A DNA stretch of 64,000 nucleotides from Acidobacteriaceae bacterium (GTDB taxonomy: Bacteria; Acidobacteriota; Terriglobia; Terriglobales; Acidobacteriaceae). This document shows positions 1-64,000 of this stretch, in pieces. The first letter of the stretch is position 1. Every line of letters starts with the position of its first letter. Under the pieces are notes generated by a model. It was not told the DNA's origin, did no database searches, and was given only the letters and a program-made list of their open reading frames with translations. Made by a program: the position numbers and the translations under genes. The stretch is taken from the NCBI GenBank assembly GCA_003165075.1, contig PLSM01000119.1, forward strand, positions 103,027-167,026, written 5' to 3'.

Positions 1-257
1 CCGCGCGCAGTTGCCCATTGCTCGATGCGCCGCAAACCGTCTCCGTAGCCGCAGCCCACATCGAGGATGTGGAGCGGCTCTTTCGGGGGCGGTACAACGG
101 CGTTGAGCCAATGGAGCAAAGGCCGATAAGCCATGAACCAGCGGTTCAGCCGGGCGAGGTCACGGAGGCATGCGCGCAACTGCTCGCGGCTGCAGGGTTC
201 GTCCATGCGCTCGGTGAGCTGCGCGCGATGCCGAAAATCCAGCGCGTTATGCGGCAT
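1..257 (-). CDS. class I SAM-dependent methyltransferase, N-terminal part, cut by the window edge
   Basis: The frame starts at an ATG at 257 and runs off the left edge, so about 85 residues are visible. The protein begins MPHNALDFRHRAQLTERMDE, and residues about 67-75 read HILDVGCGYGDG. That is motif I (DVGCGxG) of the Rossmann-fold methyltransferases that bind S-adenosylmethionine. The start codon lies inside the last codons of the type III polyketide synthase (11-bp overlap), so the two are translationally coupled. In bacterial type III PKS operons a methyltransferase commonly follows the synthase and methylates the alkyl-resorcinol or pyrone product; that role is inferred here. The substrate-binding half is not visible. 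Confidence 0.8.
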   Translation of the reverse strand, partial: MPHNALDFRHRAQLTERMDEPCSREQLRACLRDLARLNRWFMAYRPLLHWLNAVVPPPKEPLHILDVGCGYGDGLRRIEQWATAR

Positions 258-1317
258 GGAAGAGCATGGTTTCCGCCGTCACCCCCGGCCCAAACGACAT
301 CGCACAGCCTTGTTGGCCGGCCTGCGCGTGGTGCAATACCTGCTCCAGAACGAACATCACCGTGGCGGAGGACATGTTGCCGAAGCGCGCCAGAATATCG
401 CGCGAGTACGAGAGCGCGTCCGCAGGCAGGCCGAAGCCCTTCTCCACGGAGTCCAGGATTGTGCGCCCTCCGGGGTGAATGGCCCAAAGATCGATTGATA
501 AGGGATCTTTTCCACGCGTGATCTGGCCACCCGCCTCCTTTATGGCGCGAGCGATCGCGGCTGGAACCTGGCCGGAAAGCTGCATGTCGAAGCCGAGTTC
601 GCGAATGCGCCACGTAATCAGGTGGCTGGTGTCAGGGATGCGGATCGCCAAAAAGCTGTCGATGGCGAGCCCCGCCGGCTGGGCGCTGACAAGATACGCG
701 GCGCAACCATCGGCGAAGAGCAGAAACGAGAGCATCTGTTCCAGATCCCGCGTCTCCTGGAAGTGCAATGTACAGAGCTCAAGGCTTAACACTAATACGG
801 TCGAACCTGCCTCAGAGCGAACGATATGACGCGCAGATTTCAAAGCATTCATGGCGGCGTAGCAGCCCATGAAGCCGATCATCGTACGTTCCACCGAGGA
901 GTTGAGACCGAGATGGTTGACCACCTCAAAGTCCAGGCCCGGCGCGTAGAGCCCGGTACATGAAGTTACGATCACGTGCGTAATGCCGCGCCGTTCCTCT
1001 TCAGTCAGCGCCAGCTTGTCCAGGGCCGCTTGCGCCAGCAGCGGGGCAAAGCGCTCAAACGCCTCCATGCGGCGTGCGGTGCCAGGAAAGCTGCCGGGCA
1101 GATAAAAATCCTCCGCATCTCTCCAATTGCCGTCGGCCGAAGCGATGGCCTGCAGGAAGGAATAGCGGTGCTCGATAGCGGACATGCGCACCATGCGGCG
1201 AAACAAATTGCGCATGGTGCCCTCAGCGAGCATGCTGTCGGCAAAATCGATGAAAGGCCGGTGCACGTCGTGCTGGGGAACTGCGGTCGCAATGCGATTG
1301 ATGTATGCGGTTGTCAT
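247..1317 (-). CDS. type III polyketide synthase (chalcone/stilbene synthase family)
   Basis: The 356-residue length is normal for the family. The thiolase-fold Cys-His-Asn triad is visible: Cys120 in VTSCTGLYAPGLDF, His281 in LWAIHPGGR and Asn314 in RFGNMSSATV. The C-terminal SFGPGVTAETMLF loop is also typical. Such enzymes load an acyl-CoA or acyl starter and extend it with malonyl-CoA to alkylresorcinols or alkylpyrones, which go to the membrane in several bacteria. The gene overlaps the following methyltransferase by 11 bp. The ATG at 1317 has no strong Shine-Dalgarno sequence. The starter-unit specificity cannot be read from the sequence. Confidence 0.93.
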   Translation of the reverse strand: MTTAYINRIATAVPQHDVHRPFIDFADSMLAEGTMRNLFRRMVRMSAIEHRYSFLQAIASADGNWRDAEDFYLPGSFPGTARRMEAFERFAPLLAQAALDKLALTEEERRGITHVIVTSCTGLYAPGLDFEVVNHLGLNSSVERTMIGFMGCYAAMNALKSARHIVRSEAGSTVLVLSLELCTLHFQETRDLEQMLSFLLFADGCAAYLVSAQPAGLAIDSFLAIRIPDTSHLITWRIRELGFDMQLSGQVPAAIARAIKEAGGQITRGKDPLSIDLWAIHPGGRTILDSVEKGFGLPADALSYSRDILARFGNMSSATVMFVLEQVLHHAQAGQQGCAMSFGPGVTAETMLFHAA

Positions 1318-1594
1318 TGTGGCTTATCTGCCGGGAGAGCCTTTCGCCGTCGGCATTTCCAACTTAGACAGAATAGGCCGCGGTATGTCACGCAAATGTA
1401 ATTGTTAGATGCAACCAATAAGCGGATGAGAGAAAATGTATGACATTCTCAAAATTGAACTTCAAAATTCACTTAACCGTTCAGTTGTTGCAAGCGGTCA
1501 AGACACTCGTTTCCGCTCGGTGAAAGTGCATTAGCCGGGGACGCGATCATTCGAAATGCCGGGCCAGGTCGGCGAAGAGAAGACGTGCGCTCGA

Positions 1595-3166
1595 TCACCC
1601 CCGCTTGCGCAACTCGTGTTCCACCACGCGCAGCATCTCGGTTTCAGGAGCGGGCTTGCCCGTCCATATCTCAAACTGCCGTGCGCCCTGCTGCACAAAC
1701 ATCTCTACACCGCCAATGACGGGAATGCCGCGCGCCCGTGCCAACGCGAGCAGCGGCGTCTCAAGCGGGTTGTAGACCATGTCGAAGACCAGGTCCGCAT
1801 TCAGTTCGTTCTCGGCGATTGGCAGGGTCTGCTTAGCGCCCTTCATGCCGCAGGGAGTGGCGTTGATGAGCACATTGAAATGCTGCTTTGCAAACAACTC
1901 GTGCTTGAGCGACTTGGCCTTGGCCTGGCGGGCCAGGGTTACAGCATGCTCGTGAGTGCGGTTGACCACAAACACCTCCGCACCCTGATCCACCAGCCCA
2001 AAGACAGCTGCACGCGCCGCGCCTCCCGCGCCCAGCACGGCAATGCGCGCGCCCTTCAGGCGCAGCCTCTTTTCGAGTGGCCTCACTATTCCAGCCACGT
2101 CCGTGTTGAATCCGTAGAGCTTGCCGTCCACACCGGTCCGCAGCGTGTTACAGGCGCCAATGCGGCCCGTGAGCGGGTCCATGTTGGCCAGGTGAGGCAG
2201 CACCTCCTGCTTCAGGGGCATGGTCACGGCTACGCCTGCCAGCGGCAGTTCCTGCGTGAGGGTCAGCAGGTCAGCGAGCGTGCGTACCTTCAAGGGCAGC
2301 AGTACAGCATTCACGTTTTCGCGCCGGAAAGCCGTGTTCTGCATCAGCGGAGAAAGCGAGTGGGCAATCGGATTGCCGGCCACCCCAAAGACACGCGTTG
2401 CCTGGTCAAGATGCTCTACCCGGTACATGTCGAGCAGCGTGCGCACGGCCACCTGGCCGGGGGCGGTCTCGGTTCCGTCGGAGAAGGACGCAAAGGTAAA
2501 CGCCGCGCCTGCCCTGACGCCCAGCACGCGGCTCACAATGCCTTCTTCGCCCATGGCAATGGCCACTACATGCGCTGAGAGCGAGCGATCCTCGATGAGC
2601 CGCAAAATGGCCAGGTTGTCGGCCAGCGACCGGGCGGTTGAAACCACTTTCACATAGTCGGGCTTGAAGACGGCAATCCGGTCCGCTGCGGCTTCTAAGC
2701 TCCGGGTGCGCATAAAGTCGTGAAAACTGACCATGAGCGCCGCGCCCGCGGCCCTCAGTTTGGCCAGCTGAGCCGGCTTGGCCTCTTCGGCCGACTCCAC
2801 CTCCAGGTCCACAATCTGGCAGCCGGCCTGCGCGGCCTTGGCCAGTAGATCCAGCTCTGCCGCCAGCGCCCCCGCGAAATTGCCGCCATTCTGCTTGCGC
2901 CGACAGGTGGCGATGGCGGTGACCTCCCTGTTCCGGGTCAGAAACTGGTTGAGCAGCGGCAACGCCGTCGCGGGCTTCGGTAGCGAATCCAGCCTGAATT
3001 CAAAGAACTTAGCGTCCTTGAGCGCCGCCCCGGCCCTTTCTATCATCCCTTCCGGTGAAGCGCCTTGGATGGCCACACACAGCTTGCTCAGGCGCCGGCG
3101 AGCGCCGACGGGCAGGGCAGGAGCCGTAATGGAGGCAGCGAGGGGCATATGCGTCAATTGACGCAT
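1595..3166 (-). CDS. aroDE: bifunctional 3-dehydroquinate dehydratase (type I) / shikimate dehydrogenase
   Basis: This is a 523-residue fusion for steps 3 and 4 of the shikimate pathway. The N-terminal half is a type I dehydroquinase: FFEFRLDSL, a His in VSFHDFMRT, and the Schiff-base Lys in DYVKVVSTA. The C-terminal half is a shikimate dehydrogenase: GNPIAHSLSPLMQN for substrate, the catalytic Lys in VTMPLKQEVLP, GACNTL, GFNTDVAGI, and the NADP-binding VLGAGGAARAA. The ATG at 3166 is chosen because AAGGAGGGA sits 10-11 bases upstream; a second in-frame ATG at 3148 lacks such a site. Fused AroD-AroE is known from plants, chlamydiae and some other bacteria. The start codon lies inside a 22-bp palindrome. 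Confidence 0.93.
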   Translation of the reverse strand: MRQLTHMPLAASITAPALPVGARRRLSKLCVAIQGASPEGMIERAGAALKDAKFFEFRLDSLPKPATALPLLNQFLTRNREVTAIATCRRKQNGGNFAGALAAELDLLAKAAQAGCQIVDLEVESAEEAKPAQLAKLRAAGAALMVSFHDFMRTRSLEAAADRIAVFKPDYVKVVSTARSLADNLAILRLIEDRSLSAHVVAIAMGEEGIVSRVLGVRAGAAFTFASFSDGTETAPGQVAVRTLLDMYRVEHLDQATRVFGVAGNPIAHSLSPLMQNTAFRRENVNAVLLPLKVRTLADLLTLTQELPLAGVAVTMPLKQEVLPHLANMDPLTGRIGACNTLRTGVDGKLYGFNTDVAGIVRPLEKRLRLKGARIAVLGAGGAARAAVFGLVDQGAEVFVVNRTHEHAVTLARQAKAKSLKHELFAKQHFNVLINATPCGMKGAKQTLPIAENELNADLVFDMVYNPLETPLLALARARGIPVIGGVEMFVQQGARQFEIWTGKPAPETEMLRVVEHELRKRG

Positions 3167-3168
3167 AT
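3147..3168. promoter_or_regulatory. 22-bp perfect palindrome over the aroDE start codon
   Basis: The half-site ATATGCGTCAA is followed directly by its exact reverse complement, with no spacer. The right half contains the ATG at 3166 of aroDE, and the left half contains the alternative ATG at 3148. The site lies about 120 bp upstream of the divergent M3 peptidase start. Such a site could be an operator for a dimeric regulator, or an mRNA hairpin masking the start. Both readings are inference; the palindrome itself is seen. Confidence 0.55.
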
Positions 3169-3287
3169 TAGATGGTCCCTCCTTGGGATGCAACTGCCGA
3201 AAGCGCAAGCCTGCAACATTCCTCATCCTGTGCACCCAGACCAGCCTCCGCTGTGGCACCCTAGAACTCTGGAGGGTTGTGCACATC

Positions 3288-5288
3288 ATGTCTGTTGAAA
3301 CCATTGCTGCCGCCATCACGGAAGACCTTCACGCGTGGGAGGCGGGTGGAGCTCAATCCGCCGAGGCGCTTGCCGCATGGGTTGGCGCCCGGCTCGCTGC
3401 CCACGAGGCGGCGCTGGCTGCTCTTTTGGCGGTTGAAGGGCCGCGTACCCCGGAAAACTCGCTGCGGCTCTATGATGCAGCCATCGAGCAGCTCAATCTG
3501 GCCGGATCGCAGGCCGGCGTGCTCAACTCCGTAGCCGCCGACAAAGCGGTGCGTGACCAGGCGCAGCAGGAAGCCCAGCGCGTGGCGATGGCAGGGAGTG
3601 CTCTCAGCCTGAATCGTCAGGTCTACGAGGCTCTGGCCGCAATGAACCTTGAAGGCGCAGGCCCGGCGACCACGCACTATGTCGAGCGCACCCTGCTTAG
3701 CTACCGCCTGGCTGGCGTGGACAAGGACGAGACTACGCGCACCCACCTGCAGACGTTGCACGAGAAGGCTACGCGGCTGTCGCTCGAATTCGCGCGCAAC
3801 ATCCAGGAGGGCGCAAAGACCATTGAGGCCGCGGCGAACGAGTTGGAGGGCCTGCCCGCGGATTATTTGGCACGCCACCCGGCAGACGCCGAAGGACGAG
3901 TGACCCTCACCACCGACCCGCCCGACATGCAACCGGTGATGACCTTCGCCACGAGCGGAGCGCTGCGGGAGCGCATGTACCTGGCCTACAACACCCGCGC
4001 CTATCCAGCCAACCGGCAGATTCTTCTTGACTTGCTGGCCACGCGGCAGGAGATCGCGACAGTTCTCGGCTTCCGCAGTTGGGCCGACCTGGCTACTGCT
4101 GACCAGATGATGGGTTCGGCGGCCAACGTACGGACCTTCCTGGCCAAGCTCAACGAGGCCAGCCGTGAAGGCGCCCAACGGGAGTTGAGGCTGATTCTCG
4201 ATTTTGCCCGCGGACGCGAGCCGGGCCTGGTGGCCATCGATATCACTAGCCGCGCATTCTGGTATGAGCAGTACCGGCGCTCGGCCTTTGACTTTGACTC
4301 CCAATCCGTCCGCCCCTATTTCCCCTATGCGCAGGTCGAGGCGGGTGTGCTTGAGACCGCGGCGCGGCTCTTCAAGGTCGAATTCCGGCGCTCAACGGCC
4401 CCTGGCTGGGATCCGGCGGTCTCGGTTTTTGATGTCTTCGATGGCGGCCATCCCGTAGGCCGCTTCTATCTCGACATGCATCCCCGCGAGGGCAAGGACA
4501 AGTGGTTCTCCGCCGCGCCGGTGGTCACGGGTGTACGCGGGCGTTACCTGCCTGAAGCTGCGCTCATCTGCAATTTCCCCGGCGGAGACGACAAGGACCC
4601 CGGCCTGCTTCAGTACAACGATGTGGTTACCTTCTTCCACGAGTTTGGGCACTTGATGCATGCCATTCTCGGCGGTCACACGGAGTGGGCGGGGCTTTCC
4701 GGCTTTGCCACCGAGGGCGACTTTATCGAGGTCCCGTCGCAGATGCTGGAAGAGTTCTTCCGCGACGAAAAACTACTCCAGGCCTTCGCAAAGCACTACC
4801 AGACGGGCGACGTCCTACCCTCATATCTCATCCAACATATGAAACTGGCAGGAGCGTTTGGCCGTGCCGACTGGGTGCGCGCACAGCTCTACTACACCAC
4901 CCTTTCGCTCGATCTGCACGACCAGGACCCTGCGGGCATGGATCTCGATCACATCGCCAGGCAGCTCTATCAGTCATTGCAACCCTGGACGTGGCTGGAG
5001 GGAAGCCGCATGTACGCCAGCTTCGGCCATCTCACCGGCTACTCGTCGAACTACTACACCTACGCCTTCGATAAGGTGATCGCACTGGACTTTTTCGCCC
5101 AGTTCGACCCGGGTAATCTGCTGGATTGCGACGCCGGTGCGCGTTACCGCAGAGCCGTTCTCGAACAAGGCGGATCGAAGCCTGGCCGCCAGATGGTGCG
5201 CGACTTCCTCGGTCGCGACGAAGAGTTTGCCGCCTTCTCCAAGTGGCTGAATGAGGAGTTTGAAGCGGCGGTGCCTGGAGCCGCATGA
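3288..5288 (+). CDS. M3 family zinc oligopeptidase
   Basis: This 666-residue protein has the M3 zinc site: His451-Glu452-Phe-Gly-His455 within FFHEFGHLMHAILGG, and the third ligand probably Glu481 in GDFIEVPSQ. The downstream aromatic region (SSNYYTYAFDKVIALDFF) is also conserved in oligopeptidase A/Dcp-like enzymes. It should cleave short peptides in the cytoplasm, since no signal peptide is seen. The ATG at 3288 is chosen over an upstream in-frame start because GGAGGG lies 11 bases before it. The YjbR-like gene overlaps its stop by 4 bp (ATGA), so the two are co-translated. Confidence 0.93.
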   Translation: MSVETIAAAITEDLHAWEAGGAQSAEALAAWVGARLAAHEAALAALLAVEGPRTPENSLRLYDAAIEQLNLAGSQAGVLNSVAADKAVRDQAQQEAQRVAMAGSALSLNRQVYEALAAMNLEGAGPATTHYVERTLLSYRLAGVDKDETTRTHLQTLHEKATRLSLEFARNIQEGAKTIEAAANELEGLPADYLARHPADAEGRVTLTTDPPDMQPVMTFATSGALRERMYLAYNTRAYPANRQILLDLLATRQEIATVLGFRSWADLATADQMMGSAANVRTFLAKLNEASREGAQRELRLILDFARGREPGLVAIDITSRAFWYEQYRRSAFDFDSQSVRPYFPYAQVEAGVLETAARLFKVEFRRSTAPGWDPAVSVFDVFDGGHPVGRFYLDMHPREGKDKWFSAAPVVTGVRGRYLPEAALICNFPGGDDKDPGLLQYNDVVTFFHEFGHLMHAILGGHTEWAGLSGFATEGDFIEVPSQMLEEFFRDEKLLQAFAKHYQTGDVLPSYLIQHMKLAGAFGRADWVRAQLYYTTLSLDLHDQDPAGMDLDHIARQLYQSLQPWTWLEGSRMYASFGHLTGYSSNYYTYAFDKVIALDFFAQFDPGNLLDCDAGARYRRAVLEQGGSKPGRQMVRDFLGRDEEFAAFSKWLNEEFEAAVPGAA

Positions 5289-5680
5289 TGACCGCATCTG
5301 ACTTTCGCCGCATCGCGCTGAGCCTCGAGGGCGCGGAGGAGAAATCGCACATGGGTGCGCCTGATTTTCGCGTCGGCGGCCACATCTTCGCCACGCTTGC
5401 CTCAGAGAGCCAGGGCTACGGCAACCTGATGCTCACGCCCGAACAGCAGGCGGCATTCATCGAGGAGGAGCCTGATATCTTTCTGCCCATCGCAGGCGGT
5501 TGGGGCCGCATGGGCATGACCCATATCCGGCTCGCCGCGGCCGATGAAGACGTGCTGAGAGGCGCATTGCGCACGGCATGGAAACTACGCATCGAAAAGA
5601 ACCAGAAGACTGTCAGAGACAGGCGGGCTCCAACAAAACGACAGGCCTCCGCAACTTCCAAACCCGCGAAGCATCAATGA
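5285..5680 (+). CDS. MmcQ/YjbR family protein
   Basis: The 131-residue protein opens MTASDFRRIALSLEGAEE and contains SHMGAPDFRVGGHIFATL, the typical front half of the YjbR (CyaY-like fold) family. The C-terminus is a basic tail rich in Lys, Arg and Thr (about residues 108-131). The biochemical role of the family is not settled; DNA binding has been suggested. It overlaps the M3 peptidase stop codon by 4 bp. A second ATG follows immediately at 5288, so the exact start is uncertain by one residue. Confidence 0.8.
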   Translation: MMTASDFRRIALSLEGAEEKSHMGAPDFRVGGHIFATLASESQGYGNLMLTPEQQAAFIEEEPDIFLPIAGGWGRMGMTHIRLAAADEDVLRGALRTAWKLRIEKNQKTVRDRRAPTKRQASATSKPAKHQ

Positions 5681-5800
5681 GTGGTCGCATGCATTCAAGC
5701 TGCTGAAGAAATAGCCAGAGTCTCAATCCAATTCAAAACGGATCTCAAACTTCCGTGCGGCTGCGGTAGGCAAGGCGTCTTCCGCTATGATGGAGCCGCA

Positions 5801-6601
5801 ATGGCAAGCACACAGGATTTTCGCGGCAAATGGGCACTGGTCACCGGGGCCAGCTCGGGTATTGGCGTGGCGCTGGCGCGGGAGTTGGCAGCCCACGGGG
5901 CAAAACTCATCCTCACCGCACGGCGCAAGGAGCGGCTTGAATCTCTGGCCGCGGAACTCACCGCAAAAGGTACAGAGGTTCGCGTAATTCCGGCGAACCT
6001 CATTGATCCCGCCGCGCCCCTGGAAATATGGGACGCCACGGAAGGCGCCGGACTCGAAGTAGACATTCTGGTCAACAACGCCGGGCTGGGCCAGTACGGC
6101 GCCTTCTGCGAAAGCCCCGCCGAGCAGGAGCTGAGCCAGGTGCGCGTCAACTGCGAGGCGGTGGTGCGGCTGTCGCGGCTCTTCCTCCCGCGCATGGTGG
6201 AGCGTGGTCGCGGCTGGGTGCTGGTGCTGGCTTCTACAGCCAGCTTCCAGCCGGTACCCTATCTTTCTACCTATGCGGCTACCAAAGCCTTCGACCGCTT
6301 CTTTGCGCTGGGAATCGCGGCGGAGGTAGCCCGCTTCGGCGTCAAGGTTACTGCGCTTTGTCCTGGGCCCACCGAGAGCGAGTTCTTCGATGTTGCTCGT
6401 GCCGGCGCGTTCAAAGGCCGCGGGGTGCAGCCGACGGCAGACGTGGCGCGTCTGGCAGTCGAGGCACTGGCGCGGGGCCAGCGCACTATCGTTCCCTACT
6501 TCGGCGGACGATTCACGGCCTTTCTCGTACGCTTTCTCCCCGTCGGTCTCCTCACGCGCCTGATTGAAAAAGCCGCACGGCCTCCGGTGAGTCCCGCCTG
6601 A
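5801..6601 (+). CDS. short-chain dehydrogenase/reductase
   Basis: The classical SDR of 266 residues begins MASTQDFRGKWALVTGASSG. The cofactor loop is TGASSGIG, and NNAG follows. The active site is Ser145, Tyr158 and Lys162 (YAATK), followed by CPGPTESEF. It most resembles the DltE/YqjQ-type SDRs of broad ketone or aldehyde specificity, and its substrate cannot be told. The ATG at 5801 is preferred because GGAG lies 7 bases upstream and it places the Rossmann motif at the usual distance. The hydrophobic C-terminus (AFLVRFLPVGLLTRLI) may touch the membrane. Confidence 0.88.
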   Translation: MASTQDFRGKWALVTGASSGIGVALARELAAHGAKLILTARRKERLESLAAELTAKGTEVRVIPANLIDPAAPLEIWDATEGAGLEVDILVNNAGLGQYGAFCESPAEQELSQVRVNCEAVVRLSRLFLPRMVERGRGWVLVLASTASFQPVPYLSTYAATKAFDRFFALGIAAEVARFGVKVTALCPGPTESEFFDVARAGAFKGRGVQPTADVARLAVEALARGQRTIVPYFGGRFTAFLVRFLPVGLLTRLIEKAARPPVSPA

Positions 6602-6659
6602 GATCACTTGCGGTACGGCGACGCTGGGAAGAGAATGGCGGGGGAAAGGATTTCATCAC

Positions 6660-7412
6660 ATGCGACTCCGCTTTCGTACGATAGGCTTACTACTTGTTAC
6701 TGGATTGATCGGTGTCTCGTTCGGTTGGGCACAGGCCAGGAAGATTCCCAAACATGGACCGGCAGTGGTCTTATTCGATGGACGGGACTTAAACCAGTTT
6801 GACTCGTTTTTGCGCAACGACGGGCTCAACGCTGACCCCAGCCACGTCTTCCAGGTTGAGAAGGGCCAGATTCACATCTCGGGCACGCAGTTCGGCTACC
6901 TGATCACCAAGCAGGAATACAAGAACTACTATCTGCGTGCCGAGTTCAAGTGGGGTGAAGGCACCTTCGCTCCGCGCCAGGGCCAGGCGCGCGACAGCGG
7001 CATTCTCTACAACATTCAGGGGCCGAACAAGGTGTGGCCGCAGTCGATTGAGTTCCAAATCAACGAGGGCTGCACGGGCGACGTTTGGGTCACCGACGGT
7101 GCGGCTCTTACTGGCAAGAACGGGACGCACGTGGCCGGACCGGCCGGCGGCGGATTGAAGATCGACCGCTTCAACAAAGGCGAAGTCAAAAATGAAGTGG
7201 GCTTTCGCGACCCTACCAACGAGTTGGAGAAGCCGCACGGCGAGTGGAATGTGGTGGAGCTGGTCAACCGCGATGGGCACGTGTGGTATTACGTGAACGG
7301 CAAGCTGGCCAATGAGGGCACCGATGCGTTTCCGGCCAGCGGAAAGATTCTCGTCCAGTCGGAAGGCGCCGAAGTCTTCTTCCGCAATATCAAGCTATAC
7401 CCGCTAAAATAG
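6660..7412 (+). CDS. secreted DUF1080 protein (3-keto-disaccharide hydrolase-like)
   Basis: The 250-residue protein has a Sec signal peptide (RTIGLLLVTGLIGVSFGWAQ, residues about 6-25) and then one DUF1080 beta-sandwich. Family hallmarks are VVLFDGRDLNQF, the ARDSGILYNIQG strand, EFQINEG, and the C-terminal AEVFFRNIKLYPL. DUF1080 domains resemble concanavalin-type lectins and laminarinases; some members hydrolyse 3-keto-glycosides made by Gfo/Idh/MocA oxidases. It lies 24 bp upstream of the secreted FG-GAP gene and is probably in one transcript with it. A second DUF1080 gene lies at 39162-40055. Confidence 0.87.
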   Translation: MRLRFRTIGLLLVTGLIGVSFGWAQARKIPKHGPAVVLFDGRDLNQFDSFLRNDGLNADPSHVFQVEKGQIHISGTQFGYLITKQEYKNYYLRAEFKWGEGTFAPRQGQARDSGILYNIQGPNKVWPQSIEFQINEGCTGDVWVTDGAALTGKNGTHVAGPAGGGLKIDRFNKGEVKNEVGFRDPTNELEKPHGEWNVVELVNRDGHVWYYVNGKLANEGTDAFPASGKILVQSEGAEVFFRNIKLYPLK

Positions 7413-7436
7413 GGGCCGCCGCATAGGAGGTCTGCC

Positions 7437-8726
7437 ATGAAGATCAGTCTGCGAGTTGCGTCTGTTCTGCTCGCCTCTGCCGCATTGAGCCTCATTGCCT
7501 TGTCCCAGCCCGAGCACAAGACCACCCCCGGCGCCGGCCCCGCGGGGGTTGCGCAGACCACCTTTTTCGTACACCGCCTGGGCACTGACCACGCCGAGGG
7601 AGTCACCACGCTGGACATGAACGGCGACGGCTACCCCGACATTCTCAGCGGCGCTTACTGGTATGAGAATCCCGGCCCCAAAGGCGGCGAGTGGAAGCGC
7701 CATCAGTACCGGACGGCAGGCACGATGGGCGAATTCGTCTCCGATTGCGGCGAATGGACAATCGACGTGAACCACGACGGAGCGCCGGACGTGGTGACGG
7801 CTGGCTGGATGACTAACGGCATCTGGTGGTACGAGAACCCCAATAAACTGGGCGCGGAGTGGAAGCGGCACTTCATAACCAACAGCTATGACACCGAAGG
7901 CGGCTGGATGGCCGACATCAACGGTGACGGCAAGCCTGACCTGATTTTTGCCCACTACAATCACTCGGGAGTCCTCTGGATTGATTTCTCCGGCCCTACG
8001 CCCAAGGTGCACAAGGTCGGCGGCCGCGAGCAGGACGGGCACGGCATCGGCGTGGCCGACGTGGACAGCGACGGCAAGGCCGACATCCTTACCCCGAACG
8101 GCTGGTTTCGCCAGATCGACGCCGACAAGGACGAATGGGAGTGGCATGCGGACTGGCAGATGGGCGACGCGGGTTTTCCCATCATCGGCTACGACGTGAA
8201 CGGAGACGGCAAGACCGACATCATCTATAGCCATGGCCACAGTTACGGAATCTATTGGCTCGAACATCAGGGCGAGGCCGACAGCCACGTCTGGGTCAAG
8301 CACACCATCGATGAAAGCTTCTCCCAGGTGCATGCACTGGACCTTGTGGATCTGGACGATGACGGCCAGATGGAACTGCTGGCCGGCAAGCGCTACCGCG
8401 GTCACAACGGCAATGACCCCGGCTCCTACGATCCGCTGGTCGTCTACTACTACAAAATCGACCGCAAGACGGGCACATTCACCCGCTATCCCATTTCGGT
8501 CAATGGCACGGCGGCCGCCGGCACGCAGTTCGTTGTTCAAGACATGGATGGGGACGGAGATAAAGACATCGTCACCGCCGGAAAGACCGGCGTGCACTTC
8601 TTTGAGAACCTGACCATCGATAAAGTGCCCAGGGAGCAGCGTGAAAAAGAAATTCTGCTCGACAAAAACTGGCCCTTCCCCGACGAGGGACCCGAGGTGA
8701 AGCAGGAAGAGGAGCCGAAGCAGTAG
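7437..8726 (+). CDS. secreted FG-GAP/VCBS repeat protein
   Basis: The 429-residue protein has a signal peptide (residues 1-24, VLLASAALSLIALSQ). Several calcium-binding FG-GAP/VCBS-like loops follow, for example DMNGDGYPDILSG, DVNHDGAPDVV, DINGDGKPDLIFA, DVDSDGKADILTP, DVNGDGKTDIIYS, DLDDDGQMELLAG and DMDGDGDKDIVTA. Seven DxDxDG-type loops spaced 50-80 residues apart suggest a single seven-bladed propeller. The bacterial role is usually carbohydrate or protein binding at the surface. It follows the DUF1080 gene closely, with AGGAGG 7 bases before its ATG. The acidic C-terminus is disordered. Confidence 0.88.
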   Translation: MKISLRVASVLLASAALSLIALSQPEHKTTPGAGPAGVAQTTFFVHRLGTDHAEGVTTLDMNGDGYPDILSGAYWYENPGPKGGEWKRHQYRTAGTMGEFVSDCGEWTIDVNHDGAPDVVTAGWMTNGIWWYENPNKLGAEWKRHFITNSYDTEGGWMADINGDGKPDLIFAHYNHSGVLWIDFSGPTPKVHKVGGREQDGHGIGVADVDSDGKADILTPNGWFRQIDADKDEWEWHADWQMGDAGFPIIGYDVNGDGKTDIIYSHGHSYGIYWLEHQGEADSHVWVKHTIDESFSQVHALDLVDLDDDGQMELLAGKRYRGHNGNDPGSYDPLVVYYYKIDRKTGTFTRYPISVNGTAAAGTQFVVQDMDGDGDKDIVTAGKTGVHFFENLTIDKVPREQREKEILLDKNWPFPDEGPEVKQEEEPKQ

Positions 8727-9079
8727 AACCCGGCTCTCGCAACCCGAGAAAGATCTAGATGATGGGGCGTAGCCAAGTCCTGGATCGGCATTCTCGCCGG
8801 GGCGGCCCCGGGCGCACGTCGCTGTTGCTTAAAACAGTTCGAAGAGTGCAACCTTTTTCCGCTGTTTGCTTCTAATCTTGTAATAAGCAGAGGCTTCCCC
8901 GAATTATGACCCTTCCACGAAAGGTACCCACTCCTTTTTGATGGTCCTTACGGACCCCTTCCCTCGACCCCTTCAGGACCCCCCACCCAAAAACGCCTCT
9001 CGAGCGGGCCTGCCGGAAGGCAGGCCCACTAGCTCACCCTTCCGCAGTCGACCGCCTTTCGTCCCGTTACAATCAACCT
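8727..9079. other. intergenic stretch with a GGAA-loop hairpin
   Basis: No gene is supported. Positions 9006-9027 hold a perfect 9-bp stem (GGGCCTGCC) closed by a GGAA tetraloop, inside a C/T-rich stretch. No T-run follows, so it is not a classical intrinsic terminator. The stretch separates the FG-GAP gene from pgeF and probably contains the end of the first transcript and the promoter of the second. Confidence 0.5.
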
Positions 9080-10153
9080 GTGAAGCGGTCACAATTTTCC
9101 TCAAATGTGCCGGCCAGCTCGAATCTGCAGGCAATCGACTCCCTTTTTGAGACTGGAGGCCTGACGCGCAGCCGCCGCACCAGTCCTGCGGGCATCACGC
9201 GTCAGTTGCGCTCCGACCCTGCGCTCCCTGAGGAGCTCCTGGTTACGGCGCCGGCGCCCCAGTTGGCTGCCAATGGTGTGGAGTGGCTGGCGGTTCCCGG
9301 CTGGCAGCGAATGGGGTGGCTTTGGCACGGTTTCAGCACCCGTCGCGGCGGCGTCAGCAAGGCCTATTCCACTGAAGGAGCTCCCGGCGAGCTGAATCTG
9401 GGGTTTACGGCCCAGGATGAGCGCGAATCCGTGGTCCGCAATCGCTGCCTGCTGGCCGAAGCGGTCACTGGAGATGCTTCCACTCCGCTGGTCACATTAC
9501 GCCAGATACATTCCAATCTCGTCGTGATTGCCGGCGTAGCCGAAGCCTCCCGTGACAGGTCTTCGTCGCTGGGGTGGAAGGGAGACGCTCTGATGACAGC
9601 CGAGCCCGGTCTGCTGCTTGCCATCCAGACCGCCGACTGCATCCCCGTCCTGGTGGCTGACCGCAAAGGCCGCGCTGTGGCTGCCTTCCATGCGGGCTGG
9701 CGGGGAACCGTCAAGCGCATTGTGGAATCAGGCGTGGGCCGCATGCGCCTCGAATTTGGCTCCCGGCCTGAGAACCTGGTAGCAGCCATCGGCCCCGGTA
9801 TCGGCGCCTGCTGCTACGCCGTGGGCGAAGAGGTGCTCTCCGCCTTCGAGTCTCAATTCAGCTACGCCCGCGAACTTTTCCACGACGTGTACGACTCCGA
9901 CGCGGTGCGCGCCAAATACCCCATGCTTTTTCTCACCCAGCGTGCGCCCGGCCACTCGCCCATCGGCCCCAGCCCGCACCTGGACCTGATGGAGGCCAAT
10001 CGCCGCCAGCTGCTGGATGCGGGCATCAAGCCACGCGCGATCAAGGTAGTAGGGGGCTGCACAAGCTGCCAGCCGGAGTTGTTTTTCTCGCATCGCGCGT
10101 CGCGCGGTCATGCTGGGCGCATGATGAGCGTAATCGGCATCCGGCCGCGATGA
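9080..10153 (+). CDS. pgeF: peptidoglycan editing factor PgeF / YfiH-type multicopper-like purine nucleosidase
   Basis: The laccase-domain (YfiH/DUF152) motifs occur in order: WHGFSTRRGGVSK, TLRQIHSNLVV, QTADCIPVLVAD with Cys187, AAFHAGWRGTVKRIV with His204, IGPGIGACCYAVGEEV, and GGCTSCQPELFFSHRAS. In E. coli the protein prevents L-Ser from replacing L-Ala in peptidoglycan precursors, and mammalian and bacterial relatives act on nucleosides. The 357-residue length includes a roughly 75-residue N-terminal extension of no recognised domain, starting at GTG 9080. A later start, nearer the core domain, is possible. Confidence 0.88.
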   Translation: MKRSQFSSNVPASSNLQAIDSLFETGGLTRSRRTSPAGITRQLRSDPALPEELLVTAPAPQLAANGVEWLAVPGWQRMGWLWHGFSTRRGGVSKAYSTEGAPGELNLGFTAQDERESVVRNRCLLAEAVTGDASTPLVTLRQIHSNLVVIAGVAEASRDRSSSLGWKGDALMTAEPGLLLAIQTADCIPVLVADRKGRAVAAFHAGWRGTVKRIVESGVGRMRLEFGSRPENLVAAIGPGIGACCYAVGEEVLSAFESQFSYARELFHDVYDSDAVRAKYPMLFLTQRAPGHSPIGPSPHLDLMEANRRQLLDAGIKPRAIKVVGGCTSCQPELFFSHRASRGHAGRMMSVIGIRPR

Positions 10154-10268
10154 GCCCGCTGCCATTCGTCCCGCACGCCCGCACCGCCGGGAGGCAAACG
10201 GCACAACATCCCTAGCTGGCCTCGACTGGGGGTGTCGGCAGCGGACCGCCTATTGCACAATGGTGCAG

Positions 10269-10565
10269 CTACGAAGCGCTTATCGCCTCGCCGGGGTTCA
10301 CCAAGTCGCGTAGTTCCTTTGAAGGCTTGAAGTAGGGTACGCGCTTGGCTGGCACTTCCACACGTTCTCCGGTCTTGGGGTTCCGGCCAATGCGGGGATT
10401 ACGTTGGCGGATGCGAAAAGAGCCGAAGCCGCGAATCTCGATCTTGTCGCCGCTCTGCAGCGCTGAAATCACCGAATCGAAGACGGTTTCCACAATTACT
10501 TCACCGTCGCGGCGCGTCAGGTCACCCAGCCGGGTGACCTTTTCCACCAGATCTGCCTTGGTCAT
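10269..10565 (-). CDS. HU/IHF family DNA-bending protein
   Basis: This 98-residue protein begins MTKADLVEKVTRLGDLTRRD and contains the IEIRGFGSFRIRQRNPRIGR arm and the GERVEVPAKRVPYFKPSKEL end of the histone-like family. It would dimerise and bend DNA as a nucleoid protein. The ATG at 10565 has AGAGGA a few bases upstream and gives the family-typical first residues. A GTG 21 bases further upstream would add MSGGLED. The gene converges with pgeF and stands alone. It cannot be assigned to HU or to IHF alpha/beta from the sequence alone. Confidence 0.92.
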   Translation of the reverse strand: MTKADLVEKVTRLGDLTRRDGEVIVETVFDSVISALQSGDKIEIRGFGSFRIRQRNPRIGRNPKTGERVEVPAKRVPYFKPSKELRDLVNPGEAISAS

Positions 10566-10785
10566 ATCCTCTAGGCCTCCGCTCACAGCATAAACGCATT
10601 CGCCCCAAATGACTGAAAAAAAAGCGTTCCCCTGTGGGAATTGAGCCTTTTACATCAGCGGCTTGGAGGCATGGTAGACGATCTGGCCGGGCGGCTGGGT
10701 CAAAGTCCTCCGGCCGGGTTATGATGTGCAGAGTCTTTCCCCTGCAATCAAGCTCATCCGGGAGGCCCGGGGAGGGAGCATAGCC

Positions 10786-11556
10786 GTGCCGCACTATCCG
10801 AAGTACAGCATCGTGATTCCGGCCTTCAACGAAGGTGCGCGCATTCCCGCCACGCTCCAGTCGGTGGTCACCTGCATCCGCGCAAATGCGTGGTCTGCTG
10901 AGGTCATCGTGGTCAACGACGGCTCGACCGACGCAACGGCCAAGGTGGTGCGCGACTTTGCCCGCCAGGCGCCCGAGGTACGGTTGGTTGAGAACCCCGG
11001 CAACCGCGGCAAGGGCTACAGCGTGCGCTCCGGCATCTTGCAGGCCTCAGGCGACGTGGTCATGTTCACTGACTCCGATCTGTCCGCGCCCATTGAGGAA
11101 GCCGAGCGCCTGTTTGCAGCCATCGCCGCCGGCGCCGACATCGCCATCGGCTCCCGCTGGCTCGAGCGAGGCCGCCAGACCCACCGCCAGCCGCTTTATC
11201 GCCAGTTCTTCGGCCGCTGCTTCAACGCCGTCACCCGCGCCGTCATGGGCCTTCACTTTGCCGATACGCAGTGCGGATTCAAGGCCTTTACCCGCGCCGC
11301 GGCCCAGACCGTCTTCCAACTTCAGACTATCGAACGCTGGGGCTTTGACCCCGAAATTCTATTTATTGCGCTCAAGCGCGGATTCACGGTGGTAGAGGTT
11401 CCGGTTAGCTGGGCTCACGACGAGCGCACTCGTATGAGCTATCTGAAAGACGGCATGCAGATGCTGAAAGAGCTGGCCATCATCCGCTGGAACGCCCTCA
11501 CCGGCCACTACAGCCGGCAGATTAAAGCCGCCCTGCGCACCGGGGAAACGCGCTAG
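10786..11556 (+). CDS. family 2 glycosyltransferase (dolichyl-phosphate glucosyltransferase-like)
   Basis: The protein has the GT-A fold of family 2: YSIVIPAFNEGARIPATLQS, VVNDGSTDATAKVV, NRGKGYSVRSGIL, and the metal-binding DSDLSAP (DxD type). GFKAFTRAAAQ and WGFDPEILFIA follow, as in Alg5/polyprenyl-phosphate glucosyltransferases. The likely reaction transfers a sugar from a nucleotide sugar to a lipid phosphate at the inner membrane. No transmembrane helices are seen, so it would be peripheral. The GTG at 10786 is chosen because GGGGAGGGAG precedes it by about 10 bases; an in-frame GTG at 10726 would add 20 unconvincing residues. Confidence 0.85.
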   Translation: MPHYPKYSIVIPAFNEGARIPATLQSVVTCIRANAWSAEVIVVNDGSTDATAKVVRDFARQAPEVRLVENPGNRGKGYSVRSGILQASGDVVMFTDSDLSAPIEEAERLFAAIAAGADIAIGSRWLERGRQTHRQPLYRQFFGRCFNAVTRAVMGLHFADTQCGFKAFTRAAAQTVFQLQTIERWGFDPEILFIALKRGFTVVEVPVSWAHDERTRMSYLKDGMQMLKELAIIRWNALTGHYSRQIKAALRTGETR

Positions 11557-11572
11557 AACACATCGGGCCTGC

Positions 11573-13210
11573 TTACGCCGTGGCCGTCTTGGCCACAGCC
11601 TGCAATCCCCGTGCCTCAATCTCGAACTCGCGAATCTTGTACTTCTGAATCTTGCCTGAAAGCGTGGCCGGAAAGTCGTCTACAAACCGCACATGCTCGG
11701 GGATCTTGTAGTAAGCGATCTGGCTCTGGCAGAAGACGCGAATCTCCTCTTCGGTGGCTTCCTGGCCGGGTCGCAGGCGCACCCAGGCCACCACTATCTC
11801 GCCCAGCCGCGCATTGGGAATGCCCACTACCTGCACCTCGCCCACTTTGGGGTGGGTGTAAAGGAACTCCTCCACCTCCCGGGGATAGATGTTCTCGCCG
11901 CCACGGATAATCACGTCGCGCGATCGGCCGGTAAGGTGGATGCAGCCGTCCTGCCGCATGATGCCCAGGTCGCCCGTCCGCAGCCAGCCGTCCGGCTGGA
12001 TCACCTGTGCGGTGCCCTCCGGATCGCCATCGTAGCCCTTCATCACCGCGTAGCCGCGAGCGCAGATCTCGCCCTGCTCGCCGAAGGGAAGCATTTCGCC
12101 GGTCACTCTTGAGATCACGCAAATCTCCGTCTGCGGCATGGCGCGTCCCACCGTGTTGACGCGAATCTCAATTGAGTCGCCTGCGTCGCTCATCGTCACC
12201 ACCGGCGAAGTCTCGGTCTGCCCGTAGGCAATCACCAACTCGCCGATGTGCATCTCGTTCAGTACCCGCTTCATCAGCTCCACCGGGCACGGCGCTCCGC
12301 TCATCATGCCCGTGCGCAGGCTGGTCAGGTCGAAGCCGGCAAAGTCCGGCAGCCCGAACTCCGCCACATACATGGCCGGCACGCCGTAGACCGAGGTGGC
12401 CTTTTCATCGTGCACCGCCTGCAGGGTCGCGCGCGCGTCAAAAGTCCAGTTGGGCAGCAGGATGGCCGCGCCCGAATTAACCGCGCTCATAGTGCCGATA
12501 ACGCAGCCATAGCAGTGAAAGAGCGGCACCGGCACAACAATCCGGTCCTGCTCTGTGTAGTGGAATCCCTGGGCCAGAAACTGTCCGTTGTTCACCACGT
12601 TGTGGTGGCTCAGCAGTACGCCTTTGGGCAGGCCGGTCGTGCCGCTGGTGTACTGGATGTTGGCTACATCGTCGACGTCCACGTGGTCCGGCAGCCGGCC
12701 CTCGGCGTCGAGCAGCGCCGTCCAATCGGGAGAGTCGAAGTAGATGGTGTGCTCCAGCGCGAGCGTCTGCCCATGCCGCGCACGACCCAGGATCTCCTCA
12801 TAATCGGCGCGCTTATCCGTGTGCCACAGAAACATGGCCTTCATCTGTGACCGGTTCAGCGTGTACCCCAGCTCATGCGAGCGGTAGGCCGGGTTCACGT
12901 TCACCAATGCGGCTCCGGCGCGCGCGCAGCCCATGTGCAGCATGATCCACTCAATGCAGTTGGTGGACCACAGCCCCACGCGATCGCCCCGTCGGATGCC
13001 CAGCGCCCACAGTCCGCGCGCCACGCGATCGGCCGCCAGGCTCAACTCGCCCCAGGTCATCCGCCGCGACTGGTGGCGCGAGGCCACCGCCAGGCGGTCG
13101 GGGAAGCGGCTGGCAGTCCGATGCAGCAGGTCGCCAATGGTCAGCTCCAGCAGGGGATGGCGGGAACCGCAAGTGTAACTCAGTGTGGAAAGCATCTCTT
13201 CAACAGGCAT
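11573..13210 (-). CDS. AMP-binding acyl-CoA synthetase
   Basis: This ANL superfamily enzyme of 545 residues has the P-loop YTSGTTGLPKGVLLSHHN, the AMP motif YGQTETSP, GWLRTGDLG, and the hinge RDVIIRGGENIYPREVEE. The catalytic Lys is in SGKIQKYKIRE near the C-terminus. It activates a carboxylate as acyl-AMP and transfers it to CoA. The overall pattern is that of medium- to long-chain fatty-acyl-CoA ligases of the FadD3/DitJ-like group. The ATG at 13210 starts the conserved region; a strong Shine-Dalgarno sequence is not evident, and upstream in-frame starts exist up to 13282. It converges with the GT2 gene. Confidence 0.9.
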   Translation of the reverse strand: MPVEEMLSTLSYTCGSRHPLLELTIGDLLHRTASRFPDRLAVASRHQSRRMTWGELSLAADRVARGLWALGIRRGDRVGLWSTNCIEWIMLHMGCARAGAALVNVNPAYRSHELGYTLNRSQMKAMFLWHTDKRADYEEILGRARHGQTLALEHTIYFDSPDWTALLDAEGRLPDHVDVDDVANIQYTSGTTGLPKGVLLSHHNVVNNGQFLAQGFHYTEQDRIVVPVPLFHCYGCVIGTMSAVNSGAAILLPNWTFDARATLQAVHDEKATSVYGVPAMYVAEFGLPDFAGFDLTSLRTGMMSGAPCPVELMKRVLNEMHIGELVIAYGQTETSPVVTMSDAGDSIEIRVNTVGRAMPQTEICVISRVTGEMLPFGEQGEICARGYAVMKGYDGDPEGTAQVIQPDGWLRTGDLGIMRQDGCIHLTGRSRDVIIRGGENIYPREVEEFLYTHPKVGEVQVVGIPNARLGEIVVAWVRLRPGQEATEEEIRVFCQSQIAYYKIPEHVRFVDDFPATLSGKIQKYKIREFEIEARGLQAVAKTATA

Positions 13211-13437
13211 ATTCCAGGCATTTGAAACAACGAGTCGAAGTTTACACCTCCGCTCCCATGTGCGAAGTGTGATCCAGCCCACAGCGCGAAGAGCCTTGCC
13301 TGGTCGAATGTGGGATGAACTGCTCCAGGCCGGAGAAGAAGGGGATGGCAGAAGCGCAGATTCCTGCTGCTAAGTCCGTGTATTTTCAACGCCGGACCCC
13401 CAAGGAGCCGGTTCGGTGAGAGAAAGAGGGGATTTCT

Positions 13438-14397
13438 ATGTCCAATACGCGTCGGGAATTCTTGCAGACCAGTGCGGCTCTGGCGGTAGGGCTGATGGGT
13501 GGTGCGGCAACGGAGTTGAGGGGGGAGCCCGCCTTGGCGGCCCAGACCCCGGCCACCACCGGATCCGGCAGTGTTGCCCAGGTCCAGGTGCCAAGGATGA
13601 AATTCGGCAGCGTTGAAATCAGCCGCCTGGTCCTGGGTAGCAACCAGTTCCATGGATTCGCACACTACAACGCCAACTTCGGCAAAGCAATGACTGATTG
13701 GTACACGCCAGACAAAATCTGCGAAGTGCTGCACCGCGCCAACAGCTATGGCATCAACGCATTCAACTACCTTAACTGGGCGGGCGCACCGGAGTATCTG
13801 GCGCGCTTCCAGGCCGAAGGCGGCAAGATGCACCTGATTGCCCAGGTGACGGCTCACGACGACGCGGCCTCCATGGTCAAGAACCTGAAGCCGCTGGCTC
13901 TGCAAAGGCAGGGCGAAGTTGTCGATGTGGAATTCCGCAATGGCACCATGGATACCGTCAAGGAGTGGTGTAAACAAGTGCGGGATATGGGCGTGCTGGT
14001 GGGCGTCGGCACCCACAAGCCGGAAGTGATCGAGTACGTAGAGGAGAAGGGATGGGACGTGGACTTCTATTCCGGCTGCGTCTACAACCGTACCCGGACC
14101 GAGGCGGAGTGGAAGCAGCTTTTCCATGGCGAGATGCTTGAAATGCCCCACGATATCTACCTGCGCAGCGATCCGGAGCGCATGTACAAGGTAATGCGGC
14201 AAACCACAAAGCCCTGCTTTGCCTTCAAGATTCTGGCTGCCGGGCGCATCGACGACCCGGCCGTCGAGGAGGCATTCCGCACCGCGTATGCAAGCATCAA
14301 GCCCATCGATGGTGTGTATGTGGGAATGTTCCCCAAGCGCAAGGATGAAGTTAAGGAGAACGCCGAAATCGTTCACCGCATCCTGACCACCGCCTGA
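13438..14397 (+). CDS. Tat-exported aldo/keto reductase-like barrel protein
   Basis: The 319-residue protein starts with a twin-arginine signal (NTRREFLQTSAALAVGLMGG) and is therefore probably exported folded. The mature part opens MKFGSVEISRLVLGSNQFHG, like the first strand of the aldo-keto reductase TIM barrel. The usual catalytic Tyr-His pair cannot be identified, so it may be a divergent sugar-binding or isomerase-like barrel. GAGG lies 9 bases before the ATG. Its neighbour is a Gfo/Idh/MocA oxidoreductase in convergent orientation. The function is unknown. Confidence 0.7.
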   Translation: MSNTRREFLQTSAALAVGLMGGAATELRGEPALAAQTPATTGSGSVAQVQVPRMKFGSVEISRLVLGSNQFHGFAHYNANFGKAMTDWYTPDKICEVLHRANSYGINAFNYLNWAGAPEYLARFQAEGGKMHLIAQVTAHDDAASMVKNLKPLALQRQGEVVDVEFRNGTMDTVKEWCKQVRDMGVLVGVGTHKPEVIEYVEEKGWDVDFYSGCVYNRTRTEAEWKQLFHGEMLEMPHDIYLRSDPERMYKVMRQTTKPCFAFKILAAGRIDDPAVEEAFRTAYASIKPIDGVYVGMFPKRKDEVKENAEIVHRILTTA

Positions 14398-14424
14398 AGC
14401 GGCGACTCGGTGCTAGCGTTTTAC

Positions 14425-14454
14425 CCGCCACGGCGGACCTCTTCGTCGTGGCGG
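14425..14454. terminator. inverted repeat between convergent genes
   Basis: CCGCCACG at 14425-14432 pairs with CGTGGCGG at 14447-14454 across a 14-base loop. It sits in the 95-bp gap between two convergent genes and could serve both. The following T-content is modest (ATTATCTTT on the plus strand), so termination is plausible but not certain. Confidence 0.4.
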
Positions 14455-14492
14455 ATTATCTTTGGGTTCAAACTAAGCTCTGCGGCATTTGC

Positions 14493-15503
14493 TTACCGCC
14501 GCGTCGACTCCCATTGTCCCGTTTCGCCCGAGCGAAACAAGGCTTCGATCACCGCCATATTCCGGATAGCTTCTTCCAGCGGAACGGGCACTTCCGTGCC
14601 ATCCAAAACGGCCTTGGAGAAGGCGTCTCCCTGCAGTGTGTATTGGTCGCACACAGGGAAAGTCTCTGTGACCGTGCCGCCGCCAAACAGGTCGCCGTCC
14701 TGGTCGATGAACAGCCGCGTCGGACGGTCCTTGGGCGCATTGAAGGGAATCTCGATCTCGATGCGTCCCTGCGTGCCCAGAAAGCTGACGCGCTGGTACG
14801 GGATCAGTTGCGTGCTACACGTGAAGACCGCCTGGCCGCCGGGGAAATCGAGAATTGCAGAAGTCAGCCGGTCGGTTTGCATCTCCGGGTCGCGATTAAT
14901 CAGGGCCACCACTCGCGTCGGTTCCTGCGCAAATCCATAGCGTGACGCCTGGATCATGTAGCAGCCGATGTCGTAGAGAGCGCCCCCACCGTATTCCACA
15001 TGGTTGCGAATATTGTTCGGGTCGGCGTTGAAGTAGCTGAACGCGCCGATTACAGAACGGAGTTGTCCGATACGGCCCGCGTCAAGCAGCTCTCGCAGCC
15101 GCAGCCACTGCGGATGACTGCGGATCATGAATGCTTCGCCGATCTTGACACCGGTGCGCGCACGCACGGCGAGCAGAGTTTCAGCCTCCGCTACAGTCAG
15201 GCTGAGCGGCTTCTCGCAAAGCACGTGCTTGCCCGCTTCAGCCGCCTTAATGGTCCACGGCACGTGCAGGTGGTTGGGCAGGGGGATGTAAACGGCGTCG
15301 ATTGCCGGGTCGGCGAGCAGCTCTTCATACGATCCGTACGCGGTGGCGATGCCCAGAGCTTTGGCTGCTTCCTGGGCCCTGGCCAGATCGCGCGAAGCGA
15401 TGGCAGTCACACTGGTGTGCTGGCCCTGCAGCATGCCCGGCAGAACCTTCTTGAGGCCGATGTTGGCGGTACTGAGAACTCCCCAGCGAATCTTCTTCGA
15501 CAT
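14493..15503 (-). CDS. Gfo/Idh/MocA family NAD(P)-dependent oxidoreductase
   Basis: The 336-residue protein begins MSKKIRWGVLSTANIGLKKV, with the N-terminal Rossmann fold. The AVYIPLPNHLHVPWTIKAAE and KHVLCEKPLSLT signatures follow (catalytic Lys in EKP), then the GGALYDIGCYMIQASRY segment of the C-terminal alpha/beta domain. It should oxidise or reduce a sugar or cyclitol hydroxyl with NAD(P), like trans-1,2-dihydrodiol or xylose dehydrogenases. Another in-frame ATG lies at 15515; 15503 is chosen to match the family start. No Tat signal is seen, so it is cytoplasmic. Confidence 0.9.
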   Translation of the reverse strand: MSKKIRWGVLSTANIGLKKVLPGMLQGQHTSVTAIASRDLARAQEAAKALGIATAYGSYEELLADPAIDAVYIPLPNHLHVPWTIKAAEAGKHVLCEKPLSLTVAEAETLLAVRARTGVKIGEAFMIRSHPQWLRLRELLDAGRIGQLRSVIGAFSYFNADPNNIRNHVEYGGGALYDIGCYMIQASRYGFAQEPTRVVALINRDPEMQTDRLTSAILDFPGGQAVFTCSTQLIPYQRVSFLGTQGRIEIEIPFNAPKDRPTRLFIDQDGDLFGGGTVTETFPVCDQYTLQGDAFSKAVLDGTEVPVPLEEAIRNMAVIEALFRSGETGQWESTRR

Positions 15504-15678
15504 GAGAGCAATCATAATCGCCGCAGCTTCCCATGCGATGCGGAACCTGTGTCGGGCATCAGTCTCGCTCCGCCCAGCGCGAGATGGACCAGCGCCTCGC
15601 TACCCATCGCGGAGTTAGACTTTGTGAGGCGCGGCCATCATGCAATGCTGGACGTGTCCGAGCCCAGGGAGGGCCGCC

Positions 15679-17034
15679 ATGCCAGTCAAGACCATCATCG
15701 AGCCATTCCGGATCAAGAGTGTTGAGCCGATTCGCTGGACCACCCGCGAACAACGCGTGAAGCTGCTGCAGGCCGCGCATTACAACCTGTTCCTGCTGCC
15801 TGCAGACGACGTTCTGATTGATCTGCTCACTGACTCGGGCACCGGAGCCATGTCTACGCACCAATGGGCCGCCATCATGGAAGGCGACGAGAGTTATGCG
15901 GGCAGCCGCAGCTTTGACCGTTTCCGCAACTCCATTCAGGACATCTTCGGCTACAAGCATGTGATTCCCACCCACCAGGGACGTGCTGCCGAACGCATCC
16001 TGTTCGGGGTGGCCTGTAAAAAGGGCGACATCGTTCCTAACAACACCCATTTCGACACCACCCGCGCCAACGTGGAGTTTGTCGGCGCCGAGGCCGTCGA
16101 TCTGGTGATCGCCGAAGGCCGCCAACCTGCCTTGCAACACCCATTCAAAGGCAATATGGACGTCGCGGCGCTGGAAGCTCTCATCGACCAAGTGGGCCGT
16201 GAACGCATTCCGCTGGTGATGCTCACGGTCACCAACAACTCCGGCGGCGGCCAGCCCGTTTCCATGGAAAACGTGCGCCAGGTAAGTGCGGTGTGCAAAC
16301 GCCACCGTATCCCCCTCTACTTCGATGCCTGCCGCTTTGCAGAAAATGCATGGTTCATCAAGCTGCGCGAGAAGGGATACGAGAATAAAACGCCCAAAGA
16401 GATTGCGCAGGAAATGTTTGGCTACGGAGACGGGTGCACCATGTCGGCCAAGAAGGACGGCATGGCCAATATCGGCGGTTTTCTCTGCACCAATGACGAT
16501 CTCCTTGCACAACAGGAAAAGGACCTGCTGATTCTCACCGAGGGCTATCCCACCTATGGCGGTTTGGCCGGCCGCGATCTCGAGGCCATTGCCGTAGGAC
16601 TGCAGGAGGCGCTGGAAGAGGACTACCTGCGCTACCGCATTGCCTCCACCGCGTATCTTGGCAATCACATTGCAGCGGAAGGAGTGCCGATCGTTCAGCC
16701 GCCGGGCGGGCATGCCATCTATCTTGACGCCCGTGCATTCTTGCCGCACATCCCCACAGATCAGTTTCCCGGGGTCGCGCTGGCTGCGGAGCTTTACCTC
16801 GAAGGCGGTGTTCGCTCCGTCGAAATCGGCACCCTGATGTTTGCCGCCGCTGCGCAGATGGACCTTGTGCGCCTGGCCATTCCCCGCCGCGTCTACACGC
16901 AGAGCCACATTGACTATCTGGTCGAAGTGATTTTACAGGTCTGGAAGAACCGCGAAAAGCTCAAAGGCATGCGCCTGACCTACGAAGCGCCGTTCCTGCG
17001 CCACTTTACCGCGCGCCTCGAGCCCATGGAATAG
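15679..17034 (+). CDS. tnaA: tryptophanase (beta-eliminating PLP lyase)
   Basis: This 451-residue fold-I PLP enzyme has the family signatures LIDLLTDSGTGAMS, PTHQGRAAERI, TVTNNSGGGQPVSMEN, FDACRFAENAWFIK, and the PLP Lys259 in MSAKKDG. Tryptophanase and tyrosine phenol-lyase share this fold. Three selectivity positions match tryptophanase: Asp126 (HFDTTR; Thr in tyrosine phenol-lyase), Ile383 (VEIGTL; Arg in tyrosine phenol-lyase) and His442 (RHFTAR; Phe in tyrosine phenol-lyase). The rest often reads more like tyrosine phenol-lyase, and the loop after Ile383 is shorter than in either. The product would be indole, pyruvate and ammonia. GGGAGGG precedes the ATG. Confidence 0.85.
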   Translation: MPVKTIIEPFRIKSVEPIRWTTREQRVKLLQAAHYNLFLLPADDVLIDLLTDSGTGAMSTHQWAAIMEGDESYAGSRSFDRFRNSIQDIFGYKHVIPTHQGRAAERILFGVACKKGDIVPNNTHFDTTRANVEFVGAEAVDLVIAEGRQPALQHPFKGNMDVAALEALIDQVGRERIPLVMLTVTNNSGGGQPVSMENVRQVSAVCKRHRIPLYFDACRFAENAWFIKLREKGYENKTPKEIAQEMFGYGDGCTMSAKKDGMANIGGFLCTNDDLLAQQEKDLLILTEGYPTYGGLAGRDLEAIAVGLQEALEEDYLRYRIASTAYLGNHIAAEGVPIVQPPGGHAIYLDARAFLPHIPTDQFPGVALAAELYLEGGVRSVEIGTLMFAAAAQMDLVRLAIPRRVYTQSHIDYLVEVILQVWKNREKLKGMRLTYEAPFLRHFTARLEPME

Positions 17035-17085
17035 GGAGTTGCCTTACCTGCCGGGCTGGACACGACCTGCCCTCTAACTGATTAA

Positions 17086-17994
17086 ATGAAACCAATGACA
17101 ACCCCAACTCTGCTCGTCCTGGCGGCCGGCATCGGCAGCCGGTACGGCGGTTTGAAGCAAATTGATCCTGTAGGCCCTGGTGGCGAAACCATCATCGACT
17201 ACTCCGTCTACGATGCCCTCCGCGCGGGATTTGGCAAGCTTGTTTTCGTTATCCGCAAGGACATTGAACAGGCCTTCCGAGAGATCGTCGGCGCGCGCTT
17301 TGAAAAACGCATCGCGGTCGAATATGTGTTTCAGGAACTCGACGCTCTTCCGCCGGGGTTCCATGTGCCGGCCGGCCGAACCAGACCCTGGGGCACAACC
17401 CACGCGATACTGGTCGCCGGCAGCGCCATTCATGAACCCTTTGCCGTCATCAACGCCGACGACTTTTACGGTGCTCAGGGTTTTCGCCTGCTGGCGCAAC
17501 ATTTGCAGTCCGGCACCGACGACTACGCGATGGTCGGATTTGTATTGCGCAACACCCTCTCCGAGTTCGGCACGGTGGCCCGGGGAGTGAGCCGGGTCGA
17601 TAGCAGCGGCTTTCTCGAGAGCGTTGTTGAATTATTAAAGGTCGAGCGAGACGGCGTGCATGCCAAGAACACCGATCCGGCCGGCGAGGTGACCCATCTC
17701 ACGGGGGACGAAGTGGTTTCGATGAATATGTGGGGATTCACTCCCCGGATATTTGAACAGCTGCGGGAAGACTTTCAGAAGTTTCTGGAGCACAGTGGCT
17801 CGGATCTGCGGGCAGAGTGCTTCATACCCCACACGGTCACTCATTACATTTCTGCAGGACGTGCCCGGGTCAAGGTTCTGCCTACCAATGATTCCTGGTT
17901 TGGCGTTACCTACCGGGAGGACCACCCACGCGTCGTCGCAAGCGTACGCGGCCTTATCCAGTCCGGTTATTATCCAGAGAGACTCTGGATATGA
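17086..17994 (+). CDS. NDP-sugar pyrophosphorylase-like nucleotidyltransferase
   Basis: The 302-residue protein has a nucleotidyltransferase Rossmann fold starting TLLVLAAGIGSRYGGLKQ, with VINADDFYG as the metal-binding DxD-like turn. LTGDEVVSMNMWGF and VLPTNDSWFGVTYREDH follow. It should join a sugar 1-phosphate to an NTP. Its 4-bp overlap with a NahK-like sugar kinase suggests the pair converts a free sugar first to the 1-phosphate and then to the nucleotide sugar. The sugar is not determined; N-acetylhexosamines are likely by analogy with NahK salvage. Confidence 0.83.
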   Translation: MKPMTTPTLLVLAAGIGSRYGGLKQIDPVGPGGETIIDYSVYDALRAGFGKLVFVIRKDIEQAFREIVGARFEKRIAVEYVFQELDALPPGFHVPAGRTRPWGTTHAILVAGSAIHEPFAVINADDFYGAQGFRLLAQHLQSGTDDYAMVGFVLRNTLSEFGTVARGVSRVDSSGFLESVVELLKVERDGVHAKNTDPAGEVTHLTGDEVVSMNMWGFTPRIFEQLREDFQKFLEHSGSDLRAECFIPHTVTHYISAGRARVKVLPTNDSWFGVTYREDHPRVVASVRGLIQSGYYPERLWI

Positions 17995-19076
17995 ATAAAG
18001 ACCACAATGTTGGCGCCGCCGCACGCCAGTTTCAGATATGCGGCGAATTCTGCAACGCTATGCCCTATGGCAGCGGCCACATTAACGACACCTACCGCGC
18101 TGAGTTCCGCCATGCCGGGGTGTCCGCGCACTACATCCTGCAGCGCATTAATTCCAATATCTTCAAGAACCCTGCCGCGGTCATGGAAAACATCCAGCGC
18201 GTTACAGACCATCTGGCCGCGCAGGTGGCGGGTGAGCCGGACAGTCGGCGGCGCGTGCTCTCACTCATTCCCACGCGGGACGGGCGCTCCTGGCATGTGG
18301 ATGCGGAGGCCGGCCATTGGCGCGCCTATCATTTCATTGACAATGCCCGCACCTATGATGCCGTCGAGTCCACGGAACAGGCGTTTCAGGCGGGCAAGGC
18401 TTTCGGGCATTTCCAGAGGCTGCTCGTTGGCCTGCCCACGCCGCGTTTGCACGATACGATCCCGGATTTTCACCACACGCCGAAGCGATTTGCTGCTTTG
18501 CAGCAGGCCATCGCCGCGGACGTGGCAGGCCGCGCAATCCTTGCAAAACCGGAAATTGAATTCGCCCTCGCCCGTCAATCCATCACCGGCGTCCTGCTCG
18601 ACGCAAACCTGCCGGAGCGTGTCACCCACAACGACACCAAGTTCAACAACGTCATGCTCGATGACGCTTCCGGCGAAGGGATCTGCGTGATTGACCTCGA
18701 CACGGTGATGCCCGGACTGGTGGCTTACGACTTCGGCGACATGGTGCGCACCACGACCAGTTCCACCAGGGAAGACGAGCAGGATCTGTCCAAGGTGACC
18801 ATGCAGTTTCCCATGTTCGAGGCGCTGGCGCGCGGTTATCTCGCCTCGGCCGGCGGTTTCCTCACCAAAGAGGAAAAGCAATATCTTGCCTTCGCGGGCA
18901 AATTGATCACCTTCGAGATTGGCATCCGGTTTCTCACGGATTATTTGGCCGGCGACACGTACTTCAAGGTGCATCGCGAAGGACACAATCTTGACCGCTG
19001 CCGAACGCAATTCAAACTGATCGAATCCATCGAACAGCAGGAAGAGAAAATGAAGTGTCTGGTCGAATCCATTTGA
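17991..19076 (+). CDS. aminoglycoside phosphotransferase-fold sugar kinase, NahK-like
   Basis: The 361-residue protein has GSGHINDTYRAEF as nucleotide loop and YILQRINSNIF as the Lys/Arg strand. RVTHNDTKFNNVML is the catalytic loop, with Asp in HND, and CVIDLDTVMPG carries the metal-binding Asp. GDMVRTTTSS follows. These match N-acetylhexosamine 1-kinases and homoserine-kinase-like sugar kinases. The start ATG overlaps the stop of the nucleotidyltransferase (ATGA), so the two proteins are made together. The phosphorylated position (C1) is inferred from this partnership. It is cytoplasmic, with no signal or membrane segment. Confidence 0.83.
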   Translation: MNKDHNVGAAARQFQICGEFCNAMPYGSGHINDTYRAEFRHAGVSAHYILQRINSNIFKNPAAVMENIQRVTDHLAAQVAGEPDSRRRVLSLIPTRDGRSWHVDAEAGHWRAYHFIDNARTYDAVESTEQAFQAGKAFGHFQRLLVGLPTPRLHDTIPDFHHTPKRFAALQQAIAADVAGRAILAKPEIEFALARQSITGVLLDANLPERVTHNDTKFNNVMLDDASGEGICVIDLDTVMPGLVAYDFGDMVRTTTSSTREDEQDLSKVTMQFPMFEALARGYLASAGGFLTKEEKQYLAFAGKLITFEIGIRFLTDYLAGDTYFKVHREGHNLDRCRTQFKLIESIEQQEEKMKCLVESI

Positions 19077-19477
19077 GACCGGCCAGGTGATCGGCTCTGT
19101 AGACTTCAGCGCGCACTCTCCCAGGTGGAATTTCGTTTATTAGGCGCCGTGACCGTTCATTTTTTGCGCAACTTCCTTCGTTTCAATCTGAATGCGCGGC
19201 TCTAGTCTTGCCAGTCGTTCTCTCCGATTGGATTGGTTTTTCACAGGATGAAAATGCTCCTTTGGGGCTCCCTCAAGCTCGCCTATACTAATGTCATGCC
19301 TCGCGGCTTCCCCGCGCCACACTCACATTGACCGGCACATCGAAGATCCAGTAATCCCGATTTAGAAGCCTTTCATTGGCCAGGCACGCGCATTTTTCCT
19401 CTTCCCGCTCGTAACGCCGACTCGAATACTGATCGGGAATTCCGATTCTCTTGTTCCGTCAGCCAAAGGAGAAAGGC
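19077..19477. other. intergenic region upstream of the aldehyde oxidoreductase operon
   Basis: No gene is supported. A short reverse frame at 19140-19322 has no recognisable features. At 19431-19445 there is a small inverted repeat (ATCGG-GAATT-CCGAT), about 35 bp before the operon start, which could be part of a promoter or operator. No terminator for the sugar-kinase gene is obvious. Confidence 0.45.
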
Positions 19478-20152
19478 ATGTCACAGCACCAGACTCCGCC
19501 GAAGGATCTGCCAGAGGCTCCGTCTACCGCTTTAACCCCTGCCGGTATCACCCGTCGCGGATTCCTCAAGGGCGCGGGCATCACCGCCGCCGGAACCGCG
19601 CTCATTGAAGGCGTCCAGGTATTTCAGCGCGAGGCCGTCGCCGCCGCTCCCCAGAATGTGAAGGAATTCGGCCCTGAGCCCTTTCCAGTCACATTGCAGA
19701 TCAACGGCAAGGCGCACGCTCTCCAGATCGAGCCGCGCACCACGCTCGCCGAGGCTCTGCGCATCCAGCTCAACATGACCGGCACCAAGGTGAGCTGCGA
19801 CCGCGGCGTCTGTTCCAGTTGCACCGTCTGGCTCGACAAGATGCCCGTGAACAGCTGCATGACACTGGCCATCGATGCGGTTGGCCATCACGTCACCACC
19901 ATCGAAGGCATCTCTGCCGCGGACGAGATGCATCCGGTACAGGCCGCCTTCGTACGCCATGACGCATTGCAGTGCGGCTTCTGCACTCCAGGCATGGTCA
20001 TGAGCTGTGCGGCCCTGCTTGAGAAGAATCCTCATCCCACTGAAGCCGATGTGCGCTACGCCGTCTCTGGCAATCTTTGCCGCTGCGGCACCTACCCCAA
20101 GGTTTTTGCGGCCACGCTCGACGCGGCGGGCCAGCTCGCAAGCAAGGCGTAG
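19478..20152 (+). CDS. paoA: periplasmic aldehyde oxidoreductase, [2Fe-2S] subunit
   Basis: The 224-residue protein carries a Tat signal (ITRRGFLKGAGITAAG, residues about 23-38), so the complex is exported. The mature protein is a two-cluster xanthine-oxidase-type iron-sulfur subunit. A plant-type ferredoxin domain has CDRGVCSSC and a fourth Cys in VNSC. The helical domain has CGFCTPGM and CRCGTY. Electrons pass from the molybdenum site through the two clusters to FAD. AAAGGAGAAAGG precedes the ATG at 19478. It heads the operon paoA-paoC-paoB; E. coli has the order A-B-C-D. Confidence 0.9.
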   Translation: MSQHQTPPKDLPEAPSTALTPAGITRRGFLKGAGITAAGTALIEGVQVFQREAVAAAPQNVKEFGPEPFPVTLQINGKAHALQIEPRTTLAEALRIQLNMTGTKVSCDRGVCSSCTVWLDKMPVNSCMTLAIDAVGHHVTTIEGISAADEMHPVQAAFVRHDALQCGFCTPGMVMSCAALLEKNPHPTEADVRYAVSGNLCRCGTYPKVFAATLDAAGQLASKA

Positions 20153-20163
20153 GAGAGAATTTC

Positions 20164-22572
20164 ATGGCGACCCATACCCCGCATTCGCTTCCCGATGCCC
20201 CCCTCAGCGCCGCTACAGAAGCCGCTGCTGCCACCAAAATCGTCTCCATGCCGATTGGCATTCCCGGCTACACTCTGCACGAGGAACAGCGCACCGTTCC
20301 TGCTTCCGAGCCGCCCGTTCTGCCCGTCAACAGCGATCTCAACTTCATCGGCAAATCGCTCCCGCGCTGGGACGGCCGTGCCAAGGTTACCGGCAGCGCT
20401 CGATACACCGCCGACGTGCAGTTGCCTGGTATGCTCTACGCCTGCTTTGTCAATTCCTCGCTCCCTCACGCCCGGGTTCTTTCCGTTGACACCACCGCCG
20501 CTGAAAGCCATCCCGGAGTGAAAGGGGTGCACGTTATCGAGCAGGTTTTTGGCAATGCCGTGTTGCGCGATCCTTCGCTGGAGCGCTCGAAGTTGCCCAT
20601 CGTTCGCTACGCTGGACAGCCGATCGCCGCTGTAGCCGCTGTCTCGCCCCAGGCGGCCGAGGAGGCTGCGGCAAAGGTCAAAGTGAAGTATGAACCGTTG
20701 CCTTTCGTTGTAGATGCCGACCTGGCTCGCGAACCCAATGCACCCCTCGTCTTTCCCGGTGCGGCCGATCAGGCTGGAACTGCGGGCGGAGGAGGGAGCG
20801 AAGGCGGCATCCCCCAGACGGGAAATGTCCACGGACCGGCGGTGCGCAAACAAGGCGATGCCGAACAGGGATTCAAGGACGCCGACGTGATCGTGGATGC
20901 CCGCTACACCACCCAGGTGCAAACCCACTCCGCGCTCGAGACCCACGGCGTGGTCGCTGACTGGAAGCCCGATCTGCTCACCGTGTATGCCTCCACCCAG
21001 GGGACCGCCAGCGTCCGCGAAGAACTTGCCGGCTACTTCAAGATTCCCAAATCCCAGGTGCGCGTCATTACCGAGTACATGGGCGGCGGTTTCGGCGCCA
21101 AGTTTGGTGCGGGCAATCCAGGCGTGGTTGCGGCCACGCTTTCGCGCAAGACCGGAGCCCCGGTTCGCCTCATGCTCGACCGTGAGGAGGAGCATCTGTC
21201 GGTCGGCAATCGTCCCAGCTCCGACCAGCGCCTGCGCATCGGCGCAAAGAAGGACGGAACCATTACCGCGATTCAGCTCATCAGCTTTGGTACCGCCGGG
21301 TGCGGCACCGGCGCGGGCTGTGCCGGCCCTGCCACCAATCTGTACAAGTGGGCCACTCTGCACGTCGAGGAAAACGACGTCTTCATCAACGCAGGCCCGG
21401 CAGCGGCATTTCGTGCTCCCGGCCATCCCCAGGGAGCCTTCGCTCTGGAGCAATCCATTGACGAACTGGCGGCCCGCCTCAACATGGAGCCCCTCGACCT
21501 GCGCGATCGCATCGATGAAAATCCGGTTCGCCGCGTGCAGCGCAAGATTATTCGCGAAAGTGCCATCTGGAAGTCCCGCAATCCCCGGCCCAACGCCGAC
21601 CCCGGTCCCATTAAGCGCGGCGTCGGCCTCTCCCAATCCATCTGGTACCGTCACCTCACCATGAACTGCGGCGCAGAGGTACGCGTTCACAAGGACGGCT
21701 CCGTTGAAGTCCTCTCTGCCGTGCAGGATATCGGCAGCGGAATCAAGACCGTTCTGGCGCAGATTCTCGCCGAGCAGTTTGGCGTGGAGGCGGCCAAAAT
21801 CTCCGTCAAAATCGGCGACACCAATTATCCCGTGGGCCCCAACTCCGGCGGCAGCGTGACCACCGCGTCTCTCACCCCCGCGGTGCGCGACGCGGCTTGG
21901 CAGGCCGCACGAAAATTCCTCGCCAGTGTAGCTCCGGCTTTGGGCGCGATGCCATCCGACCTCACCCTGAGCGGAGGCATGGTGCGCAGTGCGTCCGGCA
22001 AATTTCAGCCCCTTGCCTTCCGCGCAGCCGCTGCCAAAATGAATGTCGATGAAGTTTCCGCCCAGGCCAAGCGCATTCCCGACTACGACCCCAAGAAGTA
22101 CGACACCTATGGCGGAATCGATGTCGCCGAGGTCGCGGTCGATACCGAGGCCGGCCGCATCCACGTGAAACATGTCCTTTCCGTACACGATTGCGGCCGT
22201 CCCATCAACCCCGCCCAGGTCATCAGTCAGATTAACGGCGGCGTCATTCAAGGCATCTCGTACACCCTTTTCGAACACCGTCTCCTCGATCCCAACTATG
22301 GCCTGATGGTCAATGCCAATCTCGACAAGTACAAGATCGCCGGCTCGTATGAAGTGCCCCAGGTCGAGGTCCAGCTTACGGAGTCCTACATTGGCCAAAG
22401 CTCGACCGATGCGTCGGGTATTGGCGAGGCCGCCGGCATCATCTCCGTCGGGGCGGCTATCGGCAACGCCTTTCACAACGCCACGGGCGTCCGCATCCGC
22501 CAGTTGCCCATGACGCCTGCCGTCGTGCTCGCAGCCCTCAACCAGCCCCAACCGTCGATGGAGTCCCTATGA
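20164..22572 (+). CDS. paoC: periplasmic aldehyde oxidoreductase, molybdopterin-binding subunit
   Basis: The large subunit has 802 residues. Molybdenum-cofactor motifs of the xanthine oxidase family are present: GGGFGAKFGAGNPG, AAFRAPGHPQGAFALE, GSGIKTVLAQILAEQFG, GGSVTTASLTPAV, and the catalytic Glu in SGIGEAAGIISVG near the C-terminus. It hydroxylates an aldehyde to the acid. It has no signal of its own and is probably carried out by the Tat signal of the small subunit. ATG 20164 follows TAGGAGAG, 11 bp after paoA. Its end overlaps the FAD subunit by 4 bp. The exact substrate is unknown. Confidence 0.9.
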   Translation: MATHTPHSLPDAPLSAATEAAAATKIVSMPIGIPGYTLHEEQRTVPASEPPVLPVNSDLNFIGKSLPRWDGRAKVTGSARYTADVQLPGMLYACFVNSSLPHARVLSVDTTAAESHPGVKGVHVIEQVFGNAVLRDPSLERSKLPIVRYAGQPIAAVAAVSPQAAEEAAAKVKVKYEPLPFVVDADLAREPNAPLVFPGAADQAGTAGGGGSEGGIPQTGNVHGPAVRKQGDAEQGFKDADVIVDARYTTQVQTHSALETHGVVADWKPDLLTVYASTQGTASVREELAGYFKIPKSQVRVITEYMGGGFGAKFGAGNPGVVAATLSRKTGAPVRLMLDREEEHLSVGNRPSSDQRLRIGAKKDGTITAIQLISFGTAGCGTGAGCAGPATNLYKWATLHVEENDVFINAGPAAAFRAPGHPQGAFALEQSIDELAARLNMEPLDLRDRIDENPVRRVQRKIIRESAIWKSRNPRPNADPGPIKRGVGLSQSIWYRHLTMNCGAEVRVHKDGSVEVLSAVQDIGSGIKTVLAQILAEQFGVEAAKISVKIGDTNYPVGPNSGGSVTTASLTPAVRDAAWQAARKFLASVAPALGAMPSDLTLSGGMVRSASGKFQPLAFRAAAAKMNVDEVSAQAKRIPDYDPKKYDTYGGIDVAEVAVDTEAGRIHVKHVLSVHDCGRPINPAQVISQINGGVIQGISYTLFEHRLLDPNYGLMVNANLDKYKIAGSYEVPQVEVQLTESYIGQSSTDASGIGEAAGIISVGAAIGNAFHNATGVRIRQLPMTPAVVLAALNQPQPSMESL

Positions 22573-23570
22573 ATTCCTTCGCTCTTGCCGATTGCTCCAC
22601 CGTCGAGGCCGCGCTCTCTCAGCTCAAAGATGGCGCAGTCGTGAAAGCCGGCGGTGTCGATCTTCTTGACCGCATGAAGAACGGCACCGACACGCCGGCG
22701 CGTCTGGTCAACATTCGTAACATTGCTGCGCTGCGCGGCATTCATCCCACTGACCAGGGTCTGACCATTGGCGCTTTGACCACCCTTGCTGAAGTTGCCG
22801 ACGACCCAACCATCCGGTCGCAATATACGCTGCTGGCCGATGCCTGCGGCCACGCCGCCACACCGCACATTCGCAACATGGCCACTCTTGGCGGCAATCT
22901 GCTCCAGCAATTGCAGTGTTGGTACTATCGCTCCGCCGACTTCCAATGCCTGCGCAAAGGCAAGGACATCTGCTTCGCTTTCTCCGGCCTCAACCAGTAC
23001 CACGCCATCATGGATTACGGCGGCTGCCCGTCCGTTGCGCCCTCCTCGGGGGCAGTGGCGCTGCTCGCCCTCGACGCCAGTGTGGAACTCACGTCGGCCG
23101 CCAGGGGCAAGCGCACCGTGGCCATCAAGGACTTTTACGTGCAGCCCGACGCCAATCCGCACCGCTTCCACGTGATGGCCGACGATGAGTTGCTCACCGC
23201 CATTCATATTCCCAAGCTCGCGCCCGGCACCCGCTCGGCTTATCAGAAATACGGCGAAAAGGAGAGCCACGATTGGGCCATCGCCGACGCCGGCATCCTC
23301 CTTGAAATGGACGGCAACATCTGCCGCCGCGCCGTGGTCGCCATGGGTGCGGCTTCGCCCGTGGTGCGCCGCTCCCATGAAGCCGAAGCCGTGCTTACCG
23401 GCAAGCCCATCACGCCTGAGACCGCGCGCGCCGCCGGAAAGGCGTCCATGACCAACGCCATGCCGCTCTCGATGAATGGTTACAAGGTGCAGCTTTTTCC
23501 TGTCGCCATCTACCGCACGGTCTTGCTGGCTGCCGGACAAATGGACCGCGACCCAAGTGCCGCCGGTTAA
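22569..23570 (+). CDS. paoB: periplasmic aldehyde oxidoreductase, FAD-binding subunit
   Basis: The 333-residue FAD subunit of the xanthine oxidase family has AGGVDLLDRMKNG, the FAD loop ATPHIRNMATLGGNLLQQ, and the C-terminal CO dehydrogenase flavoprotein domain. Between them, QCWYYRSADFQCLRKGKDIC provides extra cysteines. In E. coli PaoB and 4-hydroxybenzoyl-CoA reductase such cysteines hold a [4Fe-4S] cluster, so one is expected here. The start overlaps the paoC stop (ATGA). Neither a PaoD-type molybdenum-cofactor chaperone nor other maturation genes are nearby. Confidence 0.88.
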   Translation: MNSFALADCSTVEAALSQLKDGAVVKAGGVDLLDRMKNGTDTPARLVNIRNIAALRGIHPTDQGLTIGALTTLAEVADDPTIRSQYTLLADACGHAATPHIRNMATLGGNLLQQLQCWYYRSADFQCLRKGKDICFAFSGLNQYHAIMDYGGCPSVAPSSGAVALLALDASVELTSAARGKRTVAIKDFYVQPDANPHRFHVMADDELLTAIHIPKLAPGTRSAYQKYGEKESHDWAIADAGILLEMDGNICRRAVVAMGAASPVVRRSHEAEAVLTGKPITPETARAAGKASMTNAMPLSMNGYKVQLFPVAIYRTVLLAAGQMDRDPSAAG

Positions 23571-23621
23571 CCGCGATACTCGCCCGCGCGGTTGCGCGGC
23601 AAACGCAGAAAGGGAGCCCTT

Positions 23622-23846
23622 ATGAGCGCTACCACCGAACGGCCTCCGCAACCCTGCCAGTGCCTGCGTACCAAGAACCCGTATGGCACCACGCCGCAGA
23701 ATGTCGAGTCCTGGCTTCCCGGGGTCGAAACCACATCGAGCTACTGGTGCCTGCGCACCATGGGCCCCGCAGGCCCCGACGAACACTACGTCCACCTCTC
23801 CCGCTGCACACCCTCACGCGCCTGCTATGAGGCGGAAGAGCAGTAG
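23622..23846 (+). CDS. small Cys-rich protein of the aldehyde oxidoreductase operon
   Basis: This 74-residue protein follows paoB by 51 bp on the same strand, with GGGAG about 7 bases before the ATG. It contains five cysteines, in PCQC, YWC, SRC and RAC, and repeats the segment CLRT (CQCLRTKNP and YWCLRTMGP). No signal peptide or membrane helix is visible. The even spread of Cys suggests metal binding or a cluster-related helper. No family is recognised, and a role with the oxidoreductase is inferred only from position. Confidence 0.6.
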   Translation: MSATTERPPQPCQCLRTKNPYGTTPQNVESWLPGVETTSSYWCLRTMGPAGPDEHYVHLSRCTPSRACYEAEEQ

Positions 23847-23962
23847 AGCAGCCGGCGCGAGAGCAAGTCCATTCCCGGGCGTAGCCGCTGCCTCGGTGTG
23901 CGCCGGCCACAGCGCATACGTCTCGCTTCACTCATCAAGCTGCAGCGCGAGCGGCGCAATCC

Positions 23963-24289
23963 CACTCTGGGTTGTTGCCTGCGAGCCACTCGTTTGTGCG
24001 CGTGGAGCCGTCCAACCTGGTGCTGACGGCAATGAAGAAGGCCGGGGATGGCGACGGGCTCATTCTGCGCTTCTATGAATGGGCGGCCCAGAAGACTGCG
24101 GCGCGTATCGAGGTGCCTTCCGGCGCAACCGCCGCATACGTCACCCATCTCATGGAGAAGAACGATGAAGACGCCGCGCAGCGAGGCCTCGTGCATCGCC
24201 AGGGCGGAAACATCAACCTTACCGTCGATCCCTTCTCCATCAACACCGTGCGCATCGATTACCGCCAGATAGATCGTAATCGGAGGTAG
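23963..24289 (+). pseudogene. C-terminal remnant of a GH38-type alpha-mannosidase
   Basis: The frame reads HSGLLPASHSFVRVEPSNLV, then LTAMKKAGDGDGLILRFYEW, and later LMEKNDED and INTVRIDYRQ. This is the order seen at the very end of GH38 alpha-mannosidases (LPxxHSF-x-VEPxNVVLTA-x-KKAEDxDGLILRFYEW ... NLMEK ... V-x-TVRVDY). The upstream 120 bp contain no catalytic mannosidase sequence and no good start, so only about 105 of the expected 1000 residues remain. The gene is probably a deletion relic. It could be wrongly called if a short expressed domain exists. Confidence 0.6.
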
Positions 24290-24432
24290 CACGCGCTAGG
24301 TTCAGTTGCGGCGAACTTGTGCTTGCTGTTTGCGCGATCGAGTGCGCCGCCTTGCGCTTCGCGGCCGTAAAGTATACTTCCTCTCGGATCGACCTTCTTG
24401 GAGATTCCGCCCTGAATTCAAAGAGATCAGGT

Positions 24433-24441
24433 TGCTATAAC
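24433..24441 (+). promoter_or_regulatory. possible extended -10 promoter of the heptose operon
   Basis: TGC followed by TATAAC (24436-24441) matches an extended -10 element 25 bp before the ATG at 24467; no good -35 is present. A perfect 10-bp palindrome AAGTATACTT lies nearby at 24370-24379. Both are sequence matches only. Confidence 0.35.
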
Positions 24442-24466
24442 AACATTGCGCGAGGAATTCCAATTG

Positions 24467-26374
24467 ATGTCTACTGATTCAACGCAAGCTTCCTGGCTCG
24501 ATTCAGCCATTGCTCAGCTTTCAGAGACAAGCGTTACGGTGTTTGGAGACTTTTGTCTGGACGCCTATTGGTTGCTGGATACAGGCGCGGATGAGTTGTC
24601 CGTCGAGACAGCATTGCCCGTCAGGCGAGTGCGTAGCCAGCGCTACAGTCTTGGCGGCGCAGGCAATGTTGCCGCCAACCTCGTCGCTCTCGGTGTTCGC
24701 CGGGTGCAGGCGGTCGGCGTTGTAGGACCGGACCTCTTTGGCAAGGAAATGCTGCACTTGCTGGACGCCTGCGGAGCCGAAACCCAGCCCGGGATGATCA
24801 CAGATGAACTCTGGCAGACCATGGTCTATGCCAAGCCATGCCGTGGACAGGAGGAGGAGAGCCGCATCGACTTCGGCGCTTTCAATGCGCTTCAGGAGAC
24901 GGCGATCGACGCGCTGATTGCAGCCTTGCATCGGGCCTCCGCTGAGAGTGACGCCGTGATTCTCAATCAGCAGGTTCCGGGTGGAGTCAGCAGTACGGCT
25001 GTGATCGCTCGAATCAACGAGGTCATCGCGAAACATCCACGCACTCACTTTATTGTTGACGCGCGGCATCGCGCGGAACTCTATCACCAGGCAGCATTGA
25101 AAGTGAATGTGAGCGAAGCAAGACGCCTCTTGAATGAGGCAGCAGAAGAACCCCTCTCGATGAAGCAGGTTCGAGAACTTGCCCGCAGCGTCTCACGCGT
25201 GACCAGCAAGCCTGCATTCATCACCTGTGCTGATCGCGGAATTGTGGTGGCGAGTGGGGATGCGGTTGAAGAGATTCCTGGGATTCAGGTTCTGGGGAAG
25301 ACTGATCCGGTGGGAGCCGGCGATACGGTCGTGTCTGCCATCACGGCTGCCCTGGGAAGTGGTCAAAGTCCTTTTGTAGCCGCCAGACTGGCCAATATCG
25401 CCGCCACCGTCACCGTGCGCAAACTACAGCAAACAGGAACAGCCACGCCGGCAGAGATGTTGGCCATAGGTCCAGAGCCGGATTATATATATGAACCGGA
25501 CCTCGCGGATGGTCCACACCTTGCGCGATTCGCCGAGGGAACGGACATTGAGCTGGTAGGAGAACTGCGGGACGACCTGCAGATCCAACACTGCATCTTT
25601 GACCATGATGGAACTCTCTCGACCCTGCGAGAGGGTTGGGAGAAGATCATGGAGCCGATGATGGTGCGCGCGATCCTGGGCTCGCACTATGCAACGGCCA
25701 CATCTGCACTGTTCATGCGCATATCAAGCGAGGTCAGAAGCTTCATCGATGCTACTACCGGCATTCAGACACTGGTCCAGATGAAGGGACTGGTTGACCT
25801 CGTAAGGCAGGCCGGCTTTGTATCTGACGAGGAGATCCTCGATGAGCATGGGTACAAACAGATCTTCAATGAAGACCTGTTGAATATGGTGCGAGGGAGA
25901 TTGAAAAAGCTTGAAGCTGGAGAACTGGCGCCCGCGGATTTCCAGATGAAGAACGCACGAACTCTTGTGGAGGAACTGTACAAGCGTCACGTCAAGCTGT
26001 ATCTGGCCAGCGGCACAGACGAGGTCGATGCGATTGCCGAAGCCAGGGCACTGGGTTACGCTGACATGTTCGAGGGCAGAATCTTCGGCTCCGTGGGTGA
26101 CGTCAATATTGAATCCAAGAAGCTGGTTCTGGAGCGCATCATTCGCGAGTACAACCTTGGCGGGCATCAGTTTGCGACCATCGGAGACGGCCCGGTCGAG
26201 ATGAGAGAAACACGGAAGCGCGGCGGACTCTGTATCGGTGTGGCGAGCGATGAGGTTCGCAGATTCGGCTGGAACCTGGCCAAGCGTGCACGGCTGATCC
26301 GCGCCGGAGCCCAGTTGATAGTTCCTGACTTCAGTCAGTTGCCCGCACTGCTGCGGGTGATGAATCTCGCTTAG
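24467..26374 (+). CDS. PfkB-family heptose-phosphate kinase (HldA/RfaE1-like) fused to a HAD phosphatase
   Basis: The protein has 635 residues. Residues about 15-335 are a PfkB/ribokinase fold like HldA: VTVFGDFCLDAYWLL, RYSLGGAGNVAANLVALG, and DPVGAGDTVVSA with the catalytic Asp286. Residues about 372-635 are a HAD domain: FDHDGTLSTLREGWE (Asp379, Asp381), then a helical C1-type cap, LYLASGTDE, and GDGPVEMRE. Next in the operon are the adenylyltransferase and the epimerase of ADP-heptose synthesis. The fusion may combine the kinase and phosphatase steps, but the HAD part is not GmhB-like. ATG 24467 follows GAGGA. Confidence 0.8.
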   Translation: MSTDSTQASWLDSAIAQLSETSVTVFGDFCLDAYWLLDTGADELSVETALPVRRVRSQRYSLGGAGNVAANLVALGVRRVQAVGVVGPDLFGKEMLHLLDACGAETQPGMITDELWQTMVYAKPCRGQEEESRIDFGAFNALQETAIDALIAALHRASAESDAVILNQQVPGGVSSTAVIARINEVIAKHPRTHFIVDARHRAELYHQAALKVNVSEARRLLNEAAEEPLSMKQVRELARSVSRVTSKPAFITCADRGIVVASGDAVEEIPGIQVLGKTDPVGAGDTVVSAITAALGSGQSPFVAARLANIAATVTVRKLQQTGTATPAEMLAIGPEPDYIYEPDLADGPHLARFAEGTDIELVGELRDDLQIQHCIFDHDGTLSTLREGWEKIMEPMMVRAILGSHYATATSALFMRISSEVRSFIDATTGIQTLVQMKGLVDLVRQAGFVSDEEILDEHGYKQIFNEDLLNMVRGRLKKLEAGELAPADFQMKNARTLVEELYKRHVKLYLASGTDEVDAIAEARALGYADMFEGRIFGSVGDVNIESKKLVLERIIREYNLGGHQFATIGDGPVEMRETRKRGGLCIGVASDEVRRFGWNLAKRARLIRAGAQLIVPDFSQLPALLRVMNLA

Positions 26375-26411
26375 CGCAGCCGGCAAAGCAGGGAATGGGG
26401 GGTGCATAGGA

Positions 26412-26918
26412 GTGCAGATCGAGAATCCAAAAATCTTCAGCGTTGAAGAGATGCGTGCGGAACGCGACAGGATCGTTGCCCAGGGCAAGACGCTCGTTTT
26501 TACAAACGGCTGCTTCGACATCCTTCACCGGGGCCACGTCACTTACCTGACCTTCGCGCGCAATCAGGGCGATGCGCTGGTGGTCGGCTTGAATACGGAT
26601 GCGTCGGTCAAGGCGAATAAGGGACCGGACCGGCCTATCAACTCTGAACAGGACCGCGCTTTTGTGCTCGGATCATTGCGAGCTGTCGATTACGTTGTTC
26701 TGTTTGGCGACGATGAGCCGAAGGAAATCGTTGCCAGGATTCTGCCCCAGGTTCTTGTGAAAGGCAGCGATTGGGCACACTATGTCAGCGGCAGGGAGAT
26801 CGTGGAGAGTCACGGTGGCAGGGTGGTGCTGGCGGATTTGGTTGAAGGGCGCTCTACGACAAATACGATTCAGCGCATCGTAAAGACCTATGGACAGGGG
26901 GGAAATGCCCATGAGTAA
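26412..26918 (+). CDS. hldC: D-glycero-beta-D-manno-heptose 1-phosphate adenylyltransferase
   Basis: This 168-residue cytidylyltransferase-fold protein has the nucleotide motif VFTNGCFDILHRGHVTYLTF (HxGH). VVGLNTDASVKANKGPDRPI and LADLVEGRSTTNTIQRI follow, as in RfaE2/HldC. It transfers AMP from ATP to heptose 1-phosphate. It starts at GTG 26412, after a G-run; an ATG at 26450 would remove the first helix. It lies 37 bp after the kinase-HAD fusion and overlaps the epimerase gene by 8 bp, so the three form one operon. In many bacteria this domain is fused to the kinase as HldE; here the kinase is fused to HAD instead. Confidence 0.9.
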   Translation: MQIENPKIFSVEEMRAERDRIVAQGKTLVFTNGCFDILHRGHVTYLTFARNQGDALVVGLNTDASVKANKGPDRPINSEQDRAFVLGSLRAVDYVVLFGDDEPKEIVARILPQVLVKGSDWAHYVSGREIVESHGGRVVLADLVEGRSTTNTIQRIVKTYGQGGNAHE

Positions 26919-27894
26919 CATGATCGTCGTCACTGGTGCAGCCGGTTTCATAGGCCGCAATGTGGTAGCGGAATTGAACCTTCGCGGCCGCGATGACCTT
27001 TTGCTGGTCGACAATCTGGGCCGCGACGAGAAATGGCGCAATCTCGTCGGGCTCCACTACGAAGATATTATCGAGTCTCAAGATTTTCTTGCCCGCTTGC
27101 AGGCCGACACTCTTCCCGGAATTGAAGGCGTAATTCACCTGGGAGCATGCAGTGCGACCACCGAACGCGATGCCGGATTCCTGTTGCGGAACAACTACCA
27201 CTACACACGAACGCTTTGTGAATGGACCTTGCGGCACAAGGTCCGGTTCATCTACGCCTCAAGCGCGGCCACCTACGGCGACGGCAGCCAGGGCTACGAC
27301 GACGACCTGGCGGCTTTGGATCGGCTGCAACCGCTCAACATGTATGGCTACTCGAAGCACATGTTCGACCTGTGGGCACACAGGTATGGATTCTTCAACC
27401 GTATCGTGGGCTTGAAGTATTTCAACGTCTACGGCCCCTATGAAGATCACAAGGAAGACATGCGCTCGGTGGTGCACAAGTCCTACCAGCAAATCAGGAA
27501 TACCGGCGTCGTCAAACTGTTCAAGTCCTATCGGCCGGAATACGCAGACGGGGAACAGTTGCGCGATTTCATCTTCGTCAAGGATGCCGTGGCGATGACG
27601 CTGTTCTTCCTTGAGAACCGAATCCCAAGCGGGTTGTTCAATTGCGGAACCGGAAAGGCGCGAAGCTGGAAGGACCTGGCAACTGCCGTGTTTTCTGCGC
27701 TGGACCTGCCGCCCGTAATTGAGTTCATTGAGATGCCGGAATCGTTGCGAGGAAAGTATCAGTACTTTACCCAGGCCAGGATGGCGAGAATGCGGGCTGC
27801 CGGATATGCCCAGCCGTTTACCTCACTCGAAGACGGGGTCAGAAAATATGTGACCGCGTATCTTGACCCGCACGAGGGAATCACTGCCGCCTGA
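26911..27894 (+). CDS. hldD: ADP-L-glycero-D-manno-heptose 6-epimerase
   Basis: This extended SDR of 327 residues has the NADP loop IVVTGAAGFIGRNVV, GACSATTERD, YASSAATYGDG, and the catalytic YGYSKHMFD. FNVYGPYEDHKEDMRSVVHK follows and is strongly characteristic of RfaD/HldD. It makes ADP-L-glycero-D-manno-heptose for the LPS inner core, the last step of the operon. ATG 26911 follows GGGGGG by about 9 bases and overlaps hldC by 8 bp. The presence of LPS heptose supports a Gram-negative host. gmhA is not in the window. Confidence 0.93.
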   Translation: MSNMIVVTGAAGFIGRNVVAELNLRGRDDLLLVDNLGRDEKWRNLVGLHYEDIIESQDFLARLQADTLPGIEGVIHLGACSATTERDAGFLLRNNYHYTRTLCEWTLRHKVRFIYASSAATYGDGSQGYDDDLAALDRLQPLNMYGYSKHMFDLWAHRYGFFNRIVGLKYFNVYGPYEDHKEDMRSVVHKSYQQIRNTGVVKLFKSYRPEYADGEQLRDFIFVKDAVAMTLFFLENRIPSGLFNCGTGKARSWKDLATAVFSALDLPPVIEFIEMPESLRGKYQYFTQARMARMRAAGYAQPFTSLEDGVRKYVTAYLDPHEGITAA

Positions 27895-28442
27895 CTCAAA
27901 AGCGAGCGACGGCCGCGCGGGGACACTTGGCCGACACCGGGGGAGCAACGAGCAGCACGGCGACGGTCACTGGTTTACCGATGAGTAACCCCGCCCCCCA
28001 TCCCCCTATTCTGTGGGTAAATTCCTTATTTTCATGCGTTTAGGGTAGGGGTTGCGCGGCAAAATATTGATTCTGCAAGAGTTGCCGGCAGAATATAGAA
28101 ACTAAAAGAGTTAGGCCGCGTTTTTGGGACGCGGCGGATTGTTGGCTTCGCAGATTCAGGAAGACAAGCACTCTTCTGCGCCCGTCCGCGCGCCGGTTCA
28201 CAACGGGTGGGCCGATTGGCGATGCTTCCCGCTCTTGCCATCGACTTCTCGGCGATCCACTCAAATCCAATTATGCGCCGCGTGTACTTGATTCAATGCA
28301 AAAGGGCAGCCATTCTCGGGGTTCGAAGGGAAGAGCATTGCCGGACGGAGTGGCGTAAGAAAGCGCTCGGGCCAGCCAGTGGCGTATAGATGGATGAGCG
28401 GTTGATGAGCCGCCGTCAAATCATTCAATTGTAAGGATCTTA
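27895..28442. other. gene-free stretch between hldD and the tRNA
   Basis: About 550 bp without a supported gene. It contains a C-rich run (about 27990-28010), an AT-richer stretch (28020-28110), and TTCTGC/GCAGAA inverted arms near 28073-28097. No integrase, attachment-site repeat or known RNA is recognised. It may contain the operon terminator. Confidence 0.4.
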
Positions 28443-28517
28443 TGGTGGGCGCTGCAGGATTCGAACCTGCGACTTCCACCGTGTGAAGGTGGCACTCTAC
28501 CGCTGAGTTAAGCGCCC
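28443..28517 (-). tRNA. tRNA-Val (anticodon CAC)
   Basis: On the minus strand a complete cloverleaf is seen. The acceptor stem GGGCGCT pairs with AGCGCCC. The anticodon stem CCACC/GGTGG encloses loop TTCACAC, giving anticodon CAC, which reads GUG. The T arm is GCAGG-TTCGAAT-CCTGC. The CCA end is encoded at 28445-28443. The length is 75 bases with CCA. Confidence 0.95.
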
Positions 28518-28946
28518 CTGGGAGGGATGGCGGAAGTCGCGCCAGAGGGGCATCCCATGGGTTAGAGTAACACCAGCAGGGCTTTACGGCCAACCCGCAC
28601 GGAACCTCCGCCGGGGCTGCCCAGACCCACGACACGCCTAATGCGCTGGAGAGCCAGATCGATCCGTAACTCGAGCGAGTCCGCACCCGACGGCGAGGCT
28701 GTGTTGCGCCCCGTTTCCGGGCTTGGCGGCATGGAACTGGCCGGCGCGGGCCCGGGGATGTCCCGTCTTGCCGGCTCCGGCGCCTCCGGCTTCAGTTTGC
28801 CTCTTGCGCACGCACGCTCCGGCGGAAACCGGCCCGGCGCAAACCCTGATCCAGCCCCCGGCCAGGAGCCCCCAGAAGACCCAAATTCCGGCGCGGAAAC
28901 CGCTAACCCTGCGCAACCTTCCGGCGGGGGCGGGGTTGAAGAAGAT
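28518..28946. other. region upstream of the sigma factor gene
   Basis: The frame of the sigma factor is open back to 28641, but the extra residues are Gly/Pro/Ala-rich and low in complexity. They have no resemblance to sigma factors, so they are read as leader sequence. The divergent tRNA promoter and the sigma promoter should both lie here. No clear -35/-10 was found. Confidence 0.45.
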
Positions 28947-29618
28947 ATGGCAACCCTGGTCCTGGACAACCCGGGCATGGGCGCTGGTCAGGCTTCGCAG
29001 CCAGGCGTGACACCCGGCGCATCCCGCGGCCGCAACTACGGCGCGGACGAGTCGAGCGACGCCGCCATTATGCTGCGCGTGGCCGCAGGCGATGAATCGG
29101 GCTTCAACTACCTGGTGGAAAAGTATCACCGGGCTATGATTCACTTCCTGTTCCGCATGGTGCGGAACGAGGCGATTGCAGAGGAAATGGCGCAGGAGGT
29201 GTTTCTGCGCGTTTACCGCTCGCGCGAGAGCTACCGGGCAGAGGCCAAGTTCACCACCTGGCTCTACCGGATCGCGACCAACCTGGCGGTAAACTATGCG
29301 CGCGACACCCGCCACGAACGGGCCGCGCAAACTGTGCATCTGGACGCGCCCGACGAGGAAACCGGGACGACCCCGGACGTGGCCGACGACGAGCCGTCGG
29401 CGGAGCAGCAACTACTGCAAGAGGAGCGCATGAAGGCCATTCGTACCCATGTGATGGCCTTGCCTGAGCGGCAGCGCTTGGCGGTGCTGATGCACAAGTA
29501 TCAGGAGATGGATTACCGGCAGATCGGGGAGGTGCTGAAACTGAGCGAGTCGGCGACCAAGTCGCTGCTCTTCCGCGCCTACCAGACTCTGCGCGACAAG
29601 CTGAAGGATTTTGTGTAA
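28947..29618 (+). CDS. ECF RNA polymerase sigma factor (RpoE-like)
   Basis: The protein has 223 residues from ATG 28947. Region 2 reads GFNYLVEKYHRAMIHFLFRM and AEEMAQEVFLRVYRSRESY, followed by FTTWLYRIATNLAVNYARD. Region 4 reads LPERQRLAVLMHKYQEMDYR, then QIGEVLKLSESATKSLLFRA. It redirects RNA polymerase to envelope- or stress-type promoters. The next gene is a zinc-finger anti-sigma factor 44 bp downstream, so it is probably held inactive by that membrane protein. No Shine-Dalgarno sequence is evident, and the start could lie further upstream in the open frame. Confidence 0.9.
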   Translation: MATLVLDNPGMGAGQASQPGVTPGASRGRNYGADESSDAAIMLRVAAGDESGFNYLVEKYHRAMIHFLFRMVRNEAIAEEMAQEVFLRVYRSRESYRAEAKFTTWLYRIATNLAVNYARDTRHERAAQTVHLDAPDEETGTTPDVADDEPSAEQQLLQEERMKAIRTHVMALPERQRLAVLMHKYQEMDYRQIGEVLKLSESATKSLLFRAYQTLRDKLKDFV

Positions 29619-29662
29619 GTAAAAATAGCCGGATTCGACCGGCAGGGAGTGGGGTGGTATCC

Positions 29663-30160
29663 ATGGAACGGACAATGAACAAATGCACAGCAATGGATCG
29701 CAAGCTGGCCGACATGCTGCTCGATCCGGGCGCGGCGCCTGCCAAGGTTACGGCTCATGTTGCGGAGTGTGACCGCTGCCGTGAGGAGCTGGAGGATTTG
29801 CGCGCGACCATGGCTCTGCTGGATACCTGGGAGAGCCCGGAGCCCAGTCCGTACTTCATGACCCGCCTGAATGCGCGGCTGGACGAGGAGCGCCAGGCGC
29901 AGCCGGCCGGCTGGCTTGAGCGGCTGCGCGCACGCCTCGCCTACGGCCCTCAAATGCATGTGCGTCCGCTGGCGGCTATGGCGCTGACGGTAATGGTGCT
30001 GCTGGGCGGTGGAACCTACCTGGGCGTCACCAACTGGGACCAGCCGGCTGCCGCGCCGGGACAGGCGGCCGTGGTCAACGACCTGCAATTGCTTGATAAC
30101 AACGCCCAATTGCTTGACCAGCTTGAGGCGCTTTCAAGCAACGACAACAACCAGAATTAG
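29663..30160 (+). CDS. zinc-finger (ZAS-type) transmembrane anti-sigma factor
   Basis: This 165-residue protein has an N-terminal domain with HVAECDRCREEL (His-x3-Cys-x2-Cys), the zinc-binding anti-sigma motif. One membrane helix follows at about residues 103-123 (PLAAMALTVMVLLGGGTYLG), then a periplasmic tail rich in Asn, Gln and Leu. It should bind the sigma factor encoded just upstream and release it on an envelope signal. The first ATG after GGGAGTGG is at 29663; a GTG at 29654 is also possible. The short periplasmic tail gives little room for a sensor domain. Confidence 0.85.
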   Translation: MERTMNKCTAMDRKLADMLLDPGAAPAKVTAHVAECDRCREELEDLRATMALLDTWESPEPSPYFMTRLNARLDEERQAQPAGWLERLRARLAYGPQMHVRPLAAMALTVMVLLGGGTYLGVTNWDQPAAAPGQAAVVNDLQLLDNNAQLLDQLEALSSNDNNQN

Positions 30161-30213
30161 GGTCAGATGCTTTTCCATTGAGAGATACAATCGGCAGGGG
30201 CTTGGGGGGGACC

Positions 30214-31101
30214 ATGATCGGGGCAACCAACGCGGGAACGACGCTGCGCGCGGCTGTAGCAGCCGCCACCCTGGTTGTGTGCATCCCCTGGGCTTTCGCA
30301 CAGCATAATTCTTCTCGCCCGGCTCCTTCTTCGCGGCCGAGCTATTCCGCGCCGCGGTCGCAGCCCTCCGGGCAGCAGGCTCCAAGGCAGCAGCAGGGAA
30401 GGCCGCAAAGCTACGGCCGTCCCGTTCAGCAATACCCGCAGTACCGCGGCGGGTATACGGCAAACCAGGGCCAGCAGCGCTACTCGCCGGGGATGCCGGG
30501 CCAGAACCCCGGCATGCGCCAGACGCCGATGAATCAGGCGCGTCCGGCTTATCCGGCTTCTCCCTACCAGGGACAGGGTTATGGCCGCCCAACCTACCCT
30601 GGCGCTTCTCAGCCCGGCTACGCCCGTCCCGGCTATTCTGGCAATGCCCAACCCGGCTACGCTCCCGCAGGCCACTTGGGCGCGTGGCTCAACGAGCATC
30701 GCGGTACCCCGGTTCAGGACCAGGAACGGATGCTGCGCAGCGATCCCAGCTTCAACCGGCTTCCGCAGTCTGACCAGCAGCGGCTGGTGCAGCAGTTGCA
30801 TCAGGTTGACCAGTTGCCCGACGCGCAGCGCCAGCGCCGCCTGGCCCGCACTGAGGCCCTGGAGCGTCTGTCGCCGCAGGAGCGGGCGCAGGTGAACAAC
30901 TCGTCGCGCCGCTGGACCACGCTACCGCCCGATCGCCAGGCCATGATGAAAGGCGCCTTCCAGGACCTGCGCGCGGTGCCGCCGGACCAGCGCCCCATGG
31001 TGCTCAACTCCAGCCGTTATCAGGGCGCCTTCAGCCCTGAGGAGCGGGGCATTCTCTCTGACATGCTGCGCGCAGAGCCCTACCAGCCGCCTCAGCGGTA
31101 A
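30214..31101 (+). CDS. secreted DUF3106 protein with a Pro/Gln/Tyr-rich N-terminal half
   Basis: The 295-residue protein has a signal peptide (LRAAVAAATLVVCIPWAFAQ). A long disordered half rich in Pro, Gln, Ser, Tyr and Gly follows, with YxRPxYPGxSQPGYARP-like repeats at about residues 115-150. The C-terminal half contains the DUF3106 helical pattern: RLSPQERAQVNNSSRRWTTL, then LPPDRQAMMKGAFQDLRAVP. It is the third gene after the sigma/anti-sigma pair, 53 bp downstream, and may be a periplasmic partner or target of that module. The biochemical role of DUF3106 is unknown. Confidence 0.78.
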   Translation: MIGATNAGTTLRAAVAAATLVVCIPWAFAQHNSSRPAPSSRPSYSAPRSQPSGQQAPRQQQGRPQSYGRPVQQYPQYRGGYTANQGQQRYSPGMPGQNPGMRQTPMNQARPAYPASPYQGQGYGRPTYPGASQPGYARPGYSGNAQPGYAPAGHLGAWLNEHRGTPVQDQERMLRSDPSFNRLPQSDQQRLVQQLHQVDQLPDAQRQRRLARTEALERLSPQERAQVNNSSRRWTTLPPDRQAMMKGAFQDLRAVPPDQRPMVLNSSRYQGAFSPEERGILSDMLRAEPYQPPQR

Positions 31102-31131
31102 GGCGCTTCCCGCCCCACCTACCCCATCCAT

Positions 31132-32088
31132 CTACTTGCGGTCCAGCTTCAAGATCGATGAACCAACTTCCGGCTCATCTTCAGGCGCGAACAGAATCCC
31201 AAACGCCCCGGCCGTCATCAGGAAAAGTCCCAGCCACGCGCGTGGCTCGATCGCGGGCCGTTGCAATATGAATCCCATCAGAAGCGTCATCAGGGGCGCC
31301 AGCACAAAGCGCATCGTCATGCGTGTCGCAGACAACCGCCGCATCAGCCAGAAGAGCAGCAGCAACGATGGCAACTCCACTGCAGCCGACCATGCCAACT
31401 CCGGTGAAATCGCGTTCCACCTCCAAACCATTTGCTCAGTAAGAGCACTCTGCGCTGCGAACCCCGTCGCTGCGGTCCCGCCCGCCATCACCGCGAGCGA
31501 AGCGATGGAGTTTGCGGGCAGTTCGTGCGCCACCTTCACCGCGCCGCAGTTGGCCGCAGCCACGCAGGCCGCCGCCAGAATCACTGCGCAAAAGGCGCCC
31601 CCACTTTCAATCGAACCAGGCAGGTCCACCGGAAACACAAGCAGTGTCCCAGCCACCGCCACCAGGGCGGCGAGCAGACCACTCCGGCTTTGCAGGCCAA
31701 CGCTTCTCCCCATGTAGGGCTCAAAGACCACTGCAAATAGGGGCGCAAGCGAGAACAGCGCCACCCGGGTCAGCTCACTAACCCATCCACGCGAGATCAG
31801 CACCAACTCGGCGGGCGCCACAAACAGTCCCAGGCCAATCAGCACTGCGGCCCCGGCTCCTCGCATTCGCGGCCACACCGTCCGTCGCGCCACCGCGAAC
31901 ACTGCCGATGCCACCGCCAGCATTGCAAAAGGCAGCGCCTGCCTTTCCATTGGCGGCGCCAGATTTGGAACCGGAGCCGGTAGCAGATCGGATCGCACTG
32001 CGCCGAGCGACCATAGAAGACAAAGAAGCAGCAATCCCGCCAAGGGACTTAGTCCGGCCCGTGCTCGACGGAACCAATTCGTCTTCAT
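31132..32088 (-). CDS. EamA/DMT-type membrane transporter
   Basis: The 318-residue protein has about ten hydrophobic segments, for example LAGLLLLCLLWSLGA, ALPFAMLAVASAVFAVA, VLIGLGLFVAPAELVLI and LGLFLMTAGAFGILF. The internal two-fold pattern and the final PLMTLLMGFILQRP...LGLFLMTAG are those of drug/metabolite exporters. The ATG at 32088 removes an unlikely Arg/Pro-rich leader that would begin at 32190. It is convergent with the DUF3106 gene and divergent from efp. The substrate is unknown. Confidence 0.75.
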   Translation of the reverse strand: MKTNWFRRARAGLSPLAGLLLLCLLWSLGAVRSDLLPAPVPNLAPPMERQALPFAMLAVASAVFAVARRTVWPRMRGAGAAVLIGLGLFVAPAELVLISRGWVSELTRVALFSLAPLFAVVFEPYMGRSVGLQSRSGLLAALVAVAGTLLVFPVDLPGSIESGGAFCAVILAAACVAAANCGAVKVAHELPANSIASLAVMAGGTAATGFAAQSALTEQMVWRWNAISPELAWSAAVELPSLLLLFWLMRRLSATRMTMRFVLAPLMTLLMGFILQRPAIEPRAWLGLFLMTAGAFGILFAPEDEPEVGSSILKLDRK

Positions 32089-32270
32089 GCTTCCGATCAA
32101 AACACATCGGCTCTGCAGCGGTTCCAAAATCGCTCTGACCCAAACCCCCGGGCGGCGAGGCCAAGTGAATTGCGGAATCGCTCGAAGCACCCTAAGCTAC
32201 AATGGAGATTGGGCCAAGGCCCTTCTATTTCGCGGAGTGACCGCATTTACAGCAAGGAGCTTCAACTCTT

Positions 32271-32831
32271 ATGGCGATTTCCGCCACCCAATTACGTCCA
32301 GGAATGATCATCAAGCACAACGAACAGCTGCATCTGGTCTTCAAGGTGGAGCACCGCACGCCCGGCAATCTGCGCGCCTTTATTCAGGCCAAATTGCGCA
32401 ACCTCAAGTCGGGCGCCATGTTCGAACACCGCTTCCGCTCCGCAGACGCCATTGAGAAGGTTGTCGTGGACGAGATTTCCATGGACTTTCTTTATGCCGA
32501 CGGCGACGACTACTACTTCATGAACCCCGTGGACTTTGAGCAGACTGTGCTGAAGGGTTCAACGCTGGGCGACGCGGTCGAATACCTTACCCCCAATCTG
32601 CAAATCAAAGTGAGCTATCACGACGGTCAGGCTGTGGGCATCGAGCTGCCATCGTCAGTCGAACTCGAAGTTGTGGAGACCGAGCCGGGCCTTAAGTCGG
32701 CCACTGCCTCCAGCGTCACCAAGCCCGCCAAGACAGAAACCGGGCTCGTGGTCCAGGTCCCGGCCTTCATCAACGAAGGCGAAAAAATCCGCGTCGACAC
32801 CAGCGAAGGCGCCTACCTCAGCCGCGCCTGA
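32271..32831 (+). CDS. efp: translation elongation factor P
   Basis: The 186-residue protein has the three EF-P domains: an N-terminal KOW-like domain, then the OB domains ending VPAFINEGEKIRVDTSEGAY. It binds the ribosome between the P and E sites and relieves stalling at proline runs. The tip loop of domain I reads TPGNLRAF, so the residue that is Lys34 in E. coli or Arg32 in Pseudomonas is Asn33 here. AAGGAG precedes the ATG at 32271. A hairpin terminator follows. Confidence 0.93.
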   Translation: MAISATQLRPGMIIKHNEQLHLVFKVEHRTPGNLRAFIQAKLRNLKSGAMFEHRFRSADAIEKVVVDEISMDFLYADGDDYYFMNPVDFEQTVLKGSTLGDAVEYLTPNLQIKVSYHDGQAVGIELPSSVELEVVETEPGLKSATASSVTKPAKTETGLVVQVPAFINEGEKIRVDTSEGAYLSRA

Positions 32832-32852
32832 AGTGACTGCTTTCTATCATCG

Positions 32853-32876
32853 ATGCCGGGGCAAACGCTCCGGCAT
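32853..32876 (+). terminator. likely intrinsic terminator after efp
   Basis: ATGCCGG (32853-32859) pairs with CCGGCAT (32870-32876) over a 10-base loop, and TTCGCTTTTG follows. It lies 22 bp after the efp stop in a gap between convergent genes. Confidence 0.5.
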
Positions 32877-32956
32877 TTCGCTTTTGCGCGGTGTCCCATT
32901 ATTTTTTCCCGCGGCAAATAGGGCAGCGGGATGCCCCAGGCTCAAATCAGCGGCCG

Positions 32957-34771
32957 TTACAACTGCACCAGCCTCGCCTCCAGCAGCGCCTCGATGGTGT
33001 CCAGCGCTTCCAGCACTTTATCTGACACAGGCGCATCCACCTGCACCACGGCCAACGCCTTGATCGGCTTGATCCCCGCGCGCTCGCGGCCCAGGGCGAA
33101 GTTGGCAATATTCACGCCTTGCTCGCCCAGAATGGTTCCGATTCTGCCAATCACGCCCGGCACGTCCAGGTTGCGGCACACCAGCAGATTGCCCTCCAGC
33201 GGTGCTTCGATGTCAATGCCGTCGAACTCCAGCAGCCGCGGCTGCTCGCCGTGAATCACGGTTGCCGTGGCGTGACTTGTGCCACCCGCCGTGTGCAGCT
33301 TGATGGCCAGCACCGTGACCGCGCCGCCGCGATGACTGTCCTGTTTCTCCTCGTGAATGCGGATGCCGCGTTCTTCCGCTACCGCCGCCGCGTTGATGCG
33401 GTTCACATTTTCCGAGCCTTGCAAAAGCCCCTCGATTGCCGCATTGCGCACCAGGTCGGTCTTGGCCTCGGCCAGCGCGCCTCCATACACCAGGTCGATG
33501 CCTTCGATTCCGCTCTTGCCGGCCTGCGCCAGAAACGATCCCAGCCGTCCCGCCAGGTCGATGTAAGGCGCCAGTTGCACATACTCTTCGTGGCTCAGCG
33601 AGGGAAGATTCACAGCATTCTGCACCACCCCCAGCTTCAGATACTCCCGCACCTGGCAGGCAATCTGAATCCCCACCGCCTCCTGCGCCTCGGCAGTCGA
33701 CCCGGCAATGTGCGGGGTCAGAATCACGTTCTCCAATTCCGCATACGGCGTGTTCTTGGCCGGCTCCTCCACAAATACATCCAGCGCCGCGCCCGCCACC
33801 TGCCCGCTCTTCAGCGCCGCCACCAGCGCCGCATCGTCCACCAGTTCGCCGCGCGCGCAGTTGATGATGCGCACTCCCTTTTTCATCGCCGCCAGCGTCT
33901 TGGCGTTGATGACTCCGGTCGTCTGCGGTGTGAGTCCCACATGCAGGGTGATGTAGTCCGCGCCCGCAATTAGCTCCTCCAGTGTCACCAGCTTGATGCC
34001 GTTTTCGCGCGCCACGGCTGCCGATACAAACGGGTCGCAGCCCATGATTTCCAGCCCAAAGCCCCGCGCCCGCTTGGCCACTTCCAGCCCGATTCGTCCC
34101 AGCCCCAGGATGCCCAGCGTCTTGCCTCGCAGCTCGGCTCCTTGCAGGCTCTTCTTCTCCCACTTCCCGGCGTGCATGGTGGTGTTGGCCGCGGGCAGCT
34201 TGCGCGCCAGCGCCAGCATCAGGGCAATGGTCAACTCCGCCACCGCCACGGCATTCGCGCCCGGTGTATTCATCACCACAATGCCTCGCCGCGTGGCTGC
34301 ATCGGCATCGATGTTGTCCACGCCCACCCCGGCCCGGCCAATCACGCGCAACTTCGGTGCCTGCTCCATCAACGCGTCATCCACCTGCACCGCCGAGCGC
34401 ACCACCAGCGCATCTGCGTCGGCCAGCGCCGCCGCCAGCCCATCGGGCAGCTTGTCGTGCGTCAGCACTTCCCACCCCGGCTCGGCCGCAAATACGGCCA
34501 GCGTCGCCGGAGAAACCTTCTCTCCCAGAACAATTTTCATCGTGTCTCCCTTGGTTTGCGCTGCGGCTTCATACTCGTCAAAGCGGATGCCGTGCTTCTC
34601 ACACAGCAGCTCGAACATTCGCACCACCGCCGCATGCGGCTTGCCTTCGCCCCGCTCATACTTGGTGACCGAGTTGGGATGCACGCCCAGCCGCTCGGCC
34701 ATCTCGTATTGATAGAGGTCCAGCTGCTTGCGTGCGATCAGCAGCTTCTCTCCAAAACTCAGTTCAGCCAT
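32957..34771 (-). CDS. serA: D-3-phosphoglycerate dehydrogenase with an N-terminal XRE helix-turn-helix domain
   Basis: This open frame encodes 604 residues. Residues 9-65 are an XRE-type helix-turn-helix (LLIARKQLDLYQYEMAERLG, VHPNSVTKYERGEGKPHAAV). From Met78 the protein is a complete type 1 SerA: MKIVLGEKVS, GRAGVGVDNID, the NAD loop LGILGLGRIG, catalytic Arg in CARGELVDD, Glu in FVEEPAK and His in LTPHIAGST, then ASB and ACT domains (LDVPGVIGRIGTIL). It makes 3-phosphohydroxypyruvate for serine. Both starts have ribosome sites: GGGAG before ATG 34771 and AAGGGAG before ATG 34540. Two products, of 604 and 527 residues, are possible. An aminotransferase gene precedes it. Confidence 0.88.
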   Translation of the reverse strand: MAELSFGEKLLIARKQLDLYQYEMAERLGVHPNSVTKYERGEGKPHAAVVRMFELLCEKHGIRFDEYEAAAQTKGDTMKIVLGEKVSPATLAVFAAEPGWEVLTHDKLPDGLAAALADADALVVRSAVQVDDALMEQAPKLRVIGRAGVGVDNIDADAATRRGIVVMNTPGANAVAVAELTIALMLALARKLPAANTTMHAGKWEKKSLQGAELRGKTLGILGLGRIGLEVAKRARGFGLEIMGCDPFVSAAVARENGIKLVTLEELIAGADYITLHVGLTPQTTGVINAKTLAAMKKGVRIINCARGELVDDAALVAALKSGQVAGAALDVFVEEPAKNTPYAELENVILTPHIAGSTAEAQEAVGIQIACQVREYLKLGVVQNAVNLPSLSHEEYVQLAPYIDLAGRLGSFLAQAGKSGIEGIDLVYGGALAEAKTDLVRNAAIEGLLQGSENVNRINAAAVAEERGIRIHEEKQDSHRGGAVTVLAIKLHTAGGTSHATATVIHGEQPRLLEFDGIDIEAPLEGNLLVCRNLDVPGVIGRIGTILGEQGVNIANFALGRERAGIKPIKALAVVQVDAPVSDKVLEALDTIEALLEARLVQL

Positions 34772-34788
34772 AAAAACAGCTCCCAGCT

Positions 34789-34882
34789 AGTGAACAGTGG
34801 ACAGTGGCCAGTGAACGGCTAACGATCAATAGCCTGCAGCCTGCAGCGAATGGCAACAACTGTTCACTGTCCACTGTTCACT
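34789..34882. repeat. 18-bp inverted repeat between the aminotransferase and serA
   Basis: AGTGAACAGTGGACAGTG at 34789-34806 is repeated exactly in reverse complement at 34865-34882, with 58 bp between. The far arm contains the stop codon of the aminotransferase and the near arm lies 18 bp upstream of serA, so the mRNA could form an 18-bp stem. The arms are themselves built from ACAGTG units. It could be a processing or attenuation structure, or a degenerate interspersed repeat. Confidence 0.7.
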
Positions 34883-36045
34883 GCCTTCGCATAGACCTGC
34901 TGTGCCGCCGCTACCGCCTGCCCATACACCACCGGCAGCCCCAGCGTGTCCTTGGCAATGTGCTCCATCGCTCCCAGCAGCGCCACCGTGTCCAGATAGT
35001 CGAAGAATCCCAGGTGCGCCACACGGAAGATCTTTCCCTGCATCTCGCCCTGCCCGTTGGCCGTCACCAGAGCAAAGCGCGTCTTCAGCGCCTTCACTAC
35101 GTCGCCCGAATTCATTCCCTCCGGCACCGCGACTGCTGTAGCGGCCGCCGCCGGAGACTTAGGCGCAAAAAGCGTAAAGCCCAGTGCCACCAGCCCGGCA
35201 CGCGTTGCCGCCGCATTCACCTGCGCGTTGTCCACCAGCGCGATGCGTCCTTTTTCCAGATCCCCGCCGGCCTGCCCGGCAATGTAGTCCAGCGCCGCGC
35301 CCAGTCCTGCAATCAATGCCACCGCTGGCGTATACGCGCTTTCGCCCTTCGCCGCGTTCTTCCGCTCCTTGCGCAGGTCAAAGTAGTAGCGCGGATTCTT
35401 CGACTTCTCCATCTCCGCCCACGCCTTCTCGCTCACACTCAGGTAGGCCAGCCCCGGCGGAATCATCACCGCTTTCTGCGAACCGCCAATCAGCACGTCG
35501 ATTCCCCAGCCGTCCACATCGAAGTGCGTGGTGCCCAGCCCGGTAATCCCATCCACCACCAGCAGCGCCTCACTCTCGGCTGCTTTCAATAGCTTCGCCA
35601 CTGCCTCCACATCGTGGCGCACCGCGGTTGAGGTCTCGGTGGCCTGCATGTAAACCACCTTGTATTCCGGCTTCAGCGCCGCCCGCACCGCCTCCAGGTC
35701 GAATGTCTCGCCATAGGGCGCGCTCACCACGTCCACTTCGCAGCCAAACGCCTTTGCCAGCCCCACCCAGCGCTCGCCAAACTTGCCCGCGGAAAGCACC
35801 AGCACCTTGTCTCCCGGCGAAGTCAGATTCGAAACGGACGCTTCCATGGCCCCGGTCCCCGAACTCGACAGCAGCAGCACATCGTTCCTGGTGCCGACAA
35901 AGACCTTCAGCTGGCCAAGTACCCGCTGGAACAGGGCGCGAAACTCCGGCGTGCGGTGGTGCATGTCTGCGGCGGCCATGGCAAACTGGGCCGCCGGAAG
36001 CAGCGGTGTCGGACCGGGTGTAAAAAGGCGCGTTTTGCGAATCAT
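34864..36045 (-). CDS. class V aminotransferase (serine-/alanine-glyoxylate aminotransferase type)
   Basis: This 393-residue fold-I PLP enzyme begins MIRKTRLFTPGPTPLLPA. LLLSSSGTGAMEASVSNL and VVDGITGLG follow, and the PLP Lys is in IGGSQKAVMIPPGLAYLS, typical of the AGAT/SGAT/PucG group. It sits directly upstream of serA on the same strand, which suggests it serves as the phosphoserine aminotransferase or a serine-linked transaminase. That role is inferred from context. GAGGA precedes ATG 36045 by about 8 bases. The last codons lie in one arm of the inverted repeat. Confidence 0.85.
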   Translation of the reverse strand: MIRKTRLFTPGPTPLLPAAQFAMAAADMHHRTPEFRALFQRVLGQLKVFVGTRNDVLLLSSSGTGAMEASVSNLTSPGDKVLVLSAGKFGERWVGLAKAFGCEVDVVSAPYGETFDLEAVRAALKPEYKVVYMQATETSTAVRHDVEAVAKLLKAAESEALLVVDGITGLGTTHFDVDGWGIDVLIGGSQKAVMIPPGLAYLSVSEKAWAEMEKSKNPRYYFDLRKERKNAAKGESAYTPAVALIAGLGAALDYIAGQAGGDLEKGRIALVDNAQVNAAATRAGLVALGFTLFAPKSPAAAATAVAVPEGMNSGDVVKALKTRFALVTANGQGEMQGKIFRVAHLGFFDYLDTVALLGAMEHIAKDTLGLPVVYGQAVAAAQQVYAKAVNSGQ

Positions 36046-36244
36046 CTTTTTTCCTCGTTTTGGGCCGGGAGTAGGAATCAAACCGGCCGCCACTCACAGA
36101 ATACACATTTATGTGGTTTCTGTGAATTATTTTCCTGTGCAAATCTGCCCTCTCGATACAGCAAAGATCAGTACAATTCTCACGAAGTTTGTTCCGGGCC
36201 GGGATCGTCGCCTGCCGTCGCCCCGCCAATGCAAGGAAGATCCT

Positions 36245-37522
36245 ATGAAAGAGCAAAAAATCGATCGTGCGGCCAATTCGGTTGACCGCCGAACATGCTT
36301 GAAGTCCTTAGGGGTACTCGCGCTCGCTGGTGTCCCGTGCGCCGCCGCGTCCAACCCCGCCGGAGGGCAGACTGAAATGCACAAGGGAGAAAGCGACATA
36401 GGAACCCTCTTCCCCGCAATCAAAGGGCTGGCGGACCAGTGCCGCTATCCGCTTTCCTGGCTGGAGCGCGACTATTCCGGACCCGAGGCATATCGTCGCG
36501 CCGTCCGCGAAAAGGTGCTCGAGCTATTCCACTACGCGCCTCCACCGGTGGATCCGGCTCCTGAAGTGGTCGATCGATGGGAAACGCCGGAGTACGTTCA
36601 GGAAAAGATCCTCTTCTCCACCACCCCCTGGTTTCGTGTTCCCGCTTATGTACTCATCCCTAAAGGGCGAAAGGGCCCTCGCCCGGCCATCGTGGATGTT
36701 CATTCGCATGGCGGCTCGTTTGTCTTTGGAAAAGAAAAAGTCATGCCCGTGCGCGGCGGAGATTCTGCCGCTCTCACCAAGTTCCGCATCGAGAATTACG
36801 AAGGCCGCCCCACCTCGTTAGCCCTGTGCCGCCGTGGATACGTGGTGATCTCGATCGACTGTTTCTATTTCGGCGAGCGCAGAACTCTCTTCGGAGACGA
36901 TGCTCAAAAGTACGGCGTCAGCCAGTTGAAGTATTCCGTCGAAGATGTGGAGCATTTGAATCACCGAGCCAGTGCCGGCGAAGCAACGCTGGCCAAGTCC
37001 CTCTGCTGGGCTGGCGTCACCTGGCAGGGAATTGCCAGTTGGGACGACATGCGCACAGTGGACTACCTGGTTACCCGCCCCGAAGTGGACCCCTCGCGAG
37101 TTGGCTGTGTCGGCATATCCATGGGCGGATGGCGCTCCGATTTTCTCGCCGGCCTCGACGACCGCATCCAGTGCGCGGTGGCCGTGGGTTGGATGTCCAC
37201 CTTGCGCCCCATGATTCGCGCCCACGTCGATACCCACAGCTTCATGCATTTTCTTTCCGGTCTCACCAGCTTTGTCGATTTGCCCGACGTCCTGGGCTGC
37301 AGGGTTCCCAAGCCGCTCATGGTGCAGGAATGTTCACGCGACGAGCTATTTCCGATGGAAGGCATGAAAGAAGCGGTGACCAAACTTGGAGCCATTTACG
37401 CCAAGGCGGGTGCGACGGACAAGTTCCTCAGCCGCTTTTACGACCGGCCCCACATCTTCGGCCTCGACATGCAGGAGGATGCCTTCGACTGGCTCGACCG
37501 CTGGCTCAAGCCTGCGCTTTAG
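36245..37522 (+). CDS. secreted alpha/beta hydrolase
   Basis: The 425-residue protein has a Tat/Sec-like leader (DRRTCLKSLGVLALAGVP, residues about 15-32). The alpha/beta hydrolase core has VDVHSHGGSFVFGK for the oxyanion side and the nucleophile Ser292 in VGISMGGWRS. An acid in CSRDELFP and a His in YDRPHIFG near the end complete the triad. Such secreted dienelactone/acetyl-xylan-esterase-like enzymes act on esters of plant or microbial polymers. AGGAAG precedes the ATG at 36245, and upstream in-frame residues do not resemble the family. It is divergent from the aminotransferase. Confidence 0.82.
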   Translation: MKEQKIDRAANSVDRRTCLKSLGVLALAGVPCAAASNPAGGQTEMHKGESDIGTLFPAIKGLADQCRYPLSWLERDYSGPEAYRRAVREKVLELFHYAPPPVDPAPEVVDRWETPEYVQEKILFSTTPWFRVPAYVLIPKGRKGPRPAIVDVHSHGGSFVFGKEKVMPVRGGDSAALTKFRIENYEGRPTSLALCRRGYVVISIDCFYFGERRTLFGDDAQKYGVSQLKYSVEDVEHLNHRASAGEATLAKSLCWAGVTWQGIASWDDMRTVDYLVTRPEVDPSRVGCVGISMGGWRSDFLAGLDDRIQCAVAVGWMSTLRPMIRAHVDTHSFMHFLSGLTSFVDLPDVLGCRVPKPLMVQECSRDELFPMEGMKEAVTKLGAIYAKAGATDKFLSRFYDRPHIFGLDMQEDAFDWLDRWLKPAL

Positions 37523-37532
37523 AATGGAAGTC

Positions 37533-38015
37533 ATGACCGACGCAGGCGCACTTGAAGCCAGAATCACCCAGCAGATCATCACCGCAATGAAGGCCCACGA
37601 CGCCGAACGCACCGGCACCCTGCGCCTCATCAAGAACGCGCTCAAGAACAAGGCTATCGAAAAGCGCGCATTCCTCACGCCCGCTGAAGAGCAGCAGGCG
37701 CTGGCTACCATGGTCAAGCAGCGCCGCGACTCCATCGACCAGTTCACCAAGGGCAACCGTCCCGAACTGGCCGCCAAAGAGGCCGCCGAAATCGTCGTTA
37801 TCGAGGAGTTTCTGCCCAAGGCGCTCGACGAAACCGCCCTCCATGCCCTCGTCGCAGAAGCTGCTGCCGAACACGCCGCCGCCTCCGGCCAAAAGCCCGG
37901 TCCCAGGGATATGGGCCCGATCATTAAAGCGGTTCAGGTCAAACTGCAGGCCGCCGGCCTCCGCGCCGAGGGCCGCATCGTCAGCGAGTTGGTAAAGAAG
38001 GAGTTGGCAGGTTAA
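37533..38015 (+). CDS. GatB/YqeY domain protein
   Basis: The 160-residue protein matches the YqeY family across its length: LEARITQQIITAMKAHDAER, LRLIKNALKNKAIEK, MVKQRRDSIDQF, and IEEFLPKALDE. The C-terminal helical region is like the tail of GatB, which contacts tRNA. The cellular role of stand-alone YqeY is unclear. The ATG at 37533 is chosen because GGAAG lies 4-8 bases upstream; an ATG 9 bases earlier is also possible. It follows the hydrolase gene by 10 bp. Confidence 0.85.
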   Translation: MTDAGALEARITQQIITAMKAHDAERTGTLRLIKNALKNKAIEKRAFLTPAEEQQALATMVKQRRDSIDQFTKGNRPELAAKEAAEIVVIEEFLPKALDETALHALVAEAAAEHAAASGQKPGPRDMGPIIKAVQVKLQAAGLRAEGRIVSELVKKELAG

Positions 38016-38241
38016 TGCCAAATGAATTTCTCCGGAAATGGGTAGACGACTCTCCGGCTGAGTTCTAATACTTGTTCTCGAAAGACCTATTACGCACCAG
38101 CCATTTGCATCAAAAAGACATCGGAGCTGTTGAGCGCGATCCGCACCTTCCCCGGGCAGGTCCGCTGTGCACCGCGTCTGTCGTAGCGGCCATTCAAATA
38201 TCAGCCTTATTCCGGCGCTTGTTTCCCTTCGAGGATCGTCG

Positions 38242-39099
38242 ATGAAGGTCGCTTCAAGTCTCTACAAGTTGGCCCTCTTCTTTTTGGTCGTGCTCGCTGT
38301 TCCCCGGTTGTGGGCGCAGGGGCCGCCCTTTCAGATCGACGATCCGGTTCCGGTTGACCTTCACCATTTCGAGTTCTATATCTTCGGCGCTGCGGATGGC
38401 ACACCGGTTGAAATGGATTCAACCGGACCGGCCGTTGAGTTCAACTGGGGCGCGATTCCCAGGGTCCAGCTTCACGCCATCTTGCCGTCGGGAGGCATCT
38501 TCCCGTCGAACAATCCCATTTATCTGCCCTCCGGCACAGGCCCCAGTGCATTCGGCCTTACGGATATGGAACTGGGCGTGAAGTTGGCCCTCATTAAGGA
38601 AACCAAACATGTCCCCCAAATCGGCCCCTTCACCATGTTCGAGATGCCTACCGGAAACTACGACAAGGGCCTCGGGGTGGGAAAAGTATGGTACAAACTC
38701 CCCCTGTGGGCGCAGAAGAATTGGGGCCATTGGACAGCGGACGGCGGCGCCGGTTATCAGGTCGTTCCGCAAACCGATTACCGCAACTTCCCTTATGGCG
38801 GATTTCTGCTGAAACGTGCCTTCGGCGAGAAACTCGAGTTGGCGGCCGAAGTCTTTGCTCACGGACGCGAAGGCGCGGCGACACCGCAAACTGAATCGTC
38901 CACCATGATTGACGCAGGCGGGTATTACCACTTCAAGAATCCCCATACGCAATTCCTCTTTGCGTATGGGCACTCTGTCGCTGGACAAACTGAGAACTAC
39001 GCTTACGTTGGCATGTACTGGACGTGGGGAAAAGACGACAAAATGGCCTCAGCAGCGAACTCGCTGTTCTCTCGGCAGAGGCTCGGAAATGGACTTTAG
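38242..39099 (+). CDS. predicted outer-membrane beta-barrel protein
   Basis: The 285-residue protein has a signal peptide (LYKLALFFLVVLAVPRLWAQ). The mature part is rich in alternating aromatic/polar strands (HHFEFYIFGAADGT, YQVVPQTDYRNF, TENYAYVGMYWTWG). It resembles the MetA-pathway/transporter-like outer membrane proteins often found in acidobacteria, but no precise family is claimed. GAGGATCG precedes the ATG at 38242. It is convergent with the second DUF1080 gene. Confidence 0.6.
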   Translation: MKVASSLYKLALFFLVVLAVPRLWAQGPPFQIDDPVPVDLHHFEFYIFGAADGTPVEMDSTGPAVEFNWGAIPRVQLHAILPSGGIFPSNNPIYLPSGTGPSAFGLTDMELGVKLALIKETKHVPQIGPFTMFEMPTGNYDKGLGVGKVWYKLPLWAQKNWGHWTADGGAGYQVVPQTDYRNFPYGGFLLKRAFGEKLELAAEVFAHGREGAATPQTESSTMIDAGGYYHFKNPHTQFLFAYGHSVAGQTENYAYVGMYWTWGKDDKMASAANSLFSRQRLGNGL

Positions 39100-39161
39100 G
39101 CAACCTCGCCTGCACTTGGTGAATGAACAGCGGCGCCCGCCGCTTCACCGGCGCCGTAAAC

Positions 39162-40055
39162 TCAGTCGATCTTTCTCAGCCACAAATTGCGGAACGACAC
39201 TTTGCAGGGTATGCCTTCAATCTGCAAGCCGATCAGCCCTGAGACGTTATTTGACGAGGCCGGATCGTCATCCACCAGCACCGCCACCAACTGGCCGTTC
39301 AGAATATGCATAATCACGCCCCCGCGGGCAATGATCGTGTACTGGTTCCACTGGCCGTCTTTCACATACGCACCCAGCTTGTTGCGGTCCCCGATCACGC
39401 CCACCAGCAGCGGCAATTTTCCCGGCAGTGTTTGCACCACCTGGCCCCGCCACACCACGATTCCACGCGAAGTGTTTTGCGAGTAGAGCTGTCCACTGTA
39501 CTGCTTTTCTTGCGCGCCTACCGGGTACCAGAAATCGGCCTGGGGGCCAATCATCACCCAGCGCGGATCGAGCGGAGCCTCGCCCCTGCCGGCCACCCGC
39601 CCCGGCGGAATGCCGGTGCTGCTGCGGTACTGGATGCCGCTGCCTCCGCCCCACTCCACTTTAATTTCGAGCTTTAGGTCGAAATCCTTGGCCTCGGCCC
39701 CGTGGTACACGATAAAGCTGTTGCCGGCATTCTTCTGCTTGGTCGATTGCCCCACAATCGCGCCGTCTTCCACGCTCCACACACCTGGCATGCCGTCCCA
39801 ATCGGTTAGAGTCTTGCCGTCAAAAATCGCCGTGTAGCCGCTGTGGTTGGCAAAGTCCATCGGATCCGGCTCGATGAATGCACCGTTCCGTATCCCCGAG
39901 ATGTCAGGCTTGGCTTTCACCAGCGTCGCGCGATTTGGCTCACTGTTGCTCCCCGGCTGTGCCTGTGCCAGGGCCCGCGTCCCGTAGCCGGTCTGCATCG
40001 CAAAAATCGCCGCCATTGCCATTGCAATGCGCGCATTCCGCCGTCTCTTGCCCAT
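39162..40055 (-). CDS. secreted DUF1080 protein (3-keto-disaccharide hydrolase-like), second copy
   Basis: The 297-residue protein has a leader peptide (ARIAMAMAAIFAMQTGYGTR, cleaved near ALAQA) and one DUF1080 domain. Motifs are YTAIFDGKTLTDWDGMPGVW, VEDGAIVGQST, GGGSGIQYRSS, and CKVSFRNLWLRKID at the end. It is closer to the canonical DUF1080 sequence than the protein at 6660-7412. AGGAG precedes ATG 40055. No sugar oxidase lies next to it, so substrate and partners are unknown. Confidence 0.87.
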   Translation of the reverse strand: MGKRRRNARIAMAMAAIFAMQTGYGTRALAQAQPGSNSEPNRATLVKAKPDISGIRNGAFIEPDPMDFANHSGYTAIFDGKTLTDWDGMPGVWSVEDGAIVGQSTKQKNAGNSFIVYHGAEAKDFDLKLEIKVEWGGGSGIQYRSSTGIPPGRVAGRGEAPLDPRWVMIGPQADFWYPVGAQEKQYSGQLYSQNTSRGIVVWRGQVVQTLPGKLPLLVGVIGDRNKLGAYVKDGQWNQYTIIARGGVIMHILNGQLVAVLVDDDPASSNNVSGLIGLQIEGIPCKVSFRNLWLRKID

Positions 40056-40176
40056 CAGCCTATCTCCTATCCGAAAATCCTGTTCGCCTCTTGCAATCGC
40101 AGCCCTGCATCCTACACCAGGTGCACGTAGAAACTTCGCCTCTTGTTCGGGCTACTATTCTCTGATCTCTGATCCC

Positions 40177-41103
40177 TCAGAACATCCGCATATTGCCCTC
40201 GGGCGGAGGAGCAAACTTCAGCAGGCCGAGTTCGCCGGCCAGGCGCTCGAGCCGGGCGCGCGTGGCCGCCGTGGGGGGAACCAGCGGCAGCCGCACCACG
40301 TCGGTCGTGCGGCCCATCAGGTTCAACACTGTCTTCACAGGGCCGGGATTCGACTCCCAGAAGTTGGCCTCGAACAACCTTCCAAAGCGCCGTTCCAGGT
40401 CCCTCGCTGTGGCCCAGTCGTTATGCACGGCGGCGCGGATCATGCGGCCCACTTCAGCCGGAGCTTCATTCGACGCTACGCTGATCAGGCCGCAGGCGCC
40501 CACGCCAATGGCCGCCAGGGCCAGATTGTCGTCGCCTGAAAAGATCCTGAAACCCTTCGGCAGGGAGTGCACCAACTCGGCAATCTGGGGCAGCTTGCCG
40601 CTGGCTTCCTTGATGGCTTCAATATTCGGCGCTGCCTCGGCCAGCCGTACCACCGTCGCCGGCTCCAGATTCGCCGCCGTCCGCCCGGGCACGTTATAAA
40701 GCGTTACCGGGATGGGCGCCACCGCCTTGGCCAGGGCCAGAAAGTGCTGAAATTGCCCTTCCTGCGTAGGTTTGTTGTAGTAGGGATTGGCCGACAGAAT
40801 CGCATCTACGCCGCGCACTTGGCGCAGCAGCGCGGCCTGGCGTAGCAGCGTGCGCGTGGAGTTGTGCGTGCATCCGGCCCACACCGGCACCCGACCGCCG
40901 GCCGCATCCACCACCAAGTGAATGGTATGCAGCCACTCGTCTTCGTCCAGTGTGGCCGCCTCGCCCGTGGAGCCGCAGGCCACCAGAAAATCGATGCCCG
41001 AGTCAATCTGCCAGTTCACCAGCGCCCTGAGCGCCGCTTCGTCGAGCGAGCCGTCTGCCTTGAATGGCGTGACGATTGCCGTACCGCAACCCGTAGTTTC
41101 CAT
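40177..41103 (-). CDS. dapA: 4-hydroxy-tetrahydrodipicolinate synthase
   Basis: The 308-residue DHDPS/NAL-family barrel has CGSTGEAATLDEDE, ANPYYNKPTQEG, VTLYNVPGRTA, and the Schiff-base Lys in EAIKEASG. SGDDNLALAAIGVGACG follows. It condenses pyruvate with aspartate semialdehyde to start the lysine branch. asd, lysC and dapB lie 2.7-5 kb upstream on the same strand, supporting the DapA assignment over N-acetylneuraminate lyase. ATG 41103 is used, directly preceded by an in-frame GTG. Confidence 0.9.
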   Translation of the reverse strand: METTGCGTAIVTPFKADGSLDEAALRALVNWQIDSGIDFLVACGSTGEAATLDEDEWLHTIHLVVDAAGGRVPVWAGCTHNSTRTLLRQAALLRQVRGVDAILSANPYYNKPTQEGQFQHFLALAKAVAPIPVTLYNVPGRTAANLEPATVVRLAEAAPNIEAIKEASGKLPQIAELVHSLPKGFRIFSGDDNLALAAIGVGACGLISVASNEAPAEVGRMIRAAVHNDWATARDLERRFGRLFEANFWESNPGPVKTVLNLMGRTTDVVRLPLVPPTAATRARLERLAGELGLLKFAPPPEGNMRMF

Positions 41104-41187
41104 CACAGGTGAGTGTATAACGAACGGCGGCCACGCGGCCTTCCCGCCTCAAATCCCGCAGCCTGCGCTCTCGTGCCTCGTCCTCTA

Positions 41188-41490
41188 TCAGGTTCGTTCA
41201 CGCAGAAATGCCGGAATATCCCGCGCGCCCTGGGTCACAGCCACAATCTCGATTCGCTCCCTTTTGACTCGGTAAAGAATCAGGTACGTACCCACCGGCC
41301 AGAAGAGGATTGGGTACGCGGTCAGGTCTTCCCGCTTGTGTCCCATCCCAGGGGCTCGGGCAAGAGCGTCGAACGCATCAAAGAGCCTTTCGATCCAGCG
41401 GTCGGCGGCGTCGATGTTGTCCTCGGCAATGTACTCCCAAATCTCGTCCAGGTCTTGCTCGGCGCCGATGCCGAGAACGTACTTCTTCAT
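41188..41490 (-). CDS. parE: RelE/ParE-family toxin
   Basis: This 100-residue protein has the ParE pattern: GAEQDLDEIWEYIAEDN, the FDALARAPGMGHKREDL helix, and the strand end VGTYLILYRVKRERIEIVAV. Members poison gyrase (ParE) or cleave mRNA (RelE); this sequence fits ParE better. Its ATG overlaps the stop of the antitoxin by 4 bp. The pair sits between dapA and a TPR gene and does not disrupt either. Confidence 0.87.
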   Translation of the reverse strand: MKKYVLGIGAEQDLDEIWEYIAEDNIDAADRWIERLFDAFDALARAPGMGHKREDLTAYPILFWPVGTYLILYRVKRERIEIVAVTQGARDIPAFLRERT

Positions 41491-41753
41491 GCGCTGATCT
41501 TTCTCCGCGTGCGGGATCTTTGCTCGAGCCGCTTCCGCACTGCATCCGGTTCGGCGAACTCGCCACGATCGAGCGAAGCCAGCCTGGCCCCAAGTTCCTG
41601 GTTGAAGGCGGCAAGCTGGACCGCCCGTGCCCGGTCATGCTCTTCGAGCAGCCGCAGCGCTTCGCGGATGACCTCGCTGGCCGAGTTGTACCGGCCTGAT
41701 TCGACTTTGGCTGAGACGAACTTGTCCAACTCGGGGGTCAGTGAAACATTCAT
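41487..41753 (-). CDS. parD: ParD-type antitoxin
   Basis: The 88-residue protein has an N-terminal ribbon-helix-helix: MNVSLTPELDKFVSAKVESG and RYNSASEVIREALRLLEEHD. An Arg-rich toxin-binding tail follows. ATG 41753 follows AGGAG by about 9 bases. The small pair should be autoregulated through binding upstream of parD. The ParD/CC2985 type normally pairs with ParE, as here. Confidence 0.87.
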   Translation of the reverse strand: MNVSLTPELDKFVSAKVESGRYNSASEVIREALRLLEEHDRARAVQLAAFNQELGARLASLDRGEFAEPDAVRKRLEQRSRTRRKISA

Positions 41754-41783
41754 GGGGAATAATCTCCTGTCTATGATGCTGGG

Positions 41784-41811
41784 CCGAATAACAGGCTTTG
41801 TCAATGTTCGG
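41784..41811 (-). promoter_or_regulatory. possible toxin-antitoxin promoter/operator
   Basis: On the minus strand a TTGACA box (about 41804-41799) lies inside a CCGAA/TTCGG inverted repeat (41784-41788 with 41807-41811), 31 bp before the antitoxin ATG. A good -10 is not evident. ParD-type antitoxins usually bind such sites, so an operator is plausible. Confidence 0.4.
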
Positions 41812-41918
41812 TATTTCTGTTGATAGGAATCACCGTTTCAGAAGCGGGATCGGGGCACTTGTTTCTTTGCGAGATTGCAGGCGCGACCCACCCTCCGCAT
41901 GACCGCGTACCGTGCCCT

Positions 41919-42995
41919 CTAGCCATGCGACAGTCTTGCCACCGCGGCATCGACGGAATCCTTCATTGTGCCGGAGGAATTTTTTAGCTCCTGTTGAAGC
42001 AGGCGATATTTCTCCAGCGACTCCTCTCGCTTCCCGCTGATCTCCAGCAGGTTGGCATGGATGAAGTCGTGATTCAGGTTGTGGACCTCTGCCTCGCTTG
42101 TGTTGTCGTCAAGCCATAAATAGGTTTGCCAGGCTTCATTCGGAGGAACGGCGGAAAGGGACTCCGTCAGCTCCTTGTGATCCGTAACCAGGGGGTCAAG
42201 GCAGAAGCTCAGGATGCGGCTCTTGTACGCTTCGTCAAGCGGCTCGCCCGCTTTGCGCATGTCGTTGGCGGCCTTGATCTGTGCAGCCCTCGCTCCCGGC
42301 TCGTCGAGATGGAGGAGTCCGCCGATCTGCATCTTTCTTACCAGGGGGCGCGCCTTGCCGGTGGAGACAGCGACGTCGAAATGATGTATCGCCTCGCTGA
42401 AGTTGCCTCCGTTCTGCAGCATCCAGTTGCCCAGCATCGCGTTCGCATACACATTGGAGGGGTCTGCTGCCAGCGCGGCGCGAAGGTTCTGCTCGGCGGC
42501 GGGGCCGAACTCCCGTTCCGCAGTGTGCTGGTTGAGCCAATGCGCCCAGCCCAGGTGCGCCTGCACGTCCGCGGCCTGCGATCCTTTGGTCCGCGTCAGC
42601 CCGGCTTCGAGTATGGCAAAGATCTGGTCCAGTGCCGGCCCGGCGAGGTCTTCTGCGTGCTGGTCTTCCCGGACGGTCACGTGAAAGTTCTCAGCCCATT
42701 GCATGGCTGTGTTCAATTGCAAATCGAGCACTGGCCGGTCCAGGGGGTCGGCCTTGAGAAGGTCGCCGTAGGTCTGCACAGCGGCCTGATAGTCCTGCTG
42801 ACTTGCCTGTGTCTCGGCTAGCGCCAACTTCACCTGCCGTTCCGTCTTTGCTTTGTGATGGTTCACAAGCCACGTGACTCCGCCGCCGAGTGTGGCGAAC
42901 AGCCCAATGAGCGCGGTGATGCCGCCCACCCAGCCCATGACGACAGGCCACGCCTTTTTGGCGCCCTGCTCCAGGTTTTTGATTTCTTCTCCCAT
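41919..42995 (-). CDS. membrane-anchored TPR-like protein
   Basis: This 358-residue protein has one membrane helix near the N-terminus (about residues 17-42, VMGWVGGITALIGLFATLGG). A helical repeat region follows (AETQASQQDYQAAVQTYGDL, AEQNLRAALAADPSNVYANA, NFSEAIHHFDVAV), typical of tetratricopeptide repeats. It would be a scaffold facing the side opposite its short N-terminus. The ATG at 42995 is chosen because GGAG lies 7 bases upstream. It separates dapB from the toxin-antitoxin genes and has no known link to lysine synthesis. Confidence 0.7.
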   Translation of the reverse strand: MGEEIKNLEQGAKKAWPVVMGWVGGITALIGLFATLGGGVTWLVNHHKAKTERQVKLALAETQASQQDYQAAVQTYGDLLKADPLDRPVLDLQLNTAMQWAENFHVTVREDQHAEDLAGPALDQIFAILEAGLTRTKGSQAADVQAHLGWAHWLNQHTAEREFGPAAEQNLRAALAADPSNVYANAMLGNWMLQNGGNFSEAIHHFDVAVSTGKARPLVRKMQIGGLLHLDEPGARAAQIKAANDMRKAGEPLDEAYKSRILSFCLDPLVTDHKELTESLSAVPPNEAWQTYLWLDDNTSEAEVHNLNHDFIHANLLEISGKREESLEKYRLLQQELKNSSGTMKDSVDAAVARLSHG

Positions 42996-43118
42996 GGGAT
43001 ACTCCGCAGGGTTGAGGTTGGCGTATCGCGCGCGCTCAGACACGCTACGCGATTTTACGTCAGGCAAGCGGAAGCGGCTATGCGGAATTTGCGTCCTGCC
43101 AAGGCTGAGTTCCGAGCG

Positions 43119-43796
43119 CTACAACTGGTCGAAGATCTCGCGGAACTCCCAGGCGCCGGATTTCCCGGCCAGCCACTCGGCGCCGCGAATCGCACCCAGG
43201 GCAAAGCCGCGCCGCGAATAGGCGTCGTGCTTTAGCTCCAGATAATCGTCCGGTCCGGCGGCGGTCACAATGTGTTCGCCCTTGGCGTCGCCCACGCGGT
43301 GCGACGTGACCGGAATCTCGATGCCCGGCTGCGCCGCCAGGATGATCTCTTTGAGAGTCAGCGCGGTGCCCGAGGGAGCGTCGAGCTTTGAGGTGTGGTG
43401 TGTCTCGTTGATCGAAAACTTGTAGCCTTCGAGCCTGGCCAGTTCGCCAGTCAGCCGGAACAGCTTTTGCACCCCAATTGAAAAATTGCTGCCGTAGAGC
43501 AGTGCGCCGTCGCGCCTGTGCGCCAGGGCTTTCATGTTGGCCACATGCGCGTACCATCCCGTCGTTCCCACCACAATGCGCCCACCGAGCGCCAGCACAG
43601 CGCGCATGTTTTCCACTGCGGCTTCGGGCGCGGTGAAATCGATCACCACGTCCACGCCGGCCAGGTTGGGCGCGGTCAGCGCCGAGGCGTGCTGGTTCTC
43701 TTGGATGTCCAGGGTGCGCACGCCGTGTCCGCGCTCGCGGGCCACTTCCGCCACCAGGCTGCCGGTTTTTCCCTTGCCCAATACCAGGAACAGCAT
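43119..43796 (-). CDS. dapB: 4-hydroxy-tetrahydrodipicolinate reductase
   Basis: The 225-residue enzyme has VLGKGKTGSLVAEVA as nucleotide loop, VVIDFTAPEAAVENM, and GGRIVVGTTGWY. The substrate/catalytic motif is ETHHTSKLDAPSGTAL (two His, Lys). It reduces the DapA product with NAD(P)H. It is shorter than the usual 240-270 residues, mainly because the first domain is trimmed. It begins 2 bp after the lysC stop and is translationally coupled to it. The normal gene order asd-lysC-dapB supports the assignment. Confidence 0.9.
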   Translation of the reverse strand: MLFLVLGKGKTGSLVAEVARERGHGVRTLDIQENQHASALTAPNLAGVDVVIDFTAPEAAVENMRAVLALGGRIVVGTTGWYAHVANMKALAHRRDGALLYGSNFSIGVQKLFRLTGELARLEGYKFSINETHHTSKLDAPSGTALTLKEIILAAQPGIEIPVTSHRVGDAKGEHIVTAAGPDDYLELKHDAYSRRGFALGAIRGAEWLAGKSGAWEFREIFDQL

Positions 43797-43798
43797 GA

Positions 43799-45223
43799 TT
43801 ACCTCGTGGGTTCGGCGGCCATCTTGTGCGCTTCCACGTCGAAGATTTCCGGATCGGGTTCTTTAAAGAATGCTGCGTGCAGCGAGCGCACGGCCTCGTC
43901 TGCGTCTTCCTCTTCAATCATGAAACTCATGTTGATTTCGCTGGCCCCTTGCGAGATCATGCGCACGTTGATGTGACGGATGGCAGCGAACACCTGTGCG
44001 GCAATCCCGTTCTGTCCGCGAATGTCTTCGCCCACCATGCACACCAGCGCCTTCTTGCCTTCGTATTTCACGTCCGCGTGCTTGCTCAGGTCGGCGGCGA
44101 TCAACGGCAGCTTATCGTTGGAGTCCACGGTCAGCGACACTGACACTTCGCTGGTCGAAACCATGTCCACGGGGCACTTGTGCTTGTCGAAGATGGCGAA
44201 AATTTCGCTCAGGTAGCCGTGGGTCATCAGCATGCGGCTCGCCACCACGTCGATGATGGAAAGCTTCTTCTTCACCGCGATCGATTTGAATGGGCTCTTG
44301 CAGTGCGGCGCCAGCGAGATGATGCGCGTGCCCTCGTTGGAGGGGTTGCGGCTGTTGAGCACCAGCACCGGGATGTTCTTCTTGACCGCGGGCAGAATCG
44401 TAGCCGGGTGCAGCACCTTGGCGCCGAAGTAAGCCAGCTCCGACGCTTCCTCAAAGCTGATTACCCTCACCCGCAGGGCGTCCGGGCACACGCGCGGATC
44501 GCAGGTCATGATGCCGTCCACATCGGTCCAGATTTCAATGGCGTCCGCAGTCAGCGCGCCGCCCACCAGCGCGCCGCTTAAGTCGGAACCGCCGCGGCCC
44601 AGCGTGGTGGTGATGCCGGCCTCGTTGGATGCGATAAAGCCGCCCATCACCGGCACCTTGCCCTGGTTGAGCAGCGGGCGCAATTTTTCAGCCGCGCGCT
44701 TTTCGATCACGGCTTCGAGCGGAGTCGCCTTCTGATACTGCGAGTCGGTCAGGATGATTTCGCGTGCGTCCACATGCGCGGCATCCATGCCATGCTCGCA
44801 AAAAGCCGCCGCGACCATGCGGCTTGAGATACGCTCGCCGTAGCTGACGATCAGGTCCGAGATGCGCGGTGTCAGCTCCAGAATGGCCGCCAGGCCGCGC
44901 AAAATCTCGTCCAGCGAGTCGAATTTCTGATCGATCAGGTTGACCAGCGCGGCGGAGTTCTTGGGGTCTTTGATCAGCGCACAGGCGGTGTCGCGATGCC
45001 GCGAACGCAGCCGGGAACTGATGGCCAGGGCGCCTGTGCGGTCACCTTGCGCAGCGGCCGAGGCGGCGCGTAGCAACTGGTCGGTGACTCTCGCCAGCGC
45101 GCTCACCACCACCACCGGTTGTTTACCCTGCGCCACCCGTCCGGCCACGATGGCCGCGGTGCGCGAGATGGCTGTCTGGTCCTCTACCGACGTGCCGCCG
45201 AACTTCATCACCACCAGGCTCAT
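43799..45223 (-). CDS. lysC: aspartate kinase
   Basis: The 474-residue protein starts MSLVVMKFGGTSVEDQTAIS, with the KFGGTSV ATP/Asp signature. YGERISSRMVAAAF and LGRGGSDLSGALVGG follow, as does ITFEEASELAYFGAKVLHP-like sequence. Two ACT domains at the C-terminus (about 305-460) would give feedback control by lysine and/or threonine. ATG 45223 is used over an earlier in-frame codon because it starts the conserved domain. It forms an operon with dapB (2 bp) and probably asd (about 50 bp upstream). Confidence 0.93.
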   Translation of the reverse strand: MSLVVMKFGGTSVEDQTAISRTAAIVAGRVAQGKQPVVVVSALARVTDQLLRAASAAAQGDRTGALAISSRLRSRHRDTACALIKDPKNSAALVNLIDQKFDSLDEILRGLAAILELTPRISDLIVSYGERISSRMVAAAFCEHGMDAAHVDAREIILTDSQYQKATPLEAVIEKRAAEKLRPLLNQGKVPVMGGFIASNEAGITTTLGRGGSDLSGALVGGALTADAIEIWTDVDGIMTCDPRVCPDALRVRVISFEEASELAYFGAKVLHPATILPAVKKNIPVLVLNSRNPSNEGTRIISLAPHCKSPFKSIAVKKKLSIIDVVASRMLMTHGYLSEIFAIFDKHKCPVDMVSTSEVSVSLTVDSNDKLPLIAADLSKHADVKYEGKKALVCMVGEDIRGQNGIAAQVFAAIRHINVRMISQGASEINMSFMIEEEDADEAVRSLHAAFFKEPDPEIFDVEAHKMAAEPTR

Positions 45224-45274
45224 GCGAGTCTTCCCATTGTTGCAGTGTAAGGTCAAACGGCTTGCGCAGGTGTC

Positions 45275-46363
45275 TCAGGCGCGCGCGGCGGCCTCTGCAG
45301 CAGGTTCCAATTTGCCCAGACTTGCCAATAGTTCGGCATTCAGAATCGCCGCGCCTGCTGCTCCGCGAATCGTATTGTGGCTGAGCGCAGTAAACTTCCA
45401 GTCCAGCACGTTGCAGGGACGCAGCCGGCCCACGGTCACCGCCATGCCGCGGCCGCGGTTGCGGTCCAGGCGCGGTTGCGGTCGGTCGTTTTCTGGAGCC
45501 CACTCGATGGGCTGATCCGGGGCCATGGGCAATCCCTGCCCGGTCAGCGGGCGAAATTCCGCCCATGCAGCCAGAATGTCTTCGCGCGTGGCCGGCCTGC
45601 CCAGCTTGTTCCCCAGCTTGATGCTCACGCTTTCCGTGTGGCCGTCCTCCACCGCTACACGATTGCAGTGGGCGCTGATGCGCGCCGCCAGCGGCGTTAC
45701 GGCGTGGCCCTCCAGCCGGCCCAGCAGCTTCAGGGTCTCGGCCTCCATCTTTTCCTCTTCGCTGCCGATGTAGGGCACCACGTTGCCCAGGATGTCCATC
45801 GACGGCACGCCGGGGTAGCCCGCGCCGCTGATGGCCTGCATGGTGGTCACAAGAATCTGCTCGATGCCGAAGCGCTCCTCGATCGGCTTCAGCGCCATCA
45901 CCAGGCCAATGGTGGAGCAGTTGGGGTTAGTCACCATGTAGCCCCCAGACTCCCGCCGCGACGGCTGCTCCTCGATCAGGTGCAGGTGGTCGGCGTTGAT
46001 TTCGGGAATCACCAGCGGCACGTTGGGAGCCATCCGATAAGCGCTGGAGTTCGAAATGACCGCGCAGCCCGCGTTGGCAAATCGAGGCTCCAGTTCGCGG
46101 GCGATAGCGGCGTCCAGCGCGGCAAAAATAATCTTCGGCGCGCCTGCGGGATCGGCCGGCGCCACGGTCATCTTGGCGATGCGCGGGGGCAGGGGAGTAT
46201 CCAGCCGCCACTTCGCGGCCTCGCCGTAGAGCTTGCCGCTGGAGCGGTCGCTGGCCGCCAGCCACGCGATCTCGAACCACGGGTGGTTCTCAACCAGCTG
46301 AATGAAGCGTTGGCCGACCATTCCGGTCGCGCCGAGGATGCCGATGGGATATTTTTTTTGCAT
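45275..46363 (-). CDS. asd: aspartate-semialdehyde dehydrogenase, archaeal/fungal-type
   Basis: The 362-residue protein begins MQKKYPIGILGATGMVGQRF, the NADP loop. The catalytic Cys is in TNPNCSTIGLVMALK, with the His in ARISAHCNRVAVEDGH. NPNCST and the length place it in the archaeal/fungal branch rather than the short bacterial Asd branch. It makes aspartate semialdehyde for lysine, methionine and threonine. ATG 46363 is chosen from the conserved N-terminus; an upstream in-frame extension is not supported. It is the first gene of the lysine-branch cluster. Confidence 0.92.
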   Translation of the reverse strand: MQKKYPIGILGATGMVGQRFIQLVENHPWFEIAWLAASDRSSGKLYGEAAKWRLDTPLPPRIAKMTVAPADPAGAPKIIFAALDAAIARELEPRFANAGCAVISNSSAYRMAPNVPLVIPEINADHLHLIEEQPSRRESGGYMVTNPNCSTIGLVMALKPIEERFGIEQILVTTMQAISGAGYPGVPSMDILGNVVPYIGSEEEKMEAETLKLLGRLEGHAVTPLAARISAHCNRVAVEDGHTESVSIKLGNKLGRPATREDILAAWAEFRPLTGQGLPMAPDQPIEWAPENDRPQPRLDRNRGRGMAVTVGRLRPCNVLDWKFTALSHNTIRGAAGAAILNAELLASLGKLEPAAEAAARA

Positions 46364-46497
46364 GACCTTGAACACTCCAGTGTACAGGAGGCCGTGCGGA
46401 GAACCAGCAAAATACCTGCTCGCGCGGTGCGAGATCCAGGTTGCCAATCCGCCTGGCACGGTTGGGTGCTTCCTGGAAAGGGAAACTCAGAGGGGCA

Positions 46498-47127
46498 CTA
46501 CCAATTGATCCCGGGCGGCATGAATTTGCCGGCCAGTTGACTGATGATACTTCCGCGAGTGACCGCCAGATCATTCAGCGCCTTCCGCGCCGCGAGCAGG
46601 ACCTCGGCATTGTGCGGGGCTCTGGGTACGTAATCCTTGCCGAGGAACTGCTTTCTCAGCACTTCAATTTGCTGCACTGAGCCCAAGAGGCTTTTCGCAT
46701 AGGCCTGATTTAAGTTCTCGATCTCGCCTTTGCTTCCGGACGGCAGCTCAAGAAGTCCGCTTTGCACGGGCAGATCATGACCCCACCACCACGCATGCTG
46801 ATCGAACTCGAGATATTGTTTGCCGAAGGATCGCTCATGCTCGGCCTGGGCGGCCTTGTAGCCCTTGGGATTGGACTCAGCTTCCTTGTTGAACATCTCG
46901 ATAGAGGTCACGATTGCGTTGAGCTGCGCGTCGTCGGCGAGAGACTGCTTCAGGATGTCGCGTGCCTCGCTGACCCGCTGTTCCTGCAGGACACGCCGAT
47001 GCGACGAATTCTCGCTGATCCAGGGAACCAACAGGCACGATAGAGTGCTGCCGATCAGCAGGAGCATCAATGGATGTTCCCAAATGGACAAATACCACTT
47101 CTGGTCTCTTTGATGGTAGTTACTCAC
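46498..47127 (-). CDS. hypothetical single-pass membrane protein
   Basis: This 209-residue protein starts at GTG 47127 with GAGGAGG a few bases upstream, so the start is well supported. One hydrophobic helix lies at residues 19-36 (PLMLLLIGSTLSCLLVPW). A long, charged alpha-helical region (RRVLQEQRVSEARDILKQSL and onward) follows, probably coiled. No domain or family is recognised. It is on the same strand as asd, 134 bp upstream, but nothing ties it to the lysine genes. Confidence 0.6.
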   Translation of the reverse strand: MSNYHQRDQKWYLSIWEHPLMLLLIGSTLSCLLVPWISENSSHRRVLQEQRVSEARDILKQSLADDAQLNAIVTSIEMFNKEAESNPKGYKAAQAEHERSFGKQYLEFDQHAWWWGHDLPVQSGLLELPSGSKGEIENLNQAYAKSLLGSVQQIEVLRKQFLGKDYVPRAPHNAEVLLAARKALNDLAVTRGSIISQLAGKFMPPGINW

Positions 47128-47371
47128 GTCGGCCTCCTCTACGGCGGGAAAGTTGCACTGATATTAACCGTTGCAATCGAGCAACACGAAGATGTGCCCC
47201 CTGCATTGTTCATGAGACCCGGGAAAGCGCGAACCTCAACCCCGCGCCTCTCCACGGAATACGGCCGATTCCTGAGCGCACTTCCGGTCCGGCTTAGGAG
47301 GTAAATGGCAATAAATTCATAAATATGCTGTCAGCAAACACCGTCGACAAATCGCCAGGAGAGCGAGCGGC

Positions 47372-47929
47372 TCACTGTCCGGCAGGAAGATACAGATTCA
47401 GGTTTCTGGCGCGGTTGAGCTTGAGAGTCGCGGCACGGTCGATCTCGCTCATGGAAATGCGCAGGTGCTTGTCATCGGGATCGACGTAGTGCAGGCCGTC
47501 GTCAGAGGCGAAGACGGTCACGGCCGAGAGGGTCGAACCGTCCCTGAGGACAATGGCAAAGGCCGGTAGTTCGGAGGTTGGCGAGGGCGCGGAGGGGGAA
47601 GAAGTTGCGTCTGCGGCGGGCCATTTGTATTCCAGGATCACAGCATGCCCCTGCAGCGGCTCGACGACGGGCGGCGCAGGCGGCTGAACGTAGGGCGGTC
47701 GCTGCTGAACAACAAGGACCGGCGGAGGCGCGTCCATATACGCGTCGCCGGAGTCGTAGGGCAGGTAAGGGTAGCCTAATCCGTAGGGCGAGCGGGCCCG
47801 GGCGCGGCTGAAACCGTTGCCATGACGGGCGAAACCAGGCCCGGCACCGCCGCGGCGCTGGGCGCAGGCCTCGTTCGCCACACTCACCGCAAGGAGCGCA
47901 AACAAGCAGAGCAGGGTCGTCCGCCGCAT
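47372..47929 (-). CDS. hypothetical secreted protein with a Pro-rich linker
   Basis: The 185-residue protein has a signal peptide (RRTTLLCLFALLAVSVANEA, residues about 2-21) with GAGGG before ATG 47929. A Gly/Arg/Pro/Tyr-rich segment follows (RRGGAGPGFARHG, PPPVLVVQQRPPYVQPPAPP). A short folded end (AFAIVLRDGSTLSAVTVFAS, DDGLHYVDPDDKHLRISMSE) resembles small beta domains of secreted proteins. No family is recognised. Confidence 0.6.
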   Translation of the reverse strand: MRRTTLLCLFALLAVSVANEACAQRRGGAGPGFARHGNGFSRARARSPYGLGYPYLPYDSGDAYMDAPPPVLVVQQRPPYVQPPAPPVVEPLQGHAVILEYKWPAADATSSPSAPSPTSELPAFAIVLRDGSTLSAVTVFASDDGLHYVDPDDKHLRISMSEIDRAATLKLNRARNLNLYLPAGQ

Positions 47930-48019
47930 GGCCAGCCCTCGTAAGGCGGAGTATAGCACCCGGGCATGCAATTGTTAATCCTGGGCGGATGGTGGCCAAT
48001 CTGAAGCGGGTCGTGCCCT

Positions 48020-49033
48020 CTAACCCAGCGCCGCCAGCACCGCGTCGGCAAACTGGCTGGTCCCCGCTTTGCCGCCCACGTCGCGGGTCAGCGTCTTGCG
48101 CTCCTGGTAGACCGTCTCCAGCGCCTTTTGCACCTTGTCTGCGACGGCTGCCTCGTCCAGGTGGCGCAGCATCAGAATCGCGGACTGCAGCAGCGCCGTG
48201 GGGTTGGCGATGTCCTTGCCCGCGATGTCCGGGGCCGAGCCATGCACCGCTTCAAAGATGGCGCATTCGGTGCCCAGGTTCGCCCCTGGCACCAGCCCCA
48301 GCCCGCCCACAAACGCCGAGCACAAATCGCTCACGATGTCGCCGTAAAGATTTTCCAGCAGCAGCGTGTCGTACTGATACGGATTCATCACCAGTTGCAT
48401 GCAGGTGTTGTCGATCAGGTGCTCGCCGTAGAGCACATCCGGAAATCCCTCCGCCACCTTGCGCGCGCAGCGCAGAAACAGCCCGTCGGAGAGCTTCATG
48501 ATGTTGGCTTTGTGGATGGAGTGAATCTTCTTGCGCCCATGCTTGCGCGCATATTCGAACGCGAACTTGGCAATGCGCGTGGAGCCCTTCTCGGTGATGA
48601 CCTTGATGCTCTCCACCACGCCGGGAACCACTTCATGCTCCAGCCCAACGTACTCGCCCTCCGTGTTCTCGCGCACGATGATCAGGTCCACCCCGGGCCA
48701 TTTTGTTTCCAGGCCGGGAAGATTCTTGATGGGGCGGAAGTTCGCGTAGAGGTCGAACTTCTTGCGCAGGGTCACGTTGATGCTTTTGAAGCCCCCGCCG
48801 ATGGGTGTGGTCACGGGCCCCTTCAGGGCCACGCGGTTGCGCTCGATCGATTCGTAGAGCGCGGTGGGAATGTATTCGCCGAAGATTTCAAAGGCCTCGG
48901 CCCCGGCGGCAAAGCGTTCCCACTCCCACTTCACGCCCGTGGCCTCGAGGATGCGAACCACCGCCTGCGTCACCTCCGGCCCAATGCCGTCGCCGGGAAT
49001 CAGCGTTACTTTGTGGGTCTTTGTCTCCGCCAT
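48020..49033 (-). CDS. icd: NAD-type isocitrate dehydrogenase
   Basis: This beta-decarboxylating dehydrogenase of 337 residues has HKVTLIPGDGIGPEV, PVTTPIGGGFKSINVTLRKK, RENTEGEYVGLEHE, and VLYGEHLIDNTCM. The GANLGTECAIFEAVHGSAPD end is also typical. The SxNVxLR substrate loop indicates isocitrate rather than isopropylmalate, and the pattern fits NAD-dependent isocitrate dehydrogenases. It makes 2-oxoglutarate. The ATG at 49033 shares its last base with the nrdR stop (TAATG). Citrate synthase lies 7.5 kb away. Confidence 0.88.
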   Translation of the reverse strand: MAETKTHKVTLIPGDGIGPEVTQAVVRILEATGVKWEWERFAAGAEAFEIFGEYIPTALYESIERNRVALKGPVTTPIGGGFKSINVTLRKKFDLYANFRPIKNLPGLETKWPGVDLIIVRENTEGEYVGLEHEVVPGVVESIKVITEKGSTRIAKFAFEYARKHGRKKIHSIHKANIMKLSDGLFLRCARKVAEGFPDVLYGEHLIDNTCMQLVMNPYQYDTLLLENLYGDIVSDLCSAFVGGLGLVPGANLGTECAIFEAVHGSAPDIAGKDIANPTALLQSAILMLRHLDEAAVADKVQKALETVYQERKTLTRDVGGKAGTSQFADAVLAALG

Positions 49034-49509
49034 TATTTTTTCCCCTTGCTTGTTCGATGGCTGTCCAGCAGTCCTTCCAGTTCTTCTTTGAACTCGCGCA
49101 CATCCTTGAAGTCCCGATAGACCGAGGCGAAGCGGATATAAGCCACCGTGTCCAGGCCTTTCAGATGCTTCATGATCAGCTCGCCAATCTCGTTCGTAGT
49201 GCGCTCGCGCTCCGGAGCTTCCATGAGAAAGCTCTCCGTCGAGTCCACGATGGCCTCCAGCTTGATTGAAGGCACAGGCCGCTTTTCGCAGGCGCGCAGC
49301 AGTCCGCTCAGAACCTTTTGCCGGTCGAAGCGCTCCCGGCGGCCATCCTTCTTCACCACCATGTAGGGAATCTCGTCGATGCGCTCGTAGGTGGTGAAGC
49401 GCCGGTTGCAGCTCTCGCACTCGCGCCGCCGCCGAATGGAGTCGGCCTCCTTGCTTTCGCGCGAGTCCACCACGCGATCCTGCCCGAAGCCGCAATAGGG
49501 ACACTTCAT
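49033..49509 (-). CDS. nrdR: NrdR transcriptional repressor of ribonucleotide reductase
   Basis: This 158-residue protein has the four-Cys zinc ribbon ([31 protein letters not shown]) and the ATP-cone domain ([20 protein letters not shown]). It binds NrdR boxes upstream of nrd genes in an (d)ATP-dependent manner. The 158-residue length is normal. Its stop codon overlaps the icd start, so the two are cotranscribed even though they have no functional link. No nrd gene is in the window. Confidence 0.95.
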
Positions 49510-49552
49510 GCCACGTTGATTCTACGGCAAGGATGGGATCGCGTGGCAGTGT

Positions 49553-50275
49553 TCACTGAACAGGAACCAGCAGCGTCTTGCCCGCCACGGCGGTCAGTCC
49601 GTCCAGGGTGTCGAGAAAGGCGTTGGCAATTTGTGGCGCGTCGGCCAGGTGCCAAAGCAGTTCAGCGTTGTTCCAGGCTGCCTCCCGCGCTGCAGACATG
49701 CTCCACGCCGCCAGGGTGTCGTCGAGCTGCGAGACCGGCGGCAGCGCATCGCCGGGCAGGCGCACGCGCAACGTCTGCTTGGCCGCGTCGATCAGGCTGT
49801 CGAGCGTGGCGTTGAGCGCGGTGTAGTCGTTGTAATGCGTGCTGCCGTGCGCTGGTGCAACGCCTGCGGCCTGGCAAATGGCGACGATGGCCTGCGGCAG
49901 GTCGTGGTTGATATGGGCGTTCATGCCCGCCATGGCAAACTGGATGCGCGCAATCATAGGCTGATTGCGCTGATCGAAGAGAGTCTGCCAGCAGCCGGGT
50001 GTTGCCTGGCCCGTGAGAGAGGTCTGGATCGCGTCAAAGTAGAAGCGTGCGAACTGGACGTCGAGCGCGGCCATCCACGCAGGATCGCCAAATTCGCCCG
50101 CGCTCACCCGTGCCTCCACTGCCTGGGTCACCTCGAGATAAAGCCAGTTGAACCACTTCAGGCCGTCGCCATCCGCGCAATTGGTCTCGATGGCCTGCAT
50201 GATCTGGACCACGTCCGCAACCGATTGCGGGGTGGATCGAACTGCGGTCACGAGCGTGGGGTCGTAGGGGAACAT
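49553..50275 (-). CDS. DUF5995 family protein
   Basis: The 240-residue protein matches the DUF5995 pattern: VADVVQIMQAIETNCADGDG, GDPAWMAALDVQFARFYFDA, and the hallmark MNAHINHDLPQAI with its conserved His residues. It is helical, with no signal peptide. The His-rich MNxHINHDL motif may bind a metal; the function is unknown. It starts at ATG 50275 and lies upstream of nrdR in the same direction but separate from it. The stop lies next to a CAGTG/CACTG mini-hairpin at 49547-49558. Confidence 0.75.
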   Translation of the reverse strand: MFPYDPTLVTAVRSTPQSVADVVQIMQAIETNCADGDGLKWFNWLYLEVTQAVEARVSAGEFGDPAWMAALDVQFARFYFDAIQTSLTGQATPGCWQTLFDQRNQPMIARIQFAMAGMNAHINHDLPQAIVAICQAAGVAPAHGSTHYNDYTALNATLDSLIDAAKQTLRVRLPGDALPPVSQLDDTLAAWSMSAAREAAWNNAELLWHLADAPQIANAFLDTLDGLTAVAGKTLLVPVQ

Positions 50276-50505
50276 GGTGTGCCATCATAGCCGGGCCCGG
50301 AGGCGGCTGGAAAGTGGATTACGCTCTCCGGTCTCATTTGCCTGGCAAAGCATGAAGCCAAACCCATCCCACGCTCCGTAATGATTGGACCATGGTCAAG
50401 CATCGCTGCCAGAGCGTTTGCATCTACAGGATAAGAAAGGCTTCTGCAAGCCAAGGAAGAGGTGGTTCCTGTCTTCTCTCTGAGCCGGCAGAAGAATCTG
50501 AAAAA

Positions 50506-52230
50506 TTGGCCAAGAAAGTTGCGGAGTTATTTGTTGAAGTTCTTGCGGCTGCCGGCGTAGAGCGCATCTACGGCGTGGCGGGCGATTCGCTCAACGGCAT
50601 CACCGACTCGGTCAGGGTGCGCAATGGCATCGAGTGGGTGGGTGTGCGACATGAGGAGACGGCTGCCTTCGCTGCCGGAGCCGAAGCCGCGCTGACCGGA
50701 AAGCTGGCCGTCTGCGCGGGAAGTTGCGGGCCCGGCAATCTGCACCTCATCAACGGCCTCTACGATTGCCAGCGCAGTCGCGTGCCGGTTCTGGCCATTG
50801 CAGCCCACATTCCCTCTCAGGAAATCGGCAGCAGATACTTTCAGGAGACGCACCCCGAGCACATCTTCAAGGAGTGCAGCCATTACTGCGAGTTGGTTTC
50901 CCATCCCTCGCAGATGCCGCGCACGCTGGAGATCGCGATGCAGACTGCCATCTCGAAGCAGGGCGTCGCCGTGGTCGTCATCCCTGGCGATGTGGCTCTC
51001 TCCGATGCCGTCAACCCTGAGCGGCGCGTCAACTTCAGCTATGTGCGGTCCGACGTAACTCCCCGGCCGGAAGAGCTTGAGCGCCTGGCCACGGAGCTGA
51101 ATAAGGCACAAAAGGTGACCATCCTGGCGGGGGCCGGATGCGCTGGAGCACATGACGAGTTAGTGGCGCTGGCAGGCAAGCTGCAGGCCCCTATCGTTCA
51201 CGCCATCCGGGGCAAGGAATTCATCGAATATGACAACCCCTACGACGTGGGCATGACCGGCCTGCTCGGATTTTCGTCCGGCTACCACGCCATGATGAAT
51301 TGCGACACGCTGCTGATGCTGGGCACCGATTTCCCCTACCAGCAGTTCTATCCGAAGAAGGCGCGCATTGTGCAGATCGACCTCCGCCAGGAGCAGTTGG
51401 GACGCCGCAGCCGCCTTGACCTGGGTGTTGTGGGCGGCATTGCAGAGACTCTGCGCGCACTGCTTCCGGCCATCGGGCAAAAGCGCCATCGCGCTCACCT
51501 GGACGCCTCGCTCAAACACTATCGCGAGGCGCGCAAGGGCCTGGACGATCTGGCGACGGGAAAGCCCGGTCAGGTCCCCATCCATCCGCAGTATGTGGCC
51601 AAGGTGCTGAATGAAGTAGCCGCGGAGGACGCTGTCTTTACCGTGGATGTGGGCACTCCCGTGATTTGGGCGGCGCGCTACCTCACCATGAACGGAAAGC
51701 GGCGGTTGTTGGGCTCGTTCAATCACGGGTCCATGGCCAATGCTTTGCCGCAGGCTATTGGAGCGCAGGTCTCTCATCCCGGCCGCCAGGTCATCACGCT
51801 CTCCGGCGATGGCGGCGTCTCCATGCTGATGGGCGACTTGCTCTCACTCCGGCAACTGAATCTCCCCGTGAAGCTGGTAATTTTCAATAATGGATCGCTG
51901 GGCTTTGTGGAGTTGGAGATGAAGGCTACCGGATTCCTGAGCCATGCCACTGACCTGGTTAATCCTGATTTTTCAAAGATCGCAGAAGGGACGGGAATCC
52001 TGGGCCTGCACGTGGATGACCCGGAGCAGGTTCGTCCCACGCTCCAGAAGGCCTTGGCACATAACGGCCCGGCGCTGATCGATATTGCGGTAAACCGGCA
52101 GGAACTGGCCATGCCGCCATCGCTGAAGCTGGATCAGATTGTCGACTTCAACCTGTACATGATGAGGGCCATTCTGAACGGACGCGGAGACGAGATCGTT
52201 GACCTTGCCCGCACCAACTTGTTCCGCTAG
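50506..52230 (+). CDS. poxB: thiamine-diphosphate-dependent pyruvate:quinone oxidoreductase-like enzyme
   Basis: This ThDP enzyme of 574 residues has [20 protein letters not shown] and [13 protein letters not shown]. The active-site Glu is in [15 protein letters not shown], and [17 protein letters not shown] follows. The C-terminal ThDP motif is [20 protein letters not shown] with [11 protein letters not shown]. The domain order PYR-central-PP is that of pyruvate oxidase/PoxB. It should convert pyruvate to acetate and CO2 at the membrane, feeding electrons to quinone. The start is placed at TTG 50506, since residues before it look like non-coding leader; frames upstream to 50392 remain open. 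Confidence 0.85.
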
Positions 52231-52233
52231 GGC

Positions 52234-53442
52234 CTAACTCAGGAACTCCGCAATGGCGCTGACCACCGCTTGCTGCTCGTCCTCGCGCAGTTCGGGGAAC
52301 ATGGGCAGAGCGAGCACTTCGCGTGCCGCGCGCTCGGCTTGGGGGAAGCTGCCCTGCACGTAGCCCAGTCCCTTTAGCGCGTCCTGCAGGTGGAGCGGGA
52401 CGGGGTAGAAAATCTCCGAGCCAATGCCGCGCGCGGTTAGAAACTCCCGCAGGGTATTGCGGCGGACGGTGCGTATGACGTACTGGTGCCATACGTGGCG
52501 GCTGCCCGGTACCTCCTGGGGCAGGATCACGCCATGGATGGGACAGGTGCCGGGTTCGGCCAGTCCGGCGGCGGTAAACAACTCGTGGTAGCGGGTGGCC
52601 AACTTTCGGCGAGCCTCGTTCCAGCCGTCGACGTACTTGAGCTTGACCTGAAGAAGGGCTGCCTGAAAACCATCCATGCGGGTGTTCCAACCCATCTCGT
52701 CGTGGTAGTAGCGGCGGCGCATGCCGTGCTGGCGCAGCATGCGCGCCCGCTCGTCCAGCTTATCCGAGTCGGTGGTTACCATCCCGGCGTCGCCGCAGGC
52801 GCTCAGGTTCTTGGTGGGATAAAAGCTGAAAGCCGCGGCGTCGCCCAGGGCTCCTGCCTTCACTCCGTTCCACTCCGCGCCCCAGGCCTGAGCAGCATCC
52901 TCGATCAGGGCCAGTTTGTGTTCCACTTCGATCCGGACAAAGGAGTACCAGTCGGCGCACTGGCCAAACAGATGCACTGGCAGAATGGCGCGTACATCTG
53001 CGCCGCGCGGCCCTTCCAGAACCGCTTCGACGGCTGTCGGATCCAGGTTGAAGGTGGCGGCCTCGATGTCGGCCAGCACCGGGGTGGCGCCGGCGCGCAG
53101 AATACTGCTCACCGAGGCAAAGAAGCTGAAAGGGGTGGTCACCACGGCCATTCCGGGGCTGACGCCCGCCGCGGTCAGGGCCAGCCATAAGGCGTCGGTG
53201 CCTGAAGAGCATCCGATGGCGTGGGCTACGCCCACCCGCTTCGCCGCGGCCTGCTCAAAGGCGGCTACCGGCTCGCCAAGAATGAATTGCTGCGTCTCAA
53301 GTACATGGCCAACGGCCTCCAGCAGTTCCTCATGGAGCGGCTGGTATTGGCGCTTAAGGTCCAGCATGGGCACATCTTGGGCCTCGCAAGCCGGAAGTGC
53401 TGGCTCTGCCGGAGGTACTGCAGATTTGGCTGTCCTTTTCAC
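52234..53442 (-). CDS. DegT/DnrJ/EryC1/StrS-family sugar aminotransferase
   Basis: The 402-residue PLP enzyme has AIGCSSGTDALWLALTAAGV, VVTTPFSFFASVSSIL, LIEDAAQAWGAEWNG, and the PLP Lys in SFYPTKNLSACGDAGM. GWNTRMDGFQAALLQVKLKY follows. Members transfer an amino group onto nucleotide-linked keto-sugars for LPS or glycan building. The start is placed at GTG 53442; the conserved part begins near Met26 (53367). Its stop lies 4 bp from the poxB stop in tail-to-tail orientation. No other sugar-modification genes are adjacent. Confidence 0.87.
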   Translation of the reverse strand: MKRTAKSAVPPAEPALPACEAQDVPMLDLKRQYQPLHEELLEAVGHVLETQQFILGEPVAAFEQAAAKRVGVAHAIGCSSGTDALWLALTAAGVSPGMAVVTTPFSFFASVSSILRAGATPVLADIEAATFNLDPTAVEAVLEGPRGADVRAILPVHLFGQCADWYSFVRIEVEHKLALIEDAAQAWGAEWNGVKAGALGDAAAFSFYPTKNLSACGDAGMVTTDSDKLDERARMLRQHGMRRRYYHDEMGWNTRMDGFQAALLQVKLKYVDGWNEARRKLATRYHELFTAAGLAEPGTCPIHGVILPQEVPGSRHVWHQYVIRTVRRNTLREFLTARGIGSEIFYPVPLHLQDALKGLGYVQGSFPQAERAAREVLALPMFPELREDEQQAVVSAIAEFLS

Positions 53443-53675
53443 CTGACCATGGTATCAGCCGATGAGGAGGCGCTATCCCACCGTTTGAGTGCCCAAGGGA
53501 GGTTTCTGGCAGCGGGATTCAGTTGAAATGGCCGATAAGCTTCTATAATGTTGTCACATTGCGGGATTTTCCGGCTTTGGGGTTTCCAGCGCCGTCCCCG
53601 CTGATTTGTATGCACATTCAGGTGCAAACTGGTTGCACCCAAACTACCCCCCAACAGAGAGAGGGAGATCGGCAT

Positions 53676-53984
53676 ATGGAGAACAAGCCGGCACAGAATA
53701 TTCAGGACACCTTCCTGAATACGGTCCGCAAGGACAAAACCCCCATTACGATTTATCTGGTCAGCGGCGTCAAGCTTACCGGAAAGATCCGCTCCTTTGA
53801 CAAGTACTCCGTGCTGCTGGAGAACAACAGTCAGGAGCAACTGATCTTCAAGCACGCCATTTCGACCGTGGTGAGCAACCGCGCCGTGATGCATACAGAG
53901 CATCGTCCGACTGCGCTCACCGGAATGGGCCCGGCGGCAGTGCCGGCGGTCGCCCCGATTCCTGCCACCGCGGAGCAGAGATAA
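53676..53984 (+). CDS. hfq: RNA chaperone Hfq
   Basis: The 102-residue protein begins [20 protein letters not shown]. It contains Sm1 ([20 protein letters not shown]) and the Sm2-type FKHAISTVV, the Hfq signature. It forms a hexamer that pairs small RNAs with mRNAs. The C-terminal tail (about residues 74-102) is Pro/Ala-rich and disordered. GAGGGAG lies 9 bases before ATG 53676. hflX starts about 20 bp downstream, the common hfq-hflX arrangement; miaA is not adjacent. Confidence 0.95.
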
Positions 53985-54003
53985 TACGCGGGAGCGCCCT
54001 CAA

Positions 54004-55482
54004 TTGACGGCTGTTGAAGGCGGCACAGGCGGCCGTTCGGGATTTCCGGCGACGGGTTCTGGTCGCTGGGGTGGCGGACAGGAACGCGCGGTTCTCGTGG
54101 GGGTTGACCTGGGGGGCAGCTCGCGCAGCACACGCTACGGCGTCGCAGGGGCGCGCTGTGCGGCAGTGTGTTCCGACCGTCAAGACAATCCTGCCGATGC
54201 GCCCACGACCTCCGCGCTGGAGCCACGCGCCGTGCAAGCCCCCGCAGCACAAGCTGCCAGGGGTGCTGGCACGGGTTTGGACACCGAAGAGTCCCTGGCC
54301 GAGTTTCGTGAACTGGTAGCGAGCGCTGGCGGCGAGGTCGCAGCCGAGCTGCTGCAGCGTCGTGCCCGTCCTGACCCAGCCACGCTGATCGGCGCCGGCA
54401 AGGTGGAAGAGGTGGCTGGGGTTGCCGCCTCAGTCAACGCCGACCTGGTGCTCTTCGACCATGACCTGACGCCCACCCAGCTCCGTAACCTTGAAGCCGC
54501 CCTGCCGTGCCGTGTGCTGGATCGTACGCAGCTGATTCTGGACATCTTTGCTCGCCATGCGCGCACCCGCGAAGGCCAGTTGCAGGTGGAACTGGCGCAG
54601 CTTGAATACATGCTGCCCAGGCTCACCGGCAGGGGCAAGGCCATGTCCCAGTTGGGCGGCGGCATCGGTACCCGCGGTCCTGGCGAAACCAAGCTCGAAA
54701 CCGACCGCCGTCAAATCCAGCGCCGCATCGACCAGCTCAAGCTTGATCTGGAATCGGTACGGCGTGTCCGTAAACAGCAGCGCCAGCGGCGGGAGTCGGT
54801 TCCGGTGCCCACGGTAGCTCTGGTGGGCTATACCAACGCCGGCAAGAGCACGCTCTTCAACCGCCTGTCTGGCGCCGGGGTTCTGCAATCGCCGCGCATG
54901 TTTGCCACCCTCGACCCCAAACTTCGCGCCATCGAATTGCCGAGTCGGCGCAAAGTTCTCCTCTCCGATACGGTTGGCTTTATCCGCAACTTGCCGCATA
55001 CCCTGGTCACCAGCTTTCGAGCCACGCTGGAAGAGGTGCAGCAGGCCGAGGTGCTGCTGCACGTGCGCGACGCCAACTCCACCTATGGCGAGGAGCAGAA
55101 AACGCAGGTGGAAAAGGTGCTGGCCGAACTGGAGGCGCTGGGCAAGCCGCGCATCGAGGTACTGAATAAGGCCGACCTGCTCACTGACCACGAGCGCACG
55201 GGGCTCCAAACCCGCAAGGGCGCCGGCGAGGTGATGGTCTCGGCGCGCACGGGGGAGGGAATGGACGCGCTGCGCGAGGCCATTGACCGCGCCCTCTTTT
55301 CCGATCCCGTGGTCGAAGCCGAGCTCTGTGTTCCTCAGCAGGAAGGTGCCGTGCTGGCTGCCATCGATGCGGGGATGGTTGTGCGGCAGCGGAAATACGA
55401 GGGCAATCTCGTTCGCCTCACCGTGAGTGGACCCGCTTCGCTGGTGGGGCGGTTACGCCGGTACCGGCAGCGGGGCGATTAG
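54004..55482 (+). CDS. hflX: ribosome-associated GTPase HflX
   Basis: The 492-residue protein has the glycine-rich HflX domain ([20 protein letters not shown]) and a helical linker. The GTPase domain has G1 [11 protein letters not shown]3 [11 protein letters not shown] and G4 NKAD. It splits or rescues stalled ribosomes. The first 90 residues are longer and more Gly/Ala-rich than usual. The TTG at 54004 is accepted because GGGAG lies about 9 bases before it. It follows hfq and is probably cotranscribed. Confidence 0.92.
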
Positions 55483-55865
55483 CTTGCTGTTCGTTCCGGC
55501 GGTGGTTGAATCATGTGTTGCCACACTTCCCCTTTGACATTGAAGACCCCGCCTATCCAGGTTGCCCTCACTTTTTCGTGATCAAGGACAAATCCGCAGG
55601 AGAAACGGATGGATGTGTCTCCATTCACCGCCGCCACCCGACGGATCTACCGTACTTCTCAACGTGTGAGCTAGTCGTCGCGTGCATTGAGCAGCCTTTT
55701 CTACCTTCACTTCCGTAGAAACCCTTGGCTGCCGAGCAAGCGCACTTCGAACCCAGTTCCTGTCATGGGATTTTCTCCAATCGCCTATGATGAAAATGCG
55801 AGGACTATGTCCGAATTCCGCACCAACAAACCACCCATCGATCATCTGGGCTCGAAGGAGATTTC
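55483..55865. other. gene-free stretch between hflX and a Nudix gene
   Basis: No supported gene. A 70-codon plus-strand frame at 55506-55718 lacks a ribosome site and recognisable features. No strong terminator after hflX and no obvious promoter are seen. Confidence 0.4.
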
Positions 55866-56432
55866 ATGAACCCGGTCCCTGCCGACGAGGGCCCCTCTAT
55901 TACCACTCTCTCCAGCCGCGAGATCTATCGCAATCACTGGCTGCGCCTGCGCGAGGACGAAATCCTGCGCTCCAATGGCCACAAGGGCATTTACAGCGTG
56001 ATTGAGAAACACGACTGCGCCGTTATTCTGCCCCTCGAAAACGGAAGAGTGTGGCTGGTGGAACAGTTTCGCTACACCATCCAGGAACGCGCCTTGGAGC
56101 TGCCCCAGGGTGGATGGGAGATGGAAGTAGACAAACCTGAGGAACTTGCGCGCGGCGAACTGAAAGAGGAACTAGGCCTTGAAGCCGCGGAGATGACCTA
56201 TCTGGGAACGCTGTGGATTGCTTATGGCTTTACACGGCAAAAGCAGCACGTGTATCTCGCCACCGGCCTCAGCCCCACCGGGACTGATCGCGACGACGAG
56301 GAGCATGACCTGGTCATCCACTCAGTTCCAGTGGAGGAGTTTGAGCAGATGATGCTCACCGGAGCCATTCGCGACGCCAGCACAATTGCCGCATGGGGAC
56401 TGTATCAGATGTGGAATGCACGGCGCCGGTAG
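55866..56432 (+). CDS. Nudix hydrolase with a divergent Nudix box (ADP-ribose pyrophosphatase type)
   Basis: The 188-residue protein fits ADP-ribose or nucleotide-sugar hydrolases: VWLVEQFRYTIQERALELPQ, then the box GWEMEVDKPEELARGELKEE followed by LGLEA. Relative to Gx5Ex7REUxEExGU, the first Glu is Asp and the Arg is Gly, but the metal-binding ELxEE is kept. It should cleave a nucleoside diphosphate linked to another group. AAGGAG precedes ATG 55866. Its neighbour downstream is citrate synthase on the opposite strand. Confidence 0.83.
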   Translation: MNPVPADEGPSITTLSSREIYRNHWLRLREDEILRSNGHKGIYSVIEKHDCAVILPLENGRVWLVEQFRYTIQERALELPQGGWEMEVDKPEELARGELKEELGLEAAEMTYLGTLWIAYGFTRQKQHVYLATGLSPTGTDRDDEEHDLVIHSVPVEEFEQMMLTGAIRDASTIAAWGLYQMWNARRR

Positions 56433-56522
56433 CAAGGCACAAGGAGTTTGCCGCCGCGGGCGATGCGTATCGCCGAGTGGACGTTGGAACGAGCAAACGA
56501 GTGCATGTTTGCTGCCTCCCGC

Positions 56523-57659
56523 TTACGGCCGCTCCTCGATCGGAATCCAGTGCGACGGGTAGACCGGGCCGATGTACTCCGCGCGCGGACGAATCAGGCG
56601 ATTGTCGTCCAATTGCTCAATGACGTGCGCTGTCCAGCCGGCGATGCGGCTGATGGCGAAGATGGGCGTGTAGAGGTCAATGTCGATGCCCAGGGTGGCA
56701 TAGGTTGAGGCGGAGTAGAAGTCCACGTTGGCGTTGAGTTTCTTGTCCTGGTTGATATAGAGTTCGATGGCCCGCGACATCTCAAACCACTTGGGCTGGC
56801 CGGAATCCTTGCCCAGTTGCTCGCTCATCTTGCGCAGGTGGGTGGCGCGCGGATCCTCAGTCTTGTAGACCCGGTGTCCGAATCCGGAGATTTTCTGCTT
56901 GGCGGCCAGCATGCCCTTTACATATTCCACCGGGTCGGCGCCGGCTTTGTCGATCAAGTGGAGCAGGCGCATGACGCCTTCATTGGCGCCCCCGTGCAGA
57001 GGTCCTTTCAGGGCGCCGATGGCTCCGGTGATGGCGGAGTGAATATCGGAGAGGGTGGCCGCGATGACTCGGGCGGCGAAGGTGGACGCATTCAACTCGT
57101 GGTCGGCGTGCAGGATCAGCGCGATATCCAGAGTGCGGGTCGCCGTCTCGGAGGGCTTGACGCCATTCAGCATCCACAGAAAATTTCCTGCGTGGCTCAG
57201 CGAGCGGTCGGGCGGTACAATCTCCAATCCTTTGCGCAGCCGCTCATAGATGGCCACGATCATGGAGATCTGCGCGGTCAGGTTATAACTCTTGCGCACA
57301 TTGGCGTCGTGGGAGCAATCCTTCTCGTCGGCATCGTAAAAGCTCAAAGCCGAGACCGCAGTGCGCAGCACCTCCATGGGCGAAGCGGTCGGGGGAAACC
57401 TGCGCATCATGTCCACGATGCCCTGGTCGATCGACCGGGCCAGCGCTAGTTGCGATTGGAATTCGCGCAGAGCGAGCTGGTTGGGCAGGTGGCCATTCCA
57501 CAGCAGGTACGTGGTTTCCTCAAAAGTCGAATTCACGGCCAGCTCGTGAATATCGATGCCCCGATAGGCCAGCACGCCCGCTTCTCCGTCGATCCAGCAG
57601 ATCCCGGAGTTCGCTGCCACAATTCCTTCCAGGCCCTTCCCAGCGACCGCAGTCGACAT
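56523..57659 (-). CDS. gltA: citrate synthase
   Basis: The 378-residue single-domain enzyme has the catalytic His residues in ALILHADHELNASTF and KGPLHGGANEGV, and the Asp in NANVDFYSASTYATLG. It joins acetyl-CoA and oxaloacetate at entry to the TCA cycle. The length fits the hexameric/dimeric Gram-positive-type group. Some 2-methylcitrate synthases look alike, and no prp genes are near, so citrate synthase is preferred. ATG 57659 follows AAGGGGG. Confidence 0.9.
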   Translation of the reverse strand: MSTAVAGKGLEGIVAANSGICWIDGEAGVLAYRGIDIHELAVNSTFEETTYLLWNGHLPNQLALREFQSQLALARSIDQGIVDMMRRFPPTASPMEVLRTAVSALSFYDADEKDCSHDANVRKSYNLTAQISMIVAIYERLRKGLEIVPPDRSLSHAGNFLWMLNGVKPSETATRTLDIALILHADHELNASTFAARVIAATLSDIHSAITGAIGALKGPLHGGANEGVMRLLHLIDKAGADPVEYVKGMLAAKQKISGFGHRVYKTEDPRATHLRKMSEQLGKDSGQPKWFEMSRAIELYINQDKKLNANVDFYSASTYATLGIDIDLYTPIFAISRIAGWTAHVIEQLDDNRLIRPRAEYIGPVYPSHWIPIEERP

Positions 57660-58063
57660 AGCCTTCGGATCCCCCTTGCGATTGTTCCTTGGCGATTTTG
57701 GCCATCGTCCCGGCTCTGAATAAGAGCCCGGCGCACAAAATACAGTAAAGTTCTTTATAGCGTAGCGGTTCCAACCTTGTCACGGTGGGTGGGATTCGCG
57801 GCGACAGAAACGAGCGTAATTATCGCGCCGGAAGCCACGGACCACGCGGGTTTTCCAACAAAACAGCGCCATTTTTCTATATTCTGTAGAATCTTCATTG
57901 GTGCGTGGAGCAAGTTCTCCACTTCGCGAAATCTGGGCTCCCATTTCCTGGGGGAGTGGAGACTCCCAATAAAAAAAACCGTTGTGGCATCTAAACGGAT
58001 GGAGAACGCCTTCACAAAAAATGCGGCATTTGTAGAGAGCCGCCATGGAAGAGAGAGGTGCAT
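57660..58063. other. divergent intergenic region, gltA and a membrane protein gene
   Basis: About 400 bp without a gene. At 57952-57967 GGGAGT-GGAG-ACTCCC forms a hairpin, followed by an A-run (AATAAAAAAAACC). On the minus strand the T-run precedes the stem, so it is not a normal terminator for gltA. It could be a transcript-leader structure of the plus-strand gene. Promoters for both genes should be here; none is clear. Confidence 0.45.
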
Positions 58064-58876
58064 ATGAGTGAAATTGACGAAACTCCTAGAACCTATTCCG
58101 GCGCACTGCTGGGGGTGCTTGCCGTGGCCCTGCTGTTGGCCATTGGCGGTCTGATCTGGACCTACACGCTCAGCGGCCGCGTGACGCGCCAGGAAGCGGC
58201 GCTGTCGGACGCAAACGCGCAAAACGTGAAAATGGCCGCCCAACTGCGCGAAACCAACGCCCGCCTGACAGTGGCTGCGGACGAATTGGGCAAGTCGATG
58301 GGGTTGACGCAGAAGCAGATGGACCAGCGGGCCGAGGAGATCATTCACCGCGAAGACGTGGCCAATCAGCGGCTTGAGGCTGCCCAGAAACAGACTGCGC
58401 AGCAGGTTACCGCCGTAGCCAGCGATGTCTCCAGCGTCAAGACCGACGTGGGCGGCGTAAAGACCGATGTGGCCAAAACGCAGAGCGACCTGGCCAGCGC
58501 CGTGGCCCAGTTGACGTCGATGAAGGGTGACTTGAGCGACCACTCCAGCCTGATCGCCCGCAACCACGATGAACTGGAAATCCTCAAGCACAGAGGCGAC
58601 CGCAGTTATTACGAATTCACGCTCAATAAGGGCGACAGGAAGCCGGTAGGCACAGTCAGCCTGCAATTGAAAAAGGCTGACTTGAAGAAGAGCCGCTTCA
58701 CCCTGACCGTCTTCGCCGACGACAGAAGCTACGAAAAGAAGGACCGGAATGTGAACGAGCCGCTGCAGTTCTACAGCGGTAAGGTACCGGCGCTCTATGA
58801 GATCGTGGTAAACACCATCAACTCAAAGAACCAGATCTCGGGGTATCTATCCACACCCAAGACTAGTGCTCAGTGA
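58064..58876 (+). CDS. membrane-anchored coiled-coil protein
   Basis: The 270-residue protein has one membrane helix at about residues 13-35 (ALLGVLAVALLLAIGGLIWT). A long coiled-coil follows (about 40-180), rich in Ala, Gln, Asp, Lys and Thr, with heptad-like VSSVKTDVGGVKTDVAKTQS repeats. A compact end (RSYYEFTLNKGDRKPVGTVS) comes last. It probably spans the periplasm. AGAGAGG precedes ATG 58064. Its 3' end overlaps the next gene, on the minus strand, by 14 bp. No family is recognised. Confidence 0.7.
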   Translation: MSEIDETPRTYSGALLGVLAVALLLAIGGLIWTYTLSGRVTRQEAALSDANAQNVKMAAQLRETNARLTVAADELGKSMGLTQKQMDQRAEEIIHREDVANQRLEAAQKQTAQQVTAVASDVSSVKTDVGGVKTDVAKTQSDLASAVAQLTSMKGDLSDHSSLIARNHDELEILKHRGDRSYYEFTLNKGDRKPVGTVSLQLKKADLKKSRFTLTVFADDRSYEKKDRNVNEPLQFYSGKVPALYEIVVNTINSKNQISGYLSTPKTSAQ

Positions 58877-59483
58877 CCGCAATCTGGGGCGCTAGCGTGA
58901 GGCTGGGCAGGTAGCGGAAGCCGAAGGTGTAATTCAGGCTTTTGCGGGCGTCCCATTGCTCCTTCGAAAGGCGAAAGGCAGAGACGAAGATCCCCTCCGC
59001 CGTCTGTCCCGCGTCGATGGTCGTTTCCGGCGACAGGGGCGTTCCGCGCCACGCTGCCAGGTCGGGATAGGCCACGAAAATCCTCTGGTAATCGCCCGGC
59101 ATGGCGGCATAGCTGGTGTGGATGGCGTCATCCAGTGTCACATTCGTCATGATCTGGTGCATGAAGAGCGGCTTGTCGCTCTGGTTGTGCAGCCGCACGT
59201 GAGAGAAGACCAGCACCTGGTCAAAGGTCTCCTGCGGCATGGATGCGCCATTGGCGTCGAAACCCGCAGTGGCGGTGTGCATGGGGTGCGCCCACACCTC
59301 CAGGATCTGCCCCGTCGCGGCCGGAGGCTTTTGCCCCGCCAGCACATAGATTGCCACGGCGGTAGTGATCACGAAAGTGGCCGCGATGCCCGCAATGACC
59401 ACGTGACTGGAGCCTTTGGTGTACGACTCGCCTTGGGCTGCGCCGTCCACTTCTTCCGGGGATTCCTGATGCAGCATACTCAT
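58863..59483 (-). CDS. hypothetical membrane protein with an exported beta-rich domain
   Basis: The 206-residue protein has a cytoplasmic acidic leader, one membrane helix (about residues 28-49, VVIAGIAATFVITTAVAIYV), and then an extracytoplasmic beta-rich domain (VFSHVRLHNQSDKPLFMHQI, AEGIFVSAFRLSKEQWDARK, LNYTFGFRYLP). No domain is recognised. ATG 59483 has no strong ribosome site. The gene is convergent with, and overlaps by 14 bp, the coiled-coil gene, so their transcripts would be partly complementary. Confidence 0.65.
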   Translation of the reverse strand: MSMLHQESPEEVDGAAQGESYTKGSSHVVIAGIAATFVITTAVAIYVLAGQKPPAATGQILEVWAHPMHTATAGFDANGASMPQETFDQVLVFSHVRLHNQSDKPLFMHQIMTNVTLDDAIHTSYAAMPGDYQRIFVAYPDLAAWRGTPLSPETTIDAGQTAEGIFVSAFRLSKEQWDARKSLNYTFGFRYLPSLTLAPQIAVTEH

Positions 59484-59595
59484 GACGCAATTATCTTATG
59501 CTCATCCCTGCCGCATGGGCGATGAAATCCTGGGCGCACCGCATGGAAACACTTGTGCCTGTCGACTAAGAGCGCTGTCTGTGGCTGCATCCCTG

Positions 59596-61359
59596 TTACT
59601 GTCTACCATTCCGGCTTTGCGGTCGTGCGCGCAACGCAGCCAGGAATTCGTCCGCCCCCTTCGTATTCAGCACATCGTCGGGCCCCAGCCAGGCGCGCCG
59701 CAGTTGGCGCAGTCCGTATTCCATCTTGCCCACATGGCGCGTGTCGTGGGCGTCGGTGCTCACCACAATGCGGCAGCCCAGTTCCTTGGCCAGGCGCAGG
59801 TCGCGGTCGTTCAGGTCGAGCCGTTCCGGGGCGGCGTTGTGTTCCATGGCTACGCCCAGCTCGGCCGCGCGGCGCAGCACCGCGCCCAGGTCCAGCGAAA
59901 AAGCCTCGCGGCGCAACAGCAGGCGCCCGGTTGGATGACCAAGAATCCGTGTGTTGGGGTTCTCGATGGCGCGCAACACACGGCCCGTCATCTCCTCGCG
60001 GCTCTGTTCAAAGCGGGTGTGCACGCTGGCGATCACTACGTCCATCTGGGCCAGCACCTCGTCGTCCAGGTCCAGTGCGCCGTCGCCCAGTATGTCAACC
60101 TCAATTCCAGTAAAGACGCGGATGCGGCCCTCCATCTGCTTGTCCACTTCGCGGATGCGTTTCATGTGTTCAAGCGCCCGCTTCTCATCCAGGCCGTTGG
60201 TCATGGCCAGGTTCTTTGAGTGGTCGGTGATGGCAATGTACTGGTAACCGCGCTTCAAGGCCGCCTCGGCCATCTCGCGGATACTGTTGTGGCCGTCGGT
60301 AGCGGTGGTGTGCATGTGTACGTCACCCTGCAGATCGGCCTGCTCGATGAGCCGGGGCAGCTCGTGGCGGGCGGCAGCCTCGATCTCGCCCAGGTTCTCG
60401 CGCAGTTCTGGAGGCATCCAGTCCATGCCCAGCGCGGAGTAGATTTCCTCTTCGGTGGCGGCGGCCACGGTGGTGTTGTCGTCCAGGCGCGCCAGCGCCC
60501 ATTCGCTCAGCGTATAACCCATCTTCAGTGCCCGCTGCCGCAGCGATACATTGTGCGCTTTGGAGCCGGTAAAGTACTGCAGCGCAGCGCCATAGCAGTC
60601 CGACGGCAGCAGGCGCACGTCCACCTGTAAGCTGTTGCTCAGGTGAAAACTCACCTTGTTTTCACCCTTTGCAATCATGTCGTGGATGCCGGGGTAAGCG
60701 GCTACGTAGTCCACTGCGGCGGCGGAGTTCTCGAGCCCGCACGCCGGACCGGTCACCAGCAGGTCCAGATCCCCGGCGGTCTCACGTCCGCGGCGCAGGC
60801 TGCCCGCGGGCGTCACCTTCTCGATCCCCTTGAAGGCCAGCAGGTAGGCCGAGAGACGCGCCGCTGCCTCTTCGGCCTCGTCAATGCGGAAGCGGCCTGC
60901 GCTGCGCCGATAGTCTTCGATACCCTTGCGCAGCTTTTCAATCTGCTTCGCGCCCATGCGCGGCAACCCGGCCAGGCGGCCTGCTTCGATGGCCTCGGCT
61001 AGCTGGTCGATGCTTGCGATCTTGGCCGCGTCCCACAGCAGGGCCACGGTCTTGGGGCCCATTCCGGGCAGCTTCAGCAACTCCAACAGTCCGGAGCCAT
61101 ACCGGGCAAGCAGTTCATCGCGCAGCGGAAGCGTGCCGGTGGCGGCAATGGCTTGCAGGTTCGCCGCCATACTCTTGCCGATGCCCGGAATCTCAAGCAG
61201 GCGCGCGGTGTCAGATGCCGCGGCAGCCAGATCCACGGTAGTCTGCTCCACGGCCTCGGCGGCGCGGCGGTAGCTGCGAATGCGAAAGCTGTCGCCGCCG
61301 TCGATCTCCAACAGGTCAGCGGTCTCCGCCAGCAAGCGCGACATGGTGGAATTGTCCAT
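59596..61359 (-). CDS. polX: PolX family DNA polymerase/3'-5' exonuclease
   Basis: The 587-residue protein starts MDNSTMSRLLAETADLLEID. It has helix-hairpin-helix DNA-binding elements (LEIPGIGKSMAANLQ, LKLPGMGPKTVALLW) and the polymerase X nucleotidyl site GSLRRGRETAGDLDLLV with the paired Asp. A C-terminal PHP domain has the first metal site at Asp346-Val-His348-Met-His350, and later TGIEVDILGDG and VVSTDAHDTRHVG. It fits the bacterial Pol X used in gap filling and repair. ATG 61359 is taken from the conserved start, with GGAG about 10 bases upstream. Confidence 0.92.
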   Translation of the reverse strand: MDNSTMSRLLAETADLLEIDGGDSFRIRSYRRAAEAVEQTTVDLAAAASDTARLLEIPGIGKSMAANLQAIAATGTLPLRDELLARYGSGLLELLKLPGMGPKTVALLWDAAKIASIDQLAEAIEAGRLAGLPRMGAKQIEKLRKGIEDYRRSAGRFRIDEAEEAAARLSAYLLAFKGIEKVTPAGSLRRGRETAGDLDLLVTGPACGLENSAAAVDYVAAYPGIHDMIAKGENKVSFHLSNSLQVDVRLLPSDCYGAALQYFTGSKAHNVSLRQRALKMGYTLSEWALARLDDNTTVAAATEEEIYSALGMDWMPPELRENLGEIEAAARHELPRLIEQADLQGDVHMHTTATDGHNSIREMAEAALKRGYQYIAITDHSKNLAMTNGLDEKRALEHMKRIREVDKQMEGRIRVFTGIEVDILGDGALDLDDEVLAQMDVVIASVHTRFEQSREEMTGRVLRAIENPNTRILGHPTGRLLLRREAFSLDLGAVLRRAAELGVAMEHNAAPERLDLNDRDLRLAKELGCRIVVSTDAHDTRHVGKMEYGLRQLRRAWLGPDDVLNTKGADEFLAALRARPQSRNGRQ

Positions 61360-61567
61360 CGGATATGTCTCCGCGAACAGTATCAGCGATGACGGTGGGG
61401 AAAGGGGAGTGCAGCCTGGACCGCAGACGAACAAAGTCAACAGCTGGAAGCGCCGCGAGCGGCGGTCTCCTGGCTGGATGGAATTGTGATATGGGCCTGA
61501 CGATTGGGCGCGCCCATCCCGAACCACCTGGCGGCGGCCTTGCGCTCACGCCCTGTTGTCTACGGTA

Positions 61568-61801
61568 CTACGCGGCGTTGTGGGCGGCTGCGTCCTTGAG
61601 CCGGACAACCACGTCCGCCTGGGGACCTTTCTGGCCTTGGACGATGTCGAACTCTACGTCATCGCCCTCTTTCAGAGTCTTGTAACCGTCCAGCTGAATT
61701 GCCGAGTAATGGACGAATACATCTGGCCCGTCTTCACGTCCGATGAATCCGTAGCCCTTGGCGTTGTTGAACCACTTGACTTTGCCTTTGTACTGAGCCA
61801 C
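61568..61801 (-). CDS. cold-shock protein
   Basis: The protein has 77 residues from GTG 61801 and the RNP1/RNP2 motifs GYGFIG and DVFVHYSAI, with [15 protein letters not shown] in front. It binds single-stranded RNA or DNA and acts as a cold-shock or general RNA chaperone. AAAGG lies 8 bases upstream; a TTG start at 61843 would add 14 residues that no cold-shock protein needs. Such mRNAs often have long leaders that fold with temperature, and up to 200 bp before it is gene-free. Confidence 0.93.
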
Positions 61802-62008
61802 AGGCTTGCCTTTCTTGCTGACTTGGTGTTTGGCGGTGAGCAAGGCACAGGGAAATGCCCACCGATACCTAGTAAGACGCCGAAACCGCGGGAAAGGTTG
61901 ATTCTTCTTCAGAACCGAAGCCCATAAAGTGGGACAGCCCGATCCGCAAAAGGATCACCAGGTCTGGAGGATATTGATTCAATGCAACCGATACCACGCA
62001 AGCAGAAT

Positions 62009-62668
62009 TCACTTCTTGCGCTTTTTCGCCAATCGCCGCGCATAAAGCAGCACGCTGGTAAGGGTCTTGCCGTCCAGAATGGCTCCTCTGTCGATCATCT
62101 TGATGACCTCTGAAAGCCTCACCAGGCGGAACTCGATATCTTCATCGTCCTCGGGGTGAGCGTCGCCTGCCATCAGCCCCTCGGCCACGAAGACCTTCAT
62201 CGATTCACCCAGAAAGCCCGGACTGGCGTAGTACTCCACCAGAGGCTTCCACTTCTTCGCGCGGTAGCCCGTCTCCTCTACCAACTCCCGCTGCGCGCCG
62301 GCCAGGGCCTCTTCGCCCGCATCGAGCTTTCCCGCGGGCAGTTCCCACAGAAACTGGTTGGCGGCGTGGCGATACTGGCGTTCGATCACCACCCAGGGAT
62401 CCTTCTTGCTCTTTGAGTTGTCCAGCGCCAGGATGACCACGCTGCCGTTGTGGCGGATCACGTCGCGCTCGCTCTTCTTGCCGCCGGGCTCAATCAGTTT
62501 GTCGTGCAGCACGCGGAACAGCGGCCCCTGGTACACCACCACGGAGCTGAGCAGTTTTGCTTTTTCGGCCACATCGGACTGGGCGGTCTTCCCCTTCGCG
62601 GCCTTCGCCTTCACAGCTTTTGCATTCTTTCGCAGGACTGGCTTCACAGCCTTTTCTTTTTTGGGCAT
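62009..62668 (-). CDS. Nudix hydrolase (ADP-ribose pyrophosphatase type)
   Basis: The 219-residue protein has a Lys/Ala-rich N-terminal 40 residues (KKEKAVKPVLRKNAKAVKAK and onward). A full Nudix domain follows: WVVIERQYRHAANQFLWELP, then the box GKLDAGEEALAGAQRELVEE with TGY. The box is canonical, unlike the one at 55866. It should hydrolyse ADP-ribose or a related nucleotide sugar. GAGGAG lies about 10 bases before ATG 62668. The Lys-rich leader may bind nucleic acid or the ribosome. Confidence 0.88.
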   Translation of the reverse strand: MPKKEKAVKPVLRKNAKAVKAKAAKGKTAQSDVAEKAKLLSSVVVYQGPLFRVLHDKLIEPGGKKSERDVIRHNGSVVILALDNSKSKKDPWVVIERQYRHAANQFLWELPAGKLDAGEEALAGAQRELVEETGYRAKKWKPLVEYYASPGFLGESMKVFVAEGLMAGDAHPEDDEDIEFRLVRLSEVIKMIDRGAILDGKTLTSVLLYARRLAKKRKK

Positions 62669-62824
62669 TCGGATCTTTCTCCTCAATTCGCAATCAGAGA
62701 AAGTATACGCATTGTGCCGCCTTCATCCTGTCCGCTCTTGTGCATCGATTGCCCTCGCCGTGGCATCCTTATCACAGCCGTTTCTAACCGGTCGCTTTGC
62801 CGAGGATTCCCAAGGGCAAGCGAA

Positions 62825-64000
62825 TTGAAAGCGGGCGCGTTGTCGATCGCAGACTGCCATCCCATTCCCGAGGCGCCCGGATTGAGCCGCCTCTTTCTGG
62901 ACTACTGTGCCGGCGATGAGGCGGCGCGGCGGTTCTACGCCCTGAATTTGCCGGCAAGCGGTTGGCAGGCTCGCCCTCCGGTTCCCACCCACTGGCCGGA
63001 ACTGGTCACTCTGCTGGCCGCACAGAATCCCTCCGCATCCGCAGCGCCTGCGCTTGACGCGCTTCGGTCCGGGGCAGGCACGGTGTTGACCGGCCAACAG
63101 GTGGGACTATTTGGCGGGCCGCTATTCACGCCCTTCAAAGCGGCCACTGCGCTGGCTCGTGCCCGCCAGGCCACAAAGGCCGGTCGTCCTCACGCCGCCA
63201 TTTTCTGGCTGGCCACTGAAGATCACGACTTTGCAGAGATCAACCACGTCACCTTTCCCGCCCACCGTGAGTTGCGCAAGCTGGAGTACACAAGTGCGCC
63301 CCCGGCGCCCCGTCCCGTAGGCGCCATCCCTCTGGACGATTCGATTACGGCTCTCGTCGACGCGGCATCCGAGTTGCTTGGCTATTCCGAAGCCACGGAG
63401 GCGCTGGCCGCGGCCTATCAGCCGGGCCATACTTTCGCCCAGGCTTTTGCGGCGTTCTATTCCCGGGTCTTCGCCGCCCAGGGGCTGCTGGTGCTGGATG
63501 CCGGGGGGCGCGCGTTTCACCGCATTGGTGCGCCTGTGCTGCGCGCGGCCATCGAACGCGCCGATGAATTCCACGCCGCGCTGCTGGAACGCAACCGGGC
63601 GCTTGAGGCGTCCGGCTATCACGTTCAGGTGGCTGTCGGTGCGCAGTCCAGCCTGCTGTTTCTCATTGACCTGCGAACCGGCGCGCGCCTCGCCCTCAAG
63701 AGGCTGTCGCCGAGCGCAACTGAGCCTGCCGGTCTGTGGCAGGCCGGTCGACAGGCCTTGTCCACCGCCGATCTGCTCGGCATTCTCGATGCGGAACCGG
63801 AACGTATCTCGCCTTCGGCCCTTCTGCGGCCCCTTTTTCAGGATTTTCTGCTCTCCACCTCACTCACCATCGGCGGCCCCGCGGAGGTGGCCTACTTTGC
63901 CCAGTCCGCGGTGCTTTTCGAGCGCATTTTGGGGCGCATGACGCCGGCGGAGCCGCGTTTCTCCGCCACCTTGATCGAGCCCGCCATCGCAGACCTTCTG
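62825..64000 (+). CDS. bshC: BshC cysteine-adding enzyme of bacillithiol synthesis, 5' part
   Basis: The frame starts at TTG 62825 (AAGGG about 8 bases before) and runs off the right edge, giving about 392 residues. It matches BshC: PGLSRLFLDYCAGDEAARRF, VLTGQQVGLFGGPLFTPFKA, IFWLATEDHDFAEINHVTF, and the later SLTIGGPAEVAYFAQSA. In bacillithiol producers BshC ligates Cys to GlcN-malate. The C-terminal coiled coil lies outside the window. No bshA or bshB is in the window. Confidence 0.92.
   Translation, partial: MKAGALSIADCHPIPEAPGLSRLFLDYCAGDEAARRFYALNLPASGWQARPPVPTHWPELVTLLAAQNPSASAAPALDALRSGAGTVLTGQQVGLFGGPLFTPFKAATALARARQATKAGRPHAAIFWLATEDHDFAEINHVTFPAHRELRKLEYTSAPPAPRPVGAIPLDDSITALVDAASELLGYSEATEALAAAYQPGHTFAQAFAAFYSRVFAAQGLLVLDAGGRAFHRIGAPVLRAAIERADEFHAALLERNRALEASGYHVQVAVGAQSSLLFLIDLRTGARLALKRLSPSATEPAGLWQAGRQALSTADLLGILDAEPERISPSALLRPLFQDFLLSTSLTIGGPAEVAYFAQSAVLFERILGRMTPAEPRFSATLIEPAIADLL

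Follow-up and report, generated by a model that had tools for sequence, protein, structure and literature searches.

Control of serine synthesis commonly falls to separate regulators or to feedback inhibition of the enzyme. Among enzymes that also bind DNA, PutA has a ribbon-helix-helix DNA-binding fold and NadR carries an XRE-type N-terminal helix-turn-helix (HTH), and we know of no isoform of NadR or BirA that lacks its DNA-binding head. Five trigger enzymes have been named for Escherichia coli, BirA, NadR, PepA, PutA, and PyrH; in the same source PutA, a proline dehydrogenase with a DNA-binding domain, is given as binding its own locus only, and NadR and BirA are called multi-target (PMC8249747). 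The type I phosphoglycerate dehydrogenase (PGDH) of Mycobacterium tuberculosis is a tetramer that binds L-serine at the ACT interface via Tyr461, Asp463, and Asn481, and the word "DNA" is absent from the main text of the PGDH review that describes it (PMC6300728). For human PHGDH, also a phosphoglycerate dehydrogenase, one report claims a role as a promoter-binding nuclear transcription factor with inflammatory targets, acting through a motif inside the enzyme (residues 210 to 310) (PMC13028801).

Here, we analyzed a 64,000-nucleotide stretch of a contig from an Acidobacteriaceae bacterium (the window), in which a sequence-only reading had noted a SerA joined to an XRE domain and knew of no described SerA of this form. 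The literature searched, with most subscription papers outside its coverage, likewise held no described XRE-SerA, and the nearest claim was that for human PHGDH, from which the window's SerA differs in having an added XRE domain. The M. tuberculosis enzyme (1ygy, 3dc2, and 3ddn) belongs to the same enzyme family and has the same domains, whereas it is without a DNA-binding head, and the Tyr461 of its serine site corresponds to Asn534 in the window's SerA. XRE-SerA looks to work like the E. coli trigger enzymes. As in PutA, a single target in its own operon region is proposed, whereas PutA has another DNA-binding fold and is catabolic and membrane-switched, and XRE-SerA combines an XRE fold with a biosynthetic, ACT-domain enzyme and a predicted second internal start. 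NadR and BirA are other enzymes of other pathways, and their multiple targets contrast with the single operator predicted here. Based on genome sequence, we consider it likely that this XRE-headed PGDH is a trigger enzyme that represses its own aminotransferase-serA operon and whose second start provides a head-less SerA; what is new is a predicted 32-bp palindromic operator over the aminotransferase-XRE-SerA promoter.

The fused gene and its distribution

The fused gene is an open frame at 32957..34771 on the reverse strand, with a start at ATG 34771 and an in-frame ATG at 34540 that encodes Met78 (Table 1); the bases preceding these two codons are ACTAGCTGGGAGCTGTTTTT and CGCAAACCAAGGGAGACACG, respectively. 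Its 604-aa product joins an XRE HTH head through a flexible linker to a complete type I SerA that restarts at Met78. The full-length predicted model has a mean pLDDT of 83.7 and a pTM of 0.59, with values below 50 for residues 67 to 75, between head and enzyme.

Table 1. Features of the XRE-SerA operon (positions in the window)
Feature	Position	Strand	Evidence
Complete type I SerA, residues 78-604, with intervening (ASB) and ACT domains	32957..34540	-	TIGR01327, Foldseek
Internal start Met78	34538..34540	-	Conserved 37/37, 80/80, 196/196; start signatures
Variable linker, residues 67-77, ending in internal Shine-Dalgarno AAGGGAG (Lys74-Gly75)	34541..34573	-	pLDDT <50, pN/pS 0.59
XRE helix-turn-helix head, residues 1-66, recognition helix 32-39	34574..34771	-	HTH_3, predicted structure, Foldseek, pN/pS 0.195
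Intergenic gap with long-form Shine-Dalgarno; 5-278 b in fused relatives, unconserved	34772..34863	-	
Class V (PLP) aminotransferase, first operon gene, ATG 36045	34864..36045	-	PF00266 2.9e-26
32-bp palindromic operator (predicted): four TCACA-type boxes, 9-bp steps, two direct and two inverted	36094..36125	-	0 mismatches to clade pattern
Sigma-70-like promoter TTCACA - 17 - TATTCT, within operator	36098..36126	-	One promoter-like match in 32700-36400

The enzyme part matches TIGR01327 (phosphoglycerate dehydrogenase) over residues 80 to 604, with 562 bits versus a cut-off of 454. Its best Foldseek matches are the M. tuberculosis PGDH structures 3ddn, 1ygy, and 3dc2 (E, 3e-49), which are also closest in sequence; the low TM-scores (0.34 to 0.42) indicate that the domain arrangement of the model differs from that of the crystal. 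Arg307, Glu336, and His354, which we take to be the catalytic Arg, Glu, and His through alignment to 1ygy, are invariant in 66 fused and unfused sequences. Equally invariant in that set are the equivalents of the M. tuberculosis serine site, Asn534 (for Tyr461), Asp536, and Asn554, two of which match. Besides the fusion, the window's genome contains three further SerA matches, all partial and with E values of 8e-49 or weaker, so the fusion gene is most likely also the enzyme source of this genome.

Pfam HTH_3 was found at residues 13 to 50, with an E value of 1.5e-7 for the whole protein (above cut-off) and 1.7e-8 for the first 77 residues alone. In the predicted head model (mean pLDDT, 91.5), helices span residues 6 to 16, 21 to 28, 32 to 39, and 47 to 60, so that the HTH placed at residues 9 to 65 by the sequence-only reading is present but starts slightly before residue 9. 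The closest solved sequence, from a profile of 16 heads, is MqsA 3fmy (2.7e-5), and the head resembles the P22 c2 repressor, HipB, C.BclI, and MqsA in fold (Foldseek probability of 1.00, but E of 2e-3 or worse). Domains of the MqsA, P22 c2, and HipB type, which are the nearest solved sequences (MqsA) and folds, belong to antitoxins or phage repressors and are not enzyme parts, whereas here the head sits on an enzyme. In an alignment set of 37 loci, which was picked for aligning through the head and shares genomes with the 80 loci described below, recognition-helix residues N33, S34, and K37 are invariant. Over all pairs of the 37 sequences, the HTH core has a pN/pS of 0.165 and the linker one of 0.59; for the head it is 0.195 versus 0.236 for the body. 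Judged by these ratios, purifying selection acts on the head no less strongly than on the enzyme.

A head-profile scan of a named genome collection returned 84 relatives, 80 of which were kept, all titled as Acidobacteria or a group or genus therein and including the cultured Terracidiphilus gabretensis S55, Occallatibacter savannae AB23, and Acidicapsa dinghuensis 4GSKX. Although fetched by the head alone, all 80 loci run in frame into Met78 and SerA, with four frames stopping early within the enzyme (L148, L172, L173, and L176). With head, Met78, and SerA in one frame at every locus, the fusion is confirmed by sequence comparison as real and above chance. The joining of an XRE head to a complete SerA restarting at Met78, as first read from the window, is thus borne out by the HTH_3 and TIGR01327 matches and by these loci. 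The same reading had staked its case on purifying selection in the first 77 codons and on a 5' extension shared by orthologues: the former is seen in the head, and the clade orthologues carry the XRE extension.

Of 24 further genus members, 20 contain the fused frame beginning at residue 1 or 2 (that of G021 is cut at residue 539), the gene was found in three pieces in G007, and the head was not found in G003, G014, or G024. A head search of 200 family genomes recovered it from 21 (10 belong to the window's genus, 9 to g48, and 2 to g11), the other 179 being without it; 56 of 298 order genomes carry it, all of them from the window's genus or g48. Within the genus it is present in 72 of 80 genomes, and in 42 of 42 of those of good quality. 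The eight genus genomes without a head match include G003, G014, G024, G324, and G340, in which the operator described below is present before the aminotransferase and the sequence stops 0.4 to 1.5 kb past it, short of the whole serA. At the level of these comparisons, the fusion is confirmed as conserved in one Acidobacteriaceae clade of soil bacteria that comprises Terracidiphilus/Occallatibacter, Acidicapsa, and one further genus.

In a maximum-likelihood tree of the enzyme part, 36 fused sequences form one clade (94/92) versus 23 unfused ones, which points to a single gain of the head. In the unfused relatives examined, the start of SerA coincides with the position of Met78 and reads M[KR][IVL] (MKIVLAEKVSP in most family members), and the aminotransferase lies upstream of SerA in 27/27 fused and, by motif, 12/14 unfused loci, far away in one of the latter. 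A donor of the head was not found among the 200 family genomes and 298 order genomes or in the protein search, and no XRE gene was detected near the 14 unfused loci (head profile, E of ≤0.1). An ancestral separate upstream XRE gene, fused by stop-codon loss between old neighbors, is accordingly unsupported by these 14 loci. Apparent SerA extensions in other genera (G050, G110, G122, G054, and G112) were rejected, as they start before residue 60 only by stop-codon read-through.

Some metagenome proteins depart from this pattern at the level of their protein letters. Six short ones of 76 to 79 aa (P0200, P0201, P0209, P0225, P0234, and P0221) have an intact head with a frame-shifted basic tail and appear to terminate at a TGA that would overlap the SerA ATG, like separate overlapping xre and serA genes; P0210, P0211, P0215, P0237, and P0238 shift into the third frame, and P0207 and P0231 apparently end just before Met78. 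The out-of-frame proteins may be errors or real split genes, and many resemble contig ends or frame-shifts. The genus search returned no frame ending in the linker, the shortest being that of G305 (123 aa), at a contig end.

The operon and its predicted operator

The first gene of the operon encodes an aminotransferase whose closest solved relatives are 1iug and the serine--glyoxylate aminotransferase 6pk1. It reaches no NCBIfam cut-off (BhcA, 280 bits versus 650) and may be the putative phosphoserine transaminase partner of SerA. The mechanical open reading frame of this gene starts at GTG 36093, adjoining the operator; ATG 36045, further downstream and the likely start, matches the conserved MIRKTRLFTPGPTP start in relatives.

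Side-by-side comparison of 25 fused-clade regions brought out a common conserved block upstream of the aminotransferase. The consensus of the predicted operator is TCACA-N4-YCACA-N4-TGTGTATTMTGTGA; the window has it with 0 mismatches, and the shuffled window gives none. Counting palindromic matches on both strands as one place and allowing ≤3 mismatches, we found it in 21/200 family genomes, at one place each, and not in the other 179, and a reversed control pattern had no match. These are the same 21 genomes that have the head; the other 179 have neither, 18 of them having had no SerA match at an E of ≤1e-100. Since the fused genomes form one clade, this co-occurrence counts as a single evolutionary event. 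At the same threshold, the operator is present at 70 of the 71 loci of the named collection with at least 1,700 b upstream, and at four mismatches at the remaining one (L173). An exact-expression scan, which is less sensitive than the ≤3-mismatch search, located the site in 23/27 fused and 0/14 unfused loci. An operator in the gap adjoining the fused gene was considered and rejected, that gap being variable in length and unconserved.

G007 and L173, whose contigs are both 31,400 b long, stand apart. Of the genomes checked, G007 alone combines the head with no operator match at ≤3 mismatches, and its fused gene is in pieces; at L173, the operator has four mismatches and the fused frame ends early, after 433 aa. 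This is perhaps a decaying head-operator pair, or an assembly error.

Among 72 unique sites chosen at ≤4 mismatches, the CACA/TGTG cores hardly vary, and outside the site information drops steeply save for a mild A/T-rich stretch ∼15 bases upstream. As promoter hexamers, TTCACA occurs in 45 of these sites and TATTCT or TATTAT in 69. That the right half is fixed as TATTM, whereas substitutions are tolerated in the left half, would follow from a need for the −10 box. The single promoter-like match in 32700-36400 compares with 0.5 expected by chance and is weak when taken alone. No promoter-like site lies directly before the head or Met78 in this interval, so both products would share one mRNA. 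At L187 and L192, the −10 reads TAAACT or TAAAAT in place of TATTCT/TATTAT; their sites are those of G113 and G042, genomes of g11, the deepest fused lineage in the enzyme tree.

Head and operator also appear to vary together. Residue 46, in the loop from the recognition helix to helix 4, is His or Gln and changes twice on the tree, with Gln46 in the Acidicapsa group (9/9 tips) and the T. gabretensis group (3/3). Operator positions 7 and 8 (AA or TT) change on the same two branches, and of 415 variable columns (70 sequences), no other shares as much mutual information with their state as residue 46. In three columns, every change falls on an operator-change branch: residue 46 (two changes) and residues 323 and 454 (one each, in a single sequence); recognition-helix residue 36 ranks seventh by mutual information, with 2/7 changes on such branches. 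Two of the four operator changes are without a match at residue 46, L032 having gained TT with His46 and L186 having lost TT, with AA beside Gln46. From g11 as the deepest fused lineage, we infer that His46 is ancestral. Because the pair was found by scanning many pairs, the covariation is support rather than proof. Together with a clade-specific, single-copy operator over the promoter, it favors regulation of the own operon, as the sequence-only reading had proposed; the predicted site, however, lies about 1.3 kb upstream of the fused gene, before the aminotransferase.

The probable second start

Met78 is kept at all 37 and all 80 loci and in all 196 proteins from protein searches, which are close relatives that include near-copies of the window's protein. 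Linker length varies across the 80 loci, placing this Met at 75, 76, 77, 78, 80, 82, 83, or 84, while the frame is always kept, which argues that the joined protein is made. A Shine-Dalgarno pairing energy of ≤−5 precedes Met78 in 34/37 loci; the corresponding shares are 73% for the primary starts and 19.5% for the 313 other internal Mets. The codon for Gly75 is GGA or GGG in 32/35, compared with 538/2,111 (25%) of Gly codons elsewhere, and the ten codons after Met78 have A or T as third base in 43% of cases (48% after the primary start), against a frame-window mean of 23% and a highest non-overlapping window of 32%. Local folding is weak at Met78 (−10.5 kcal/mol) and at the primary start (−11.0 kcal/mol), whereas 28 body windows average −19.1 kcal/mol, the weakest being −10.6 kcal/mol. 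In three Acidicapsa-type loci, the internal pairing is weak, at about −3.3.

Based on these signatures, both starts are probably used, yielding two predicted products, the 604-aa protein and the Met78 form. The two products that the sequence-only reading had foreseen agree with the pairing, the Gly75 codon, the third bases, and the folding; the synonymous null for the pairing gives less. With the peptide kept, mean Shine-Dalgarno pairing is −6.3 versus −7.7 observed, and 3/37 loci reach 0.05 or less alone; the KG peptide before Met78 forces much of the Shine-Dalgarno, so that the internal signal is not much stronger than the null and the test is weak. This is what would be expected if only the long form were made and autoregulated, with Met78 and its Shine-Dalgarno explained as a remnant of the unfused gene together with protein constraint acting on the MKIVLAEK strand, and the residues after Met78 are indeed conserved in unfused SerA as well. 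Yet dS is above 1 in each region across all 37 sequences, and despite synonymous sites this close to saturation the GGR codon at Gly75, the A/T third bases, and the weak folding persist, as does Met78 in every protein found. We therefore regard production of the long form only as unlikely.

Proposed mechanism and alternatives

In the reading that we prefer, an XRE-headed PGDH with a second start, the head would have been gained once, in the ancestor of the Terracidiphilus-Acidicapsa clade, together with a matching operator over its own promoter. The long form would bind the 32-bp operator and, as this spans the −35 and −10 boxes, block RNA polymerase. The Met78 start would yield head-less SerA from the same mRNA, which would join the same oligomers, supply catalysis, and dilute the heads, so that enough enzyme could be made without a DNA-binding head on each subunit. 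The ACT/ASB domains would relay the level of serine (or substrate) to the head: high serine would hold the binding state, with strong repression, and low serine or substrate titration would release it. Serine is our candidate signal, and DNA binding, repression, and the two proteins are predictions read from genomes.

Since type I PGDH forms tetramers, the four TCACA boxes could be met by four heads, and the coincidence of four subunits, four heads, and four boxes at 9-bp steps suggests the enzyme tetramer as the reader of the operator. Tentatively, and with somewhat less than even confidence, we propose that the tetramer sets four heads on the four boxes and that the ratio of long to head-less subunits, fixed by the two starts of the one mRNA, tunes the strength with which enzyme load and serine shut down the operon. 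If so, one gene would be enzyme, feedback-inhibited sensor, and single-site repressor together.

Other explanations keep the fusion and change its role. Some XRE proteins act as activators, and the −10 box TATTCT deviates from consensus, in line with XRE-SerA activating the operon instead of repressing it; the site nevertheless covers the entire −35 to −10 interval, where binding would exclude polymerase, and activation seems quite unlikely to us. The operator might instead serve a different clade-specific regulator, with the SerA head doing another job, such as protein-protein contact. Confinement to a single clade does confound the co-occurrence of head and operator, but head residues 46 and 36 covary with the operator, there is one site per genome, before this operon's aminotransferase in the loci read, and the head is a canonical HTH with its three recognition-helix residues invariant in the 37 sequences, all of which make a separate regulator very unlikely. 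About a dozen short metagenome proteins with the head apparently frame-shifted from SerA could be taken to mean that faulty assembly or gene calling produced the fusion, or that the head is a decaying passenger. Against this, the frame is intact in cultured strains and dozens of genomes and the head is under purifying selection, which renders the idea extremely improbable.

Under the preferred reading of XRE-SerA as an autorepressor, the committed, first enzyme of serine synthesis appears to be its own repressor, and the operator, the promoter geometry, and the partner residues can be read from genome sequence. If true, an ACT-domain biosynthetic enzyme would join the short list of trigger enzymes, and the locus would be a natural example of an enzyme gaining a DNA-binding head and its operator in a single evolutionary step. 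The two-isoform design would be testable, and could be rebuilt, in a laboratory strain.

The surroundings of the fused gene contain further elements. Inverted copies of CACTGTCCACTGTTCACT at 34789-34813 and 34865-34882 flank the aminotransferase stop and the gap (3 matches, 0 expected), and tgttcac/gtgaac-like repeats occur in the gaps of several relatives, possibly as a REP-like or stem element. Downstream, a convergent gene at 32271-32831, whose product presumably resembles elongation factor P, is separated from the fused gene by a terminator-like stem at 32852-32877 on the forward strand.
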